NCBI RefSeq assembly: GCF_014692515.1 | Contig: NZ_JACOIK010000004.1 | Location: 124,001-188,000 of the forward strand | Origin: Sphingobacterium micropteri | GTDB taxonomy: Bacteria > Bacteroidota > Bacteroidia > Sphingobacteriales > Sphingobacteriaceae | Direction of reading: 5' to 3' | DNA length: 64,000 bases | Part shown: in pieces, positions 1-64,000 of the stretch | How the letters are laid out: each line of letters opens with the position of its first letter | How positions within the stretch are numbered: the first letter of the stretch is position 1 | Position numbers and translations under genes: made by a program | The notes under the pieces: model-generated | The model's input: the letters and a program-made list of their open reading frames with translations, nothing else | What the model was told of the DNA's origin: nothing | Databases searched by the model: none

Positions 1-1387
1 GCTTTTGGTCAACACGGACGATACAAAAAGTAACATTGTCCTTTCTCTTGGTATCTCCGTTCGCAAAACATATGAAGACATCGATGGCGTACACTTACCA
101 TTATTGGCGCGAGTTTTTCGGGAATCTTTAGCAAAAGGTCTCTCGCGCTCATTCTTTGAATTTGTACGACTGTATACCACGGCCAAGGCGACAGAGTTTA
201 AAATGAAAGGCCAAGAAAAACTCTATTCCGAAATATACGATATCGACCGTGCACTCGCGAAGGAAAGCCAAAAATTTGATTTTCTGTTGCTGGTTACGCC
301 GACCAATTCACATGATGCATGGTTACAGTTCAAGAAAGATAAATACCGAAAAGCGCCTATCTTTCATTATCGTCCTATTCCGATCGATCCTGATATCGTG
401 AAGCGAAACTTGTATAACCTACGTATTGAAGATATCTACGACCCTACAATAGCTTATCTTTTTAGAGATAAGCGGCGGGAACTCGACGATATGATGACCA
501 TGTTAGCTTCGCGAGGTACATCGGATTTCAAATATGGAAGCTTGATGGTTTTTGGTAATGTAGACGAACAATTATACGATTTGGCAAAAGCCGTGCTCAC
601 GGCCATCGATAGTATTGCACAACCGGATCGACAAAAACCAGAAGAAGAATATCTAGATGCCAAAGCATTTGCACAGTTAGCAGAGGAGGAAATATCTTTT
701 CTTCAACAACAATCCCCTACCTTCAAAACCAGTGTACGTGTACGGGATGACATCGCTGGTGTTATGGTGAACCACGGAGTTCTCAATATCAGTAAGCAAT
801 ATAAAATAAGTAAGCGGCGGGCACTTGCACTCATCCAGCATGAAGTGGGCACCCATATTATCACGTATTTCAACGGAAAAGAACAACCTTTTAGTTTCTT
901 TCGTTTAGGGGTTCCGGGATATGAACAGTTGCAAGAAGGACTTGCGGTTCTTGCTGAATATTTGGTTGGAGGGCTTACGAATGAACGGTTACGCATATTG
1001 GCAGGACGTGTTATCGCTGTACAGCATATGTTATTGGGGCATTCATTTGTGGAAACATTTGATATGTTGCACGAAGAGTATGGTTTTAGTACCAACACTT
1101 CTTTTACCATGACCATGCGCGTATATCGCTCAGGAGGACTCACAAAAGACACCGCTTACTTACAGGGATTTAAAGAGCTCATTCAATATATACAAGAAGG
1201 AAAAGATCTGAATTTGTTGACAATCGGAAAGATAAGAGAGGATTACTTGCCTATCGTACACGATTTGATTCAACGTGGTGTATTGCGGCCTCCACGCATT
1301 AAGCCGCGTTACTTACATGAGCCCTATACGGAAAAACTAAAAGATTTAAATCAATTTGCCAGCATTTTTAAAATGATTAATTACTAA
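1..1387 (+). CDS. QEGLA-motif (DUF1704, MATCAP-like) metalloprotease-family protein, 5' partial
   Basis: The reading frame is open to the left edge. The first possible start is a TTG at base 5, so the gene almost certainly begins outside the window. The visible 460 residues carry HEVGTH at about 279-284 (an HExxxH zinc-protease signature) and QEGLA at 310-314, the motif that names the family annotated as flavohemoglobin-expression-modulating QEGLA proteins (DUF1704). Eukaryotic relatives (MATCAP) are tyrosine carboxypeptidases with the same HExxxH arrangement; the bacterial substrate is unknown to me. A glutathione-synthetase-like gene follows after 15 bp, so the two are probably cotranscribed. 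Family assignment is strong; function is inference. Confidence 0.85.
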   Translation, partial: LLVNTDDTKSNIVLSLGISVRKTYEDIDGVHLPLLARVFRESLAKGLSRSFFEFVRLYTTAKATEFKMKGQEKLYSEIYDIDRALAKESQKFDFLLLVTPTNSHDAWLQFKKDKYRKAPIFHYRPIPIDPDIVKRNLYNLRIEDIYDPTIAYLFRDKRRELDDMMTMLASRGTSDFKYGSLMVFGNVDEQLYDLAKAVLTAIDSIAQPDRQKPEEEYLDAKAFAQLAEEEISFLQQQSPTFKTSVRVRDDIAGVMVNHGVLNISKQYKISKRRALALIQHEVGTHIITYFNGKEQPFSFFRLGVPGYEQLQEGLAVLAEYLVGGLTNERLRILAGRVIAVQHMLLGHSFVETFDMLHEEYGFSTNTSFTMTMRVYRSGGLTKDTAYLQGFKELIQYIQEGKDLNLLTIGKIREDYLPIVHDLIQRGVLRPPRIKPRYLHEPYTEKLKDLNQFASIFKMINY

Positions 1388-1402
1388 TATTAAAGAAGAT
1401 AT

Positions 1403-2413
1403 ATGAACATCGCATTCGTAATCAACCAAACTCACAAAGAGGAAACCGTATTTACAACCACTTTGTTAGCTTTTAAAGCGCATAAGCGCGGACATACCGT
1501 GCTTTATATCGGTTTAGCTGACTTCACTTATCACAATGAAGATAACGTAGGAGCATATTGCCGTGTGTTAAAACCAACGGAAGAAGTAGAAGGCCCAGAA
1601 GAATTACTGGAAATGCTCCGCGACCGGGAAAAAGAGTACGTCGATGCCTATGATATGGATGTACTTTGGCTTCGTTACGACCCCGTTGTCGATATGATCA
1701 ATCGTCCATGGGCATCTCCGACAGCACTCCAATTTGCGCAACTTATCAAACGGAGAGGGACATGGGTTATTAACGACCCCGATAAATTAGTGGAAGCGAC
1801 AAACAAATTCTATTTGGAGTATTTTCCAAAAGAAATTCGCCCAAAAACCATAATTACCCGCTCCTATCAGGATGTAGTTTCTTTTTTAGATCAACAAAAC
1901 AATAAGATTATCCTTAAGCCGTTAACGGGATCTGGAGGTAAAAATGTTTTCTTGGTCAAAGAAGATGAACGGCATAACTTAAAACAAACGGTCGAAGTCA
2001 TCACACGTGATGGCTATCTACTAGCACAGGAGTATTTGCCGGATGCAGCAAATGGCGATATTCGCTTTTTTCTATTAAATGGCGACCCGATACAAGTAGA
2101 TGGAAAATATGCTGCTGTCAACCGTGTACAGCAAAAAGGAGATATCCGGAGCAATATTCATCAAGGGGGAAGCGCCCAACAGGCAAATATTGACGATACC
2201 ATTTTAGCTACGGTCTCAAAAGTCACGGGGAAACTTAAAGAAGACGGCATGTATTTCGTGGGACTTGATATTGTTGGCGATAAAATAATGGAAATAAACG
2301 TTTTTAGTCCCGGCGCACTCAATTTAGCATCTAAACTTAACGACGTAGACTTTGTGGGGCTGGTATTAGATGATGTAGAGAAACAGATTGAGAAACGAAA
2401 AAATGCTAAATAA
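1403..2413 (+). CDS. ATP-grasp glutathione synthetase-like protein
   Basis: 336 residues with prokaryotic glutathione-synthetase layout: an N-terminal Rossmann-like part (MNIAFVINQTHKE), a middle linker, then an ATP-grasp fold with the glycine-rich loop GSGGKNVF (about 178-185), QEYLP, GDIRFF, and the metal-binding tail EINVFSPG near residue 300. Known relatives ligate gamma-glutamylcysteine or similar peptides to an amino acid using ATP. It lies 15 bp after the QEGLA gene. No gamma-glutamylcysteine ligase is in the window, so the actual substrate is open. A strong terminator follows. Confidence 0.85.
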   Translation: MNIAFVINQTHKEETVFTTTLLAFKAHKRGHTVLYIGLADFTYHNEDNVGAYCRVLKPTEEVEGPEELLEMLRDREKEYVDAYDMDVLWLRYDPVVDMINRPWASPTALQFAQLIKRRGTWVINDPDKLVEATNKFYLEYFPKEIRPKTIITRSYQDVVSFLDQQNNKIILKPLTGSGGKNVFLVKEDERHNLKQTVEVITRDGYLLAQEYLPDAANGDIRFFLLNGDPIQVDGKYAAVNRVQQKGDIRSNIHQGGSAQQANIDDTILATVSKVTGKLKEDGMYFVGLDIVGDKIMEINVFSPGALNLASKLNDVDFVGLVLDDVEKQIEKRKNAK

Positions 2414-2446
2414 AATAGTCACGTTGAATTGTCATTGTGTCTTATT

Positions 2447-2488
2447 AAACAAAAACGCCCTTCAATATTTTGAAGGGCGTTTTTGTTT
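2447..2488. terminator. Strong bidirectional intrinsic terminator
   Basis: A perfect 19-bp inverted repeat (arms 2447-2465 and 2470-2488, 4-base loop TATT). The GC core CGCCCTTC/GAAGGGCG is flanked by A5 on the left and T5 on the right, so it can terminate on both strands. It closes the QEGLA-ATP-grasp transcript. Confidence 0.93.
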
Positions 2489-2597
2489 AATCGTTATTAG
2501 CGCTTTGATCCACTTGGAGAACAAATTTATTTACCAGCTGCAGACAAACTAAAAATAATAAGTTGTATATTTAAACCAAACCTATTGACGTGTTTTT

Positions 2598-2981
2598 ATG
2601 TTTACTAAACTAATCGCTGTAGATAATCAAAAAATTGGCACTGTTGATTTCCATGCTTTTGTCATTAAAATAAAAAAAGACGAGGTCGGTTTTGCTATTT
2701 TCATCGATGAGTTGCCGACCCCGTTACTCTATTTCTACCGAGATGGTATAGACAGTATAACATTCAAAATTGATAATGATCAATTTTTACATATTGTCAA
2801 AAACAGTAAGTTCACAAGCGAAATACGAAAAGAACTCTATAAAGAATTTGAGTTTTTTCTCCGTACGATGGAAGAACGTGCAACTGCTTACCTATTTAAA
2901 AACGCGACTGTAAAATATATCACCAACTCCCGTGATATCATCCGATACAAAAACTATTATATATCCGCTAGTACTTATTAA
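2598..2981 (+). CDS. Hypothetical protein, 127 aa
   Basis: I do not recognise this protein. It is soluble-looking, with alternating beta-prone and charged segments, no signal peptide, no membrane helix and no Cys. The ATG at 2598 follows an AT-rich intergenic stretch. Its stop overlaps the end of the convergent OmpA-like gene by 4 bp. Codon use resembles the neighbours, which supports it being real. Confidence 0.6.
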   Translation: MFTKLIAVDNQKIGTVDFHAFVIKIKKDEVGFAIFIDELPTPLLYFYRDGIDSITFKIDNDQFLHIVKNSKFTSEIRKELYKEFEFFLRTMEERATAYLFKNATVKYITNSRDIIRYKNYYISASTY

Positions 2982-3493
2982 TTTAAAATCACCACTTCAA
3001 CCCGTCTGTTCTGTTGACGACCTTCTGGTGTTTTATTATCGGCGACTGGCATCGTTTGCCCCAGACCTTGCGTACTGATGCGCGACGACGAAACTCCTGC
3101 ATCCTCTAAAAACTTTTTAACCGAAGCTGCTCTTTTTTCAGATAACCATTGGTTGTAGCCTGCTTCGCCAGTAGCATCAGTATGCCCATCTACACGCACC
3201 TTTTTCGTTGTTTCGTTAATCAACAATTTCGATAGTTTACTCAACTCTATCTTCGCCTTATCGGTTAGAAAAGAAGAGTTGGTCGGAAACAGGACATCCG
3301 AAGAAAGCGTAAATTTAATTCCTTCGTCTGTACGAGTAGCATCTTTAAACTCACCTTTTACATTTTTTAAACCGTCGTCCGTTCCATCCTTGGAAACAAC
3401 CGCGCCAGGATTGACCATAATAGCTTGTTGCTTGCAAGACGTTACGCCAAGAGCAACGATAACGGAAAATGCCACAGTACCTAGATATTTCAT
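2978..3493 (-). CDS. OmpA-family peptidoglycan-associated lipoprotein
   Basis: 171 residues. There is a lipoprotein signal peptide with lipobox VTSC (Cys about 20), then a short linker and a C-terminal OmpA/Pal domain: VRVDGHTDATGEAGYNQWLS, later LSEKRAASVKKFL and a final NRRVEVVI. The conserved Asp and Arg of the diaminopimelate-binding site are present in these motifs. The role is likely an outer-membrane lipoprotein gripping peptidoglycan. A near-consensus promoter box (TATCTTTA on the minus strand, 3517-3524) sits about 25 bp upstream of the ATG. Confidence 0.9.
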   Translation of the reverse strand: MKYLGTVAFSVIVALGVTSCKQQAIMVNPGAVVSKDGTDDGLKNVKGEFKDATRTDEGIKFTLSSDVLFPTNSSFLTDKAKIELSKLSKLLINETTKKVRVDGHTDATGEAGYNQWLSEKRAASVKKFLEDAGVSSSRISTQGLGQTMPVADNKTPEGRQQNRRVEVVILN

Positions 3494-3557
3494 GAAATTT
3501 GCTTTAAGTTATGCTGTAAAGATAGTAATTTTCAATATTCAAGCCTAGAGCTGATTT

Positions 3558-5753
3558 TTATTTGTCCTCCCCAAATAGTTTTGTTAACAATGCTTTGATC
3601 TCCGGTATCTCTTTGTATAGATTCCATATCAATCCTGAGCGTGCATTTTCGAGACAAACCGTGATTGCGGCTTGGTTTGTGGCGAAATATTCGTCCGACA
3701 CATCGTTGTTCCGTAAATCAAGCCACGCACGGAATCCATATTCTGTAAAAAAGTTTTCACCATAGTTATGGTACAATGCCAGCACTGCTTTCTCTCCTTC
3801 TTCATTTAACATAAACATGGAAGCGGGAGCAATCGCAGGATTAATACGATAGCTTCCTATACTATCCATACGCTGATAAAAGCCCCATACATCAGAATTG
3901 GTGGACCCTACTCCTATTTCATTATCACGGCGTTTCCGTACTTTAATATAATTACGTATCGCTTCTTCATAATTAATCGCGCTGTCTCGAAGTAACTTCG
4001 GATCAATCGTAAAAAACGGTTTGTATAAGTCTAGTAAAGTCGATCCCGAAAACCCAAATAGGAGATGTTCGCCATACATCATGGTATCTTGGAATACAGA
4101 AACTCTGGTAGCCATATTCTCCGGTCTGTTTTGAAGAGGATTAATAGCTAATCGGAAGCTCCGCATAAGAGCCATAACGGTATCTTTGGCCAGACTGTCC
4201 ATCTTATTATAATCTGATGAATAGGTCAGATCTATATTTTTAATACCATTTTCGTAAGCCGAAAGTGGAATCGCATACTTTGGAGAACTCATTGCCAATA
4301 AATACGCATTCATGGATTCATTAATCCCGCCAAGTGTTGGATAATGATACGACGTGTCCACTACAGATATTTTTTCCACCAATACATCGCTATAACCTTC
4401 CGCCAGCAGCTGATTCCATTTAATATTTTCCCAAAGTGCCGTTATTCTTTTTCGCAGATCCACTTCTACATCATCATTTTTTGAAAAATATTGACGTGCG
4501 ACCAATAACGCTTCTATCATCGAAGACGTAGCTAAAATATCGTAAGTTGCTTCATTATCTCGGTGTTCAGGCAAACCTGTGCGACCATCAAAATAAGCGG
4601 GAAAGACGCCGAGATGATTCTGAGCTTTGGCCAAGAAATAGACCATACGTGAAATGCGTCCTACCGCTAACGACCGGTTAATTCGCTGCTTTTCCACTCC
4701 CACAAGGAGACTCAATATGGCATTCCCACTTTCCTTCACCGATACAACAGCACGTTCTTTCATACGAAATGGTAGATACATGCCGCTATTGATATCGTAG
4801 TTTTCCGCGAAATAATTAACATGTGCTCCCTGTACCAGATCCAACAACTCCGTTTTCTGCAATAGTTTCGTCTTTATCTCCCTTACCTCGGAAAAAGGTG
4901 ATTCTTCGTAATTATAGTCTACCCATGTAATTTTATAATGGTACGTTTTATTTACTTCAGACACATAATCCAAACATCCCTGCATCGATATTGGGCGTAT
5001 ACCAACCGCTTGAAAATTCTGATTATCCTCAGATCGATATATTTTAATATAGCGGATGGAGGGGGTTAAGGGCAATTGCCATTGCAAATGGACTTGTTTA
5101 TCATACGCTGTCGCTGACGAAAGTATAGCGGGCGAAGAAAGTTTTACCCGCGAGACATCTTTTGCGAGAAACTCGACTTGGTCAATAAAAAGATAATGCA
5201 TCCCATCGTCTGTACCGTTCTGCGCAAAACGCAGTGTCGTAATAGATTCTTTGACATATAAGTTTTTAAAGTCGGCTATCGGAATCCGAACGTCGATCCA
5301 TTTATTGTAGTCGAGATTCTTTATATACGACGCCAACTCCAATTGATTCGTTTCCGAATGTTTCTGCTGAATGCTTATTTTAGGTAAGTTATCTGCTTTT
5401 GTATTCTCGGACTTAATGAACAATTTGAGCACGAGATAATCTGAACGTTCTACCTGATAATGGAGCTTTTGTCGGCTATATTGTAAATCGACCTGCCAAT
5501 CGCCATCTTTAGCGGATTTATATTGCAAAGAAAGTGCATTACCTGGTGTGAAAAACAAAGTATCAGACACTAATAGATGATGATTCAGATTCTCCACCCA
5601 AGAACGTCCTTGATACTCTACTTTACTTTTGGCATAAATGCCTTTTACTAAACTATTGTCGAAGACAACTTCGGGATAAGTATCGGCGTATCCTCTTTCC
5701 CCAGTGCCTATTATACCAACTAATACCAGAACAAACAAATAAAATTGCTTCAT
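3558..5753 (-). CDS. GH144-like (glucoamylase-family) secreted glycosidase with carbohydrate-binding and FnIII-like domains
   Basis: 731 residues. There is a signal peptide (about 1-23), then a beta-rich domain resembling a galactose-binding/jelly-roll module (about 25-200, with FIDQVEFL), an FnIII-like segment (about 205-295) and an all-helical C-terminal domain. The C-terminal part resembles the PF10091/GH144 glucoamylase-like fold: an opening LLDLVQGAHVNYFAENYD, RISRMVYFLAKAQ, RINPAIAPASMFML, and the tail ATNQAAITVCLENARSGLIW, which parallels the family's IDQGP..MIENYRSGLLW ending. GH144 members act on beta-1,2-glucans. The family call rests on motif memory, so the substrate is uncertain. 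It is divergent from the tRNA operon. Confidence 0.7.
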   Translation of the reverse strand: MKQFYLFVLVLVGIIGTGERGYADTYPEVVFDNSLVKGIYAKSKVEYQGRSWVENLNHHLLVSDTLFFTPGNALSLQYKSAKDGDWQVDLQYSRQKLHYQVERSDYLVLKLFIKSENTKADNLPKISIQQKHSETNQLELASYIKNLDYNKWIDVRIPIADFKNLYVKESITTLRFAQNGTDDGMHYLFIDQVEFLAKDVSRVKLSSPAILSSATAYDKQVHLQWQLPLTPSIRYIKIYRSEDNQNFQAVGIRPISMQGCLDYVSEVNKTYHYKITWVDYNYEESPFSEVREIKTKLLQKTELLDLVQGAHVNYFAENYDINSGMYLPFRMKERAVVSVKESGNAILSLLVGVEKQRINRSLAVGRISRMVYFLAKAQNHLGVFPAYFDGRTGLPEHRDNEATYDILATSSMIEALLVARQYFSKNDDVEVDLRKRITALWENIKWNQLLAEGYSDVLVEKISVVDTSYHYPTLGGINESMNAYLLAMSSPKYAIPLSAYENGIKNIDLTYSSDYNKMDSLAKDTVMALMRSFRLAINPLQNRPENMATRVSVFQDTMMYGEHLLFGFSGSTLLDLYKPFFTIDPKLLRDSAINYEEAIRNYIKVRKRRDNEIGVGSTNSDVWGFYQRMDSIGSYRINPAIAPASMFMLNEEGEKAVLALYHNYGENFFTEYGFRAWLDLRNNDVSDEYFATNQAAITVCLENARSGLIWNLYKEIPEIKALLTKLFGEDK

Positions 5754-5917
5754 AACAAATATTGATCTTCGACAAAAATAAGCAAATATTGCACCATTTA
5801 ACTATCATCGTCTATTTTATAGTCTTTGGTAAGAAAAATATTACGCACATTTTTAGATGGTTAGCGTGGATCGTATTAAAAAGCACAAAAATAATTTTTG
5901 GAATAAGATTTTCTCTC

Positions 5918-5925
5918 TATATTTG
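5918..5925 (+). promoter_or_regulatory. Bacteroidota -7 promoter box of the tRNA operon
   Basis: TATATTTG matches the phylum consensus TAnnTTTG. A TTTG at 5897-5900 could serve as the -33 element. The predicted start at about 5932 lies just before tRNA-Gly. Confidence 0.75.
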
Positions 5926-5936
5926 CATCGTCGCAA

Positions 5937-6009
5937 GCGAAAGTAGCTCAGTTGGTAGAGCACAACCTTGCCAAGGTTGGGGTCGCGAGTTCGAATCTCG
6001 TCTTTCGCT
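5937..6009 (+). tRNA. tRNA-Gly (GCC)
   Basis: A 73-nt cloverleaf: acceptor GCGAAAG pairs with CTTTCGC, D-arm GCTCAGTTGGTAGAGC, anticodon stem CAACC/GGTTG with loop TTGCCAA (anticodon GCC), T-arm CGCGA GTTCGAA TCTCG region, discriminator T. CCA is not encoded. It is followed 5 bp later by tRNA-Leu in the same transcript. Confidence 0.97.
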
Positions 6010-6014
6010 CAGTT

Positions 6015-6099
6015 GCCTAGGTGGTGGAACTGGTAGACACGCAGGACTTAAAATCCTGTTCCCGTTAAGGGAGTGCGGGTTCGATTCCCGCCCTAGGTA
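6015..6099 (+). tRNA. tRNA-Leu (TAA)
   Basis: An 85-nt class II tRNA. Acceptor GCCTAGG pairs with CCTAGGT through a terminal G-U pair, the anticodon stem CAGGA/TCCTG holds loop CTTAAAA (anticodon TAA), a variable arm CCCGTTAAGGGAG follows, then T-arm GCGGG TTCGATT CCCGC and discriminator A. It is cotranscribed with tRNA-Gly and followed by an intrinsic terminator. Confidence 0.97.
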
Positions 6100-6103
6100 C
6101 TTC

Positions 6104-6131
6104 AAAACCGCTTCTATAGAAGCGGTTTTTT
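6104..6131 (+). terminator. Terminator of the tRNA operon
   Basis: Inverted repeat AAAACCGCTTCTATAGAAGCGGTTTTTT, with arms ACCGCTTC and GAAGCGGT and a TATA loop, followed by T6. It starts 5 bases after tRNA-Leu. Confidence 0.92.
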
Positions 6132-6170
6132 CGTTTTAAGAGATAAAGTAGCACCTAAATTCCCTAGATT

Positions 6171-8189
6171 TCAAAACTTCATCCGTTGTATCCGTATAGC
6201 ATTCAATATAGCTAATAACGCCACACCGACATCGGCAAACACCGCTTCCCACATCGTAGCTAATCCCCCTGCTCCCAGGATAAGTACAATCGCTTTCACA
6301 CCAAAAGCCAATCCGATGTTCTGCCAAACGATTTTCTTTGTCTGTTTTCCAATGTTGATTGCCATAGGTATTTTGCTAGGCTTATCGTCCTGTATAACGA
6401 CATCAGCTGTTTCGATCGTCGCATCGCTTCCTAGCCCGCCCATCGCGATTCCAACATCACTTAGCGCCACTACAGGGGCATCATTCACACCATCTCCGAC
6501 AAAAGCAACACTTCCGCCCTTGGCTTTGATTTCTTTTACTTTGTTCACCTTGTCCTCCGGTAATAAATCACCAAAAGCATTATCTATACCCAATTGCTCC
6601 GCTACATGCTTTACCACGGTACTTTTATCTCCACTTAGCATCGTCGCTTTAACATGGAGTCTATGCAGTAAATTGATGGTCTCCTGCGCGTCTTTTTTTA
6701 TCGTATCTGCAATGGTGATGTAACCGACAAATTTGTTATCGTAGGCAACGGCAATAGTCGTATAAACGATGCTATTAGGATCTAAATCATATTGAATTCC
6801 AAATTTATCCATCAGTTTGAAATTTCCGACCAATATATCGTTTCCATTGACAGTCGATTTTAGTCCGTGTCCGGCAATTTCTTCTGTGTTTTTCAACCTA
6901 ATTTCATTACTAGGTTTTCCAACGTATTCATGAATAGCCGTTGCTACAGGATGCGTGCTGTGACTTTCTAAAGCATTAACCATCTGAAGTATTTCCTCTT
7001 TGTCAAATGCTGCATTAAAATTCACCTCCTGTACTTTGAAAACGCCCTCGGTCATTGTCCCTGTTTTGTCCATCACGACGTTTTGGATATTGGCAAGCGC
7101 ATCTAAAAAGTTACTTCCTTTAAATAATATTCCGTTTCGGCTCGCGGCACCAATTCCACCAAAATAGCCCAGAGGGATACTGATCACCAGTGCACAAGGA
7201 CAAGAAATTACCAGGAATATCAGTGCCCTGTATAACCAATCGGCAAAAACATAATCCGAAACAAACAGAGCTGGCAGGAGCGAAATTCCAATAGCGAGGA
7301 ATACAACAATGGGCGTATAGATTTTGGCAAACTTGCGGATAAACAATTCCGTAGGTGCTTTTTGAGAAGTGGCGTTTTGTACCAGTTCCAAAATGTTGCT
7401 TAACTTGCTATCACTATAGGCTGTGGTTACTTTTACCTGTGATACGGTATTTAAATTTATCATTCCTGCCAACACCGTTTCACCCTTATTTTTTGTATCG
7501 GGTTTGCTTTCTCCCGTTAGCGCTGAGGTATTGAACGACGCCGAAACCGATAACAATTCTCCATCCAGCCCCAATTTTTCTCCAGGTTTCAGCTGTACGG
7601 TTTCACCGATATTTACGGTTTCTGCTTTGACTATCTGTGGCTCATTATCTCTTAAAACAGTGACTTCATCGGGTCTTTGGTCAAGCAACGATTTGATATT
7701 AGATTTCGCCCTTGAGACCGCCAAGGTCTGAAATACTTCGCCGACGCTGTAAAACAGCATTACGGCAACGCCTTCTGGATATTCTCCAATGGCAAATGCC
7801 CCAATAGTAGCAATGCCCATCAAAAAGAACTCCGAAAAAACTTCCCCTTTGCCGATGCTTTCTAAGGCTTCTTTGAGTACCGGTACCCCTACTGGAACAT
7901 AGGCGGCTACATACCAGATAATCCTTATCCAATCCGTAAACCAGGTCTGCAGGAACCAATTGTCCATAGCTATACCCGCCAACAATAATACGAGGGAAAT
8001 AATAGCAGGCAGAAACAATTTAGAAACGCTGTCGTTAACGTTCGAATGATCGTGTCCATGATCATCGCCACTACAACAACCATCATTATGAATAATTTCT
8101 TTCGCACCTGCTTTGGTATATATTTTTTCTTCTTCCCGCGTGCAACAAAGTTGTCTACCCTGTGCATCATATATATGTTTGTGCGCCAT
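6171..8189 (-). CDS. Zn/Cd/Pb-type P1B-2 heavy-metal exporting ATPase
   Basis: 672 residues. The membrane pump has actuator motif TGES, the CPC metal-binding motif (C330-P-C332), the phosphorylation site DKTGT (D374), HP in SHPVA, and hinge VGDGVNDAP. Lys in the seventh helix (FGVKAIVLI) and Asp in the eighth (FADVGVALL) match the ZntA signature for Zn, Cd or Pb. Instead of a CxxC HMA domain, the first 50 residues hold two CC pairs and an HGHDH stretch, a plausible soft-metal sensor. It should export metal from the cytoplasm across the inner membrane. No MerR/ArsR regulator is adjacent. Confidence 0.93.
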   Translation of the reverse strand: MAHKHIYDAQGRQLCCTREEEKIYTKAGAKEIIHNDGCCSGDDHGHDHSNVNDSVSKLFLPAIISLVLLLAGIAMDNWFLQTWFTDWIRIIWYVAAYVPVGVPVLKEALESIGKGEVFSEFFLMGIATIGAFAIGEYPEGVAVMLFYSVGEVFQTLAVSRAKSNIKSLLDQRPDEVTVLRDNEPQIVKAETVNIGETVQLKPGEKLGLDGELLSVSASFNTSALTGESKPDTKNKGETVLAGMINLNTVSQVKVTTAYSDSKLSNILELVQNATSQKAPTELFIRKFAKIYTPIVVFLAIGISLLPALFVSDYVFADWLYRALIFLVISCPCALVISIPLGYFGGIGAASRNGILFKGSNFLDALANIQNVVMDKTGTMTEGVFKVQEVNFNAAFDKEEILQMVNALESHSTHPVATAIHEYVGKPSNEIRLKNTEEIAGHGLKSTVNGNDILVGNFKLMDKFGIQYDLDPNSIVYTTIAVAYDNKFVGYITIADTIKKDAQETINLLHRLHVKATMLSGDKSTVVKHVAEQLGIDNAFGDLLPEDKVNKVKEIKAKGGSVAFVGDGVNDAPVVALSDVGIAMGGLGSDATIETADVVIQDDKPSKIPMAINIGKQTKKIVWQNIGLAFGVKAIVLILGAGGLATMWEAVFADVGVALLAILNAIRIQRMKF

Positions 8190-8426
8190 TATAATAATAT
8201 TTTTACTTTACATTCTGTTGTTTATTACTTAACACTATCCCCTATTTTTACTTCGCTATTTTTACGAAGTTACAAAAGAAGAGCATGCAATGCACGTGAG
8301 ACTCTCTAATTCTGTAGTGGCATTCTGCAAGTTACCCTTAAAAAGTTGGTAGTTTATTCCTTTTAAAAGTTTGTTTTATTCTATGATAAAAACATTTAAT
8401 CGTATTAATTGTCCTATTGAAACTGT

Positions 8427-9377
8427 ATGAATATGATCGATATAATACTTTTGCTTATCTTCTTAGCTGCCATATGGAATGGGGTAACTAGGGGGTTCTT
8501 TGCTGGGATGGCGGGGTTGGTATCTTGGTTGGGAAGTTTACTAATTACATTCGCATTATATAGACATGTCGCTCATTTTTTTGAGGCAAATATCACAGCC
8601 GGTGTATGGGTAATGCCCTTGTCCTTCCTGTTCACATTGCTTATCGTTGGTTCCGTGTTGGCGCTGTTCACTACTAAAGCGTTAAACGCTATTCCGCTAA
8701 GAATACAGAAACACCGCTTGAACAATATTTTCGGTTTCATACCCGGTGTCGTGACGGGACTGCTCTATGCCGCTATCACGGCCACCCTTTTACTTTTAAT
8801 GCCCTTTTCGGAAACCTTGACGTTACAAACACGGGAAAGCAAAATCGCAGAGCGGTTGACAAACGGATTGGTATGGATCGAGCAACCCTTCACGCCAGCG
8901 CTTGAGGCCGTAAACCGTTCCATCAATAAAATGACCATCGCGCCTGAATCCTCTGAAAGCGTAAACCTTCCCTTTGTGGTGGAAAATCCAAAGCCGAGGC
9001 CAGACTTAGAAGTCCAAATGCTCGAACTTATTAACGAAGAGCGGGCCAAAGCGAACCTGTCGGCACTCACGCGCGATGAAGAATTAACACCAGTAGCTCG
9101 CGAGCACGCAGAAGATATGTTTGCAAGAAGTTATTTTTCACACATCTCACCAGAAGGAAAGACACCTTTTGATCGCATACGCGCCGCTCATATTAGTTTT
9201 CTCATCGCAGGCGAGAATTTGGCACTTGCGCAAACCCTTCCCTTGGCTCATGAAGGACTGATGAATTCTCCGGGCCATCGTGCCAATATCCTTCGAAAGA
9301 CATTTGGCCGTGTAGGAATCGGTGTCCTCGATGGTGGTGTATATGGTTTGATGATCACACAAAAATTTCGTAACTGA
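8427..9377 (+). CDS. CvpA-CAP domain fusion membrane protein
   Basis: 316 residues in two parts. Residues 1-130 form about four membrane helices with the CvpA-like opening MIDIILLLIFLAAIWNGVTR and FIPGVVTGLL. Residues about 195-316 form a bacterial CAP/SCP-like domain: LELINEERAKANLSALTRD, HAEDMFARSYFSHISPEGK, GENLA, and the signature NSPGHRANIL. CvpA relatives act in envelope homeostasis and colicin V production. The CAP part would face the periplasm. Substrate is unknown. The 237-bp gap before it shows no clear regulator site. Confidence 0.9.
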   Translation: MNMIDIILLLIFLAAIWNGVTRGFFAGMAGLVSWLGSLLITFALYRHVAHFFEANITAGVWVMPLSFLFTLLIVGSVLALFTTKALNAIPLRIQKHRLNNIFGFIPGVVTGLLYAAITATLLLLMPFSETLTLQTRESKIAERLTNGLVWIEQPFTPALEAVNRSINKMTIAPESSESVNLPFVVENPKPRPDLEVQMLELINEERAKANLSALTRDEELTPVAREHAEDMFARSYFSHISPEGKTPFDRIRAAHISFLIAGENLALAQTLPLAHEGLMNSPGHRANILRKTFGRVGIGVLDGGVYGLMITQKFRN

Positions 9378-9383
9378 AGTTGC

Positions 9384-10246
9384 TTACATTGGCTTAAGTC
9401 TATATTCGATCAAACAACCTCTAAGATCAGCATGATCGGGGTTTTCTTTCGTAGGACCAGAGGTTACTGCTGATCGGTCTGTGATAAGATAAATCCTGCT
9501 TCCATCTGGCGAGAGACAGATATCCCGATAACGGACATCCGCTGCGAATAATCTTTCTGGATCGCCTTGGACACCTCTTCCATCCGCAGTAAGTATTATC
9601 CGATATACAGCTCCTTGTTTTAAGCTGGTAACGAGCAGACTGTTCTGCCACGCCGGGATTCCCCTGTGATTATAATATATGAGGCTGCTGGGCGCGATGG
9701 ACTGCCAGTCTTGGTTTTCGCCTGATCTTATTTTTTCCATCTTTACACGTAGCGAGTCATTGCCCGTTGGCATAAAACTGTAGAGTGGATCGCGATATTC
9801 AGCTCCCCATAAGGTTGCCGTAGCCGCTTCATCCTCAATGAGAGGAAGCATAGTATTCCATTCTCCCTGCATCTTCTCATCGTCGGAAACGGCTGCTGCA
9901 AGCCCATTGTAATTACCATCAGCATAGCCTACTATCAAGGGGTGTCCATAATTTTTACCTTGTTCAATCAAGTTAATTTCATCATCAGACATCGGTCCAT
10001 GCTCACAAGAATACAGATAAGAAAAATTAGCCGACTTGGCCCAAGAAAGCCCTTGCGGATTGCGGTGACCAAAGGAAAAAACCGGAGAACCGTGAAGCGG
10101 ACTATTTGTTGCCGAATCTAGACTATAATTAACATAAATTTGAATACTTGATGTTTCAGTCATCGTTGTATCTGGACGTATTACTTTTGTAAGCACCGTA
10201 CCATCCCATATAAAACGCCCCCCCTCGACGCGTCCAGACTTAAATG
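9384..10246 (-). pseudogene. Truncated, chimeric PQQ-dependent soluble sugar dehydrogenase (GSDH family)
   Basis: The frame (open from 10328) encodes a clear C-terminal half of a soluble PQQ glucose/sorbosone dehydrogenase: SFGHRNPQGLSW, CEHGPMSDDEINLIEQGKNY (PQQ and substrate-side residues), RYRDICLSPDGSRIYLITD. Full members have about 450-480 residues and a signal peptide. Here the N-terminal beta-propeller blades and the catalytic His region are missing, and GGRFIWDGTVL (an early-propeller style strand) runs almost directly into the GHRNPQG region, suggesting an internal deletion as well. The first 27-31 codons of the frame come from a duplicated non-coding segment (10249-10385). It is very unlikely to be active. 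Confidence 0.85.
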
Positions 10247-10248
10247 TC

Positions 10249-10385
10249 TTAAAACAACACATTGAGCATTTCGGCAACTGGCTTGCAATCCTTTTGGCCT
10301 GGACAAACAAATAGAGATACGCATTCACCGATTTTTTTACCGCAGCTACCGAGAAATGTGGGAGCTTGGTCTAATCGTTATTTGG
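10249..10385. repeat. Duplicate copy X of the NTF2-gene upstream region (partner at 13091-13234)
   Basis: It aligns almost base for base with 13091-13234. Shared stretches include GGCTTGCAAT, GCATTCACCGATTTTTTTAC and GAGCTTGGTCTAATCGTTAT. It is joined on its left to the broken dehydrogenase and on its right to a fragment of the NTF2-like gene. Confidence 0.9.
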
Positions 10386-10450
10386 CATGAGATAGTTGGC
10401 ATCGATTATCGATAAATATAAGGAATTTATAAATAGTGACAAATTCTCTT

Positions 10451-10536
10451 GGAAAGGTGTGCATAGCCAAGGCAACAATAGTATTCGACAACTTTACCCG
10501 CGTAGACTATATTATCTTGAACCAGGGAAAAGATGG
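10451..10536 (+). pseudogene. 3' fragment of a duplicated NTF2-like gene
   Basis: These 86 bases align without gaps to 13621-13706, inside the intact NTF2-like gene. By hand count 76 of 86 match, and all ten differences are transitions, nine of them toward A/T in this copy, as expected for decay. About 320 bp between the upstream block and this fragment are missing relative to the intact copy, including the start codon and signal peptide. The similarity is lost just before the end of the convergent DUF2891 gene. Confidence 0.88.
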
Positions 10537-10588
10537 ATCGAAGGCGAGCGAGGGAGCCTCCTACCAACGGCGCCATCGACAAAGCTAC

Positions 10589-11713
10589 TCAGCGATTCGA
10601 CAGCGCCAACAGCGCAAACGAACCCAACCAATGGCTCCCCATATAATCATCATCGGAGATATTCTTCAACGAGAAATCGATATGCGTATTGGCAAGGGGC
10701 ACCAAGGTATGCTGTAACTCCGGCAATAAATCGGCGATGCCATACAGGCAATTTGCCCGGCTGAAATTCAAGCCATCCAGATGAACCAGCTTGCCGTCCG
10801 TACGGTCGCTTACCAAAGCCGGTTGCAGGGGTTCGATTTTCTCCTCAAACAAGACCGGTAAAAAATGCAGCAGCCATTTTTTGTATTCTTCTTTCTGCAT
10901 GATCTTACTCATGAGGTAAGCCTCCTCTAGACAGGGCGAAAGGAAGTCGTAACCGCTGGGTTCATAAGCCAGATCACAATTTTTATCCGCCTCGAAGAAG
11001 CGTATACTGTTTGTCTTTATCGCATTTAACAGAGCCGTATCTCCCACCGCTTCCGCATATTCGTACATCAGCGTAAGGCTAAAGGCCGTATTGTCGTGTT
11101 GCCCGGTACGGATCGGGTAAACCAGTTTAGATAAATATTGCTGTGTGCGCTCGGATAACAAATCGACCAAGGGTTGCAGTATCTTCGCCCACTCCTGTGC
11201 ATTCGCATGGCGCCAGGATATTAATTCTTCTTGTAGCTTAAATAGCCAAGCCCAGCCGTAGGTACGCTCAAAGCTTAAATTGTTTGTATCTTCAAAAAAA
11301 GCTAATTCAACAGCAAGGTTTTCCTTTGTAATATGGTCTTTTAAAAGCTGCAATACCTTACCGTCCGCATCAAGTTCTGGATATTGCTTCAACAACCGCA
11401 CAATAGACCAATAGCCATGTACAGACGAATGCCAGTCAAAACAGCCGTAGAAAATGGGGCGTAGTGTTTTAGGAGATTTTAGGTCGGCCCCACTCCCCAA
11501 TACCTGCCCCAGCTTATTGGGGTATTCGATTGTTAAGCAGTGTATAGGCAGCTCAAAAATACGTTTTGCGGTTACCGCATCTAAAGCCCGTTGCTCTACT
11601 TTGACAATATCCGGCTCGCGTTCTTCTTCCCGTTGCTTTTCTGAGGATTCGCAGGAAATAAAAAACAGGACAAGGCATAAGAAAAAGGGTATGGCGAACT
11701 GTCTACTTTGCAT
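10589..11713 (-). CDS. DUF2891-family lipoprotein
   Basis: 374 residues. A lipoprotein signal peptide with lipobox FISC (Cys about 20) is followed by an all-helical DUF2891 domain with PIFYGCFDWHSSVHGYW near residue 90, RTYGWAWLF, GQHDNTAFSLTLM and YEPSGYDFLSPCLEEA. The end YMGSHWLGSFALLAL looks complete. The conserved His, Asp and Trp residues resemble an (alpha/alpha) toroid enzyme, but I know of no established reaction. Base composition is slightly richer in G+C than in the flanking genes. It is isolated in a rearranged region. Confidence 0.85.
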   Translation of the reverse strand: MQSRQFAIPFFLCLVLFFISCESSEKQREEEREPDIVKVEQRALDAVTAKRIFELPIHCLTIEYPNKLGQVLGSGADLKSPKTLRPIFYGCFDWHSSVHGYWSIVRLLKQYPELDADGKVLQLLKDHITKENLAVELAFFEDTNNLSFERTYGWAWLFKLQEELISWRHANAQEWAKILQPLVDLLSERTQQYLSKLVYPIRTGQHDNTAFSLTLMYEYAEAVGDTALLNAIKTNSIRFFEADKNCDLAYEPSGYDFLSPCLEEAYLMSKIMQKEEYKKWLLHFLPVLFEEKIEPLQPALVSDRTDGKLVHLDGLNFSRANCLYGIADLLPELQHTLVPLANTHIDFSLKNISDDDYMGSHWLGSFALLALSNR

Positions 11714-11816
11714 AAGGTCTCCTTTCTGATGATTGTTTTACGAACAGCGATCGGTAAAATTACAAATATAAATATCGAAAAATTGATGAACTAGATTGAA
11801 TTGTTATTGGAGATTT

Positions 11817-11892
11817 GACAATGCAACAATAGCCTATTCTTCTAATTTAGCATATACTATGAGACCTATGCCATCAGATAACATAAATAGGA
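11817..11892. repeat. About 75-bp intergenic repeat, copy 1
   Basis: Paired with 13891-13965. Shared blocks are CAATGCAAC.ATAGCCTATTC, TTTAGCAT and GCC.TCAGATAACATAAA, with small indels. It lies 155 bp upstream of the 2H phosphoesterase gene. It contains no ORF and no recognisable hairpin. Confidence 0.8.
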
Positions 11893-11935
11893 AATAAAAT
11901 ATGATAAGGAGATTAGTTATATATACCGCTGGAAA

Positions 11936-11957
11936 AGCCTGCACATGCAGGTTTTTT
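11936..11957 (+). terminator. Orphan intrinsic terminator upstream of the 2H phosphoesterase gene
   Basis: Stem CCTGC/GCAGG with loop ACAT, followed by T6. No coding gene on the plus strand ends here, so it either terminates a short upstream RNA or is left over from a rearranged gene. A nearly identical hairpin ends the NTF2-like gene at 13814-13844. The rest of the 11714-12047 gap holds only the 75-bp repeat. Confidence 0.7.
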
Positions 11958-12047
11958 ATGTCAACAGATATCAGAGAACAATATCCGAATCGATTACCTA
12001 ATTCCTTTAATTGAATAGTATATTAGCAAACAGAATACTGATTTTGC

Positions 12048-12731
12048 ATGAACTTGACAACGCTTTACAATAACCTCTATACAAGATCGATTGACGACAT
12101 TCGAAATGGGAACAATAAAATCGATCGGTTAATAGACGACAAAAATGACAAAAGACGAGGCTTAACAGTCTTGATCAGACCCAACGATAATATTCAGCGA
12201 ACGATTACTCGCTTTCAACAGGAGTTGATGGTTATCGACAAAGATCAGTATTATCAACCCCTCCCCGATATGCACGTAACGGTATTATCCATTATTTCGT
12301 GTTATGACGGTTTTAATCTTGGGCAGATAGAGACTTCAAAATATATCCGCCTTTTTGAGCAAAGTGCCAGAAATATAATGGATATTGGTCTCCACTTTCA
12401 AGGGATATCCGCCTCTCCCGAGGCAGTGATGATCCAAGGATTTCCGCTGAGCGAAGGCCTTGAGAGATTCAGGGATCAATTGAGAGAAAACTTTAAAGCT
12501 TCTGCATTACAGCAGACAATCGACGCAAGATACAGGTTAACTACCGCGCATATTACGGCCGTTCGGTTCCGGGAGCATATAAGGACTCCTCAGAAGTTTG
12601 CAGAACGGTTGGAAAACTACAGAGATGTTGATTTTGGTTCTTTTAAACCGAAGGAGATCGAACTCGTGTACAACGACTGGTATCAAAAACGTCATATCGT
12701 AAAAACACTTCATAAAATCTCTATAAAATAA
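12048..12731 (+). CDS. 2H phosphoesterase-like (2'-5' RNA ligase family) protein
   Basis: 227 residues. Two HxT/S-type motifs at the expected spacing, DMHVTVLS (His about 78) and TAHITAVRF (His about 166), define the 2H phosphoesterase fold used by 2'-5' RNA ligases and cyclic phosphodiesterases. No signal peptide; probably cytoplasmic. The first 55 residues precede the fold and are rich in Asn, Asp and Arg. No operon partner. Substrate unknown. Confidence 0.8.
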   Translation: MNLTTLYNNLYTRSIDDIRNGNNKIDRLIDDKNDKRRGLTVLIRPNDNIQRTITRFQQELMVIDKDQYYQPLPDMHVTVLSIISCYDGFNLGQIETSKYIRLFEQSARNIMDIGLHFQGISASPEAVMIQGFPLSEGLERFRDQLRENFKASALQQTIDARYRLTTAHITAVRFREHIRTPQKFAERLENYRDVDFGSFKPKEIELVYNDWYQKRHIVKTLHKISIK

Positions 12732-12942
12732 GGTATGGATTACGTTGTAAATGGAAAGGCGATTCGTTAACTATTGCCGAACAGCGCAGGCCATCTAGGT
12801 TTTTTACTAATGACTTAAAAAAACTACGATTGGACAGAGGCAGATGTGCCGATAGTAAAGGAAATACGACAGATACGACAAGGTTCCTGTTAATATATGT
12901 TAAATATACACTTACTATAAACGAAATGCACGCAATTGGCGT

Positions 12943-12950
12943 TATATTTG
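12943..12950 (+). promoter_or_regulatory. -7 promoter box of sRNA copy A
   Basis: TATATTTG matches TAnnTTTG and is conserved in copies B and D. A shared TGTTAAATATACAC element begins about 46 bases upstream. Confidence 0.8.
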
Positions 12951-12956
12951 TACTTC

Positions 12957-13022
12957 ATAATTTAGGTTTATAATTGGTTAGTTAGTTAAAAATCCTGAGG
13001 CTCCCCGCTTCAGGATTTTTTT
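12957..13022 (+). ncRNA. Small RNA family, copy A
   Basis: The predicted RNA of about 66 nt starts 7 bases after TATATTTG. It has an AU-rich, mostly unpaired 5' part (AATTTAGGTT, then ATAATTGGTTAGTTAG), followed by a terminator hairpin with stem AATCCTGAGGC/GCTTCAGGATT (12991-13001 with 13007-13017) and loop TCCCC, ending in T7. There is no ATG in the transcript, so it is not a leader peptide. Three more copies occur in this window with different downstream genes, which argues for an independent trans-acting RNA rather than a cis leader. I do not recognise a named family. Confidence 0.8.
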
Positions 13023-13090
13023 GTTCAGTACCGGACACCTGCTGTCCGACGGTGAACATCCGGAAATCTCCCTAAAAAACACAAACACCT

Positions 13091-13234
13091 TTAAAACAAT
13101 ACATTGAATACTTTGGCAGCTGGCTTGCAATGCTTTTGGCATGAACAAACAAGTAGATATCTGCATAATGCATTCACCGATTTTTTTACCGCAGTTACCG
13201 AGAAATGCCGGAGCTTGGTCTAATCGTTATTCGG
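13091..13234. repeat. Copy Y of the duplicated upstream region (partner 10249-10385)
   Basis: Intact version of the segment found at 10249-10385. It lies between sRNA copy A and the promoter of the NTF2-like gene. It carries no convincing ORF of its own. Confidence 0.88.
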
Positions 13235-13252
13235 TAAATCTGCATCTCGCTA

Positions 13253-13260
13253 TACCTTTG
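13253..13260 (+). promoter_or_regulatory. -7 promoter box of the NTF2-like gene
   Basis: TACCTTTG (TAnnTTTG) lies 57 bases before the chosen ATG at 13318, giving a leader of about 50 nt. Confidence 0.65.
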
Positions 13261-13317
13261 AAGTATCAAATAAGAAATAGAAAAAATAATATACACATCA
13301 CCTTAAAAACTACAGAT

Positions 13318-13743
13318 ATGAGAACGACATTGAAAACTATCGCAGCAGCATTGATCATGGTTACATCCCTAAGCTCCTTTGCTTCGGAGAAGGCCAATCC
13401 TTTGAAAAACGTAGAATCGGACATGGTAATTGGCTCCTATGTGAATGCTGTTACCGTGGGTAGCATCGACCTGAACAAGTTTCTTTTTGCAGATGATTTC
13501 CAGTACAGCAACGTGAACAACAACGACCGTGCAGGCAAAAAGGAATACATCAAATACCTGAAGGCCAACAAGGGTAACAAATATGACTGCAGGAGCAGCT
13601 ACGAGATCCTATCACAGGATGGAAAGGTATGCGTAGCCAAGGCAACGATGGCATTCGACAACTTCACCCGCGTAGACTATATTACCCTGAACCAGGGAAA
13701 GGACGGCTGGAAAGTAAGCAAAGTGGAAACGACTTATCCGTAG
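13318..13743 (+). CDS. Secreted NTF2-like (lumazine-binding-like) protein
   Basis: 141 residues. The frame is open further upstream, but the ATG at 13318 gives a clean signal peptide (MRTTLKTIAAALIMVTSLSS, cleavage after SFA) and fits the promoter box at 13253. The mature part, VIGSYVNAVTVGSIDLNKFL...SYEILSQDGKVCVAKATMAF..FTRVDYITLNQGKDGWKV, has the cone-shaped NTF2/SnoaL alpha+beta pattern of the putative lumazine-binding family. The binding partner is unknown. A decayed, internally deleted duplicate lies at 10249-10536. A terminator follows. Confidence 0.85.
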   Translation: MRTTLKTIAAALIMVTSLSSFASEKANPLKNVESDMVIGSYVNAVTVGSIDLNKFLFADDFQYSNVNNNDRAGKKEYIKYLKANKGNKYDCRSSYEILSQDGKVCVAKATMAFDNFTRVDYITLNQGKDGWKVSKVETTYP

Positions 13744-13813
13744 AAGGCTTTAAATTTTTGTTTCAATAGGGAGACATGTCGTGAGATATCTCCCAATGTT
13801 TAGTTTAGTTAGC

Positions 13814-13844
13814 AAAGCCTGCGGATGCAGGCTTTGATTTTTTG
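13814..13844 (+). terminator. Terminator of the NTF2-like gene
   Basis: Stem AAAGCCTGC/GCAGGCTTT with loop GGAT, then GATTTTTT. A separate hairpin GGGAGA...TCTCCC lies at 13769-13794. Confidence 0.88.
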
Positions 13845-13890
13845 TTATATTCGTATCCAATTACAAATATATTTTTAATAAAAATATATT

Positions 13891-13965
13891 GTCAATGCAA
13901 CGATAGCCTATTCTTCTTAACTTTAGCATTTACTAGACGTATGCCGTCAGATAACATAAACTAGA
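13891..13965. repeat. About 75-bp intergenic repeat, copy 2
   Basis: Matches 11817-11892 with a few substitutions and indels. It lies 40 bp upstream of the lipocalin-like lipoprotein gene, so a shared upstream regulatory role is possible but unproven. Confidence 0.8.
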
Positions 13966-14004
13966 CTTATAAGTACTTATAACATTTTTCAGAAATTGTA
14001 TAAA

Positions 14005-14478
14005 ATGAAACTAAAATATGGAGCATATTTAAGCATGCTCGTCCTGCTATTCAGTAACTGTAGCAAGGACGACAACGAAGAAAGCGACGGAGACGGGCTA
14101 GAAAATAGCACTTGGGTTGCTACAAAGACCGATGACAATCCGAACACCAATCCACCCGGCGCATTCGACATGAATGGCAACAATGTATATTATCCGTGGA
14201 AGGATTGCCATATGGATGACTCGTTTATTTTCTTAAAAGATCGATTAACGATTAACGATAACGCAACTGCATGTGAAGACGGAATAGATCTCATTTTCAA
14301 CACCAAAAACCAAGCTTACTCTTATAACCCAGCGACAAAGAAATTGACCATCGGCAGCGGGGATGATGTGGCCGTTATTGATGTATTCGAATTAAACAAA
14401 GATAGGTTGAAGTTGGGGATTGCTATTCCAACAGGCAATGGCTTGGGATACTTGGTGTTTTTATTTAAGAGGAAGTAG
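14005..14478 (+). CDS. Lipocalin-like lipoprotein
   Basis: 157 residues starting at the ATG at 14005; an earlier TTG at 13996 would only lengthen the n-region. Lipoprotein signal MKLKYGAYLSMLVLLFSNC with Cys at 19, an acidic linker, then a beta-rich domain with CHMDDSFIFLKD, a second Cys in TACEDG, and LTIGSGDDVAVIDVFELNKD. This order of W, paired Cys and strand motifs resembles the lipocalin-like domain common in Bacteroidota lipoproteins. Function unknown. Confidence 0.7.
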   Translation: MKLKYGAYLSMLVLLFSNCSKDDNEESDGDGLENSTWVATKTDDNPNTNPPGAFDMNGNNVYYPWKDCHMDDSFIFLKDRLTINDNATACEDGIDLIFNTKNQAYSYNPATKKLTIGSGDDVAVIDVFELNKDRLKLGIAIPTGNGLGYLVFLFKRK

Positions 14479-14564
14479 GTGATCAAATAATTGATAAATC
14501 CGTATCTTGTAGAAACTATTGCGTACATAACAATGACAGCGATAGTCCATAAAATGGATATATC

Positions 14565-16211
14565 ATGGAAAACCCTTTTAAGAACCAAGTACTAAAGCTT
14601 AGAAGAACTGCCAAGCTGACCCAGATATTGGTAAAGTATGGGTTTCAGGATCTGTTGGGATCACCATCCAAACGTCCTTCAACGGAGGGCATATCCCTCC
14701 CGCCCACTGATCCTACAGTATATGAACGTATCCGTTTGGCTATCGAGGAGCTGGGTCCTACTTTTGTAAAATTTGGACAGACGCTTTCTTCCCGTGAGGA
14801 TCTGTTGCCAGCTTTGCTGATCGTCGAGCTCAAAAAACTGCAGGACCGCGTGCCGCCGCAGGAAATCGATATCGTACCCTATATCGAAGAACAGTTGGGC
14901 ATAAACGCGTCGGAATCTTTCCGGGAAATCGAGACCGAGCCAATCGCTTCGGCTTCCATTGCACAGGTGTACAAAGCCGTATTGGCAGACGGAACGCCCG
15001 TTATCCTAAAGATAAAGCGACCAAACATCCGTACGACGATCAACTCCGACCTGCTGATCCTGCGGGATATCGTCCAATTTCTATCGGACTATTCCCTCAC
15101 TATCCGGCAGATCAACCTAAAGTATATCCTGGCAACCTTTCAAAAAACCTTGGTAGAAGAGCTTTCCTTCGTCCATGAAGCGCAGAACATCGTCCAGTTT
15201 GAACAGAATTTTCGGGGAGTGGACAAGATCCACTGCATACATACTTACGAGGAGCTATGTAACGACGACGTGCTTTGCGTGTCGTGGATCGATGGCGTGA
15301 AAATCACTGATAAGGATGGGCTACTGACCTACGGTCTAAACTTCGAGCACATTGTAGACAGCGGACTGGAACTGTTCCTCACACAAGTATTGGAACATGG
15401 CTTTTTCCATGCCGATCCTCATCCTGGCAATATCTTGGTCACACCAGATGGCAAACTCAGTTTTCTGGACTTTGGTGCTATGGGACGTATGCTGCTGTCC
15501 GATCAGGTAATCCTCGAGGATTTTATCATTGCTTTTATCAACAAAGATGCGGATAGCCTTTTGTACATCATCAAAAAAATGGCTGTCTATATACAGATCG
15601 AAAACGAAAAGAATATCAAACGGGAAATTCTCGAACTGTTTGACATGGCTAGCACTAACACATTGGAAAACATAGACATCAAGGCTTTTTTCTCCAAGTT
15701 TTCGAATATCCTCTACCAGAACAACATCATCATGCCCGAACATATTTACCTGCTGGTGCGGGGGGTCGTCCTGATGGAGGGCATAGGGCGTGAATTGATG
15801 CCCGGACTGAATATTGTGGAGAAGATTGAGCCTTACATTGAGCAGATCATCCGTAAACGGCTCTCTTTTGAAAACCTAAAAAAAGAGAGTCAACGGAAAC
15901 TGATGGATAGTTACCAATTGCTGAGCCAAGCGCCCTACACCCTCAAAAATATTGCCCAACGGCTCGAACAGGGTGACCTGACCGTCAAGGTAGACAATAC
16001 CGATCTGCAGCACCTGCAACGGCAATACCGAAAAAACCAATCTACCAACCGTTCTCTTGCATTGGGCTGCCTATTCTTCGTCAGTGGCTGTCTGGTGATA
16101 TCCGTCGAGCAATACCGCATCTTAGGGATTCCTATTCTCTCATGGATCTTCTTCCTAATCGGCATCAGCTTTTTGATCCTTGCCAAACTACGTAGCCTGC
16201 GAATCGATTAA
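14565..16211 (+). CDS. UbiB/ABC1 (AarF) family atypical kinase-like protein
   Basis: 548 residues. KxGQ-type motif FVKFGQTLSSR (67-77), the alanine-rich nucleotide loop ASASIAQVYKA, catalytic loop HADPHPGN (282-289) and DFG (302-304) define the ABC1/UbiB family. Two C-terminal membrane helices (about 495-540) anchor it. Family members use ATPase activity to support quinone or lipid biosynthesis; in a menaquinone-using bacterium the target is unclear. No quinone genes are adjacent. Codon use looks more G+C-rich than in the flanking genes, possibly a sign of transfer. Confidence 0.93.
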   Translation: MENPFKNQVLKLRRTAKLTQILVKYGFQDLLGSPSKRPSTEGISLPPTDPTVYERIRLAIEELGPTFVKFGQTLSSREDLLPALLIVELKKLQDRVPPQEIDIVPYIEEQLGINASESFREIETEPIASASIAQVYKAVLADGTPVILKIKRPNIRTTINSDLLILRDIVQFLSDYSLTIRQINLKYILATFQKTLVEELSFVHEAQNIVQFEQNFRGVDKIHCIHTYEELCNDDVLCVSWIDGVKITDKDGLLTYGLNFEHIVDSGLELFLTQVLEHGFFHADPHPGNILVTPDGKLSFLDFGAMGRMLLSDQVILEDFIIAFINKDADSLLYIIKKMAVYIQIENEKNIKREILELFDMASTNTLENIDIKAFFSKFSNILYQNNIIMPEHIYLLVRGVVLMEGIGRELMPGLNIVEKIEPYIEQIIRKRLSFENLKKESQRKLMDSYQLLSQAPYTLKNIAQRLEQGDLTVKVDNTDLQHLQRQYRKNQSTNRSLALGCLFFVSGCLVISVEQYRILGIPILSWIFFLIGISFLILAKLRSLRID

Positions 16212-16425
16212 GCTGTACCCGATTTCACCGTGTAGCCAAGTGGAGATGTAATGTCCTATTGGTTTCATTGATCTTTTCCCGTTTTCTGTTTCGTCTTACT
16301 ACATGAGGTGCATTTTTATCGGCATTAGATTTCGCAGGTGCACATGTCAAATCGGGATGATATCAAGAATAGTTAATATGTGTTAAATATACACTAAGGT
16401 TACACTAAATTGCCGCACTTATCGT

Positions 16426-16433
16426 TATATTTG
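16426..16433 (+). promoter_or_regulatory. -7 promoter box of sRNA copy B
   Basis: TATATTTG, identical to copy A. The shared TTAAATATACAC box starts at 16383. Confidence 0.8.
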
Positions 16434-16439
16434 TACTTC

Positions 16440-16505
16440 ATAATTTAGGTTTATAATTGGTTAGTTAGTTAAAAATCCTGAGGCTCCCCGCTTCAGGATT
16501 TTTTT
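16440..16505 (+). ncRNA. Small RNA family, copy B
   Basis: Identical to copy A from the promoter box through the terminator by eye: the 5' region AATTTAGGTT and ATAATTGGTTAGTTAG, stem AATCCTGAGGC/GCTTCAGGATT (16474-16484 with 16490-16500), loop TCCCC, T7. The downstream gene is on the opposite strand, so a cis leader role is excluded here. Confidence 0.8.
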
Positions 16506-16574
16506 GTTTATTATCGGACAGCCACTTTCCGCCGATGAACAACCAGAAATAAGAAATTTTCTCAGCTTTCAGCA

Positions 16575-16949
16575 CTATGTCTTCATACTTGCGGTCCATT
16601 TTTGGTACCTGATCACTTCCGATTTCAACCTGCTGAGGGCGTAGCCAATAATAGCTACATCATCCACCCATCCCAAAATCGGTACGACATCAGGAACGGC
16701 ATCAAGTGGAGAGATAACATATACAACAGTTGCTACGATAATCCCAAGATTTAGCTTACCTATTTTATAACGGCCTTTAATCGAATCGTTAGCCATCGCT
16801 AGAATAAGTTTAAATTCCGCTTTTCTATCGGAAAGATGATCCGCTAAATTATCGGCATCGGCTATGTCTTTATTAGTAAGACTATATGTTTTGAAAACCT
16901 TGAAAAGCGCCAACGCTTTTCCCAAATACTTCAATTTTTTCAGTACCAT
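16575..16949 (-). CDS. DUF1232 (YkvA-like) membrane-associated protein
   Basis: 124 residues. The DUF1232 core is visible: VVYVISPLDAVPDVVPILGW followed by VDDVAIIGYALSRLKSEV (about 74-110). One hydrophobic helix covers the VIATVVYVISPLD part. Function of the family is not established to my knowledge. It is a single gene between sRNA copy B and yjbQ. Confidence 0.9.
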   Translation of the reverse strand: MVLKKLKYLGKALALFKVFKTYSLTNKDIADADNLADHLSDRKAEFKLILAMANDSIKGRYKIGKLNLGIIVATVVYVISPLDAVPDVVPILGWVDDVAIIGYALSRLKSEVIRYQKWTASMKT

Positions 16950-17090
16950 TGATCGAATAACTTTAATTAATACTAATCTTTAAGACCAAATTTCGATCCA
17001 TCTTTTTATCCCTGCCATCTTTACATATGTATATAAGCGACCTCAGGTAAAAAGGAATGTATTAAGTAGGAAAATCTACTGCTGTCTTTC

Positions 17091-17513
17091 TTATAATCCC
17101 CATGCCGTAATGACCAAACGTCTACTCCCGCCATGATCGCGGTGTTCACAGAGATAAATACCCTGCCAAGTTCCTAAGTTGAGTCGGCCATTGGTGACGG
17201 GTATAGTTACCGAACTGCCCAATAACGAGCTCTTCAAATGGGCAGGCATATCATCAGATCCTTCGTAATCATGGAGGTAGTCGGGGTCATTTTCGGGTAC
17301 CGATTTATTAAAAAAAGTTTCAAAATCAGCTCGCACCGTATTATCGGCATTTTCGTTAATCGTTAACGATGCCGATGTATGTTGAATAAAAACCTGGCAG
17401 ATTCCCGTTTTAATGCTGCTTATTTCCGGCAACGACCGAATGATATCTGAGGTGATCAGATGAAAACCTCTTTTTTTTGGTGCGATGTTCAACGAAACTT
17501 GAAAAATTTGCAT
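17091..17513 (-). CDS. YjbQ/UPF0047 family protein
   Basis: The frame opens at 17543, but the internal ATG at 17513 (MQIFQVSLNIAP) matches how family members normally begin, giving 140 residues. Signature motifs are GICQVFIQHTSASLTINENAD and SLLGSSVTIPVTNGRLNLGTWQ plus the C-terminal CEHRDHGGSRRLVIT. Family members bind metal through His residues and some were reported to have weak thiamine-phosphate synthase activity, which is worth noting with the thi operon 3.5 kb away, though the strands and spacing show no operon link. Confidence 0.9.
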   Translation of the reverse strand: MQIFQVSLNIAPKKRGFHLITSDIIRSLPEISSIKTGICQVFIQHTSASLTINENADNTVRADFETFFNKSVPENDPDYLHDYEGSDDMPAHLKSSLLGSSVTIPVTNGRLNLGTWQGIYLCEHRDHGGSRRLVITAWGL

Positions 17514-17741
17514 ACGGATTTTTTTGGAATGCCAATATAGCATTTGAGATTTATATGTTGAAATCTGATATGATTTAAAAATCGGCTTTTATGTAAAAAA
17601 GTGGATTTACAACAATACAATTCCATTCTCTATGCCTAGACGAGAAACGACATATGAATAAAGAAATTCAAGGTATTTGCGTATCTTTCCAAGAATTGAT
17701 ATATTAGAAATATCTCTGTTTTCAGGAAGTATTTAAACACG

Positions 17742-19622
17742 ATGAGCGAAACCTTTAAAGCATTAAGACGGACGAACGGCTATCTTTTATATATATTCTT
17801 TGTACTATATCTGTCTGCCTGTTCGACAGCTAAACAATCAACATATGCGGAGTTAGCAAATACGAGAGCTGCAGCGGTCAACACGCTAAACAAGCAGGTC
17901 GACGAATTTAATCATTACGATGACCGACCTGCTTCTGATGGACATATCGACAAACAGAATAACCAAGCGTTTCTCCAGGAGAATATCCCCTTGTTTTTGT
18001 GTTCGGACAGTAGCATAACAAAAGTATACAATTACCGTTGGTGGATGATTTCCAAACATCTAAAGGCATACGCTGATCCTTATGACGAACAGACATACTG
18101 GGTATTTACAGAGTTCTTCGGCGATAAACCTTGGGCTACGCTCAGTGGAGCTATCCCCTGCCCGGCTGGACATCAGTTTTATGACGTACGCTGGCTTCGG
18201 AATCCGGAATTTCTAAAATCTTATGCGGATTACTACATGCGCGGGTCAGCCTCCCGTTTAAATCAGCGGGAAAATGCGAACTTCCTGACCTATACGTCGC
18301 GCCCGGAAAGTCACCATTTCTCTAGTTGGATGATTGATGGTATAGAGGCTTTTCTCAAAGTGCATCCCGACAACGACTGGCTACATGATGTCCTGCCCCA
18401 CTTGGGTGCTCACCAACAGGTCTGGGATAGCCTATTTACAGTAAACGAACCAGCGGCAAAAACTGCAGGTATGTATAAATTTCTTGACCTCTATGATGGT
18501 ATGGAATTCAGTCTATCCACCGTACTCGGACTTATAGCTAGTGATGGTGCTTATAGTCTCTATACCGATGACAATTGGCGTAACTACTATTTAGGGTGGG
18601 AAACGACTGGCAATGCAGCTCAATCTCAACAAGCCAAACAGTATCCTAAAGCTTATCGGAGTGGGTATCCCGACTTTCACATGGTAAGACCTACCTTAAA
18701 CGCTTACGCCTATGCCAACCTACTTGCGCTATCTAATCTAAACAGCTTAGCGTATCGTAATTTTGCTGATTTAAAAGCTAAAAATCAGGCAATGAAATAC
18801 AAAACAAGAGCGGAAGAGCTTCAAACAACCGTTCTCAATCTGCTTTGGAATGAAGAAGATCAATTTTTTTATAGTTATACCGCTGGGGACAATAAATTTG
18901 GCATACGCGACTTTGAATCACGTGTTCGCGAATCAGTGGGTTATACTCCTTGGTATTTCAACATGATCCCGTTTTCGGATAACGAAAAATATGAGGGTGC
19001 TTGGCATATGTTCGCCGCGGAAAAAGGATTTTACAATACTGGTGGCATGACAACTGCCGAACAGCAACACCCCTATTATAACGAACAAGCTTACGCCTGG
19101 AACGGGCGTGGATGGCCGTTTCAAAATTCAGTTGTATATAAAGCCTATGCCAACTATCTGCGAAATTATAAATCGCAGGTTACAGAGAGCGACAGGCAAT
19201 TGCTCTACGACTATGTGCAGAAATTAGTCGCTACGCATGGTGAAAAACCGAATATAGGGGAATGGTACATTCCGAGTGAAAAGGGTACATTCGGTGGCGA
19301 AAAAGATTATTTCCACTCAACGTTTCCGGATATCATCATAGCGGATCTGTTAGGGTTTGAGGCTTTACACGAAAACCAGTTTATTGTACAACCCTTACTG
19401 CCTGAAGACGCTTGGTCGTATTTCTACTTAGGCAATATCACGTACCACGGCAGAACAATCGACATCATCTGGAAAAAAGATTGGGACACGCAAAAAGCGG
19501 GAAATCAAAGTGCATTGCGTATCTGGGTAGATGGTCGTTTAACTAAAACCAGCAACCACTTAAACGATAAAATTATTGTAGATATTCCGCCTACCAATAG
19601 TCTAGCTGTCGATAACCCGTAG
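17742..19622 (+). CDS. MGH1-like (alpha/alpha)6 glycoside hydrolase lipoprotein
   Basis: 626 residues. The N-terminus has a hydrophobic helix ending in lipobox LSAC (Cys about 27), so it is probably a lipoprotein. The body is an (alpha/alpha)6-barrel of the trehalase/GH63/GH37 kind: YNYRWWMISKHLKAY, SSWMIDGIEAFLKVHPD, LYDGMEFSLS, RPTLNAYAYANLLALS, YAWNGRGWPFQNSV and HSTFPDIIIADLLGF, with a short beta-sandwich tail. These fit the mannosylglycerate-hydrolase-like (MGH1) group. Exact substrate unknown. It stands alone. Confidence 0.8.
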   Translation: MSETFKALRRTNGYLLYIFFVLYLSACSTAKQSTYAELANTRAAAVNTLNKQVDEFNHYDDRPASDGHIDKQNNQAFLQENIPLFLCSDSSITKVYNYRWWMISKHLKAYADPYDEQTYWVFTEFFGDKPWATLSGAIPCPAGHQFYDVRWLRNPEFLKSYADYYMRGSASRLNQRENANFLTYTSRPESHHFSSWMIDGIEAFLKVHPDNDWLHDVLPHLGAHQQVWDSLFTVNEPAAKTAGMYKFLDLYDGMEFSLSTVLGLIASDGAYSLYTDDNWRNYYLGWETTGNAAQSQQAKQYPKAYRSGYPDFHMVRPTLNAYAYANLLALSNLNSLAYRNFADLKAKNQAMKYKTRAEELQTTVLNLLWNEEDQFFYSYTAGDNKFGIRDFESRVRESVGYTPWYFNMIPFSDNEKYEGAWHMFAAEKGFYNTGGMTTAEQQHPYYNEQAYAWNGRGWPFQNSVVYKAYANYLRNYKSQVTESDRQLLYDYVQKLVATHGEKPNIGEWYIPSEKGTFGGEKDYFHSTFPDIIIADLLGFEALHENQFIVQPLLPEDAWSYFYLGNITYHGRTIDIIWKKDWDTQKAGNQSALRIWVDGRLTKTSNHLNDKIIVDIPPTNSLAVDNP

Positions 19623-19659
19623 TATGACATTTAAGCGCATGTTTTGTAAGTTTTCGCCA

Positions 19660-20847
19660 CTAGCGGAAGATCATGTCATGCAGGTTTTCGTCTCCTTCCA
19701 TGACCTTTTTCGCATAGGGACATAGTGGCAAAATTTTCACCCCTTTTTCTCGAGCGTAGTCAATCCCCTTCATAACTAGCTGCTTTGCATAGCCTTTACC
19801 ATTAAATGCCTCGTATGTTTCGGTATGGTCTATAATAAATTTATTTGTCCCAGCCCATACATAGGTCATCTCGCCTGCGGGAACGTCGTCCTCTAAAATG
19901 ACAAACTTTCCTCTACGTTGATCTTCTTCTTGTGTAAATGTTATCACGTTTTTTTTCTGTTTGGTTCCTGGAAGTAAAACGTACTCTTTATCGTCACCCG
20001 GTACTTTAGGAAAGGCTTCGAGATTTTGATTTTTCCAATCTTCTTTTGCTTTTTCAATAACGGCTTTGTCGGAATTGACAAAGTTCCAAAACATAAAGCG
20101 CTCCTCTTCAAAGGGCTCCCCTCCAAATAGGTAAAGCGTGGTATCGCCATTTGTTTCGAATGCACATAAGGATGCGTTCTTAGCTATCAACAGTTGCTTG
20201 GATCCATAATCGTTGCCCTCAATCTTCACGGTACCGTCGAGAACGTACATACCCACTTCACCAAAGAGCTGTGGCCCGATATTGATTTTTTGTGCGGCCT
20301 TGGTTTTTATCTCTATAAAATACAATGGACTATGCACCGGCACGGGAGATTTACGATCTCCTAGCTCACCGGCAATGAGTTTATAGTAAATACCATTGTC
20401 TTCCCAACTGGGGATATCTTCTTTGCCAATATGCACAAAGGAGGGGTTTGCTTGTTCTACATGTTTGGGCAATCCGATCCAGATCTGAAAGCCGTGCAAA
20501 TACTTGTCGTCCTTCCTCAAATATTCGGGCGTCCGCTCGGAGTGTACCACACCTTTGCCTGCGGTCATCCAGTTGACTTCCCCTGGCTTGATCTCGATGG
20601 CATAGCCAAGACTGTCCCGATGGAATATCGATCCATCGAACAGATAGGTAAGCGTCGAAAGCCCAATGTGCGGATGAGGGGGAACATCGATGTTTTGATG
20701 TTCTTTAAGACAGGCGGGGCCCATGTGATCGATAAACACAAAAGGTCCTACTGCTCTCTTTTGTCGAAATGGCAGGAGTCTACCTACCATAAAGTTGCCG
20801 ATATCGGCTGCTTTTTCCTCTAATATGAGTCCTACGTTTGATTGCAT
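19660..20847 (-). CDS. Pirin-family bicupin fused to a GNAT-like acetyltransferase domain
   Basis: 395 residues. Residues 1 to about 290 are pirin: RLLPFRQKRAVGPFVFIDHMGP, metal-site motif DVPPHPHIGLSTLTYLFDG, TAGKGVVHSER and the C-terminal cupin GGEPFEEERFMFWNFV. From about 300 on comes a short GNAT domain of the YidJ/Gcn5-related type: GEMTYVW..IIDHTETYEAFNGKGYAKQLVMKGIDYAREKGV and PLCPYAKKVM. Ordinary pirins stop near residue 290, so the C-terminal 95 residues are an addition in the same frame with no stop. Pirins include quercetinases and redox sensors; the combined role is unknown. Confidence 0.9.
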   Translation of the reverse strand: MQSNVGLILEEKAADIGNFMVGRLLPFRQKRAVGPFVFIDHMGPACLKEHQNIDVPPHPHIGLSTLTYLFDGSIFHRDSLGYAIEIKPGEVNWMTAGKGVVHSERTPEYLRKDDKYLHGFQIWIGLPKHVEQANPSFVHIGKEDIPSWEDNGIYYKLIAGELGDRKSPVPVHSPLYFIEIKTKAAQKINIGPQLFGEVGMYVLDGTVKIEGNDYGSKQLLIAKNASLCAFETNGDTTLYLFGGEPFEEERFMFWNFVNSDKAVIEKAKEDWKNQNLEAFPKVPGDDKEYVLLPGTKQKKNVITFTQEEDQRRGKFVILEDDVPAGEMTYVWAGTNKFIIDHTETYEAFNGKGYAKQLVMKGIDYAREKGVKILPLCPYAKKVMEGDENLHDMIFR

Positions 20848-20992
20848 ATTATACGAAGTTTAATTTGCATTTTAGTTTATGAAACAAATATAGCTCAATC
20901 TATTCGACTGTGCATTGATCTAGGTTAAGATTTATAATGATAACCCAAATTACGGTTCAAGCATAATTTTTAAATAATATAATAATATGTCG

Positions 20993-21000
20993 TACCTTTG
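20993..21000 (+). promoter_or_regulatory. -7 promoter box of the thiamine operon
   Basis: TACCTTTG (TAnnTTTG) lies five bases before the riboswitch P1 stem, fixing the transcript start close to 21007. Confidence 0.7.
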
Positions 21001-21004
21001 TATG

Positions 21005-21082
21005 TGCTTTAGGGGTATTCTGAAAAGAGTTGAGAGAGTCCCTTTGAACCTGATGCGGATCACACCGACGTAGGGAAAAGCA
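21005..21082 (+). promoter_or_regulatory. TPP riboswitch (THI box) of the thiM operon
   Basis: P1 TGCTTT pairs with AAAGCA at the two ends. Inside are the hallmark TPP aptamer blocks: AGGGGT near the 5' end, the GTTGAGAGAG region, CCTTTGAACCTGAT, and GGATCACACCGACGTAGGGA. It lies 80 bp before thiM. The rest of the leader (21083-21161) has a GACTT/AAGTC hairpin and a competing AAAGTCT just before the ATG, which could form the expression platform. Confidence 0.96.
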
Positions 21083-21161
21083 AATAAAGACTTCTTTTAT
21101 AAGTCGCCTCTTGTTTGTTTTCGGTTTTCCTAAAGCTGTTTTTATCTCAAAATAAAGTCTA

Positions 21162-21962
21162 ATGGAAAAAACACTCTGGAAACACATTCAAACAGTAAGA
21201 GAACTGTCTCCCCTGGTACATAACATCACCAATTACGTTGTAATGAACAGTACAGCCAACGCTTTGTTGGCGATAGGTGCCTCACCTGTAATGGCTCATG
21301 CCAAAGCCGAAGTTAAGGACATGACGACAATAGCAAATGTGTTATTGATCAACATGGGTACCTTAGACGAATATTGGTCAGAATCGATGTTGATAGCTGC
21401 CGAAACAGCACATTTACTGAATAAACCTTGGGTGCTCGACCCTGTTGGTGCGGGAGCAACTCCTTACAGAAATCAAATCATCCAAAAATTATTGCAGTAC
21501 CGCCCGACGATAATAAGGGGAAACGCTTCCGAAATTTTGGCTATAGCGAAATCCAACGCTCCTGCAACTAAAGGGGTAGACAGTATTGCTTCGAGCATGG
21601 ATGCTGTTCAGGCTGCCCGTAATCTCGTGGGTCAATACGGCTCAGTTGTCTGTATTTCGGGAGAAACCGATATTATTGTAGATCAGAAAAATCAAACTCT
21701 ACTCCTAAAAAATGGTCATCCTATGATGACCAAGGTTACCGGTCTCGGATGCACGGCATCGGCATTGACGGCTGCTTTTGCGGCCGTAATAGAAGATAAA
21801 ACAGAAGCTACAGTTGCTGCAATGGCTTTACTTGGAATAGCGGGAGAACTTTCAGAAAAACAATCGCATGGTCCGGGAACCCTACAAATGAATATAATAG
21901 ACAAATTATATGCTATGACAGACGTGGAATTTGCCGAACAGCTTAACGTTTCAAGAGCATGA
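21162..21962 (+). CDS. thiM: Hydroxyethylthiazole kinase ThiM
   Basis: 266 residues. Phosphorylates 4-methyl-5-hydroxyethylthiazole for thiamine salvage. Signatures are VHNITNYVVMNSTANALLAIGASPVMAHA at the N-terminus (about 20-48), DPVGAGATPYRN, IRGNASEILAI, and the ribokinase-like anion hole TKVTGLGCTASALTAAFAA. First gene of the operon behind the TPP riboswitch; its stop overlaps the thiE start by 4 bp. Confidence 0.96.
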   Translation: MEKTLWKHIQTVRELSPLVHNITNYVVMNSTANALLAIGASPVMAHAKAEVKDMTTIANVLLINMGTLDEYWSESMLIAAETAHLLNKPWVLDPVGAGATPYRNQIIQKLLQYRPTIIRGNASEILAIAKSNAPATKGVDSIASSMDAVQAARNLVGQYGSVVCISGETDIIVDQKNQTLLLKNGHPMMTKVTGLGCTASALTAAFAAVIEDKTEATVAAMALLGIAGELSEKQSHGPGTLQMNIIDKLYAMTDVEFAEQLNVSRA

Positions 21963-22594
21963 AAAGACAATGCTCATTCCCCTACAAACTTTATTTGGTA
22001 ATCTCCGAGTCGGATTGCAAGGGTCGGAATTTCCTCGAAGTAGCAGAACAGGCTATTTTGGGCGGGGTAGATATCATCCAGGTGAGAGAAAAAAATGATG
22101 GCACAGATACATTTATCCGCAAGGCCTGCCAACTAAAAGAAATAACCGATAAATACCGAATTCCGCTTATCATTAATGACAATCTTGAAGTTGCGAAAAA
22201 GGTTGATCCGGCGGGAATACATGTAGGAAACAATGATGTACCTCCTGTCGAAATCAGAAAGCAATGGGATGACAACAAATGTGTAGGGTACTCCATAGAG
22301 TTTCTGGAACAATTGGAAAATGAACAAGCAGCTGTTTCAGATTATCTGGGTATCAGTCCCGTTTTCAACACACCTACCAAAACAGATACTGTTACGGAAT
22401 GGGGGCTTGAAGGCGTTGCGGAGATAAGGCGACTAACCGATAAACCGTTGGTGGCAATAGGCAATATTCATCTGTACAATGTAAAGTCGGTAGTGCATGC
22501 CGGTGCGGATTGTATTGCCGTGGTTTCCGAAATATGCGGTGCGGCGAATCCACAAAAAGCGGCTTATGAATTAAAAAATGAAATCTTAAGATGA
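21959..22594 (+). CDS. thiE: Thiamine-phosphate synthase ThiE
   Basis: 211 residues, the usual ThiE length. Joins HMP-PP and thiazole phosphate to make thiamine phosphate. TIM-barrel motifs: GGVDIIQVREKN (about 36-47), PLIINDNLEVA, GIHVGNNDVPP, VGYSIEFLEQLE, YLGISPVFNTPTKTD and PLVAIGNIHLYNV. It overlaps thiM by 4 bp and thiD by 4 bp, so translation is probably coupled. Confidence 0.95.
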   Translation: MKRQCSFPYKLYLVISESDCKGRNFLEVAEQAILGGVDIIQVREKNDGTDTFIRKACQLKEITDKYRIPLIINDNLEVAKKVDPAGIHVGNNDVPPVEIRKQWDDNKCVGYSIEFLEQLENEQAAVSDYLGISPVFNTPTKTDTVTEWGLEGVAEIRRLTDKPLVAIGNIHLYNVKSVVHAGADCIAVVSEICGAANPQKAAYELKNEILR

Positions 22595-23424
22595 AAAAAT
22601 ACAAATATCCAAGTGTATTAACGATTGCCGGATTTGACGGCAGCGGCGGTGCAGGAATTCAGGCAGATATTAAGACTATTTCTGCCTTAGGTTGTTATGC
22701 TACATCTGTGTTAACGGCACTGCCGGTACAGAACACACAGGGCGTTAAAAGTATATTTCCGATTCCCATCGAAGCCGTAGCGGAGCAATTAGATACGATA
22801 ATGGAAGACATCGTGCCAGATGCCATAAAAATAGGAATGGTACATACTCCTCACCTTGTTGATACCATCGTAGCTGTATTGGAGAAATATCCAGACATCC
22901 CTGTGGTTTTTGATCCTGTAATGGTCGCTACCAGCGGACACCGTCTTATCGAAGAGCAAACCATTGACGCGATCATTGAAAAACTTCTTCCGCTTTCAGC
23001 GGTTATTACCCCCAATATGGACGAAGCAGCCATTATTGCTAAAATGAAGGTCGAAACCTTAAAAGACATGGAACTCGCCGGCAAGATCATAAAGCAATTG
23101 GGCGGTAAAAACATTCTGCTAAAAGGAGGTCATCAAAAAACGGAAAGGATTACCTCCCTCTTATTGGATGAAAAAAACGACTATCATTCCTTTGCGTTCA
23201 ATAAGATTAAAACCGACAACACGCATGGTTCGGGATGCACCTTATCCTCCGCCATTGCATCGTATATAGCGCAAGGTAAAGCGTTGTTTGACGCCGTAAC
23301 GCTCGGACAACAATATGTTTTTAACGCTATTCAATCCGGTGCAGATACGCAAACTGGAAAAGGAAACGGTCCTTTGAATCACTTTTTTAATCCTCAAAAA
23401 CTCATTAAAAATGAAATGGTCTGA
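22591..23424 (+). CDS. thiD: HMP/HMP-phosphate kinase ThiD
   Basis: 277 residues. Phosphorylates hydroxymethylpyrimidine twice to HMP-PP. Ribokinase-fold motifs: TIAGFDGSGGAGIQADIKT (usually SDSGGGAGIQADIK; here FDGSGG), CYATSVLTALPVQNTQGV, FDPVMVATSGHRLI, ITPNMDEAAI, and the catalytic DNTHGSGCTLSSAIASYIA near residue 210. Third gene of the riboswitch operon; it overlaps tenA by 14 bp. Confidence 0.95.
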   Translation: MKKYKYPSVLTIAGFDGSGGAGIQADIKTISALGCYATSVLTALPVQNTQGVKSIFPIPIEAVAEQLDTIMEDIVPDAIKIGMVHTPHLVDTIVAVLEKYPDIPVVFDPVMVATSGHRLIEEQTIDAIIEKLLPLSAVITPNMDEAAIIAKMKVETLKDMELAGKIIKQLGGKNILLKGGHQKTERITSLLLDEKNDYHSFAFNKIKTDNTHGSGCTLSSAIASYIAQGKALFDAVTLGQQYVFNAIQSGADTQTGKGNGPLNHFFNPQKLIKNEMV

Positions 23425-24070
23425 ACAGGCATGGCAATCAATAGAAGCAATTTATTCGTCTATCCTCAAAATGCCTTTTATAGAAGAACTATCCAATGGT
23501 ACACTTCCTAAAAACAAGTTTCAGTTTTATATGATGCAAGACTCCTTATATCTGGAGCATTTTGGAAGGGCACTTGCCTTGATCGGAGCGAAAGCCGAAG
23601 ATATTACTGATGCCTTAGCTTATATGCGATTTGCAGAAAATGCTATCGTAGTGGAGAATGCATTGCACGAGTTTTACTTCATGGATTTTGGAATATCTGA
23701 CAAAGGAGGTATTGAACCTGCCTGTCATCATTATATTCATTTCTTAAAGAGTACGGCTGCATTTGAAGTCGCTGAAATTGCAATGGCGGCAACTCTTCCT
23801 TGTTTTTGGATTTATAAAAATGTCGGCGATTATATCATAGCGAATCACCGCTCTTCCGATAATCCTTACCAGAAATGGATCCAAACCTATGGTGGGGAAG
23901 ATTTTGCCTTGGCTGTAAAAAATGCCATGGCTATTTGTGATAGAGTAGCTGAAAGTGCAACAGCATCCACTCGGGCACGAATGACCGAAGCATTTATTAC
24001 GGCTTCGCGTATGGAATATAAATTTTGGGATGCTGCGTATAAATTAAAAACATGGGAATCGGAATTGTAA
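23411..24070 (+). CDS. tenA: TenA-family aminopyrimidine aminohydrolase (thiaminase II)
   Basis: 219 residues. Hydrolyses aminopyrimidine breakdown products of thiamine to HMP for salvage. Family features are FYMMQDSLYLEHFGRALALI (about 39-58), the active-site Cys131 in LPCFWIYKNVG, NPYQKWIQTYGGEDF, and the C-terminal ASRMEYKFWDAAYK with paired acidic and aromatic residues. It starts inside the thiD end. Together with thiM, thiE and thiD it makes a pure salvage operon; thiC and thiG are not in the window. Confidence 0.94.
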   Translation: MKWSEQAWQSIEAIYSSILKMPFIEELSNGTLPKNKFQFYMMQDSLYLEHFGRALALIGAKAEDITDALAYMRFAENAIVVENALHEFYFMDFGISDKGGIEPACHHYIHFLKSTAAFEVAEIAMAATLPCFWIYKNVGDYIIANHRSSDNPYQKWIQTYGGEDFALAVKNAMAICDRVAESATASTRARMTEAFITASRMEYKFWDAAYKLKTWESEL

Positions 24071-24129
24071 TTGATTTACCGAAACATTTTATCCTTCCCA
24101 ACTGTTAACTTAAAAACAAAAGGATCAAT

Positions 24130-24591
24130 ATGTTAGAAAAAATAAACGATCTGCCCGAACATGTTTTCGGCGTGAGAGCTAAGGGCGAAGTGACAGGCGA
24201 AGACCTCAAAACGGTACTACTACCTGGTCTGGAAGAGCTGTCAGATAAGTTTAATAAGATCCATTACCTTCTCGTATTGGATACCGATGTAAAAAACTTT
24301 ACCACATCAGCATGGATACAGGATATGCTGGCCGGTATAAAACATCTTTCGGAGTGGAAAAAAATAGGTGTTGTGACTGACCAGAAAGGTGTTCGGAAAT
24401 TCACCGATATGTTCAGTGTAGTCGCTCCCGGAGAAGCCCGTGGATTCCGGCATCATCAATTAAAACAAGCTATCGAATGGGTCTCGGCTGAAGATGGCCA
24501 GACGAAGGCCAAAGTACAACTATCATTCAAAAAAATTGCGATGATCACTTTGGGAGCGATATTGATAGGTCGACTTTTCAGGAAACGGTAG
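24130..24591 (+). CDS. SpoIIAA-like (STAS/SEC14-type) protein with C-terminal membrane helix
   Basis: 153 residues. The SpoIIAA-like fold is suggested by GVRAKGEVTGEDLKTVLLPG, HYLLVLDTDVKNFTTSAW, GIKHLSEWKKIGVVTDQKGV and FRHHQLKQAIEWVSAE. After it a hydrophobic stretch (IAMITLGAILIGRLF, about 136-150) can anchor the C-terminus. It follows tenA by 59 bp and may be read through, but has no obvious thiamine role. Confidence 0.8.
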   Translation: MLEKINDLPEHVFGVRAKGEVTGEDLKTVLLPGLEELSDKFNKIHYLLVLDTDVKNFTTSAWIQDMLAGIKHLSEWKKIGVVTDQKGVRKFTDMFSVVAPGEARGFRHHQLKQAIEWVSAEDGQTKAKVQLSFKKIAMITLGAILIGRLFRKR

Positions 24592-24671
24592 TACGCATAA
24601 AAATTAAGGTCATTTTGTTAAGAGATGTTAAATACACATCGCGATAATACGAAAGGCACGTAAAATGCTGT

Positions 24672-24679
24672 TATAATAG
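24672..24679 (+). promoter_or_regulatory. Diverged -7 box of sRNA copy C
   Basis: TATAATAG replaces TATATTTG at the same place relative to the RNA. TTAAATAC lies 44 bases upstream as in copies A and B. Loss of TTTG may weaken this promoter. Confidence 0.55.
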
Positions 24680-24685
24680 TACTTC

Positions 24686-24750
24686 ATAATTTAGGTTAAT
24701 AATTGGTTAGTTAGTAGAAATCCTGAAGCTCCCCGCTTCAGGATTTTTTT
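24686..24750 (+). ncRNA. Small RNA family, copy C
   Basis: Same 5' block as A and B with one T-to-A change (AATTTAGGTTAATAATTGG) and a slightly shorter linker (GTTAGTAGAA). The stem AATCCTGAAGC/GCTTCAGGATT (24719-24729 with 24735-24745) has an A-U pair where A and B have G-U, the loop is TCCCC, then T7. It stands between the SpoIIAA-like and DUF1304 genes; the 297-bp gap holds nothing else recognisable. Confidence 0.75.
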
Positions 24751-24888
24751 CATATGACTTAGTCTGCGTAAACTCCAACTAGGGCTACATCACAACTTAT
24801 TAAACATTTTTTAAACATTTTGGCAACGTGAAAAGGATGGAAGAATAGAAAAAAAACTATAAATTAGAGGTGTTAATTCTTTGAAAAT

Positions 24889-25266
24889 ATGTCACATACA
24901 ATTGCCATAATTTTGACCGTATTTGTCGCTATAGAACATGTATATATTCTTTGGATGGAGATGTTTGCGTGGGAAACCGCGGGCAAAAAAGCTTTCGGAA
25001 AGTCACTACCTCCTGAGTTATTCAAACCAACAAAAGGATTGGCTGCAAATCAGGGACTATACAATGGTTTTTTGGTAGCAGGATTGGTATGGTCTTTTTT
25101 AATCAATGATCCGGTGTGGTCGTTCAACATACGGGTATTTTTCCTAGGCTGTATTATTGTAGCAGCTGTTTACGGCGGAGCTACTTCATCAAAAAGCATT
25201 ATCGTTAAACAAGGACTGCCTGCTATACTCGCGATGATTTTTGTACTCTTGGCAAATTATTTATAA
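24889..25266 (+). CDS. DUF1304 family membrane protein
   Basis: 125 residues with four predicted membrane helices. The family pattern is clear: an opening helix with VFVAIEHVYILWMEMFAWET, then KPTKGLAANQGLYNGFLVAG (about 54-73), the middle helix and a final GLPAILAMIFVLLANYL. Function of the family is unknown to me. It is a single gene, converging on the sigma gene 11 bp away. Confidence 0.92.
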   Translation: MSHTIAIILTVFVAIEHVYILWMEMFAWETAGKKAFGKSLPPELFKPTKGLAANQGLYNGFLVAGLVWSFLINDPVWSFNIRVFFLGCIIVAAVYGGATSSKSIIVKQGLPAILAMIFVLLANYL

Positions 25267-25277
25267 AAAAACACCAA

Positions 25278-25856
25278 TCATTGGCATACCAAGCAGCAGA
25301 AAAATACATAAATAAGAACGTTCTTATTTTTAAAAATTTGCTTTAAGGTGGATATCGCTTTCGACCTTGCAAAATAAACATTGCTTTGTGTCGTATGGAG
25401 GCGGGTGCAGATTTCATCCACATGTAGTCCCTCTAAGTAAGTCATTTTGAATATTGCAGCCTGTTGCTCGGGTAATTTTTCTAATTCAGCAATCACTAAC
25501 TGGATCAGCTCAACGCGGATTATCCTGGTCATGACATCATCGTCTGCCATTGCCATTTCTTCTTCTATCTCTACATCCGAAGATCGCCTATATTGCGGGG
25601 AATCAAGATAATCATAACAGGCATTGCGCGTTGCAATAAATAAAAAGGCTTTTATATTAGATTCCTTTACCACCTTATCCCTTCGCTGCCAAAGTTTAAA
25701 AAATGCATCGGATACAATTTCTTCGGCCATCTCCTTATTCCGGATGATGGAATGGGCAAAGAAGCGCAGTTCCTTACCATATCTAGTCATCAGATATTTT
25801 AGAGCAGATTCCCTGCCATTTTTAAAATCTTCAAAATATCCAATGTTGGTTTTCAT
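25278..25856 (-). CDS. ECF sigma-70 factor (FecI-like, PUL-associated)
   Basis: 192 residues. Region 2 is SALKYLMTRYGKELRFFAHS..NKEMAEEIVSDAFFKLWQRRD..KAFLFIATRNACYDYL, and region 4 is LEKLPEQQAAIFKMTYLEGLHVDEICTRLHTTQSNVYFARSKAISTLK. The odd hydrophobic tail IYVFFCCLVCQ is common in style among Bacteroidota ECF factors. It probably partners the FecR at 36.3-35.1 kb to switch on the SusC/SusD genes. It is unusual in being at the far end of the locus, behind a terminator, as its own unit. Confidence 0.92.
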   Translation of the reverse strand: MKTNIGYFEDFKNGRESALKYLMTRYGKELRFFAHSIIRNKEMAEEIVSDAFFKLWQRRDKVVKESNIKAFLFIATRNACYDYLDSPQYRRSSDVEIEEEMAMADDDVMTRIIRVELIQLVIAELEKLPEQQAAIFKMTYLEGLHVDEICTRLHTTQSNVYFARSKAISTLKQIFKNKNVLIYVFFCCLVCQ

Positions 25857-25902
25857 GGAAAGCGTAATCTAGGTTCACAATGAGCTAACTGCTAAATATA
25901 GC

Positions 25903-25940
25903 AAAATTTGATTGGAAGTATTGGACTCCAATCAAATTTT
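25903..25940. terminator. Terminator separating the polysaccharide locus from the sigma gene
   Basis: Perfect 14-bp inverted repeat AAAATTTGATTGGA/TCCAATCAAATTTT (25903-25916 with 25927-25940). It is downstream of the acetylesterase gene and upstream of the sigma gene on the minus strand; it can also stop plus-strand transcripts (T6). Confidence 0.8.
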
Positions 25941-25960
25941 TTCTTTGTTATTTTCTGCGT

Positions 25961-27457
25961 CTATCCCTCCTCCTCGGGATCTGCCCAAGCATACGTTTTG
26001 AAAACACTAACGGGTAATCCGCTGCTGCCTACCAGATTACTTATCTTGGTGTAGCTCCACCCCAGCCTCGCCGCTATAGGATGAGGTACACGAGATGATG
26101 TCAATAGGACTTTGTTACCTGCAATCACCGCATCAGCGGGATAAAATACTTTATCCACACCCGCTATTTCAAACTGTGATGGGGCTAAACCATCTTTTGT
26201 TTTCAATCCTGTAGAAGCAAATTGAAAATCGACGATCAACTTGTTGCCATCAACGGTAAATCCATCAAAAATAGGTGAACGGTCGCCGTCTTCTTTTTTA
26301 TAATGTGCTGCTAATGCCAGATATGCAAACCTCAACCCCACGTCCTTTTTATTCTTAGGATGGATATCATCTAAATCTGCTATATCATCATTACAGATGA
26401 TACCACTATTTGCTATGCGTTTGCTAGCTTGCAGCTGTGCAAAGCGCATATTTGGGTTGGCATAATTGGTTTGGAAATTATACATACGTTTGTATGGACA
26501 AATTTGTGCGATGTAAAAAGGGAAGTCGTTGGCTTCTTTGTTCCATAAGGCTCTCCAGCTATCGGCTACTGTTTCCAGCAAGTCAGGATAATAAGAGGGG
26601 TTGTCCATGTTAGCCTCTCCTTGGTACCAAATAGCCCCTGCAATAGGAATATCGCGTATTGGATAAATCATCGCATTATACGCAGCACCGATTTTGTAAG
26701 GTGAGAATGGATCTGCCCGCGGTTGTTTGTCTTGCTGCAATGCAAATTCCCTTACCGATGGGGTGGCGAGTACAGCACTACGTTCGGCCCATACCTCTCC
26801 GGTAGTATCACCCCAACTTGCGTTGATAATACCTATTGGCACCTGAAGAGATTGACGCAACTGCTTAGCGAAATAATATCCGACTGCGCTAAACCACTCT
26901 AAAGAGCTGGGTGAACATTTTTGCCAGGTGGCATTCCATTTATCGGTAGGAGCATCTGCCTGCACCTGTGGTAGATTCAACAAACGAACTCCATTGGAAG
27001 CATCTGCTTTGACTATCTCATCCAACCCGCCTAATACCTCTTTCATCGGGTACCACATATTGGACTGCCCGGAACATAACCACACTTCTCCAATCAAAAT
27101 GTCATTAAATTCGAAACTATTTTTTCCAGACACCTTGATCGCCTGTGCTTCAAAACTCCCAGCAGGTATCCGAATGGATTTGGACCACCTTCCCTCTTGA
27201 TCGACCTCAACCTCATCTACATTCGCTTTATTCCAGCTTGCAGTAATCGTAACATATTGTCCTGGAGTACCCCGTCCAGCTACCATAAAGGTGCTATTTT
27301 GCTGTAAGACCATATTCTTTTGAAGATTATTATTAACCTCCAATATAGCAGACGCAGTCTTGTCAGATGGTGTAGGGATATCCTGTCCGCCTGAATCAGA
27401 ACACCCGAAAGCAAACATCCAACAGCATAACCCAAAGAAAATTTTTCTATTTATCAT
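25961..27457 (-). CDS. Sialate O-acetylesterase-like SGNH esterase
   Basis: 498 residues. A lipoprotein signal (lipobox FGC, Cys about 19) is followed by a short beta domain and the SASA fold: LCSGQSNMWYP (nucleophile Ser132), INASWGDTTGEVW, GAIWYQGEANMDNPSYYPDL, FPFYIAQICPY and the Asp-His end of the triad around DLDDIHPKNKKDVGLR. It removes O-acetyl groups from sugars, probably on the glycan imported by this locus. It is the last gene of the SusCD operon, 11 bp from the glycosidase. Confidence 0.9.
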   Translation of the reverse strand: MINRKIFFGLCCWMFAFGCSDSGGQDIPTPSDKTASAILEVNNNLQKNMVLQQNSTFMVAGRGTPGQYVTITASWNKANVDEVEVDQEGRWSKSIRIPAGSFEAQAIKVSGKNSFEFNDILIGEVWLCSGQSNMWYPMKEVLGGLDEIVKADASNGVRLLNLPQVQADAPTDKWNATWQKCSPSSLEWFSAVGYYFAKQLRQSLQVPIGIINASWGDTTGEVWAERSAVLATPSVREFALQQDKQPRADPFSPYKIGAAYNAMIYPIRDIPIAGAIWYQGEANMDNPSYYPDLLETVADSWRALWNKEANDFPFYIAQICPYKRMYNFQTNYANPNMRFAQLQASKRIANSGIICNDDIADLDDIHPKNKKDVGLRFAYLALAAHYKKEDGDRSPIFDGFTVDGNKLIVDFQFASTGLKTKDGLAPSQFEIAGVDKVFYPADAVIAGNKVLLTSSRVPHPIAARLGWSYTKISNLVGSSGLPVSVFKTYAWADPEEEG

Positions 27458-27468
27458 CTTTTCGCTTG

Positions 27469-28965
27469 TTATGGCATCGTGGTTATCAATATAACGGAAC
27501 GACCTGGTAACTGAACCGTGAAAGCATCATCTTGATGCAGATCGATGTCCTCAACGCTGCTAGGGATCGCAAATCCTTTGCCATCCTTCGCTCCCTCAAA
27601 ATTGGCCCCATCTCCCGCTATATATTGATATACTTTTGCGCCTTGAAGATGTAAACGTTCTTCGGCTTTCAGATGAAGGGTATAATTTGATGCATGAGAG
27701 TTTACCAAAGCAATAGTCATACATCCATCTTTCTTGGCACTGACAGCCTGTAAACCTTTCTTTTCAGGAATATCAACCGGATAAATCGTGCTTCCGTTTG
27801 GAAAATATCGACATAATAAAGACATAGGATAAAACCATGGACGAATAGCCTCGTCTGCCGAGCTACCAAATTTTTCTTCGCCGAATATATTCCAAAAGCC
27901 CCAACGCTTTAATTTATCACCATTATCACTATACATGGCATCATCCATATTCCATAGGATCACGCCATCGTATCCAGCCAGCATATTCTGTACAACGGCA
28001 TCAGCTACATCCACGCCATAAAAAGCATCATAGATCATCATGTTGGAGTCATCTCCCGCAAAAGGGTCATCTGCAATCCGGGCTGCATTGGTTATTCCAT
28101 GTGCCGAATTTGGGTTGTACTTGAATCCGAGTTCGCCCATGATCATCGCTTTGCCATCAGGAACAATACTGCGATAATGCGCAATCACTTTGCGATAGGA
28201 ACCACCTTTGACTTGATCGTCGGTGGGATACGAATGGATATCATAAGCATGTATCTTGTCTCCGAAATAAGCCGCCGGACGTGTAATCCAATCGCTTAAG
28301 CTCGTATCATTCCAGATAGCGACATCTGGGGCAATGACTTCAATGCGATTGTTCAGTCCCTTGGCCTCCATCAAGGATAATAGCTGTTCGTAGGTTCGTT
28401 GCCAAAGGCTATAATCTCCTCCAATAGAAGACCAATCTCCCGCGGGCTCATTGCACATATTGTAATACTTCAGGCAAGTATAGCCTCGTGTATCGAGCAA
28501 ATATTTTAGAAAATCTGTAGAGCGCTCCAACCAAGCTGCATCGACATCACCATTTGGCAGGGCCTCTTCTCCCCATTCGCCATACATAACCTGTATACCT
28601 TTCTCCTGGCAGAAATCCAGAATCCTAAATAATACGCCCTCGCTTATCGCTGGGGAATAAGCCCCATTTTGGTAATAATTCCATCCTTGGGAAGCCATGA
28701 TCCGCACTAAACCAGGCCGTAGAAATTGTACCCGTTCTTCTAGTACATCCCAATCTTTTGTATTAAAGGTGGAGGATCCTGTCCAACGTAAGATATTATC
28801 ATATCCGCCCCACTGTGGGCCGATACCAACAAAAGGAATAGCACTTACCGGTGTAGACCGGATGATGAGATCATTGTTTATATTCTTTGGATTCATCGAC
28901 GTATCTTGACAACCAAATGTTGCGCTGATAAACATGACTAAACAGATAACGATATGTATTTTCAT
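27469..28965 (-). CDS. Clan GH-A glycoside hydrolase lipoprotein
   Basis: 498 residues. Lipobox TFGC (Cys about 19), then a TIM barrel with acid/base YYNMCNEPAGDW (Glu173 of NEP) and nucleophile IMGELGFK (Glu278). This is the two-glutamate arrangement of clan GH-A (GH5, GH39, GH30 type), 105 residues apart. VILWNMDDAMY supplies the usual Trp after strand 8. A C-terminal beta domain follows. I cannot name the GH family, so substrate is unassigned. It lies between the SusD-side lipoprotein and the acetylesterase. Confidence 0.8.
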   Translation of the reverse strand: MKIHIVICLVMFISATFGCQDTSMNPKNINNDLIIRSTPVSAIPFVGIGPQWGGYDNILRWTGSSTFNTKDWDVLEERVQFLRPGLVRIMASQGWNYYQNGAYSPAISEGVLFRILDFCQEKGIQVMYGEWGEEALPNGDVDAAWLERSTDFLKYLLDTRGYTCLKYYNMCNEPAGDWSSIGGDYSLWQRTYEQLLSLMEAKGLNNRIEVIAPDVAIWNDTSLSDWITRPAAYFGDKIHAYDIHSYPTDDQVKGGSYRKVIAHYRSIVPDGKAMIMGELGFKYNPNSAHGITNAARIADDPFAGDDSNMMIYDAFYGVDVADAVVQNMLAGYDGVILWNMDDAMYSDNGDKLKRWGFWNIFGEEKFGSSADEAIRPWFYPMSLLCRYFPNGSTIYPVDIPEKKGLQAVSAKKDGCMTIALVNSHASNYTLHLKAEERLHLQGAKVYQYIAGDGANFEGAKDGKGFAIPSSVEDIDLHQDDAFTVQLPGRSVILITTMP

Positions 28966-28992
28966 TTGATTTTCGTTTTTGAGATTTGTGGT

Positions 28993-29946
28993 CTATTCTG
29001 AAATTTTCTTAATCTGTACCCAGTACTTTTTTGCATTCTCGACAAATCTTTCTCTGTCTTTATAGATATCGATCCATATGAACGTCGGTTCGAGTTCGAA
29101 TTCGAAAGCTTTGTCTTGTATAGTTATGGAATTGTTATAATCGTCAAGTGTAATAGTCCCGCTGCTTATTAACTTCGCCGTTGATACTAATGATGCGGAA
29201 GAGAAACTAATCGTTCCTTGTTTGGAATTTCGTTTCCAGTTACCTTCACCAATCGGGATTTTCCGGTACTTATTATTGACATCGATAGGAATCTTGGCAC
29301 CATCAGGGTCATCTATAAAAATGAAATCAGCATACTCTTGATCTGAGCCAGCATGATTGATGACCTTACCATAAGCATCTCCATCTTCGGTGATGCCTTC
29401 TAACGTAAAAGTCAGTGTATTATCATACTCTGCAATAGGTCCTGTTCCATCCGTCTTCCAATTCCAGCTGCGCTCGGCCATACTGGCATGGGCTGCGGCA
29501 CCGCCATACTCCGGCCAGGCGCCGCCATACACGGATAATGTCGATATTTGCCAAGTACCGACCAACTCATCAGAGAATGGAATATAAGATATTTTCCAAA
29601 CTCTATCCTCCCCTGATTTTGAAGTCACTTTGATCTGGGCGGTCTGCTGATCGTCAAAAGTCAACACTTGGTCCTTGATTACATCTGACGATGCACCGTA
29701 GGACAATTCGAGCTCTTTTATCTTTATGCTTTTGGAATCGCCAACAGTTTGGTTATACATGAAGGTAATCAGACCATTCTGATTCTCATCTCTTCTGATT
29801 GTTGCGTTTCCAACTTGATTCTCAAAGGTAATAAGAAGAATAGCCCGCTCATTGTTCCACTCTTCGTTACGTATCTCTCTCATTAAATCTTTTTTACAAG
29901 AAACGAGCGTAAACATCATCAAAACTATTATCAATTGTGTTTTCAT
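28993..29946 (-). CDS. PUL lipoprotein, putative surface glycan-binding protein
   Basis: 317 residues. Lipobox LVSC with Cys about 17. Residues about 30-130 form an Ig-like module (ITFENQVGNATIRRDENQNG..ELSYGASSDVIKDQVLTFDDQQ..VTSKSGEDRVWKISY) of the DUF5018/PKD-like sort. The C-terminal half is beta-rich with many aromatic residues (YGGAWPEYGGAA, RSWNWKTDG). Its place straight after SusD (3 bp) is where glycan-binding SusE/SusF-type proteins sit. No catalytic motif seen. Confidence 0.7.
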   Translation of the reverse strand: MKTQLIIVLMMFTLVSCKKDLMREIRNEEWNNERAILLITFENQVGNATIRRDENQNGLITFMYNQTVGDSKSIKIKELELSYGASSDVIKDQVLTFDDQQTAQIKVTSKSGEDRVWKISYIPFSDELVGTWQISTLSVYGGAWPEYGGAAAHASMAERSWNWKTDGTGPIAEYDNTLTFTLEGITEDGDAYGKVINHAGSDQEYADFIFIDDPDGAKIPIDVNNKYRKIPIGEGNWKRNSKQGTISFSSASLVSTAKLISSGTITLDDYNNSITIQDKAFEFELEPTFIWIDIYKDRERFVENAKKYWVQIKKISE

Positions 29947-29949
29947 AAT

Positions 29950-31446
29950 CTAAATTCTTGGTATGTTGGGATTGAGATCTAGTTCTTTTTGCGGAATAGG
30001 ATAATAAGCCGCTTGCTCTTCTGAAATCCCTGAAGCGGCGGCGCGCGGATCTGTACTAACAACCACTGCCTTGCGTCTTAAATCGTGCAACCTCTTGCCT
30101 TCAAATGCAAGCTCAAAGCTTCGCTCGTTGAACACCGCATTACGAAAATCAGCGAGATTTAAACTTGATGACAAATCGTCCAGTCCTGCACGATGACGTA
30201 TCGCGTTGATCCAATGATATCCCTCCTGTGTAGGACCAACTGCTTCGGCATAGATAAGTGCAACTTCTGAAAATCGAATTAAAAATGGCCGTGTACTGGA
30301 TTTGACGCCTACAAAGTCTGGGTCTATATATTTTCGCGTCAAAAAATAATCATTTAGTTCTGAAGTACTTCCGTCTTCCTTCGTATAGAAACGCTTCGTC
30401 ATTAGTTCGGTCTTACGTTTATCGGAAGCATCGAAACTGTTTGCAAACAATTCGGTGGTCATAAATACGCCCCATCCCATATTAGTCGATTTGGTATAGG
30501 TTCCATCTGGATTGGCAAACCACAAACTTGTACCGTTTTTGTAGGGAATAAACATCTTGTCTATGGAAGAGAAATTACCCTCGTCTACGCCGCTTTTGTC
30601 CATAGACATGATAAAAATATGTTCAGGACCATCCGGTTTACGGGTATCATAGATACTAATCAGATCTGGCGACAAGCCATATGTAGATTGATCATAGAGC
30701 ACCTTTCGGGACCATTCTGCAGCGTACTGATACATCTGCGCAATATCCTTGTTCATTTCCTTATAACCATCGACCTGATTTTCCTTGGAAGAAGCAATGC
30801 TGAGGTATACCTTGGCAAGCAGAGCCTGTGCTGCTACTTTGTCTACTCTCCCTACTATCCGTCTGATAGACATCCTCTTTTCGGCTTCCAAACAGTCATT
30901 TATAATAAAATCATATAATTCATCAAAATCTTTAGGCATAGGTGCTATTGCCTGTGAAGCAGATGTAATAGACGCTTTATGAAGGGGTACTAATCCATAG
31001 ATTTGTATAAGATGGTAGTAATTCCACGCCCGTAGAAAGTAGGCTTCGCCTAATATACTGGATTTAAAGTCTTCGCTAAGATTACTATGTATAACATTGT
31101 CGATGACTGCATTGGCTCTATTTATCGCAATGTAGCAATATTTGTAATAAAGTTCCAATTGCTCATTCTCCCGAAATAACGCATAATCCCAACGATTGAT
31201 CTCTTGCGAACCAAAACCCTCCTCGCCTTTTACATCACAGCTTTCCGTAGCTAGCTCATTGATATAGAATATAGCCCGTACGTACTCATTATAGGAAAAG
31301 GTGTTGTAAGCATAAAAAAGAGCTGATTCGGCATCTTCATTTGTTTTGTAAAAATTTTCTTCTGAATAGAAACCATAGGGTTCTTCTTCGAGATCGCATC
31401 CCGTAAACATGGAACATATGATCAATAATATTAAATATCTGTACAT
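29950..31446 (-). CDS. SusD/RagB family outer-membrane glycan-binding lipoprotein
   Basis: 498 residues. Lipobox FTGC (Cys about 16), then the SusD helical fold: EEEPYGFYSEENFYKTNEDAESAL, YKYCYIAINRANAVIDNV, GEAYFLRAWNYYHLIQIYG, AAQALLAKVYLSIAS (TPR part) and the C-terminal RFSEVALIYAEAVG...RNAVFNERSFELAFEGKRLHDLRR. It caps the SusC channel and binds the glycan. It follows susC by 11 bp. Confidence 0.96.
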   Translation of the reverse strand: MYRYLILLIICSMFTGCDLEEEPYGFYSEENFYKTNEDAESALFYAYNTFSYNEYVRAIFYINELATESCDVKGEEGFGSQEINRWDYALFRENEQLELYYKYCYIAINRANAVIDNVIHSNLSEDFKSSILGEAYFLRAWNYYHLIQIYGLVPLHKASITSASQAIAPMPKDFDELYDFIINDCLEAEKRMSIRRIVGRVDKVAAQALLAKVYLSIASSKENQVDGYKEMNKDIAQMYQYAAEWSRKVLYDQSTYGLSPDLISIYDTRKPDGPEHIFIMSMDKSGVDEGNFSSIDKMFIPYKNGTSLWFANPDGTYTKSTNMGWGVFMTTELFANSFDASDKRKTELMTKRFYTKEDGSTSELNDYFLTRKYIDPDFVGVKSSTRPFLIRFSEVALIYAEAVGPTQEGYHWINAIRHRAGLDDLSSSLNLADFRNAVFNERSFELAFEGKRLHDLRRKAVVVSTDPRAAASGISEEQAAYYPIPQKELDLNPNIPRI

Positions 31447-31457
31447 ATCAAAAATTT

Positions 31458-34400
31458 TTAAAATGTAAAATCAACACCAAAAGAGAACATTCTCAACTTC
31501 GGATACCCTCCGCCGTAGCGTCCATTGAGCCCTACCTCTGGATCGTATCCCTCGAATTTTGTGAATGTATAAGGGTTTTCTGCATTAATAGAAATCCGCG
31601 CCTGCTTTACCCATTTTTGATTTTCTAATGGAATACGGTAGCCAACGTTAATATTTTGGATACGCAGAAAACTACCATCTTTTATAAACCAATCGGACGT
31701 ATAATGTAATCTCCCCTGTCTCACGCTTGGATATTCATTACTTGGATTATCGGGTGTCCACCTCAGGGGAACATACAATGCGGAATTGTACATACCACTC
31801 CATAAAACGTCATTACCAAATACGCCGTTAAGAAATACATTCATATCCAAGTTTTTATACCGGAGATTGAGATTTAAACTCGCCATAAAATCGGGATTAG
31901 GGTCGCCTATCACCGTTCGATCTTTGGTATCGAATACACCATCCTGATTAAGGTCTGTGTAAAGAAACTCACCTGCTCGTGCTTCCGCACCGACTAATCC
32001 TGCAGCTTCCCCTTCCCTATCCGATTGAACAATGCCATGCACACGATATCCGTAAAATACATTTACCGGTAAGCCCACCGCCAAAATATTTGGTGAAGGT
32101 TCTCTAAAGGGATCCATACCGCCACCGTAATATTCATAATAAGTGTCTGATAAAAAGTCTCGATTAAGCCCGGAACTGATAGCATTTCCCAGACTGACTA
32201 CTTTGTTGACGTTTCTGGAGAATATAAATGTACCCGACAGCTCCCAATCCTGCTTGCGGATGATATCTCCATGAAGTGTAAGTTCTATACCCTTATTATT
32301 AATTTCTCCGTCATTGACCCACATACGATCATAACCTGAACTCAGTGTTAAGTAGCGTTCCCGCAACAGATCAAAAGTATTTTTACTGTAATAATCTACC
32401 GTCACCGCTAGCCTATTATTAAAAAATGAAAAGTCTGCACCGAAATTGTATTGTGCCGTCGTCTCCCAACGCAAATCTTTGTTGGGTATACCTCCCCATT
32501 CCTTATATCGCCCACCTACGCCAGTATAACCGATAACATATCCGGGTCCTATCGCTGTACTCCATCCTCCATCGGTATAAAATGTTTCAATGCCATAACG
32601 GCTCAATGTCTGATAGGGAGAAATACCCTGATTACCGGATATACCATAACTCGCTCGCAGTTTAAATTCATCGAATAGATTTAAATCTTTTATAAACTGT
32701 TCTTGATGCAGCTTCCAGCTCACTGCTCCAGATGGGAAATAGGCCCATTTATGGTTTGTACTGAATTTGGAAGAACCGTCCGAACGCATCGTTAACGTAA
32801 GAAGATACTTGTCTTTGAATGCATAGTTTAAGCGTCCAAAATACGAGAGTAGTTTCGTCTCAGTCTGCCCATTACGATGTCGATTGAGCTCCGGTGAGCC
32901 CGATGCCATATTTTCGTTATTCAAGGCACCATTCTTAAAATTATACGACTCCATTGCCGAGCTACGAGCAAGGGAATATTCGTAGGAATGCCCAAGCATA
33001 GCGGTGAGATCGTGGTTTTGCTTAACTAATTTTTGATAAGTCAGATAGGTATCTGCCGTATACACCTGCCCCATCCAATTATCTAAATATGCTGCACCTT
33101 TATTATTTGTACCGGTTTCGGTATATCTATCCGGCTCGAAACGATCCTGTATAGAAGCACCGTATTTATAATTAAGCTGCGATTTGAGACTCAGACCTGA
33201 GATCAGCTGCAGGTCCAACAGCCAGGAGGAAATGATGTCAGTTCCTTTAGCGGTATTTTTACGATTGTCTGTCCAAGCCATAGGATGACTGTAATCCGCA
33301 TTTCCTTCCAAAAAATAACTTCCATCTTCGTTGTATACTGGCCATAGCGGGTTCCGCCAATAAGCTAATCCGGTATTGGTACGACGATTGTCTTTAGAAA
33401 GATTGTTAAACGCACTGATATTTAAATATTTATTAAATTGATGTCTAATATTCGAACTCACAATCTGTTTACCGTAGTTATCTCTGATGTAGGACCCTTG
33501 TTGTAAAAGGTTGTTTGCACTCAGGTTAAATGAAGTTTTGTCATTTGCGGTTGCCAGCGATATCGTCGATGTGTTGTTTACTGGATTATCCCTGAATACA
33601 ACTTTAGACCAATCTGTAAAATGTGGCCATGCACCGCTCTGAATTTCATCAACAGCGGGAAAGTATATGCCTGTTGAGTTCACTGCTCCAACGTAAAGCG
33701 GTGGCATATTGCCGTTAATCTTGGCCTCGTTGTCCAATTGGGCCATTAGCGCGGGATCTGTCCATTGGATAAACTCGGATGTGAATTGGGATAAAGTCGT
33801 CTGGTGCTTAATACTAATATCGGTCTGCCCGTTTTTAGCCTTCTTCGTTGTGACCATAATGACGCCATTCGCTCCCCGAGATCCATATATGGATGATGCG
33901 GAAGCATCTTTTAGCACCTCGATCGATACAATATCAGCTGGGTTAATCTGCTTGAGGTTACCGGCATCGCCGATAGGAAATCCATCTACCACAATCAATG
34001 GTGAATTAGAGCCCCGCAAAGAACTTCCACCACGTATGCGGACAGTAGTGCCTGCGCCAGGATCTTGGGAAGTCTTGACTATTTGAAGGCCGGCGGCTCG
34101 TCCTTGCAATAAACTTTCGATGGAGTTTGCGGGAATATCTTGGATATCCTCGGTTTTTACATTGGTCATCGAGCCCGTTAGATCTTTCTTTTTTATGGTA
34201 CCATATCCAACGACAAGCACCTCATCGATATTATCCATAGATTCTTTCAACACCACATCAATTATATTACTGTCCTCTACAGGGACTTCTTGTTTGTCAT
34301 ATCCGACCATGCTGAAGAGTAGAATCTCGCTCTCAAATAATACAGGAATGCTATAATTCCCTCCTTCATCCGTGGAAGTTACTTTGGAGATTTGTACTGT

Positions 34401-34880
34401 ACTAACCGTTACCCCTCGAATGGGCTGCCCGTGCGCATCAGTAACTTTACCGTTAATAATACGTTCTTGCTTTTGCATCGTTGTCGTTAGAGGTGATGTT
34501 TTGGAAGCAACCTTTTGATCTACCGGAAGTGGTTTTAGGATGATCGTTCCGGCACTAAGTACCCAGCCTACTGGTTGATCTCGTAAAATTTCTTCCATAG
34601 CGCGTTGCAATTCCATGTTTTGCACATTGGCATTTACAGACAATTTTGCAAGCTCCTTTCCATACAGGAAAAAGGGATATCCCGATTGATCTTGCACACT
34701 CTTCATAACCTTTGCTAAAGGCTGATTATGTGCGCTAATATTAATTTTCTGGGCTGAGCTGTGATGAGCTAGAACCTGGAAAACAGTTAAAAACGTAATA
34801 CATACTGCTAGTTTCATAACCAGAATACATCGGAATGCTAAAGGCCAAACTCGGTCTTTAACATATTCATAAAAAATCAT
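31458..34880 (-). CDS. SusC/RagA TonB-dependent transporter with STN signalling domain
   Basis: 1140 residues. Signal peptide (ends about 44, SSA-Q), then an STN domain (about 46-120, NQPLAKVMKSVQDQSGYPFF), a carboxypeptidase-regulatory-like beta domain (RIINGKVTDAHGQPIRGVTV), plug (VVGYGTIKKKDLTGSMTNV, RIRGGSSLRGSNSPLIVVDG, VLKDASASSIYGSRGANGV) and the long beta-barrel ending in VDFTF. The STN domain fits signalling through the FecR anti-sigma and the ECF sigma factor. Partner of the SusD behind it. Confidence 0.96.
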   Translation of the reverse strand: MIFYEYVKDRVWPLAFRCILVMKLAVCITFLTVFQVLAHHSSAQKINISAHNQPLAKVMKSVQDQSGYPFFLYGKELAKLSVNANVQNMELQRAMEEILRDQPVGWVLSAGTIILKPLPVDQKVASKTSPLTTTMQKQERIINGKVTDAHGQPIRGVTVSTVQISKVTSTDEGGNYSIPVLFESEILLFSMVGYDKQEVPVEDSNIIDVVLKESMDNIDEVLVVGYGTIKKKDLTGSMTNVKTEDIQDIPANSIESLLQGRAAGLQIVKTSQDPGAGTTVRIRGGSSLRGSNSPLIVVDGFPIGDAGNLKQINPADIVSIEVLKDASASSIYGSRGANGVIMVTTKKAKNGQTDISIKHQTTLSQFTSEFIQWTDPALMAQLDNEAKINGNMPPLYVGAVNSTGIYFPAVDEIQSGAWPHFTDWSKVVFRDNPVNNTSTISLATANDKTSFNLSANNLLQQGSYIRDNYGKQIVSSNIRHQFNKYLNISAFNNLSKDNRRTNTGLAYWRNPLWPVYNEDGSYFLEGNADYSHPMAWTDNRKNTAKGTDIISSWLLDLQLISGLSLKSQLNYKYGASIQDRFEPDRYTETGTNNKGAAYLDNWMGQVYTADTYLTYQKLVKQNHDLTAMLGHSYEYSLARSSAMESYNFKNGALNNENMASGSPELNRHRNGQTETKLLSYFGRLNYAFKDKYLLTLTMRSDGSSKFSTNHKWAYFPSGAVSWKLHQEQFIKDLNLFDEFKLRASYGISGNQGISPYQTLSRYGIETFYTDGGWSTAIGPGYVIGYTGVGGRYKEWGGIPNKDLRWETTAQYNFGADFSFFNNRLAVTVDYYSKNTFDLLRERYLTLSSGYDRMWVNDGEINNKGIELTLHGDIIRKQDWELSGTFIFSRNVNKVVSLGNAISSGLNRDFLSDTYYEYYGGGMDPFREPSPNILAVGLPVNVFYGYRVHGIVQSDREGEAAGLVGAEARAGEFLYTDLNQDGVFDTKDRTVIGDPNPDFMASLNLNLRYKNLDMNVFLNGVFGNDVLWSGMYNSALYVPLRWTPDNPSNEYPSVRQGRLHYTSDWFIKDGSFLRIQNINVGYRIPLENQKWVKQARISINAENPYTFTKFEGYDPEVGLNGRYGGGYPKLRMFSFGVDFTF

Positions 34881-34949
34881 AAGTTTGTATCGTTTGATAT
34901 TGTTAAAAAATAAGGTGACTAAACTGATTGATTAGCTTATCAAACTTTC

Positions 34950-34981
34950 CGGATAGAGTGGCCGCTCTATCCGTTTTTTTT
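34950..34981 (+). terminator. Plus-strand intrinsic terminator inside the SusC-FecR gap
   Basis: Stem CGGATAGAG/CTCTATCCG (34950-34958 with 34965-34973) followed by T8 on the plus strand only. The genes on both sides run on the minus strand, so the direction is unexpected. No plus-strand gene ends here. Confidence 0.65.
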
Positions 34982-35086
34982 AAGCTATCAAAAAGGATGT
35001 GATCCAGTATCAAAAATGTGTGTATAGCATCATAATTATATTATATGGGTGAATAAATTGAGTAATTCGGTTGTGAGTTGGTGGAA

Positions 35087-36292
35087 TTAAAGCGAAACAA
35101 TTAGCTTTTTTTGATCTCCATTTTTTTCTATGTTGAATGTTACGCCTCCTTCTTTAAGTATGGCGAGCACTTCGGATATTTTTTTTGTTCTACTAATTTC
35201 CCCGTAAAAATAGGTTTGCTTATTACTCCCCTTATAAATAACCTCGATGTCGTACCATCTACTGATTTGTGCCATAGCGTCCGATAGAGGTGTCTCATTA
35301 AATACAAATTTATTGTCTTTCCAAGCGGCAAACTCTTCTACATTAACATTTGTCTTTTTCAATTCATTGGCTTCGTAAATACCTTGCTCTCCTGGTTTTA
35401 ATTTCATATTTCCTTGGGATGTTTTGAGCAAAACCGATCCTTCCACTAAAGTCGTCGTACAGCTGACTTCATCGCCGTAAGCTTTTAAATTAAACTGGGT
35501 TCCTAACACCTCAATCGTCTGTGTTGCAGATTTTACCAAAAATGGGACATGCCCAGATTCGCTTTCCATTTTTGCAACATCAAAATAGGCTTCACCTTCC
35601 AACTCAACAACGCGTGACTTTGGGGTAAATCTAATTGGATATTTAAGTTTTGAATCAGCATTAAGCCATACAGCCGTACCGTCTGACAACGTGACTTGGT
35701 ATTTTCCTCCGCGAGGAACTGATATGGTTACCACATCGGTATTTTGTAGGTGCCCCGCTGTAACTGCTGCACCATCGGCATAAGTAAGCTGACTTCCCAT
35801 AACGATTCCTTCTTTCTCGCCACTCAATTCAACAATGCGTCCATCTGCCAGCGTCAGGGAGGCCCTATCTTTACCGGGTTCAATATCTATCATTGCTTCC
35901 ATGTTTTCTCTGTTCGTCGGTGAAGTCACGCTATCTCTATAGTGATACACCCCTATACTAAATAGTGTAATAATTAGTATAGCCGCAGCATACGGAACCA
36001 GATGTCTGTATAACCTTAAATTGATCTGACGACGGGATTTTTTAGATTGAGATATCTTTTGTAACACGCTATCTTCTAGACGGCTATTCCATACTTCCTG
36101 ATCTAAAAACTCTAATTCAAACCAAATGCAAATATCTTCCCACAAGAGGTCTTCGTGAAGAACACGGTGCAGAAACTTACTACGCTGTTCTGATTTTTCT
36201 GCCCAAGAATGCAGATCGTCCCGCTCTTGCGGCGTAATATCACCATCTAACATTTTTTTAATAAGATCTGTTATTTCCTCTCTATTGGTCAT
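35087..36292 (-). CDS. FecR-family anti-sigma factor
   Basis: 401 residues. The N-terminal cytoplasmic anti-sigma region (about 1-85, LIKKMLDGDITPQERDDLHSW) is followed by one membrane helix (VPYAAAILIITLFSIGVYHY, about 97-116), the periplasmic FecR domain (VPRGGKYQVTLSDGTAVWLN, ELEGEAYFDV, VLGTQFNLKAYG) and the C-terminal DUF4974 part (FNETPLSDAMAQISRWYDI). It holds the sigma factor until the STN domain of SusC signals. The usual adjacent sigma gene is missing upstream; the only one is 9 kb downstream at 25.3 kb. Confidence 0.94.
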   Translation of the reverse strand: MTNREEITDLIKKMLDGDITPQERDDLHSWAEKSEQRSKFLHRVLHEDLLWEDICIWFELEFLDQEVWNSRLEDSVLQKISQSKKSRRQINLRLYRHLVPYAAAILIITLFSIGVYHYRDSVTSPTNRENMEAMIDIEPGKDRASLTLADGRIVELSGEKEGIVMGSQLTYADGAAVTAGHLQNTDVVTISVPRGGKYQVTLSDGTAVWLNADSKLKYPIRFTPKSRVVELEGEAYFDVAKMESESGHVPFLVKSATQTIEVLGTQFNLKAYGDEVSCTTTLVEGSVLLKTSQGNMKLKPGEQGIYEANELKKTNVNVEEFAAWKDNKFVFNETPLSDAMAQISRWYDIEVIYKGSNKQTYFYGEISRTKKISEVLAILKEGGVTFNIEKNGDQKKLIVSL

Positions 36293-36463
36293 TATACAAT
36301 ATTCTATAGGTTACAGGATAGAAACGGTAGAAAAGGAAGGACCTTAGTAAAAAAAGAAAATAAATTGCAAACATGTATTTAAAACTGCCAAATCTTGATA
36401 ATGAGTCGGATCGAACCCGTTTATTTTTCTTATTTTAGTAGGTCATCAATCCGTTATAGCGTC

Positions 36464-37486
36464 ATGAAAAAAATAGGCTTTTTATCTTTTGGTCATTGGG
36501 CCGACCTTCAGGGATATAATACGCGTACTGCAGGCGACACTTTGCTGCAGTCCATTGATCTTGCCATAGCAGCGGAAGAAATTGGTCTAGACGGGGCTTA
36601 TTTTCGTGTACACCATTTTGCCCAACAGTTGGCTTCGCCTTTTCCCCTATTAGCCGCGATAGGCGCCAAAACCCATAAAATTGAAATTGGTACTGGGGTG
36701 ATTGACATGCGCTACGAAAATCCGTTATACATGATCGAAGACGCCGGAGCGGCCGATCTAATTTCAGGTGGTCGTTTACAATTGGGTATTAGCAGAGGAT
36801 CGCCCGAACAGGTCATCGACGGATGGCGCTATTTCGGATATGAACCGGCCGACGGTGAAACGGATGCCGACATGGGCCGTCAAAAAGGTTTGGAATTCCT
36901 TGAAAAGCTAAAAGGAATGGGGTTTGCACAGCCTAATCCGAACCCCATGCTCCCAAATCCGCCGGGTCTGTTACGGCTAGAACCTCATTCGGAAGGTCTT
37001 CGCGACCGTATCTGGTGGGGAGCAGGATCGAACGCAACTGCCATCTGGGCCGCTCAAAAAGGCATGAACCTCCAAAGCTCTACGCTGAAAGATGACGAAA
37101 GTGGAAAACCGTTTCATATACAACAAGCAGAACAGATCAGGCTATTCAAAGAAGCGTGGAGAGAAGCTGGACATACGCGGGATCCCAGAGTCTCCGTAAG
37201 TCGTTCGATTTTTGCGTTGGTGAACGATCAAGATAGATATTATTTTGGGCATGAAGCTAGCAGAGAAGACAAAGTCGGTATGATTGAACCCAACAAACGG
37301 GCTATTTTTGGTCGAAGTTATGCTGCGGAACCGGATCAACTGATTAAAGAACTGGCCATGGACGAAGCTATTCAGGAAGCGGACACGTTGCTCTTGACCA
37401 TACCCAATACCTTGGGAGTTGATTACAACGTGCACGTGCTTTCTTCCATCCTAGAACATGTGGCTCCTGGACTCGGATGGCGATAA
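36464..37486 (+). CDS. LLM-class (luciferase-like) flavin-dependent oxidoreductase
   Basis: 340 residues from the ATG at 36464 (MKKIGFLSFGHW); the frame is open to 36395 but the extra 23 residues do not look like the family. TIM-barrel motifs: LLQSIDLAIAAEEIGLDGAYFRVHHFA, FPLLAAIGAKTHKIEIGTGVIDMRYENP, LISGGRLQLGISRGSPEQV and WWGAGSNATAIWAA. Uses FMNH2 for monooxygenation of an unknown substrate. It is divergent from fecR and convergent with the sulfatase (2 bp apart). Confidence 0.92.
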   Translation: MKKIGFLSFGHWADLQGYNTRTAGDTLLQSIDLAIAAEEIGLDGAYFRVHHFAQQLASPFPLLAAIGAKTHKIEIGTGVIDMRYENPLYMIEDAGAADLISGGRLQLGISRGSPEQVIDGWRYFGYEPADGETDADMGRQKGLEFLEKLKGMGFAQPNPNPMLPNPPGLLRLEPHSEGLRDRIWWGAGSNATAIWAAQKGMNLQSSTLKDDESGKPFHIQQAEQIRLFKEAWREAGHTRDPRVSVSRSIFALVNDQDRYYFGHEASREDKVGMIEPNKRAIFGRSYAAEPDQLIKELAMDEAIQEADTLLLTIPNTLGVDYNVHVLSSILEHVAPGLGWR

Positions 37487-37488
37487 GG

Positions 37489-38847
37489 TTAAAAACGAGG
37501 TAATGCTTGCCACCATGACAACAGCTTTTCGCTAAACTTTACAACCAGATCAGGGTTTTGTTCGGCAATATTGTTGGATTCACTTCGATCTTGCGCGAGA
37601 TCGTAGAGCTCTATATTGGACTTATCCTGATTCATCAGAAATTTCCATGATCCTTCCCGGTAGGCTAAGGCGGGGCTACGGTTTGGCGCTTGCGGAAAGT
37701 TAAAAAATGCATTATTACGACCATACTCCCATATGAGTGGATTTTTCCGCGGGGATGCCTCGCCACGCAAAACCATCGCTCTATTTTCACCGTCAAACGA
37801 CTCATCAACCTCTAGATTGCCCCCTGCAATTTCTACCAATGAGGGCAAGAGATCTAGGGCCGAAACAATGGACGAGCTATCGACCCAGTTTTGCGCTATT
37901 TTCGCTGGCCATCGGACGATAAAAGGCATATTGATCCCACCTTCATATAATGATAACTTGGTTCCGCGCAGACCTGCTGATCGATCTTGTCTAAAATTAG
38001 GAAGCGGACCGTTATCACTCGTAAAAATTACCAAGGTATTTTCGTCAACGCCCAATTCTTTTAAACCATCCATTAATCTTCCCAGTTGTTTGTCAAATTC
38101 TTTTAGAACCGCTTCAAAACTCCGCTCCTCTCCCGGCTTACCAGGATAGCGTCCGGTTTCATCATCTCCCGCTACCCAAGGCGTGTGCACATCATCCGTC
38201 CAAAGGTTGACATAACAAGGCTTATCTTTATTTTCTTTAAGAAAAGATAACGTCTTATCGACAAAATATGCTGTACGATTCCAGCGTTTTATACTATCTT
38301 GATCACTCCAAATCCAGTCTGTCGCTGTTATAGCCGGATCTGGATCCGGACTTTCATAGGTACCCGCCCAAGCATCAAATCCATATTGATCAAAATTTGG
38401 TGCATTGGTAACATCACGTCCGCCACCCAAATGCCATTTACCAAAATGCCCGGTAGCATATCCTTTCGCTTTTAACAATTTAGCAAGCGTCGTGATATTA
38501 GGATCCAAAAAATCCACCTGTTCTTTTCGCTTGTTATCCTCGCGTGTATTCAAAAACGTCGTGAAATGCAGCTTTGCAGGTGATTTTCCGGTAAGAATAC
38601 CTGCTCGCGATGGTGAACAAACCGGAGACGCACTATAATAATTTGTCAATCGCCCTCCTTCAGCAGCAATCTTATCAATGTTAGGCGTATTATATTTCCC
38701 AAAATAACAACTGATATCTCCTATTCCCAGATCATCAGACAAAATCAAAATAATATGGGGACTCCGGTTTTCTTGCGCGATTCCGTTAGAAGCAGATAAT
38801 AGAAGTAATCCGCATAATAACAATTTGGAACGTAAATACATGTACAT
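37489..38847 (-). CDS. Secreted formylglycine-dependent sulfatase
   Basis: 452 residues. Signal peptide (ends near residue 24), metal-binding ILILSDDLGIGDISCYF, and the maturation motif CSPSRAGILTG, where Cys77 would be turned into formylglycine (C-x-P-x-R). Further motifs GKWHLGGG, TSDNGPLPNFRQDRSAGLRG and LYEGGINMPFIVRWP are typical arylsulfatase/GalNAc-6-sulfatase features. It needs a sulfatase-maturing enzyme, not found in the window. Its place near the SusCD locus suggests it strips sulfate from the same type of glycan, but a divergent gene lies between. Confidence 0.93.
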   Translation of the reverse strand: MYMYLRSKLLLCGLLLLSASNGIAQENRSPHIILILSDDLGIGDISCYFGKYNTPNIDKIAAEGGRLTNYYSASPVCSPSRAGILTGKSPAKLHFTTFLNTREDNKRKEQVDFLDPNITTLAKLLKAKGYATGHFGKWHLGGGRDVTNAPNFDQYGFDAWAGTYESPDPDPAITATDWIWSDQDSIKRWNRTAYFVDKTLSFLKENKDKPCYVNLWTDDVHTPWVAGDDETGRYPGKPGEERSFEAVLKEFDKQLGRLMDGLKELGVDENTLVIFTSDNGPLPNFRQDRSAGLRGTKLSLYEGGINMPFIVRWPAKIAQNWVDSSSIVSALDLLPSLVEIAGGNLEVDESFDGENRAMVLRGEASPRKNPLIWEYGRNNAFFNFPQAPNRSPALAYREGSWKFLMNQDKSNIELYDLAQDRSESNNIAEQNPDLVVKFSEKLLSWWQALPRF

Positions 38848-39006
38848 TCTACTAGGGTTTAAAATTGTTCTGTGACAAAGTAAAAAATTGTTTTTGACAA
38901 AAAAACACCAACGCTATTCAAAAAAAAGCATTTTTGTGTCAAAATGTTGATACGACATATCGCCATGCGTTATTTTACCTAAATTCGCACTAAATAATTT
39001 AGCAAA

Positions 39007-40221
39007 ATGAAGCGATCTGGAACAGCAGACCTCCCATTACATTATGGTAAAGTTCCCCCCTGGTTATATGAACGCATGTCCTCTTTGGGGTTGTCAATAA
39101 TCGAAGCAATCTTGATCGATTATGGTAAGGAGGAAGTTTTACGGAAATTAGCCGACCCATTTTGGTTTCAGAGTTTTGGTGCGGTAATGGGGATGGATTG
39201 GCATTCTTCTGGCATCACTACTTCGGTGATGGGAGCACTAAAACGGTCAATAAATCCCGTCGCTTCATCGCTTGGAATATATATCTGCGGTGGAAAAGGT
39301 AAACACTCACGGGAGACTCCGACAGAGCTATTGCGACTAGCTGACCGAACCGGACTGCCGGGAAATCAGCTGGTGCATGCCAGTAAATTATCTGCTAAAG
39401 TGGATAATACAGCTGTTCAAGATGGTTATCAACTATACCTACACAATTTTATCGTAACCAACACCGGCAGCTGGGCGGTAATCCAACAGGGTATGCATAA
39501 TCATGACGGAACTGCCAGAAGATATCATTGGCATTCAGACAATTTAAGGTCGTTCGTAGAAGAACCTCATACTGGAATCAACGGTGTCTCGCAAGGACAT
39601 ATCTTGAATCTAACGGCGACGGAAGCTGCCGCCAATCGCCAAGGTATCCTCCATATTTCGCGTGAAAACTCGACAAAAACCATACAGGATTTTACACGTT
39701 TAATTTTGCCTGCGCATCATGATATACGTTCCGCTGATGTCGACCTTAAAAGATTAGGCGCATTGTTGTATATGACACGGGAATTGCAACCTGACAGCTT
39801 CGAAGATCTTTTAATGCTACAAGGGGTGGGCCCCCGAACGCTACAGTCTTTGGCGTTAGTGAGTGAGGTAATTCATGGTGCCCCCTCAAGGTTTAAGGAT
39901 CCTGCTCGTTTCTCGTTCGCACATGGGGGTAAAGACGGACATCCTTTCCCCGTACCAATCGATATCTATGACGATAGCATACAGATATTGCGGAAAGGCA
40001 TTGAAAAATCTAAACTTGGGAATGCGGACAAATTAAAGACCATCAACAAACTGCACGAAATCGTGCTGCAAGCGGAAGCTAATTTCGCACCGAAATTTGA
40101 TGTACAGCAAGTTATCGAGCAAGAGCGTAGAGATTCATGGAAATATGGTGGAAGGACGGTATTTGGGAAGGCCAAAAAGCATTCTTCACATATGTCGGGT
40201 TATCAGCTTTCGTTATTCTAA
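39007..40221 (+). CDS. DUF763 protein with helix-hairpin-helix motif and C-terminal clamp-binding-like tail
   Basis: 404 residues. The family opening MKRSGTADLPLHYGKVPPWL and later GMDWHSSGITTSVMGALKR, GGKGKHSRETP, HNFIVTNTGSWAVIQQGM and RRYHWHSDN are DUF763. Residues 269-285 (LLMLQGVGPRTLQSLAL) are a helix-hairpin-helix, a DNA-binding element. The last five residues, QLSLF (400-404), match the consensus QL[SD]LF pentapeptide by which DNA repair and replication proteins bind the sliding clamp. A DNA repair or nuclease role is inferred. Single gene. Confidence 0.88.
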   Translation: MKRSGTADLPLHYGKVPPWLYERMSSLGLSIIEAILIDYGKEEVLRKLADPFWFQSFGAVMGMDWHSSGITTSVMGALKRSINPVASSLGIYICGGKGKHSRETPTELLRLADRTGLPGNQLVHASKLSAKVDNTAVQDGYQLYLHNFIVTNTGSWAVIQQGMHNHDGTARRYHWHSDNLRSFVEEPHTGINGVSQGHILNLTATEAAANRQGILHISRENSTKTIQDFTRLILPAHHDIRSADVDLKRLGALLYMTRELQPDSFEDLLMLQGVGPRTLQSLALVSEVIHGAPSRFKDPARFSFAHGGKDGHPFPVPIDIYDDSIQILRKGIEKSKLGNADKLKTINKLHEIVLQAEANFAPKFDVQQVIEQERRDSWKYGGRTVFGKAKKHSSHMSGYQLSLF

Positions 40222-40251
40222 CAAGCTCATTGCCTTAACCTGCGCTCTTAA

Positions 40252-41211
40252 CTACCGCCATGCTGTAACTCCATTCGCACGTATTATGCTTGAGCTCCCC
40301 TTGGGTATAACCGATATAACTTCTGGACTAGAATCTAAATTGTATTTTTTGCCATCGGCAGGAATAATTTTCAGAAACCAATGGCTATTTTGCGAAGCAG
40401 GTAAATGCGCATAGTCTGCTGCGATCAGCAAATATTTATCATCCGGTGAAAATTCAGCAAATGCCTCATCGGTATTACTATCTGTCACTTGTACCAGATT
40501 CTCCCCCGTAATATCCATCATATGGATATGTTTATTGATATAGAAAGTTATCTTTTGGCCGCTATTGCTCACGCGTATATTTCCCCAATTCTCGTAATTC
40601 ATTTCTTTTACCAAGTTTAAACTTGTGTAGGGTGGATCAGAACGCAATAATAACCGATCTTTAAAACGTATTAAAATACTATTGTTTGGCAACCAAACAG
40701 CATCATCTTCTGATGTGAAAAACTCCTCGCCGATACCGGACATCTCATATTTGACATTTCCGTCAATATCTAGAATAACGATCCCGTTATCCCCGTCAGG
40801 CGCCACCATAATAAGGGAATTATCATAAGAAATCTTGCCTAGGTTGTTTGTACTGTTTCCATAACGAGGTACAAAGTCAAATTCTTTCATAATTGTCTCA
40901 TCAGCCGTATTCACAATCGTAAAATGATTACGATCATATGTACCTGGCTCTCTAGTTGACACCATGCGTAGACTACCGTCACGGCTTAATCCCCACCCCA
41001 CCGTGCTATACGCATTATAGGAAAAGAAAGCCGATTCTTCCCCACTATGCATATCTATTTTCATCACATCACTTGTATATTGATGATATATATGTCCTGG
41101 AAGAACGCCCATTCCGGACCCCTCACCATCGTCATTATCTTTAGAGCATCCCCAAAAAAACAAGGAAAGCAAACCTATACAAGTTGCAAAAATAAGCACT
41201 ATCCTTTTCAT
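40252..41211 (-). CDS. Beta-propeller-like lipoprotein of unknown function
   Basis: 319 residues. Lipobox FWGC (Cys about 22), then repeated beta strands with TolB/WD-like blades: GLSRDGSLRMVSTREPG, GKISYDNSLIMVAPDGDNG, DDAVWLPNNSILIRF, NIRVSNSGQKITFYI and AEFSPDDKYLLIAAD. No catalytic motif. It may be a surface binding or scaffold protein. It converges on DUF763 with a 30-bp gap. Confidence 0.7.
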   Translation of the reverse strand: MKRIVLIFATCIGLLSLFFWGCSKDNDDGEGSGMGVLPGHIYHQYTSDVMKIDMHSGEESAFFSYNAYSTVGWGLSRDGSLRMVSTREPGTYDRNHFTIVNTADETIMKEFDFVPRYGNSTNNLGKISYDNSLIMVAPDGDNGIVILDIDGNVKYEMSGIGEEFFTSEDDAVWLPNNSILIRFKDRLLLRSDPPYTSLNLVKEMNYENWGNIRVSNSGQKITFYINKHIHMMDITGENLVQVTDSNTDEAFAEFSPDDKYLLIAADYAHLPASQNSHWFLKIIPADGKKYNLDSSPEVISVIPKGSSSIIRANGVTAWR

Positions 41212-41439
41212 CCTAATAACTTATTAATCACCATGGAACAAGAGCAAGTTTCTTCGAATATCTTCGAAAGCCTACGCGGTATACGTAACAAAAAAGATAC
41301 CAAACAAACCATATTTTGTTACTGATTAACGGGGTCATTTCATCCGAATATATTTTTAATGGGAAATCGTACAAACAGCACAATTGTAATTTTTGTTTGC
41401 ATAAGTGTTCGAATTTATTTTCTTTCTACAAAATTTTTA

Positions 41440-41447
41440 TACCTTTG
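41440..41447 (+). promoter_or_regulatory. -7 promoter box of secDF
   Basis: TACCTTTG (TAnnTTTG) gives a 5' leader of about 72 nt before the secDF ATG. The remaining 314-bp gap shows nothing else. Confidence 0.7.
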
Positions 41448-41525
41448 CGAATCTTGGTTAAGTATTATTAAGCTAAATCGTAAGTAAGATTATATAAACT
41501 ACAAACAAATTCACGAAGACAGACA

Positions 41526-44500
41526 ATGCAGAGTAAAGGGCTGATTAAATTTTTGGTAGTAGTGGTGTCAATAGCATGCCTCTATTCCCTATCATTCACA
41601 TTTGTTACAAGAAAAGTAGAACGAGACGCTGCGGAATATGCGAAAGGCGATATGGCCAAAGAAAAGGCATATCTGGATTCCATAGCTGGTGAGGAAGTTT
41701 ACAATTTGGGGCTGGCTAAATTCACCTACCGGGAGGCGAAGGCACATGAATTAGCATTAGGCTTAGACCTTAAAGGTGGGATGAACGTCACGATGGAGAT
41801 ATCCTTGGATGAGCTCATCAGAAATTTGGCAAATAACCCGAAAGATGAAAACTTCAATAAGGCACTTGAATCCGCTCTTCAAAAGAGTAAATCCGTAAAC
41901 AGAAGCGTCGTAGAGCTCTTCATCGAAGAATATAAAGCTTCTGGGGCTGGTACACCATTGGCCACTTTCTTTGCAACAACAGATAATGCTTCCCTTATTA
42001 AAGGAACCAGCTCAGATAACGAGGTACGCAGCTTCTTAAATAAAGAAGCGGATAATGCTATCGAAAACTCGTTCAAAGTATTACGTACGCGTATTGATAA
42101 ATTTGGTGTGGCTTCGCCAAATATCCAGATTCAACAAGGAACAAACCGTATTCTAATAGAGCTTCCTGGTGTTAATGACGAAGAGCGTGTACGTAATCTC
42201 CTACAAGGTTCGGCTAAGTTGGAGTTCTATGAAACACATGACAACTATCAGGTATATCCATTATTAGAGAACCTCAACAATATTTTAGCCAGTTCATTGA
42301 AATCGGCAACACCTTCGACTTCGACTCCGGTTGAAACGGCTACAAATGATTCGACGGCGAGCGACAGCGTTGCCAATGACGACAATTTGTTGGCTAATTT
42401 AGGGGCTGCTCCTAAGGATAGTACAGACACTGCCGGAATCTCTGCAGAACTTGCGGCAAGCAATCCTTTGTTTGCGGTTTTGAATCCGGCTACTTATATG
42501 GAGCAAAATGGTCAGCCAAACCTAACTCCAGGTGCTATGGTTGGTATTGCCAACCTAAAAGATACCGCTCGTGTTAACGCGTATTTAAATCGTCCGGAAG
42601 TAAAAGCTAACATTCCAGGGAATTTGAAATTCTTATGGTCGGTGAAGCCGGAACAAAGAACACCTAACTTCCTTTCTTTATATGCTATCAAAACATCTGG
42701 TCCGGAAAATGGCGCTGTGTTAACTGGTGATGTTATTACCGATGCACGGGATGATTTTGACCAAAACAACCGTCCTGTTGTATCGATGAGCATGAACACG
42801 GAAGGTGCTCGTCAATGGCGTAAGATTACAGCGCAAGCAGCACAGAATAACAGAGCCGCTGTTGCTATCGTATTGGATGGTGTCGTGTATTCGGCACCAA
42901 GTGTAAACGAAGAAATTCCGAATGGAAGTTCTTCTATATCCGGTAACTTCACGATTGAAGACACCAAAGACTTAGCGAATGTATTAAAAGCAGGTCGTCT
43001 TCCAACTACGGCAAAAATTGTAGAGGAAGCGATCGTAGGCCCATCGTTAGGGCAAGCTGCTATTGATGCGGGTATCAACTCTTCGGTTATCGCTCTTATC
43101 GTGGTGATGATATTTATGGTTGCTTATTACAATCGTGCTGGTATCGCGGCTAACATCGCGGTATTATTTAACGTGTTCTTCCTAATGGGAATCTTGGCAT
43201 CCTTAAACGCCGTTCTCACCTTGCCAGGTATCGCAGGTATCGTATTGACGATGGGAACTGCGGTAGATGCTAACGTTCTGATATACGAACGCATACGGGA
43301 AGAGTTAGGATTGGGTAAATCTATCCGACAAGCAATTGCCGATGGTTATAAAAATGCGATGCCTTCTATCTTAGACTCACAAATAACGACCTTCTTGGTA
43401 GGGCTTGTGTTGTTCTTCTTTGGTAGTGGTCCGATCTTAGGTTTTGCCACGACGTTGATGATTGGTATTATTACGTCATTGTTTACGTCAATCTTTATCT
43501 CGCGTTTGATTTTCGAATATATGCTATCGAAAGACTGGAAAGTATCGGTATCGTTTCCTTGGTCTGCAAATACATTGAAAAACGCAAATTTCCAATTTAT
43601 TAAAAAACGGAAAATATTTTACGGTATTTCCGTCATCGCCTCCATTATTGCTTTGGCGGCTATATTCACGAAAGGTTTTACCTTAGGTGTAGATTTCAGC
43701 GGAGGGCGTAGTTATACAGTAGCCTACGAACAAGCTGTTGATTTGGAAAACGTACGTCAAAACTTAGACGAAGTATTTGGTTTAACAACCGAGGTAAAAA
43801 CCTTTGGCAGTGAAAACCAAGTGCGTGTTACGACAACGTATCATGTAGAAGAAACGAGTGACGAGGCAGACGCAGAGGTATTAGCTAAATTGAACGAAGG
43901 TCTTTCGAAGATCGAAGGGAATGGTTACGAGATTCTCTCTTCACAAAAAGTTGGTCCGAGTATCGCAACAGATATAAAAGACAGAGCTATATGGTCAGGA
44001 ATATTTTCGGTATTGATTATCGCCGGCTATATTTTAGTACGTTTCCGCAAATGGCAATATTCTATCGGGGCAGCTATATCAACTGTTCACGATGCGATTA
44101 TCCTATTGGGTCTATTCTCTATTCTAGATGGCATTGTTCCATTCTCTTTAGATATTGATCAGCATTTTGTAGCGGCGATCTTAACGGTAATCGCCTATTC
44201 CGTAAATGATACGGTAGTTGTATTTGACCGCTTAAGAGAATATTTGAACAGACCCAATGCACACAAAGAATACTTTGGTGATACGGTTAACAGTGCGATC
44301 AACTCAACGTTGAGCCGTACAATCATTACGTCTCTAACGATTATCTTCGTGTTAGCCGTATTATTCATCTTCGGCGGTGAAGTTATTAGAGGATTTTCTT
44401 TCGCGATATTAATCGGTATCGTTGTAGGTACTTATTCTTCGATTTTCCTTGCCGCACCATCGGTTTACGATCTACGGAAAGGCGAAAGTGTCGTCGAAGA

Positions 44501-44534
44501 AAAATCAGAAAAAGTAAAAGTTGTGACCCCATAA
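41526..44534 (+). CDS. secDF: Fused protein translocase subunit SecDF
   Basis: 1002 residues, SecD (about 1-640) and SecF (about 680-985) in one chain. First helix at 7-26; SecD motifs LGLDLKGGMNVTMEI, RTRIDKFGVASPNIQIQQGT, RILIELPGV, DVITDARDDFDQNNRPVVSM, and the helix bundle with GTAVDANVLIYERIREEL. SecF motifs FTLGVDFSGGRSYTV, IAYSVNDTVVVFDRLREYL and STLSRTIITSLTIIFV. About 12 membrane helices. Uses the proton gradient to pull secreted proteins through SecYEG. An Ala/Ser/Thr-rich insert (about 258-315) expands the periplasmic P1 region. Confidence 0.97.
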   Translation: MQSKGLIKFLVVVVSIACLYSLSFTFVTRKVERDAAEYAKGDMAKEKAYLDSIAGEEVYNLGLAKFTYREAKAHELALGLDLKGGMNVTMEISLDELIRNLANNPKDENFNKALESALQKSKSVNRSVVELFIEEYKASGAGTPLATFFATTDNASLIKGTSSDNEVRSFLNKEADNAIENSFKVLRTRIDKFGVASPNIQIQQGTNRILIELPGVNDEERVRNLLQGSAKLEFYETHDNYQVYPLLENLNNILASSLKSATPSTSTPVETATNDSTASDSVANDDNLLANLGAAPKDSTDTAGISAELAASNPLFAVLNPATYMEQNGQPNLTPGAMVGIANLKDTARVNAYLNRPEVKANIPGNLKFLWSVKPEQRTPNFLSLYAIKTSGPENGAVLTGDVITDARDDFDQNNRPVVSMSMNTEGARQWRKITAQAAQNNRAAVAIVLDGVVYSAPSVNEEIPNGSSSISGNFTIEDTKDLANVLKAGRLPTTAKIVEEAIVGPSLGQAAIDAGINSSVIALIVVMIFMVAYYNRAGIAANIAVLFNVFFLMGILASLNAVLTLPGIAGIVLTMGTAVDANVLIYERIREELGLGKSIRQAIADGYKNAMPSILDSQITTFLVGLVLFFFGSGPILGFATTLMIGIITSLFTSIFISRLIFEYMLSKDWKVSVSFPWSANTLKNANFQFIKKRKIFYGISVIASIIALAAIFTKGFTLGVDFSGGRSYTVAYEQAVDLENVRQNLDEVFGLTTEVKTFGSENQVRVTTTYHVEETSDEADAEVLAKLNEGLSKIEGNGYEILSSQKVGPSIATDIKDRAIWSGIFSVLIIAGYILVRFRKWQYSIGAAISTVHDAIILLGLFSILDGIVPFSLDIDQHFVAAILTVIAYSVNDTVVVFDRLREYLNRPNAHKEYFGDTVNSAINSTLSRTIITSLTIIFVLAVLFIFGGEVIRGFSFAILIGIVVGTYSSIFLAAPSVYDLRKGESVVEEKSEKVKVVTP

Positions 44535-44562
44535 CATGGTACAACAATTTAACAAATAACCT

Positions 44563-44594
44563 AAAGGTCTCTGCGAAATCAGAGACCTTTTCTT
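44563..44594 (+). terminator. Terminator of secDF
   Basis: Perfect 11-bp stem AAAGGTCTCTG/CAGAGACCTTT with loop CGAAAT, followed by TCTTT. Confidence 0.92.
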
Positions 44595-44767
44595 TTGCAT
44601 CATCATTTTTTCATCATTTAATCGTTTGGGTTAGCTGGTTGCTATAATTTTTCCTAGTTTTGGACTTCAAAAAAGTTCATCTGATGAAACCTGCATAAAT
44701 TCCCATAAACAAAAAGGATGTGAATAATTTATGTAAGCTTCATTGCCATAAAAAACAAAATATAAGA

Positions 44768-45355
44768 ATGAAATATATATTCACTAGTCTTGCTCTCGGC
44801 GTTCTCACGATCTTTAGTGCTTGTCAATCAAATAACAATAATGCAGAAAATGCACAGCACCCGGTTGAACACAACGTGGATCAACAACAAGATCCTACAA
44901 CCTCACAACCAACAGTACCCATGGCTAAAGAAGCTGCCAAGCAATTACCAGACTTTAAATTTTATAAAGTCAAATCTGGTATAGGATTTACCAATGCGGA
45001 TATACCTGCCAACCGAAACACGGTATTTATCCTTTTTGATCCAAGCTGTGGTCATTGTCAAACAGAAACGGGGCTTTTGGCTAAAAATTATGAAAAGCTA
45101 AAAGATGTCAACCTATATTTTGTCTCCATGAATGACCCATCACTTATGGCTTCTTTTTTGGAAACTTTCGGTAAAGAACTTGTCGACAAGCCGAATGTAG
45201 AAGTACTTTACGATCGAAACCAAGAATTTATTCAAAAATTTCATGTACCGGCGCAATTTCCAGCGAACTATATTTACGGTGCGAATGGTACTTTAAAAAA
45301 CAGTTGGGACGGCGAGAAAAGTATTGATTTTGTTATAGCTGAGTTTATAAAATAA
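44768..45355 (+). CDS. Thioredoxin-fold lipoprotein
   Basis: 195 residues from the ATG at 44768; the frame opens at 44720 but this start gives a clean lipoprotein signal MKYIFTSLALGVLTIFSAC (Cys19). After a Gln/Asn-rich linker comes a thioredoxin-like domain with the redox motif CGHC in FILFDPSCGHCQTETGLL and the cis-Pro-type segment FHVPAQFPANYIYGANG. Likely periplasmic disulfide reductase or TlpA-type redoxin. Its stop TAA overlaps the next ATG by one base (TAATG), so it is coupled to gapA. Confidence 0.86.
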   Translation: MKYIFTSLALGVLTIFSACQSNNNNAENAQHPVEHNVDQQQDPTTSQPTVPMAKEAAKQLPDFKFYKVKSGIGFTNADIPANRNTVFILFDPSCGHCQTETGLLAKNYEKLKDVNLYFVSMNDPSLMASFLETFGKELVDKPNVEVLYDRNQEFIQKFHVPAQFPANYIYGANGTLKNSWDGEKSIDFVIAEFIK

Positions 45356-46386
45356 TGAACGTTGCCATCAATGGGTTTGGAAGGATTGGACGCAATACCT
45401 TGCGTAATATATATCGGCGGGGCCTTCAACAGGAAATCCAGATTATTGCTATCAACGATTTAACGGATACGGCGACTTTAGCCCATTTACTGAAATACGA
45501 TTCGGTTCACGGACCATTTCCCCTTACCGTACATTATGATAAGGAGCATCTTTATATCGAAGGGCAATCTATTAAGGTATTAGCAGAAAAAGATCCCTTA
45601 CAACTCGCTTGGGGTGTGTTGGACGTGGATGTCGTTATCGAATCAACTGGAGTTTTCACGACGAAAAAAAAGGCCGCCCTGCATCTGAAAGCCGGTGCAA
45701 AACAAACTATTATATCGGCACCTTCACCAGACAAAGAGGTGCCCACAGTTGTTTTAGGTATAAACGATACGACATTTGATTGGCAGACTCCCCTATTTTC
45801 AAATGCCTCTTGTACAACCAACAATGTTGCTCCTTTAGTCAAGATCTTAGATGGAAACTGGGGTATTAATGATGGTTATATTACAACCGTACATTCGATG
45901 ACTGGTGATCAAAACCTGCATGATGCACCTCATCGAGATTTGCGCAGAGCTCGTGCGGCATCCTCGTCCATTATACCAACGACAACAGGTGCTGCAAAAG
46001 CAATTACAAATGTATTTCCGCACCTCGAAGGAAAACTTGGCGGCGCGGGTATACGCGTTCCCGTCCTGAACGGCTCTCTAACCGACTTCACCTGTACATT
46101 AAAAAACCAGACAACAGTAGAAGAAATTAACGCCAAATTTAGAGAAGCTGCGGAGGGCTCCCTAAAGGAAATTCTTTATTATACAGAGGACCCTATTGTC
46201 TCCGTGGACATTATCAACAATCCGTACTCCTGTATTTTTGATGCACAGCTAACCTCCATCGTTGGTGGGCTAGTAAAAGTGGTCGGATGGTACGATAACG
46301 AATTTGGCTATTCCAATAGATTAGTGGATTTATTGGTTAAAGTTCACCTATTACACCGATACCAAACAGTGCAAAATCGTACTTAA
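45355..46386 (+). CDS. gapA: Type I glyceraldehyde-3-phosphate dehydrogenase
   Basis: 343 residues. N-terminal NAD fold VAINGFGRIGRNTLRNI, AINDLTDTATLAHLLKYDSVHG, catalytic NASCTTNN (Cys153), MTGDQNLHDAPHRDLRRARAA and WYDNEFGYSNRLVDLL. Converts GAP to 1,3-bisphosphoglycerate in the cytoplasm. The C-terminus is about 10 residues longer than usual and overlaps the convergent TIGR02757 gene by 50 bp. Its translational coupling with a thioredoxin lipoprotein is odd for a glycolytic gene, so it may be a second, specialised copy. Confidence 0.94.
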   Translation: MNVAINGFGRIGRNTLRNIYRRGLQQEIQIIAINDLTDTATLAHLLKYDSVHGPFPLTVHYDKEHLYIEGQSIKVLAEKDPLQLAWGVLDVDVVIESTGVFTTKKKAALHLKAGAKQTIISAPSPDKEVPTVVLGINDTTFDWQTPLFSNASCTTNNVAPLVKILDGNWGINDGYITTVHSMTGDQNLHDAPHRDLRRARAASSSIIPTTTGAAKAITNVFPHLEGKLGGAGIRVPVLNGSLTDFTCTLKNQTTVEEINAKFREAAEGSLKEILYYTEDPIVSVDIINNPYSCIFDAQLTSIVGGLVKVVGWYDNEFGYSNRLVDLLVKVHLLHRYQTVQNRT

Positions 46387-47113
46387 CGGGATCATCTGGA
46401 TCAAAGCGTTTTAAATTTTCTGTCAGTTCAACGGCTGTTTTCCAATTAACTTTATCCGAGGTAATCAGCCCGAACTTACGGGCGACACGTTCTACATGCA
46501 CATCACATGGACAGATAAGATCACGGGGTTTTATTCGATCCCATATACCAAAATCCACGCCCTTATTGTCTTGGCGAACCATCCAACGCATAAACATATT
46601 TAATCGTTTGCAACTGGATTTTTGTAATGGAGAGCTGATATGCTTTCTCGTACGAATAGGGTAATCGGGCAAAGAAAAAAAATACGCTTTAAATTCATTC
46701 AAGCTTCGTTCCATAGAAAAGGGTATATGCTGCTGATTATCAATCAAAAATGCATCTTCTAATGACGTGAAACGACGATAATGGAAACGCAAAAAAGAAA
46801 CAAAATATAGCAAGTCCGTATCGTTAAAAGTGCGATGTTTGAACCCTAAAAGATTCTTCAAATCCACTTCATTATGCTTTATAATAAAATTTGCGGGCTC
46901 GCCATCAAAGCGCTCAATCAATTCTTTACATTTGTTAATAATGGTTTTCCGTTGCCCCCAAGCCAAAATAGCAGCGAAGAAGCCCATAATCTCTATATCT
47001 TGTTTCTTGCTAAATAAATGGGGAATGCATATTGGATCATTCTCAATAAATGTGGGCTGGTTAAACGACGCTACTTTCTCGTCTAAAAATTGCTTCATGT
47101 CGAAGTCTGCCAT
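46337..47113 (-). CDS. TIGR02757-family protein
   Basis: 258 residues. Typical motifs are IMGFFAAILAWGQRKTIINKCKELIERFDG (about 42-71), FKHRTFNDTDLLYFVSFLRFHY, RLNMFMRWMVRQDNKGVDFG and RDLICPCDVHVERVARKFGL. The helical pattern with W..R..D resembles DNA glycosylase HhH-type folds, but no activity is established that I know. It overlaps the 3' end of gapA tail to tail by 50 bp. Confidence 0.9.
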   Translation of the reverse strand: MADFDMKQFLDEKVASFNQPTFIENDPICIPHLFSKKQDIEIMGFFAAILAWGQRKTIINKCKELIERFDGEPANFIIKHNEVDLKNLLGFKHRTFNDTDLLYFVSFLRFHYRRFTSLEDAFLIDNQQHIPFSMERSLNEFKAYFFSLPDYPIRTRKHISSPLQKSSCKRLNMFMRWMVRQDNKGVDFGIWDRIKPRDLICPCDVHVERVARKFGLITSDKVNWKTAVELTENLKRFDPDDPVKYDFALFGIGVIGEL

Positions 47114-47233
47114 ACACTTGAATATCTATACTTTAATTTGCGTATAAAGATACCTTTTTCGCGTTTATTATCCGACCAACGACGGGATTATTAAAAACAA
47201 AATACGCATGGATAAAAGAATATATAAAAGCAT

Positions 47234-47241
47234 TACCTTTG
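47234..47241 (+). promoter_or_regulatory. -7 promoter box of rlmF
   Basis: TACCTTTG lies 18 bases before the ATG at 47259. It falls inside the longer open frame starting at 47208, so the later start is preferred. Confidence 0.75.
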
Positions 47242-47258
47242 CATTAAATTACACATAT

Positions 47259-48164
47259 ATGGATTCTAAAAAGAAGAAGAACGTATTGCATCCCAGAAAC
47301 ATCCATCAATCTGGTTATGATTTCCCGAAGCTAGCGGAAGCAAACCCAGCATTGAAAGATTATATCATTGAAACAGCATTCGGCACGATATCCATAGATT
47401 TTGCGAATCCTAAAGCCGTCATCGAACTCAATAAAGCACTCCTGATGGCTTACTATAACGTACAAAACTGGTCTATTTTAAAAAACAGCCTCTGCCCTCC
47501 TGTTCCCGGAAGGGCAGATTATATACATTATGCTGCCGACCTCCTAGCGGCGGATAACAACGGGATTATTCCAACCGGTCCTCAAATTCATGTTTTAGAT
47601 ATCGGCACAGGTTCTTCCATGATATATCCTATTTTAGGAGAACGGATATATGGTTGGCGTTTTCTCGGCACCGATATCGACATTACGGCATTAAATCACG
47701 CCAGATCGCTCGTTAAAAAAAATAGTGGTCTCGCAAAAAAGATCGTGTTCCAGCTACAAGAACACAAAGGACATATTTTCGAGGGCATCCTGCATAAAGA
47801 TGATTACTTTGATCTCGTTGTGTGTAACCCGCCTTTCTATAAATCAAGGGAAGAAAACTGGCAAAAGACCAGTAAAAAATTTCATGCCCTTCATAAAAAC
47901 AAAGAAGCACTTCCCGTACAAAACTTCGGCGGACATCCCAACGAACTTTGGTGCGAGGGAGGGGAACGAAAATTCGTTCGCGATATGATCAACGAGAGTA
48001 TGCGTTTCAAAGCACAATTAGGTTGGGTCACAAGCTTGATCTCGAATAAAGAAAATCTAGAACCCCTTATTGCTGTATTGGAATATAACAAGGCAGCTAA
48101 AGTTGAAATCATCAATATAGCACAAGGTCAAAAAGCGATCCGTATTTTAGCTTGGAAATGGTAG
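47259..48164 (+). CDS. rlmF: 23S rRNA (adenine-1618-N6)-methyltransferase RlmF
   Basis: 301 residues from the ATG at 47259, chosen because a promoter box sits just before it. Motifs: KKNVLHPRNIHQSGYDFPKL at the N-terminus, VPGRADYIHYAADLLA, SAM site VLDIGTGSSMIYPILG, the catalytic NPPF in LVVCNPPFYKS, and FGGHPNELWCEGGERKFV. It methylates A1618 of 23S rRNA. Single gene, tail to tail with nfeD-like (17 bp). Confidence 0.95.
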   Translation: MDSKKKKNVLHPRNIHQSGYDFPKLAEANPALKDYIIETAFGTISIDFANPKAVIELNKALLMAYYNVQNWSILKNSLCPPVPGRADYIHYAADLLAADNNGIIPTGPQIHVLDIGTGSSMIYPILGERIYGWRFLGTDIDITALNHARSLVKKNSGLAKKIVFQLQEHKGHIFEGILHKDDYFDLVVCNPPFYKSREENWQKTSKKFHALHKNKEALPVQNFGGHPNELWCEGGERKFVRDMINESMRFKAQLGWVTSLISNKENLEPLIAVLEYNKAAKVEIINIAQGQKAIRILAWKW

Positions 48165-48181
48165 TGTAAGAGCGTTACGCC

Positions 48182-49546
48182 TTACACATTACCTTTTTCG
48201 GGCTTATCCTTGAGCTTCCGGACAAAAAGATTATAGTTTTCATGCTTTTCGACATACACTTCTTCTCCGGCCTCGATAAAACCATCTAAAGCAACTGCAT
48301 CGTACCACACGCCATCAATCTCAATCTTGCCTGCCGGTCTTAGAACCGTTCGGGCAACACCATTTTGATAAAGCAGATTTGTTTTCTGTGGCGACGAGGT
48401 ATACCCGACGTCCGCTTTCTGCTCATCATGAAGCACCAATCGTCTAAAGGCAGACGACTTCAGGATATTTTTTCCGAAAATAACCATTAAGATAATAGAG
48501 AGCACCATCGCTCCCGTTACAATTAAAAATGACTCCATCAATAATCCTGGTTGGGCTAATTTAAAATCAAAAAAGTTGTTGTCTACCATGGAGAAAGCAA
48601 GGCCACAAAGCACACATATAATCCCCAATATACCGGCGATACCAAATCCTGGTATAACAAACACTTCTAACAACAATAGGGCGACTCCTACGATAAATAG
48701 GACAATTTCCCAATGGTCTGCCAGCCCTTGCAAATACAACGGTGCGAAAAACAGTACCCCGCATATTGCGGCAACTACGAGTGCAAATCCAATTCCGGGT
48801 GTTTGTAGTTCAAAATAAATACCGCCTATAAGCCCTAATATCAAGAAACCACTGACCATCGGATTAATCAAAAATGCAATGATACGATCCACCACGCTAA
48901 TGTGATGTTGCACCACTTCTAAATCACCTTTTTCAAGCTGTTTATAGACTTCTCCCACATCTGTCACCACCGCTTGAACAAGACCCGCTTTTACACCTTC
49001 TGTAGCTGTTAACGTCAACAGTTTACCATCAGGCTTCAATTGTGGCACGGAAACTTCAGGATCTACAAAGGCTTCTGCTATTTTCGGATCCCGCCCTTTA
49101 GCCTCGGCTGTCGCGCGCATCAGTCCCCGCATATACGATTGATATTTTTCCGGCATAATCTCCCCACTTTGGTTAACAACACTCGCCGCCCCCATACTTC
49201 CACCTTTTTGCATAAAAATTTCGTCCGAAGCCAATGAAATCAATGTTCCTGCAGAAGCAGCATTGTTGTTAATATAGATTACGGTATGCATACTGGAGCC
49301 CAAGAGCTTGGAACGTATAGAATCTGCAAAATTTACGGCTCCACCAAAGGTATTCAATTCTATCAAAAACATTTCAGCCTGTAGTTCTGCTGCTTTCTGA
49401 TGCGCCAAATTCACAGTTCGCCATGCGTTTGGGCCAATATCTTCTTTGATATCCACTTTATATATTTTTTGTGCCGATGCAGTGAAAAGCATAACACAAA
49501 AAGTAAAAAGAAAAGCAAAAAAGGATTTCGTAAATTTGTTCTCCAT
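48182..49546 (-). CDS. NfeD-family membrane protease (ClpP-class)
   Basis: 454 residues. Signal peptide; ClpP-like serine protease domain with IELNTFGGAVNFADSIRS and the nucleophile Ser in NNNAASAGTLISLA, catalytic Lys in MPEKYQSYMRG. Then about four membrane helices (210-350) and a C-terminal OB-fold NfeD domain (GVARTVLRPAGKIEIDGVWYDA). Known relatives cleave stomatin-like membrane proteins; no stomatin/SPFH gene is adjacent. Its start is only 24 bp from the start of the divergent neighbour. Confidence 0.93.
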   Translation of the reverse strand: MENKFTKSFFAFLFTFCVMLFTASAQKIYKVDIKEDIGPNAWRTVNLAHQKAAELQAEMFLIELNTFGGAVNFADSIRSKLLGSSMHTVIYINNNAASAGTLISLASDEIFMQKGGSMGAASVVNQSGEIMPEKYQSYMRGLMRATAEAKGRDPKIAEAFVDPEVSVPQLKPDGKLLTLTATEGVKAGLVQAVVTDVGEVYKQLEKGDLEVVQHHISVVDRIIAFLINPMVSGFLILGLIGGIYFELQTPGIGFALVVAAICGVLFFAPLYLQGLADHWEIVLFIVGVALLLLEVFVIPGFGIAGILGIICVLCGLAFSMVDNNFFDFKLAQPGLLMESFLIVTGAMVLSIILMVIFGKNILKSSAFRRLVLHDEQKADVGYTSSPQKTNLLYQNGVARTVLRPAGKIEIDGVWYDAVALDGFIEAGEEVYVEKHENYNLFVRKLKDKPEKGNV

Positions 49547-49570
49547 GGATTAATGTTTTTTGCTATAGTA

Positions 49571-50317
49571 ATGACTAAATATACAACATTTAAAACATTT
49601 GAAAAAAACTTTCCGTATCAAATATGGAAAATTGTAGCAGATGCAGCTTCACGACAAATTGCTGTGGAACTCCGAGACACGGAGTCTACCTGCGCTATAC
49701 TTTATATCTTTGACTTTGATGGCAACGAGCTGCTAAAACATAAAGAAATAGATGAAAAAGAATGGACACTGGAATCCATCCAGCATCATACGCTTATTTT
49801 GAAACGTGTGGGCGACACGCAGCCGGTGAAAGAGGGTATTCTATTTTTAGATATGCAAGGTACCCCCCGTCATTTATGGCAAGAATATACCTGGATAGAC
49901 ACCTATCGTGATGTGGTAAAGGTGCGGCACCGTAATTTCCAAAGCGGTTTTGAAGAATATATTGATGTAAAAACGCTCGAAAAGAAAGCTAACACAGGGC
50001 AAGAACAAGAATATTGCAGTGCTATCAAAATGCCTGTTCCCTATAGCGGTAACTTACCCCCCTATCTACAACATGTAGCTATACAAGATCTACCTTGGAT
50101 TAGTCGTGCAGCAGACCGCATACTTTGGTCATACCATACAAAGGAGCATGGGCATTATCATTTAAACCTTTCGGTCGCCGATGCATCCAAATTACTAGTA
50201 ACACAATGTTTATTATCCGATATGCCGAAAATGATTCCGCAGCCATATTTTCAAATAGAAAATCAAATATTTTTAATGTCATATAATAAACGGAAAATTG
50301 TTTCGTATTTAGTATAA
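49571..50317 (+). CDS. Hypothetical protein, possibly DUF4905
   Basis: 248 residues from the ATG at 49571 (MTKYTTFKTF); an in-frame ATG at 49553 is also possible, and the frame runs further up against nfeD-like on the other strand. The protein looks like a beta-rich soluble fold with many aromatic residues (HLWQEYTWIDTYRDVVKVRH, DLPWISRAADRILWSYH). I believe it resembles the Bacteroidota DUF4905 group, from memory only. It precedes the LysM gene by 10 bp, so an envelope-related operon is likely. Confidence 0.65.
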   Translation: MTKYTTFKTFEKNFPYQIWKIVADAASRQIAVELRDTESTCAILYIFDFDGNELLKHKEIDEKEWTLESIQHHTLILKRVGDTQPVKEGILFLDMQGTPRHLWQEYTWIDTYRDVVKVRHRNFQSGFEEYIDVKTLEKKANTGQEQEYCSAIKMPVPYSGNLPPYLQHVAIQDLPWISRAADRILWSYHTKEHGHYHLNLSVADASKLLVTQCLLSDMPKMIPQPYFQIENQIFLMSYNKRKIVSYLV

Positions 50318-50327
50318 TTGCAAACAT

Positions 50328-51269
50328 ATGGGAAAAACAAAAGCTTTTTCGACCACGATAAAATTAGGTGCTCTGGGGGTATTATGCTACCCTCTTTTTC
50401 TGACTGCTAAATCCGCTGAATATAACGTTAATGAACCCTTTTCTGTTTCGGTTAATAAATCCTTTTCTGTTTCGATTGCACCCGATTCAATCGGTGTGGA
50501 AGTGGTAAACGGCGAAATAAATATTATCCACCGTATCGATCGAAAAGAAACGTATTATGCATTGAGCCGGCGATATAATATCCCCGTAAACCGTATCATG
50601 GAGGTGAATAATAAAAAGACCCTTAAACCTGGTGACACCGTAAAAGTTCCTACGGGCAGACAAGGGGCGTCGATGACAACTGTTTCATCGTCTCCGGCTC
50701 CGCAAACCCAGCAACAGGAACAACCCAAGGTGTTAACCGAATATAAAGTGGGTAAAAGCGAAACCCTATATGCTATTTCTAGACGGTTTGGCACAACGGT
50801 AGAGGCGATTAAAAAAATGAACGATCTCCAATCAGATTCTCTCCGGGAGGGCATCACGCTGAAAATCCCAAATGCGGATTATCGAGAGCCCATTCCAGAA
50901 ATCCCCCAACAGCCTATCCTGATCGATACGTCGTCCACTCCGGAGTTAACCCCGGAACAAATCATTGCCGCAAATCGCTATGGTATTCGCGAAAAACAAG
51001 AAAAGGGCATTGGCGTATGGATTAATGATCTGGAGACGGACGGTAAAAGTAATCTCGCCCTTCACAAAACTGCCCCCATAGGCACCATTTTAAAAATCAC
51101 GAATCCAATGACGCGGAATGTTACCTACGCCAAAGTAGTCGGAAAATTCACGGATACGGCCGAGACAAAAGACGCTATTGTCGTCTTATCAAAATCTGCG
51201 GCGGCTTACATCGGTGCCCTTGACAGAAGGTTTTTGATAGAAATAGCATATGGTGTACCTTTGCAATAA
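50328..51269 (+). CDS. Secreted LysM protein with C-terminal double-psi beta-barrel-like domain
   Basis: 313 residues. Hydrophobic N-terminus (about 10-28, likely signal), then two LysM modules: IHRIDRKETYYALSRRYNIP..VPTG (about 64-108) and TEYKVGKSETLYAISRRFGT..LKIP (about 138-184), joined by a Gln/Pro/Ser linker. The C-terminal part (about 225-313) with LHKTAPIGTILKITNPMTRN and VVLSKSAAAYIGALDRRF resembles the RlpA-like double-psi barrel. Likely binds peptidoglycan. It lies between the DUF4905-like gene and udk. Confidence 0.88.
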   Translation: MGKTKAFSTTIKLGALGVLCYPLFLTAKSAEYNVNEPFSVSVNKSFSVSIAPDSIGVEVVNGEINIIHRIDRKETYYALSRRYNIPVNRIMEVNNKKTLKPGDTVKVPTGRQGASMTTVSSSPAPQTQQQEQPKVLTEYKVGKSETLYAISRRFGTTVEAIKKMNDLQSDSLREGITLKIPNADYREPIPEIPQQPILIDTSSTPELTPEQIIAANRYGIREKQEKGIGVWINDLETDGKSNLALHKTAPIGTILKITNPMTRNVTYAKVVGKFTDTAETKDAIVVLSKSAAAYIGALDRRFLIEIAYGVPLQ

Positions 51270-51289
51270 ATAAATTTAGGAAGGTATAA

Positions 51290-51913
51290 ATGGATAAACC
51301 ATACGTTATCGGTATTGCGGGCAGTAGTGGATCAGGCAAGACGTTCTTTCTAAGACGTTTTCTCGATCATTTTCATCCCGATCAAGTTACGCTCATTTCG
51401 CAAGACGATTATTATATCCCCGCAAATACCAAAACAAAAGAAGAAAATCGGCTATATAACTTTGATTTACCCACGGCTATTAATCGAGAATCTTTCTTCC
51501 ACGATATAAAACAACTTTTCGACGGGCATACCATTTACCGACAGGAATATACCTTTAATAATCCCAATATTACCCCCAAAATACTTGAAATTAAGCCTGC
51601 CCCCATCCTCATTGTAGAAGGTTTATTTATTTTTCATTACGAGGAGGTTAACAAACTATTAGATTATCGGATTTTCCTCGATGCTTCGGAATCAGTTGCG
51701 TTAGAAAGGAGGCTGCAACGAGACCTAATGGAAAGAGGATATAATCATGACGATGTGATGTACAAATGGATAAACCACGTTGTTCCGGCTTATGAACAAT
51801 ATTTGGTTCCATTTAAATCGGCATGTGATTTAGTAATCATCAATAACACGAATGATCCCAAAATCATTGATAATGCCGCTCGTGAAATCTCAGTTGGACT
51901 TAAACCTATGTAA
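51290..51913 (+). CDS. udk: Uridine kinase
   Basis: 207 residues. P-loop GIAGSSGSGKTFFLRRF (about 9-25), substrate motif SQDDYYIPAN, NFDLPTAINRESFF, and VEGLFIFHYEEVNKLLDYRIFLDAS followed by the lid ERRLQRDLMERG. Phosphorylates uridine and cytidine for pyrimidine salvage. It is 20 bp after the LysM gene. A short Cys-rich ORF follows. Confidence 0.94.
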   Translation: MDKPYVIGIAGSSGSGKTFFLRRFLDHFHPDQVTLISQDDYYIPANTKTKEENRLYNFDLPTAINRESFFHDIKQLFDGHTIYRQEYTFNNPNITPKILEIKPAPILIVEGLFIFHYEEVNKLLDYRIFLDASESVALERRLQRDLMERGYNHDDVMYKWINHVVPAYEQYLVPFKSACDLVIINNTNDPKIIDNAAREISVGLKPM

Positions 51914-51962
51914 GTTACCACAAATAAAAAATGAATAGCTATTTAAATTCAATCTAAACAAT

Positions 51963-51970
51963 TATCTTTG
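51963..51970 (+). promoter_or_regulatory. -7 promoter box of the small Cys-rich ORF
   Basis: TATCTTTG (TAnnTTTG) ends 8 bases before the ATG at 51979, predicting an almost leaderless mRNA. Confidence 0.7.
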
Positions 51971-51978
51971 TAATTGAG

Positions 51979-52146
51979 ATGGAAAAGATAATAACCCCAT
52001 TAATCTATATAGAAGATGGGACCCCCTTTCTTGACGAAATCAAAAAAGGGATAAACTGCAACCCAGATTTGGGATGTTGTGTTTTTAAAAAATGTTGTAA
52101 AAAATATAAGCGGGGCAAACGCTGTAAAAAGTGCCCCAAAAGATAG
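51979..52146 (+). CDS. Small cysteine-rich basic protein, 55 aa
   Basis: An ORF of 55 codons from ATG 51979 to TAG 52146. The N-terminal half is neutral (MEKIITPLIYIEDGTPFLDE); the C-terminal half has seven Cys in GINCNPDLGCCVFKKCCKKY and KRGKRCKKCPK, mixed with many Lys and Arg. It has its own promoter box and starts after udk. The Cys spacing (C, CC, CC, C..C) could bind a metal or nucleic acid. No family recognised. It ends 10 bp before the convergent MFS gene. Confidence 0.7.
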   Translation: MEKIITPLIYIEDGTPFLDEIKKGINCNPDLGCCVFKKCCKKYKRGKRCKKCPKR

Positions 52147-52155
52147 TCTTATGCA

Positions 52156-53379
52156 CTATTCTTCCATATAGTTTAAATCTTTATCGAAGCTCTCCTCTAG
52201 TCTCGTCAAGGCGAAAATAGCAATAATAGATAATAGTATGGTGACTGCCATTGCGGCGTGGAGTATACCCATATTTGGCACCAACCAACCATATAAAAGT
52301 GTGGACGGGATCAATGCCCCCCGCACAAAATTTGGAGCCGTCGTAGCCACTGTCGCGCGGAGATTTGTACCAAACTGCTCGGCAGAAATAGTGACAAACG
52401 TGGCCCAGTAACCCACACCAAGTCCTAATAAAAATGCCAGCACCAAGAACTTATTTTCGGAAATACCGGTACTGGATAAATACCACACCGAGAATAAGAT
52501 AATGAGCACCTGGCATATAAAGACTACTTTTTTTCTGGATCTGAACCATTGCGCTAACAATCCCGCAAAAACATCGCCCAGCGAAATACCTAAATAGGTG
52601 AACATTACGCCCTTTCCTGCACTCAGCGGCGTTTCGCTCTGCAAAGCCTGTCCAATTTCTGGAGCCTGCGTAACCAAAACCCCCACCACAAACCAAATAG
52701 GCAACCCGATACAAAGACAATATAGATATCGAAGGAAACGTTCTCTTTTGTTGAATAACATCAACAAATTTCCTTTAACTGCATTCTGGTTGTCTTGTTT
52801 CTTAAACAATCCTGATTCAAATGTTCCGACACGCAGTAACAACAGACAAAGCCCCATTCCACCACCAACAAAATAAGCTGTCCGCCAGTCAAACCATTCG
52901 GAAACGTAGTACGCCAAAATCGCTCCCAATACACCTAACCCGGCCACGATCATGGTACCATATCCACGTTTTCCCTTATCCATACTCTCGCTAACCAATG
53001 TAATGCCTGCTCCCAGCTCACCGGCAAGGCCTATACCTGCCACGAAACGAATCCAGGCATAGGTGTTTACATCTTGAACAAAGCCATTGTATAGGTTGGC
53101 CAGCGAATACAGGACGATAGATCCAAAAAGCACTTTTAACCGTCCGAATTTATCGGCAATAACACCCCAAATAATTCCACCAAGCAGTAATCCTGCCATT
53201 TGCATATTCAACACAAACTCCCCTTCGGAACGCATCTGCCCTTCTGGAATACCGATATCTTTAAACGATTGTACCCGTACGATGGAGAAAATAATTAAAT
53301 CATAAATATCCACAAAATAGCCAAGCGATGCGACCAAGACCAGCAGCCATACTTTACCGGGTTTAGGATTACTTTCCAT
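52156..53379 (-). CDS. MFS transporter
   Basis: 407 residues with about 12 membrane helices. MFS signatures: LGYFVDIYDLIIFSIVRV in helix 1, the loop 2-3 motif GVIADKFGRLKVLFGS (about 77-92), and RFVAGIGLAGELGAGITLVSE. The mid-loop is around residue 200. The arrangement resembles the sugar/metabolite-proton symporter group (SP/MHS), but the substrate cannot be told. Single gene. Confidence 0.9.
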   Translation of the reverse strand: MESNPKPGKVWLLVLVASLGYFVDIYDLIIFSIVRVQSFKDIGIPEGQMRSEGEFVLNMQMAGLLLGGIIWGVIADKFGRLKVLFGSIVLYSLANLYNGFVQDVNTYAWIRFVAGIGLAGELGAGITLVSESMDKGKRGYGTMIVAGLGVLGAILAYYVSEWFDWRTAYFVGGGMGLCLLLLRVGTFESGLFKKQDNQNAVKGNLLMLFNKRERFLRYLYCLCIGLPIWFVVGVLVTQAPEIGQALQSETPLSAGKGVMFTYLGISLGDVFAGLLAQWFRSRKKVVFICQVLIILFSVWYLSSTGISENKFLVLAFLLGLGVGYWATFVTISAEQFGTNLRATVATTAPNFVRGALIPSTLLYGWLVPNMGILHAAMAVTILLSIIAIFALTRLEESFDKDLNYMEE

Positions 53380-53613
53380 AATAGTTTAGCGTTGAGGCGC
53401 GCAATTTACAATCTTTTCTATTTATTACAAGAAATAAACAATCATAATCCGCTTTAAATATGGGCGGAGTCCTATATTTCCTCTATAAAGCAAATTTTAA
53501 ATGGCAGAGGAGAGCGAAATAAATTCATTTTATACACTCAAGCAATTATATTGCATATAAAAGTGAATTTATTTAGGTTTGTAATATTGAACATCACTAA
53601 ATAAAAAACGAAC

Positions 53614-54051
53614 ATGATGAAAAAGCTCACTTTGGGCACTTTAGCATTCGGTTTATTCCTTGCAGGTGCTTGCCAAAACACAAACGGAAAAAACGAAGAA
53701 GCCGAAAAGCTAGCAAAGGAGGCTATTGAAATACATGATGAAATCATGCCTCAAATTTCTACTTTCAACAAACACGACATTTTGATCGATTCTTTGTTAG
53801 AAAATCTTTCTGTATTAAAAACTGCGGATGTCGATCTCGACACGACAGAAACACGTGAAAAGTTCCACGCTTTAAAAGCAAATCTAGAATCAGCTAACGA
53901 TAAAATGATGGTTTGGATGAAAGAATATGCAATGGATAGCACAGACGTGAACTATCAAAAAGCAGAAGTAGAACGTATTTCTGAATTGAAAACAGAATTT
54001 GAACAAGTAAAATACGAAGCGGAGAGCCTATTGGCTCCTTTTAAAAAGTAA
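53614..54051 (+). CDS. Helical lipoprotein in the SCO-cytochrome c operon
   Basis: 145 residues. Lipobox LAGAC (Cys about 20), then an acidic Lys/Glu-rich helical protein (EEAEKLAKEAIEIHDEIMPQI and a C-terminal coiled-coil-like helix SELKTEFEQVKYEAESLL). I do not recognise it. Two bases separate it from the SCO gene, so it probably serves the same respiratory or copper-delivery function. Met and His near EIHDEIMPQ could bind copper, but that is speculation. Confidence 0.72.
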   Translation: MMKKLTLGTLAFGLFLAGACQNTNGKNEEAEKLAKEAIEIHDEIMPQISTFNKHDILIDSLLENLSVLKTADVDLDTTETREKFHALKANLESANDKMMVWMKEYAMDSTDVNYQKAEVERISELKTEFEQVKYEAESLLAPFKK

Positions 54052-54053
54052 GC

Positions 54054-54698
54054 ATGAAACGTAATCTAACAACATACCTAAGCGCAGTTGCACTTTCTTC
54101 TGCTTTATTCGCCTGTTCGGGAACAAGCGAAAAGAAATTACCCATCATCGGGGAGCGGGAGACGGAAGAGCGAGTCGTAGATGGTAAAACAGTCGTAGAC
54201 ACGATTTATCACCAGATTCCAAGCTTTGCTTTTATTAATCAAGACAGCGTAGAAATCACCGATAAAGATTTCGACAACAAGGTATATGTTGCTAATTTCT
54301 TCTTTACACATTGCCCAAGTATCTGTCCTACCATGCAACGAAACCTGTTAAAAGTATATGAAAAATACAAAGACGACGAACAGGTCGCTTTTTTATCACA
54401 CAGTATAGACTTTAAATACGATACGCCAAGCGTACTTAAATCGTATGCAGAAAAATTAGGTGTCACCAATAAACAATGGCAATTTGTAACGGGTGATAAA
54501 AAGGCTATTTATGGCATTGCAGATAAATATCTGGTTTATACAAAAGAAGATGAAAATGCACCAGGTGGTTATGATCACCAAAGTTACCTCGTGTTAATTG
54601 ATCCGCAAAAACGTATCCGCGGCGCATATGACGGAACAAATGATGATCAGGTTGCACAGCTCTTTGTCGACTTGGAGATCCTTTTAAAAGAACAATAG
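54054..54698 (+). CDS. SCO1/SenC-family copper chaperone lipoprotein
   Basis: 214 residues. Lipobox LFAC, then a thioredoxin-like SCO domain: YVANFFFTHCPSICPTMQRN with the copper-binding CxxxC, SIDFKYDTPSVLKSYAEKLG, WQFVTGDK and the third ligand His in GGYDHQSYLVLIDPQKRIRG. It delivers copper to the CuA site of cytochrome c oxidase or acts as a redox sensor. It lies between a helical lipoprotein (2 bp) and a cytochrome c (7 bp). Confidence 0.95.
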   Translation: MKRNLTTYLSAVALSSALFACSGTSEKKLPIIGERETEERVVDGKTVVDTIYHQIPSFAFINQDSVEITDKDFDNKVYVANFFFTHCPSICPTMQRNLLKVYEKYKDDEQVAFLSHSIDFKYDTPSVLKSYAEKLGVTNKQWQFVTGDKKAIYGIADKYLVYTKEDENAPGGYDHQSYLVLIDPQKRIRGAYDGTNDDQVAQLFVDLEILLKEQ

Positions 54699-54705
54699 AT
54701 CAGCC

Positions 54706-55134
54706 ATGCGAAATACGATATTTTCGTTGATAGCAATAAGCATGCTTATCGGCATGCTTATTCTCTCTTGTCAACCCCATGTAAGTATCGAAACCGCACA
54801 ATATGCCATAAATGGGCAGAAACTTTATGTTACCCACTGCCAGAGTTGCCATGGTGCAAAAGGCGAGGGATTGGGCATGCTCTATCCCCCATTGACCGAT
54901 ACCACCTATTTACAGAAAAACAGATCGAAACTAGCGTGTATTGTTAAGAACGGCATGACAGGCCCTGTCGAGGTTAATGGAAAAATATTTGAGGGCGATA
55001 TGCCCGCAAATGCCGAATTGACTAACGTCGATATCGCCTATATATTGACGTATATCACCACTACATTTGGTAATAATACCGAAACATATACACAAGAAGA
55101 AGTTAAAAAAAGTCTAGCGGATTGTCGTATGTAA
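54706..55134 (+). CDS. Cytochrome c lipoprotein
   Basis: 142 residues. Lipobox LILSC (Cys about 22), heme motif CQSCH in YVTHCQSCHGAKGEGLGM (about 44-61), PPLTDTTYL, and axial Met in FEGDMPANAELTNVDIAYIL. One c-type heme, anchored in the periplasm or outer leaflet. Third gene of the SCO operon, which points to electron transfer linked to a copper oxidase. Confidence 0.94.
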   Translation: MRNTIFSLIAISMLIGMLILSCQPHVSIETAQYAINGQKLYVTHCQSCHGAKGEGLGMLYPPLTDTTYLQKNRSKLACIVKNGMTGPVEVNGKIFEGDMPANAELTNVDIAYILTYITTTFGNNTETYTQEEVKKSLADCRM

Positions 55135-55153
55135 ATGTAGTTTATAGCAGTTT

Positions 55154-55224
55154 AAAAAAAGAAGGTTTCCAAACGGGGAGAATGGAAACCTTTCTAAACT
55201 AACCAATTATAAACCTAAATTATG
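55154..55224 (-). ncRNA. Small RNA family, copy D (minus strand)
   Basis: About 71 nt. The 5' region is as in copies A and B (AATTTAGGTT, then ATAATTGGTTAGTTTAG). The hairpin stem is different: AAGGTTTCCA/TGGAAACCTT (minus strand 55192-55183 with 55171-55162), but the loop keeps CTCCCCG. T7 follows. Promoter box TATCTTTG at 55238-55231 and TTAAATAT at 55290-55283. It converges on the cytochrome c gene, so it is an independent unit. The different stem with the same loop supports a real RNA structure. Confidence 0.8.
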
Positions 55225-55230
55225 ATACTA

Positions 55231-55238
55231 CAAAGATA
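55231..55238 (-). promoter_or_regulatory. -7 promoter box of sRNA copy D
   Basis: TATCTTTG on the minus strand, an exact TAnnTTTG. Confidence 0.78.
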
Positions 55239-55376
55239 AGCCAGATTAGTTGATTATGCAAATAATTCCCTCCTAAAAAACCATATTTAACAAAACATTA
55301 ACATTAGTGTTCTAAATACACTATCTAGCACTCGATTTATAACAAATATTTGACATTTAAGGCTTCATTTTTTTGC

Positions 55377-55384
55377 TACATTTG
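55377..55384 (+). promoter_or_regulatory. -7 promoter box of the TetR-efflux operon
   Basis: TACATTTG lies 7 bases before the ATG at 55392, implying a leaderless or nearly leaderless mRNA. Confidence 0.72.
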
Positions 55385-55391
55385 CACCCGA

Positions 55392-55967
55392 ATGAACGTT
55401 CAATTGCTAAATAAAAAAGAGGCTATTTTCGAAAGCACGCTCAAACTTGTTAATGAGTATGGCTTTCATGGTACGCCAATGAGTCAGATTGCTGCGCACG
55501 CTAATGTCGCTACCGGTACAATCTACCATTATTTCAGTTCCAAGGATGAATTGATTTTAGAACTTTTTAAATATTGCCGGGAAAAAACAAACGAGCATAT
55601 TTTCAGCTTTGAGGAAGATCTGCCCTATAAGGAGAAGTTCTTTTACATTTGGAATCGTTTGGTGGAATACTATGTGGCACATAGAGAAACGTTTTGGTTT
55701 ATAGAACAATTCTACTCGTCACCCTATTATGAACTGATAAAACAAAAAAAGACTACCTATTATGGTGTTGACAAAATGCATCTGTTTTTTGAAGAAGGCA
55801 TAAAATCCGGTATTCTCCGAAACGTCAGTTTCTACACGTTAATATCGGTATACATAGGAGCAGCGACATCCCATGTGAAAATGGTTACTTATGGCTTTTG
55901 TAAAATGCAGGCGAAAGGCCGCGAGGAGTTAATTGAAATAATTTGGAATGGTGTTAAAAATCAATAA
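55392..55967 (+). CDS. TetR/AcrR-family transcriptional regulator
   Basis: 191 residues from the ATG at 55392; the open frame starts at 55350 but the promoter box lies inside that extension. N-terminal HTH: KKEAIFESTLKLVNEYGFHGTPMSQIAAHANVATGTIYHYFSSKDELILELF (read as segments, about 8-58). The ligand domain has many aromatic residues. It is the first gene of the operon with TolC (1 bp gap), adaptor and RND pump, so it probably represses the pump. The operator is not identified by eye. Confidence 0.94.
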   Translation: MNVQLLNKKEAIFESTLKLVNEYGFHGTPMSQIAAHANVATGTIYHYFSSKDELILELFKYCREKTNEHIFSFEEDLPYKEKFFYIWNRLVEYYVAHRETFWFIEQFYSSPYYELIKQKKTTYYGVDKMHLFFEEGIKSGILRNVSFYTLISVYIGAATSHVKMVTYGFCKMQAKGREELIEIIWNGVKNQ

Positions 55968-55968
55968 T

Positions 55969-57309
55969 ATGAAGTTAAAAAAAGTTGCTTTATCGTTACT
56001 TCTTGCGTGCTGTGTCACAGGATACGCACAGGCACAGATAGCTAATAACGAAGAGACTGAAAAACTAAACAGCAAGGCTACGCTGGATGAGCTTATCGAG
56101 TATGCCTTACGCAATAAGATCGAATTAAAACAAGCGCATATAGATCAGGAAATCGGCGAACGACAAATTGCTTCGGCATTATCGGGTTGGTTTCCTCAAA
56201 TTAATGCCTCTGCTTCCTTGGTACATAACATCCAATTGCCCGCCATGGTAATTGGTGGCGAGACGATACGCATGGGGCAAAATAATACCAGTACAATAGG
56301 GTTTCAAGCGGATCAGACTATTCTTAGTCCAGAATTATTTCAGGCATCTCGTGCAGCCAAATACATACGTGAGCAAAATAATCTGAATATTGAAGATACG
56401 AAGATTAATACAGTAGTCGATGTGAGCAAAGCTTATTATGATATCCTCACATCAGAAGAAACAATCAAGATTATTAATGAAAATATCGTTCGTCTAAAAC
56501 GGCAGTATACAGAAGCTAATGCGCGTTATGAAACTGGATTGGTAGATAAAATCGATTATAAGCGTGCACAAATATCGTTAAACAACGCTAATGCACAATT
56601 AAAATCAGCCAATGAAGCCCGGAAGTTTAAATATGATTATTTGAAATCCCTTTTAAATATTCCTACAGCGGAAGAAATTTCATTGTCTTTCGTCAATCAG
56701 TCGCTGGAATCCAATATCTTGCTGGATACGACAGAATTGCTTCATATTGCCAATCGTGTAGAATTTCAACAACTGGAAACATTACGCGAGATTCAGAAGC
56801 TGAATACACAATATCAAAAATGGAGTTTTATGCCGCGATTGGGTGCATATGCCAACTATAATATGAATTACTTCAACAATGAATTTAGTCAACTATATAG
56901 AAATAACATTCCGAGTTCATCTGTAGGGCTATCCCTATCGCTACCAATCTTTACCGGTACAAAACGTATACAGGAAATCCGTAGATCGGAATTGGAAGAA
57001 GAGCGAATCGAGTGGGATCTACAGAATTTAGAGAATATGATTAGTGCGGAGTATTCTGCAGCCATGGCCAGCTACCGTTCTAATATGAACGAGTGGAGAA
57101 ATGCAAAAGAAAATATGAATTTATCGGAAGAAGTATATAATACGATAAAGTTGCAATACGATGCGGGTGTGAAAACCTATTTAGAGTTGATGACGGCAGA
57201 AACCGATCTTAAAACCACGCAGTTAAATTATCTCAATGCATTATATGCTGTTCTTTCTAGCAAGTTAGACATTCAGAAAGCATTAGGAACAGTAGAAACA
57301 ACACGATAA
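55969..57309 (+). CDS. TolC-family outer-membrane efflux protein
   Basis: 446 residues from the ATG at 55969 (MKLKKVALSLLLACCVTGYA signal peptide). The duplicated TolC repeat is visible: LDELIEYALRNKIELKQAHID, SALSGWFPQINASASL, and later IVRLKRQYTEANARYETGLVDK matching IKLQYDAGVKTYLELMTAE. It forms the outer-membrane channel of the tripartite pump encoded next. It follows the TetR gene by one base. Confidence 0.95.
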   Translation: MKLKKVALSLLLACCVTGYAQAQIANNEETEKLNSKATLDELIEYALRNKIELKQAHIDQEIGERQIASALSGWFPQINASASLVHNIQLPAMVIGGETIRMGQNNTSTIGFQADQTILSPELFQASRAAKYIREQNNLNIEDTKINTVVDVSKAYYDILTSEETIKIINENIVRLKRQYTEANARYETGLVDKIDYKRAQISLNNANAQLKSANEARKFKYDYLKSLLNIPTAEEISLSFVNQSLESNILLDTTELLHIANRVEFQQLETLREIQKLNTQYQKWSFMPRLGAYANYNMNYFNNEFSQLYRNNIPSSSVGLSLSLPIFTGTKRIQEIRRSELEEERIEWDLQNLENMISAEYSAAMASYRSNMNEWRNAKENMNLSEEVYNTIKLQYDAGVKTYLELMTAETDLKTTQLNYLNALYAVLSSKLDIQKALGTVETTR

Positions 57310-57347
57310 AACAACCCTTAACAATCAACCACGAAATACACGAAAAC

Positions 57348-58487
57348 ATGAATAAGAATTATTTATTTTCTGCACTAATTATAGGTTCTGCTTTGTTCTG
57401 GCAATCTTGCGGTTCCAAGGACGGAGCACAGCAACAGCAAGGAGCTGCCCCAGGGCAAATGGCCACTCCTGTGACGACAACGATGGTAGAGAAACAGATA
57501 GTTTCTGGCATCAAAAGCTATCCGGCCAGTGTTGTTCCGCTCCAAGAAGCCGATCTAATGGCGGAAGTATCAGGGTATGTGACTAAAATATATGTCGCGG
57601 ATGGCGCTGCCGTAAAACAAGGACAACCTTTGTATGAAATCGATCGTGTTCGTTATCAAGCGGCTGTTGATCAAGCAAAAGCAAATTTGGAGATCGCTAA
57701 AGCAAATCTACAACGTGTAGAAAAAGATTTAACACGTTATCAAACGCTTGCGGAACAAGACGCAATTGCAAAGCAGACGTTAGATTACGCCCTAACAGAT
57801 GTCAATAATCAAAAAGCACAGATCCAAGCAGCACAAGCCGCATTGACCACGGCCCAAACCAACCTGGAACGTTCTATTATACGCGCTCCTTTCAGCGGTG
57901 CCCTAGGGATTTCACAAGTACGTACCGGTGCATTGGTTTCCCCTGGTACAACACGTTTGAACACCATCAGTGCAATCGATCCGATTGCTGTTGAGTTTCA
58001 AATTAGCGAGAGAGAAATTTCTGAATTTGCAGCTTATCAGTCCGGTAAATCGTCGACCGAAATTAGTGTTTCCTTACCTGATAGAACCACCTACACACAT
58101 GTCGGACAAATCGCAACCATGGATAGAGCTGTTGACCCTACTACAGGAAGATTAAAAGTACGTGCGTCGTTCAGTAATCCGCAAAATGATCTACGTGCAG
58201 GTATGAACCTTACCATGAATGTGAAAAGTACTTCGGCTTCAGAACAATTGGTTATCCCGCTTAAAGCTGTACAAGATCAACTGGGTGTTTATAATGTATA
58301 CGTCGTAAACGACAGCAGCCAGGCAGAGATACGTCCTGTAGAACTCGGTTTAAAGTTCGAAGATAAAGTCGTTGTAAATTCAGGCTTAGAAGCGGGAAAC
58401 AAAATTGTTGTAGATGGTATCCTGAATGTACGTAGTGGAGCAAAAGTTGTTGAACAACCAACAGCACAAGACACGCCACAGAAATAG
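57348..58487 (+). CDS. RND efflux periplasmic adaptor (MFP, AcrA/MexA type)
   Basis: 379 residues. Lipobox FWQSC (Cys about 21) after a hydrophobic helix, then biotinyl-lipoyl part EADLMAEVSGYVTKIYVADG, a helical hairpin (QAKANLEIAKANLQRVEKDL), RAPFSGALGISQVRTGALVS, beta-barrel LRAGMNLTMNV and membrane-proximal domain. Links TolC to the RND pump. Middle gene of the efflux operon. Confidence 0.95.
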   Translation: MNKNYLFSALIIGSALFWQSCGSKDGAQQQQGAAPGQMATPVTTTMVEKQIVSGIKSYPASVVPLQEADLMAEVSGYVTKIYVADGAAVKQGQPLYEIDRVRYQAAVDQAKANLEIAKANLQRVEKDLTRYQTLAEQDAIAKQTLDYALTDVNNQKAQIQAAQAALTTAQTNLERSIIRAPFSGALGISQVRTGALVSPGTTRLNTISAIDPIAVEFQISEREISEFAAYQSGKSSTEISVSLPDRTTYTHVGQIATMDRAVDPTTGRLKVRASFSNPQNDLRAGMNLTMNVKSTSASEQLVIPLKAVQDQLGVYNVYVVNDSSQAEIRPVELGLKFEDKVVVNSGLEAGNKIVVDGILNVRSGAKVVEQPTAQDTPQK

Positions 58488-58520
58488 TTGTTGAAAACTT
58501 AAATAAGTAGAAAAAATAGT

Positions 58521-61500
58521 ATGATATCAGAAGTTTTTATAAGAAGGCCCGTCACGGCGATCGTTATATCTATCTTGATCATGATTATAGGTACGATTTC
58601 CATTATGACGTTGCCTATCAGTCAATATCCATCGATCGCCCCTCCTACCGTTACAGTAACGGCAAACTATACGGGTGCTGATGCACAAACCGTTGAACAG
58701 ACGGTGACAACACCGATAGAAAGTCAGATTAATGGTACGCCGGGCATGATTTACATGTCTTCTAACAGTACGTCCAACGGTCAATCCGCTATAACGGTTA
58801 CCTTCGAAGTAGGTACTGATATTGATGTCGCTACACTTGACGTTCAGAATCGGGTCGGTATCGCTGAACCGGCTTTACCAGAGGCCGTACGCCGTTTAGG
58901 TGTGACCACACGTAAAGCAAATACAGACATCTTGATGCTTGTATCGTTAGTATCACCTAATGGAACACGCGATGATAAATTTTTAGCTAATTATGCTAAC
59001 TTATATATTAGGGACGCTATTATGCGGGTAAAAGGTGTGGGTGACGTGACTGCTTTTGGGCAACCCTTCTCCATGCGTGTATGGCTAGATGCTAACAAAT
59101 TAGCGGCGTTAAATTTAACGCCGGCAGAGGTTTCCAATGCTATTGCAGAGCAGAACTTACGTATGCCAGGTGGTTCGGTAGGCGCGCCTCCACAACAAAA
59201 TTCGCAAGTATTTGAATATCCCGTCATCACGGATTCGGATTTATCGTCGGAAGAAGATTTTGAAGAGATCATTGTCAAAACAAATCCTGTCGATGGTTCT
59301 ATTGTGCAGTTAAAGGATGTTGCACGCGTGGAACTTGGTCAATTTAACTATGCGACTACTACTCGTGTCAATGGCATGCGTTCTACCGGTATGATGGTAG
59401 CCCAAACACCGGGCGGTAATGCTGTAGAGACTGCGGAAGGTATTTATGCCGCATTGGACAATCTAAAAAAATCATTCCCGGAAGATGTCGATTACGTTGT
59501 AGGATATGAAACCGTTTCGGTCGTGAAAGCATCTATTGAATCGGTTATCCATACCCTAGTGGAAGCATTGATCTTGGTAACGGTTGTGGTATTCTTTTTC
59601 TTACAATCATGGAGAGCGACCTTAATTCCTGTACTGGCTATTCCAGTTTCTATTGTAGGAACATTTATCTTCTTTACGTTATTTGGATTTTCCATCAACA
59701 ACCTGACCTTATTAGCATTTGTATTGGCTATCGGTATTGTGGTAGATGATGCGATTGTCGTGGTAGAAGCTGTGCAACATTATATTGATCACTACAAGAT
59801 GGATGCGAAAGAAGCTACTCGTCATGCGATGAAAGATATTACAGCTCCGGTTATCGCCATTGGTTTTATCTTGGCTGCCGTATTTGTACCCGTCGGTTTC
59901 ATTCCAGGAATGGTTGGACAGCTCTATCAACAGTTCTCCATTACCATTGCTGTTTCGGTATTGTTATCCGCTTTTATAGCCCTCTCCCTGACACCAGCAT
60001 TGTGTTCCATCATGTTGAGACCTACCTCGGTGAATAAAGATGCCAAAGGCCTAAACAAGTTTTTCTATAAATACAATCTTTGGTTCGATCGCGTAACACA
60101 TAAATACGCTCGAGGAGTCAAAACCATGATAAGAAAAGCGCCATTGGCTTTAATTATTTTGCTGTGTCTTTTCGTTGGTACGGGCTATATGTTCACCGTA
60201 AAGCCAAGCGGGTTTATTCCTACCGAAGATAATGGTATGTTTTTCGCAGGCGTTACGTTACCTGAAGGAGCTTCTGCGAGTCGTACCGCATCTGTATTAG
60301 ATGAAATTGAAGCCGATTTACGCAAAGATTTTCCCGAAATTCAACATATCACCCTTATTTCCGGTATCAATATACTGAATAGGTCGTTTAAATCTAACGG
60401 TGCCACACTGTTCGTATCTTTAAAACCATGGGCAGAACGTACACGTACGGCTGCCGAGGTTACTGGTGCAATTATGGGTAAATATAGGGGATATGCTAAA
60501 GCCAGTATATTAGCCGTAACCCCTCCTGCCATACCGGGTTTAGGTGCATCTGGTGGTTTCTCCATGATGATACAAGATCACCAAACGGTCGATATCAAAC
60601 AGTTTGAAGCGGTTGTAGGAAAGTTTCTAGGTGCCGTTAACCAACGGCCGGAAATTGGTATGGCTTATACTTTATTTAACTCGAATTCGCCGAACTTTAA
60701 AATTTCGGTAGATAGAGAACAAGCCAAAAGGATGTCGGTTCCCGTATCTTCCGTCTACAGTACCATATCGGCTTATTTAGGTTCAGCTTATGTCAATGAT
60801 TTCACGCGCTATGGGCGTAATTTCCGTGTCGTGACACAAGCTGATCAAAATTTCCGGATGAATATTGAGGATATCAATAAGTTGTTTGTTAACAACGCCC
60901 GGGGAGAATCCGTACCTTTAGGTTCCTTAATTAGTTGGGAGCTTGTACAAAACCCGTCCATCATCAACCACTATAACATCTTCCGAAGTATTGAAGTGAG
61001 TGGTAGTGCCGCTCCAGGATACAGTTCGGGGGATGCGTTAAGAGCCTTGGAAGAGGTTGCCGCAGAAACACTACCTGACGGATATGGATATGACTTTTCG
61101 GGAATATCTCTACAGGAAAAACAATCCGGCAACATGACGGTCATGATTTTTGCGTTGTGTGTGGTGTTTGTATTTTTGTTACTGGCAGCGCTGTACGAAA
61201 GCTGGTCGGTTCCATTCTCTATCTTGCTGTCCGTACCAATTGGTGTATTCGGAGCCATCTTGACGTTATTGTTTATTCCTGCATTGGATAACAATATTTA
61301 TGCACAGATCGGTTTGGTAACCATTATTGGTCTTGCATCCAAGAATGCGATCCTTATTGTAGAGTTTGCAAAAGAACGGGTAGATATCGGAATGCCTTTA
61401 TTGGAGGCAACTTTGGATGCTGTGAAACTAAGATTACGACCGATCATTATGACCTCCTTTGCATTTATATTAGGAATTATTCCATTGATGCTGTCCACCG

Positions 61501-61694
61501 GCGCAGGAGCTTTCTCACGTCAAACAATTGGTTGGACCGTATTCGGCGGTATGACTGCAGCTACTTTACTAGGTATATTTGTCATCCCCGTGCTGTTTTA
61601 CGTGATTACCAAAATGGCTTATGGAAAGAAAAAGCTTGCGGAACTGGAAGCTAATTTTGATGAAGAAAAAGCGAAGAATTTAAGTGCACATTAA
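58521..61694 (+). CDS. RND multidrug efflux permease (AcrB/MexB, HAE1 type)
   Basis: 1057 residues. Typical start MISEVFIRRPVTAIVISILI, then porter domain (TVTANYTGADAQTVEQTVTT, QNRVGIAEPALPEAVRRLGV), the TM4 charge relay GIVVDDAIVVVEAVQHYI with two Asp, and the second-half repeat GLASKNAILIVEFAKER and TSFAFILGIIPLML. Twelve membrane helices. It exports hydrophobic compounds using the proton gradient. Last gene of the operon; terminator follows. Confidence 0.97.
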   Translation: MISEVFIRRPVTAIVISILIMIIGTISIMTLPISQYPSIAPPTVTVTANYTGADAQTVEQTVTTPIESQINGTPGMIYMSSNSTSNGQSAITVTFEVGTDIDVATLDVQNRVGIAEPALPEAVRRLGVTTRKANTDILMLVSLVSPNGTRDDKFLANYANLYIRDAIMRVKGVGDVTAFGQPFSMRVWLDANKLAALNLTPAEVSNAIAEQNLRMPGGSVGAPPQQNSQVFEYPVITDSDLSSEEDFEEIIVKTNPVDGSIVQLKDVARVELGQFNYATTTRVNGMRSTGMMVAQTPGGNAVETAEGIYAALDNLKKSFPEDVDYVVGYETVSVVKASIESVIHTLVEALILVTVVVFFFLQSWRATLIPVLAIPVSIVGTFIFFTLFGFSINNLTLLAFVLAIGIVVDDAIVVVEAVQHYIDHYKMDAKEATRHAMKDITAPVIAIGFILAAVFVPVGFIPGMVGQLYQQFSITIAVSVLLSAFIALSLTPALCSIMLRPTSVNKDAKGLNKFFYKYNLWFDRVTHKYARGVKTMIRKAPLALIILLCLFVGTGYMFTVKPSGFIPTEDNGMFFAGVTLPEGASASRTASVLDEIEADLRKDFPEIQHITLISGINILNRSFKSNGATLFVSLKPWAERTRTAAEVTGAIMGKYRGYAKASILAVTPPAIPGLGASGGFSMMIQDHQTVDIKQFEAVVGKFLGAVNQRPEIGMAYTLFNSNSPNFKISVDREQAKRMSVPVSSVYSTISAYLGSAYVNDFTRYGRNFRVVTQADQNFRMNIEDINKLFVNNARGESVPLGSLISWELVQNPSIINHYNIFRSIEVSGSAAPGYSSGDALRALEEVAAETLPDGYGYDFSGISLQEKQSGNMTVMIFALCVVFVFLLLAALYESWSVPFSILLSVPIGVFGAILTLLFIPALDNNIYAQIGLVTIIGLASKNAILIVEFAKERVDIGMPLLEATLDAVKLRLRPIIMTSFAFILGIIPLMLSTGAGAFSRQTIGWTVFGGMTAATLLGIFVIPVLFYVITKMAYGKKKLAELEANFDEEKAKNLSAH

Positions 61695-61720
61695 CATTAA
61701 TAAAGTAAACAAATACTTTA

Positions 61721-61756
61721 AGAAGGTGTCTCCTAAAAAGAGGCACCTTCTTTTTT
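61721..61756 (+). terminator. Terminator of the efflux operon
   Basis: Stem AGAAGGTGTCTC/GAGGCACCTTCT with one G-U pair, loop CTAAAAA, then T6. Confidence 0.92.
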
Positions 61757-61769
61757 GGTCAAAAATTGG

Positions 61770-61777
61770 TATCTTTG
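61770..61777 (+). promoter_or_regulatory. -7 promoter box of the toxin-antitoxin pair
   Basis: TATCTTTG lies 22 bases before the ATG at 61799 and inside the longer open frame, supporting the later start. Confidence 0.68.
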
Positions 61778-61798
61778 GTAATAGAAAAAGAAAAGGTT

Positions 61799-62047
61799 AT
61801 GCACGAAGTGGTTATAAAATATAAAAATCAGAAAACGTTAAAGGCGTTGACTGCTTTGGGTGAATACTTAGGCTTTAGCATTGCCGACTCCGAAAAAGAA
61901 GAAAAGAAAGAAATTTACCATATTAATGGTATTCCTGTTGAAAGTGGGGATCCGAAGATTGATATGCAGGACTTGACCACTATTTTCACAGGTGAGGATA
62001 TTGATGCTAAAACATTAAGAGAATCTGCATGGCAACGCAAAAAGTAA
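61799..62047 (+). CDS. Putative antitoxin of a VapBC-type pair
   Basis: 82 residues from the ATG at 61799. MHEVVIKYKNQKTLKALTALGEYLGFSI looks like a short beta strand plus helix, then a Lys/Glu-rich linker and an acidic tail (DPKIDMQDLTTIFTGEDIDA) ending RESAWQRKK. This fits small antitoxins that wrap a PIN toxin with an acidic/aromatic tail. No named family recognised. It overlaps the toxin start by 19 bp. Confidence 0.78.
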   Translation: MHEVVIKYKNQKTLKALTALGEYLGFSIADSEKEEKKEIYHINGIPVESGDPKIDMQDLTTIFTGEDIDAKTLRESAWQRKK

Positions 62048-62430
62048 TCTGCGACACAGATGTCCTTATTGAGTTTTTTGATGAGAATAAAAATCGTCAT
62101 TCCGAAACTGCTGCTACCATAGAAAAAATCGGGATAAATAACATGCTGATTTCAGCCATCAGTAAAATGGAACTGATTAAGGGAACTCGCCATAAGGAAC
62201 ATAGCCAACAGGTTGCAAAGAAATTAAAAAGGTTGGACACCATCCTCTTGAGTCCAGAAATAACCATCCGAACAATCGAACTATTAAACACCTATCATCT
62301 TAGCCATGGTTTGGCAATTCCCGATGCCTTGATAGCCGCTACTTCTCTTGAAACTGGGCTTAAACTTTTTACCTACAATGTACGTGACTTTAAATTTATA
62401 AAAGGTCTGAACCTGTATAACACTAAATAA
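62029..62430 (+). CDS. vapC: PIN-domain toxin (VapC-type ribonuclease)
   Basis: 133 residues. PIN motifs: VICDTDVLIEFF with Asp9 and Asp11, Glu in ISKMELIKGTRH (about 44), and LAIPDALIAATSLETGLKLFTYNVRDF with the further acidic residues (about 103-125). Family members cut tRNA or other RNA and are neutralised by the upstream partner. ATG 62029 lies inside the antitoxin gene, so translation is coupled. Confidence 0.93.
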   Translation: MATQKVICDTDVLIEFFDENKNRHSETAATIEKIGINNMLISAISKMELIKGTRHKEHSQQVAKKLKRLDTILLSPEITIRTIELLNTYHLSHGLAIPDALIAATSLETGLKLFTYNVRDFKFIKGLNLYNTK

Positions 62431-62489
62431 TATTTAACTCAAAATGTTCTATAATTCGTCCGTAGAAAAAGGGAGTTGCGACATTTTCC

Positions 62490-63197
62490 CTATTTAAACC
62501 CTACAAAAGATGCAAAGCATAAGTGTTTATGTAGTATATCAACTTTTTTAAATCCAACTTTTTCCAATAGTTGTAGTTGATACATCAAACTGCGGGGTGA
62601 GTCTTCTTTCTCGATGTAAGCAAATACATGGTCTCTATATTCCCCATCTTTTAATCCCACTAAATACTTGCCATACAAATCATAGTAAATATACTGTTGT
62701 AAAACAGTGTCCGTCTGATGCACTAAATCAAATATCCAGAGACTACCGCCATCGTTTAGCAGGCTAAATAACTTTTTAAATGCCGTTTCCCAATCATGAT
62801 CGTCTCGAAGATGGTGCAGTACTGCCGTCGCAATAATCACGTCATATTTCTCCGTACCAAAATCAATTGTTCTAAAATCACCTTTGAGCGTATTCACTTT
62901 TCCTGACGTTACTTCACCTACTCTTTCCAATGCCTTATCTAACATCGGCTGACTTAAATCTAGCAATGTAATATCGATATTGCTCATCTTCTGTGATAAT
63001 TTTACAGTATAATTTCCTGCGCCACAGCCGATATCTAAGACCGAACGACATGGAGGATAGCAACGTGCAATCGATTCCGTTATGAGTTCTATATTGAGCG
63101 CTGCATCGAGGGTTGTCTGTTGGCCTGTTTCCAATTGTGAGAACCGCTCTACATCTTTATCAAAGCGTTCTTCGATTTCCTGAATGGTTGATTTCAT
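62490..63197 (-). CDS. Class I SAM-dependent methyltransferase
   Basis: 235 residues from the ATG at 63197 (MKSTIQEIEERFDKDVERF); the open frame extends to 63290, but this start matches what I recall of close relatives. SAM site SVLDIGCGAGNYTVKL, DLSQPMLDKALERV, VIIATAVLHHLRDD and the Gly loop LNDGGSLWIFDLV. Substrate unknown. Single gene, divergent from the MBL-fold gene. Confidence 0.88.
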   Translation of the reverse strand: MKSTIQEIEERFDKDVERFSQLETGQQTTLDAALNIELITESIARCYPPCRSVLDIGCGAGNYTVKLSQKMSNIDITLLDLSQPMLDKALERVGEVTSGKVNTLKGDFRTIDFGTEKYDVIIATAVLHHLRDDHDWETAFKKLFSLLNDGGSLWIFDLVHQTDTVLQQYIYYDLYGKYLVGLKDGEYRDHVFAYIEKEDSPRSLMYQLQLLEKVGFKKVDILHKHLCFASFVGFK

Positions 63198-63363
63198 CTT
63201 GCTGATTTTTTTGACAAAGTTTTCTAATTTGTCAATAATACTAATATTATATAAAGCTGTCAAGAAGTCCATTTTTTTTATGAGTAACAAGCATTGTTAT
63301 AGATAAAATGCCAACACGTTTAAATTTGCTATCTTTACGATAAAGGCGAACTTTAAACACTGT

Positions 63364-64000
63364 ATGAAACTATATACTGTTGACACCGGATTCTTTAAGT
63401 TAGACGGCGGCGCCATGTTTGGTGTGGTACCAAAATCATTATGGCAACGCACCAATCCTGCTGACGAACGTAATCTATGTACTTGGACGAATAGATTGCT
63501 GCTTATTGAGGACGGTAAACAATTGATTTTAGTAGACACCGCCATAGGCGATAAACAAGACGAAAAGTTTTTCGGCCACTATTTTCTACATGGCGACGCC
63601 ACCTTGGATAGCTCACTAGCGAAATATGGTTTTCACCGCGATGACATTACCGATATTATCCTTACGCACCTTCATTTCGACCATTGTGGTGGTGCCATAA
63701 AACGGGAAGGTGATCAGCTCGTGCCCGCCTTTAAAAATGCACGTTTCTGGAGCAATGAAAAACATTGGGAGTGGGCAATACACCCAAATCCGAGAGAAAA
63801 AGCCTCCTTTCTCCGGGAGAACATTCTCCCCATACAGGAAAGTGGACAATTGCATTTTATACAACAAGGCACACCCTTTTCCGCTAACATTGACATCCGC
63901 TATGCACACGGGCATACCGAAGCAATGATGCTACCCCAAATTCGTTTCCAAGGAAAAACTATCCTGTATATGGCAGACTTATTACCCTCCGTAGGGCATA
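63364..64000 (+). CDS. MBL-fold metallo-hydrolase, 3' partial
   Basis: An open frame from ATG 63364 to the right edge (212 codons visible). Starts MKLYTVDTGFFKLDGGAMFG. Zinc motif HLHFDHCGG (His102, His104, Asp106, His107) and a later His in YAHGHTEAMM, plus TILYMADLLP with the Asp ligand. This resembles lactonase/quorum-quenching-type or general MBL hydrolases; substrate unknown. The last ligand region lies beyond the edge. Confidence 0.92.
   Translation, partial: MKLYTVDTGFFKLDGGAMFGVVPKSLWQRTNPADERNLCTWTNRLLLIEDGKQLILVDTAIGDKQDEKFFGHYFLHGDATLDSSLAKYGFHRDDITDIILTHLHFDHCGGAIKREGDQLVPAFKNARFWSNEKHWEWAIHPNPREKASFLRENILPIQESGQLHFIQQGTPFSANIDIRYAHGHTEAMMLPQIRFQGKTILYMADLLPSVGH

Follow-up and report, generated by a model that had tools for sequence, protein, structure and literature searches.

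A multicopy family of candidate small RNAs in Sphingobacteriaceae with SusC transporters as its predicted targets

Four short loci in a 64,000-nucleotide stretch of the Sphingobacterium micropteri genome (GCF_014692515.1, contig NZ_JACOIK010000004.1, positions 124,001 to 188,000; hereafter the window) very probably belong to a large family of small RNA (sRNA) genes. Each copy is most likely an independent gene for a short (~60–70 nt) noncoding RNA that joins an unstructured, near-invariant pairing region to an intrinsic terminator. The explanation that best accounts for the whole, which is held with moderate confidence, is that these RNAs would act in trans to block translation of SusC, an outer-membrane sugar importer, and would integrate different signals over their many copies. 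To our knowledge, few sRNAs of the Bacteroidota have a known function, and model work on them has been done mostly in Bacteroides. The literature searched yielded no paper on Sphingobacteriaceae sRNAs.

The window copies and their structure

Copy 1 occupies 12957–13022 (+), with a conserved block at 12955–12983 and a terminator hairpin at about 12988–13019 that is followed by a T run, and it scores 94.6 bits against a covariance model built from the copies in its own genome. The same model matches copy 2 at 16440–16505 (+; block 16438–16466, terminator about 16471–16502), copy 3 at 24686–24750 (+; block 24684–24712, terminator about 24718–24746) and copy 4 at 55154–55224 (−; block 55225–55197, terminator about 55192–55162). 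The four copies reach 83–95 bits (E 1e-18 to 3e-16), and no further match in the window is better than E 0.35. Both the window sequence and these E values bear out the initial annotation, which had placed four copies with a near-invariant 5′ block at these positions.

The 29-nt 5′ block common to the four copies, TCATAATTTAGGTTnATAATTGGTTAGTT, consists of TCATAATTTAGGTT, then T or A, then ATAATTGGTTAGTT, and is otherwise unchanged; copy 3 carries the A variant. Every reading frame of the block is interrupted by a stop codon and, as had been noted earlier, there is no ATG; it is therefore no small gene. In each copy a short linker separates the block from a GC-rich hairpin, with CTCCCCG in the loop and a T run behind it, so that the intrinsic terminator originally described is present in all four.

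The 5′ block is predicted to be mostly unpaired, and the hairpin covaries. In 64 distinct copies, drawn from Sphingobacteriaceae and their viruses, changes on both sides are found at 11 of 11 terminator pairs, 97.5% of cells are paired (shuffles 66%), and covariation scores 0.886 compared to 0.262, in an alignment fitted to the model, which favours pairing; sliding the partners by one column gives at most 0.219. The terminator loop is C-rich in most copies, 220 of 254 containing CTCCCC, TTCCCC or GCCCAT.

Other RNA matches also occur in the window. A TPP riboswitch (RF00059, 71.6 bits) lies at 21001–21093 (+), and an Rfam STnc310 match at 2434–2491 (+), at 41.8 bits against a threshold of 40, is probably a false-positive terminator-like hairpin.

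Upstream regions, genomic distribution and viral copies

The copies are preceded by recognisable promoter elements. A TAnnTTTG box ends 7 nt ahead of the candidate start in copies 1, 2 and 4. It reads TATATTTG at 12943–12950 (+; a −7 type box whose distance is fixed across copies) and at 16426–16433 (+), and TATCTTTG at 55231–55238 (−), where TTTG near −33 completes the canonical sigma-ABfr type. Copy 3 has the diverged box TATAATAG (24672–24679, +), in agreement with the three intact boxes and one diverged box reported initially, together with a weak sigma-54-like GGCAC-N5-ATGC (24655–24668, +). A GTTAA-N5-GTTAA direct repeat, a putative activator site, lies 5′ of copy 1 (12889–12904, +), and GTTAA direct repeats are likewise found 5′ of copy 2 (16372–16387, +) and copy 3 (24617–24632, +).

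Unrelated promoter types precede the copies, and spacing is fixed within each type. Among 254 distinct upstream regions, with distances measured to TTTAGG and shuffled sequences as nulls, a sigma-54-like TGGCA[C/T]-N4–6-TTG is present in 47, mostly 33–38 nt upstream (shuffled mean 0.2), and GTTAA-N4–7-GTTAA in 84, mostly 71–75 nt upstream (shuffles 0.4). GTGT-N-ACAC is found in 37, 18 of them at exactly 35 nt upstream (shuffles 0.5), and TAnnTTTG in 55, mostly 10–11 nt upstream (shuffles 6.9); the GTGT/ACAC putative operator sits inside the TAnnTTTG promoter. These upstream regions are related to one another, so each count includes cases that did not arise independently; within every class the spacing is nevertheless fixed. 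RpoN is encoded in the S. micropteri genome.

In several genera, a tRNA-like gene stands immediately 5′ of the block. Class-II tRNA-like elements that neither ARAGORN nor the Rfam tRNA model detected were seen directly 5′ of copies in L092 (minus strand, ~1680–1560) and L123 (minus strand, two tandem copies), and also ahead of the core in L094, L095, L106 and L139. The loop at the anticodon position of these elements, CACCTCCTTGT, resembles the 3′ end of 16S rRNA (anti-Shine-Dalgarno).

The initial description of a four-copy family holds for the window and understates the genome. S. micropteri contains 23 sites within 3 mismatches of a 25-mer, compared to 0 for a reversed-pattern control, and 25 copies by the covariance model. 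All 25 Sphingobacterium genomes, including this one, carry between 6 and 37 copies. The covariance search across Sphingobacteriaceae, which the initial annotation had proposed, found at least one copy in 99 of 121 genomes and 19 of 25 genera; 18 genomes of the family were read in detail. The matches listed in a scan of named genomes belong only to Sphingobacteriaceae and Sphingobacteriales, and their genera include Sphingobacterium, Parapedobacter, Olivibacter, Arcticibacter, Pedobacter, Daejeonella and Paradesertivirga. Pattern matches beyond the Sphingobacteriaceae, among 395 genomes of the class, were inspected and found to be at chance level, equal to the reversed control and without terminators.

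Within S. micropteri, at least 8 copies lie on one strand within ~77 kb (G000:C31:319000–395500), and rpoN (330458–330934) is inside the same stretch. A secreted NTF2-like/lumazine-binding gene family (PF12893) is tandemly expanded in this genome, with a window member at 13141–13743 and paralogues in L008, L010, L011 and L023; five paralogues have an sRNA copy 180–340 nt upstream, a pattern of co-duplication.

The exact 18-base core also occurs in 41 IMG/VR contigs, about 33 of which have the flank CATAATTT and a hairpin behind the core. In viral contigs L151 and L145 the copy is in the packaging/head region, adjoining terminase and portal genes, and in L151, L155, L167 and L168 it lies within a few bases 3′ of a tRNA. 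An intergenic sequence of Tenacibaculum phage JQ, GTTTTCATAATTTAGTTTTTTAATTGGTTA (L212, 1500–1545), matches the core at 93% identity across 29 nt (E 8e-4) and has no hairpin; it may be a flavobacterial relative.

Predicted SusC targets and competing explanations

Complementarity of the block to the start regions of SusC-like genes makes SusC the predicted target class; one member in the window is the TonB-dependent transporter gene at 31458–34880 (−; Pfam Plug and CarbopepD_reg_2, SusC cluster). The target scan covered 2.46 Mb (51%) of the S. micropteri genome, with 1861 ORFs called and clustered. Against the start regions (−70 to +30) of 32 SusC-like genes, the 31-nt block has a mean duplex energy of −13.1, compared to −10.7 (sd 0.6) for dinucleotide-shuffled seeds, none of 120 being as low. 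The difference between SusC and 250 other genes is −3.07, compared to −0.41 (sd 0.56) for shuffled seeds. This shift (z −4.1) is seen at −70 to +30, and no shift is seen at −170 to −70, +30 to +130 or +400 to +500 (z +0.4, +0.3 and −0.5). It is seen again at five SusC genes from the loci of other species, where 1 of 100 shuffles is as low.

With a 20-nt core, the U variant gives a SusC difference of −2.37, beyond all 40 shuffles (best −1.86), and the A variant gives −1.58, inside the range of 40 shuffles. The most extreme 5% of predicted pairs with this core include 7 SusC genes, compared to up to 8 in shuffles, and so are not exceptionally over-represented there; the SusC signal comes from the class being shifted as a whole. 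The 5′ UTRs point the same way: AACCAA, the complement of UUGGUU in the block, is their top enriched 6-mer (7 of 32 SusC genes compared to 35 of 1795; p 4e-6, uncorrected for the number of words), and ATAAAC and ACCAAT are also among the top five, all three being exact complements of the core. Such words could serve otherwise, for example as a translation enhancer.

Other targets were considered in the same way. The seed complement is in no excess over all start codons taken together. Compared with shuffled seeds, start-region duplex energies show no signal for FecR genes, no clear shift for ECF genes, and an intermediate shift for SusD (4 of 120 shuffles as low), which is not claimed as a target. 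An ECF sigma factor gene near copy 3 (25278–25856, −) had the strongest predicted pairing among the 1230 genes first scanned (−23.5 kcal/mol) and was rejected as a candidate; 6 of 40 shuffled seeds paired as well or better.

In the proposed mechanism, the 5′ block would pair with susC start regions, and the paired sRNA would keep SusC from being translated, acting in trans like FopS in Bacteroides. Through the many copies, different signals would be fed into one shared output, the proposed sources being sigma-54 activators, a regulator of the GTTAA repeats, a GTGT/ACAC repressor, the housekeeping sigma factor and co-transcription with tRNA. Repression of the receptors is a reasonable, if not a strong, expectation from the predicted pairing. 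From sequence we infer that the copies are transcribed, that the direction is repression, and what the signals are. The earlier proposal of a multicopy, trans-acting sRNA family gains support from the independent promoters, the unstructured block, the covarying terminator, the unrelated neighbours, the lack of coding potential, the conservation across the family and the predicted target class.

Three other explanations have to be weighed. That the copies are cis leaders or attenuators of downstream genes is the least probable of these and very unlikely: the downstream gene is codirectional at copies 1 and 3, and five copies lie ahead of the NTF2-like paralogues, but neighbours differ among copies, a strong terminator closes each, and the next gene is tail-on at copy 2 (16575–16949, −) and copy 4 (54706–55134, +), in keeping with the initial judgement. 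It is only slightly less improbable that an element of repetitive DNA, either of REP or MITE type or a mobile terminator, has spread without RNA function. The large copy number, local clusters (eight on one contig stretch), phage copies and co-duplication with the NTF2-like gene would all fit such an element; however, conservation is limited to the RNA part, the upstream regions are unrelated between classes and yet each has a recognised promoter at fixed spacing, the terminator covaries, and the family is kept in 19 of 25 genera.

A third explanation accepts the sRNA family and holds that the main partner of the invariant block is a protein (in a sponge or RNP) and not susC mRNAs. In many genera the invariant stretch exceeds 20 nt, beyond the need of a pairing seed, and the C-rich terminator loop is also conserved (220/254). 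This explanation is nevertheless unlikely, as the complementarity is SusC-specific and localised at starts, and the S. micropteri genome has no RRM_1 protein. If pairing with susC mRNAs is true, sRNA control of glycan uptake extends beyond gut species, to a family found in most sampled genera of the environmentally important Sphingobacteriaceae with up to ~37 copies per genome and one predicted target class, the SusC nutrient receptors. The reason for maintaining dozens of paralogous sRNAs in one bacterium becomes testable here, with one shared seed behind different promoters, and the phage-borne copies offer a testable link between sRNAs and phage–host conflict.

Comparison with known small RNAs

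FopS of B. thetaiotaomicron comprises 14 paralogous sRNAs of ~65–70 nt, which act as repressors of SusC translation and have the RRM protein RbpB as a binding partner (PMC11697453). The Sphingobacteriaceae RNAs resemble FopS (RF04319) in size, in high copy number (14 per genome for FopS), in a single-stranded conserved 5′ seed followed by an intrinsic terminator, in the susC mRNA start regions as targets (here predicted by computation), and in having phage copies. The two differ in that the Sphingobacteriaceae family belongs to another order (Sphingobacteriales) and has a conserved C-rich terminator loop, and in that sigma-ABfr promoters are used throughout FopS while sigma-54-like, GTTAA-repeat, operator and tRNA-linked copies are found here. 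The FopS 5′ sequence GTGTTTTTCATAGTATTAGATTTAAGGTTAACAAA is weakly alignable to the block; for the seed R1′ the similarity is weak, the alignment running TTTTCATA..TTAG..TTTA..GGTTA (p 0.009 against dinucleotide and 0.004 against mononucleotide shuffles). As the two agree in size, in copy number and in target class, and are weakly similar at the 5′ end, the family probably works like Bacteroides FopS.

RF04319 recovers Bacteroides FopS at 77–79 bits as a positive control, and exceeds its gathering score of 56 bits in 0 of 61 Sphingobacteriaceae genomes, with two sampled copies at 14.5 and 17 bits. The RbpB type of protein (RRM_1, PF00076) has no match in the S. micropteri genome, and the Bacteroides control is positive. 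The family is therefore not filed as FopS. The window copies match no Rfam family at its gathering score, with only weak sub-threshold matches, in line with the initial remark that they were not recognised as a named RNA, alongside the resemblance to FopS in build and predicted targets. The RNA family is new, but its kind is known.

True distant homology with FopS in one Bacteroidota-wide superfamily is compatible with the favoured explanation, and is a real possibility, although somewhat short of an even one. The aligned blocks, the agreement in size, in copy number, in carriage by phages and in SusC as target, and the complementarity of the FopS seed itself to SusC in the S. micropteri genome (z −3.0) argue for it; the RF04319 scores argue against it, and convergence on one target region could yield equal similarity. 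A broader and rather doubtful extension is a phylum-wide superfamily of multicopy sRNAs that mimic the antisense strand of the SusC initiation region, with FopS as one branch. The Sphingobacteriaceae copies would then serve as an array for integrating signals, with sigma-54, repressor, direct-repeat activator and tRNA-linked members, and phage copies might switch off SusC-type receptors and so exclude rival phages.

In GibS of B. thetaiotaomicron, too, a 5′ seed that is unstructured and highly conserved pairs with targets at their start codons, but GibS is a single-copy RNA of 145 nt with two seeds, other targets and promoter motif 2 (PMC7366714). Outside the Bacteroidota, the LhrC, Qrr and Cia-dependent sRNAs (as cited in PMC11697453) are unrelated in sequence and targets and have far fewer copies, but they too are sets of several near-identical sRNAs with a shared seed, in which signals are integrated through copy number and promoters.
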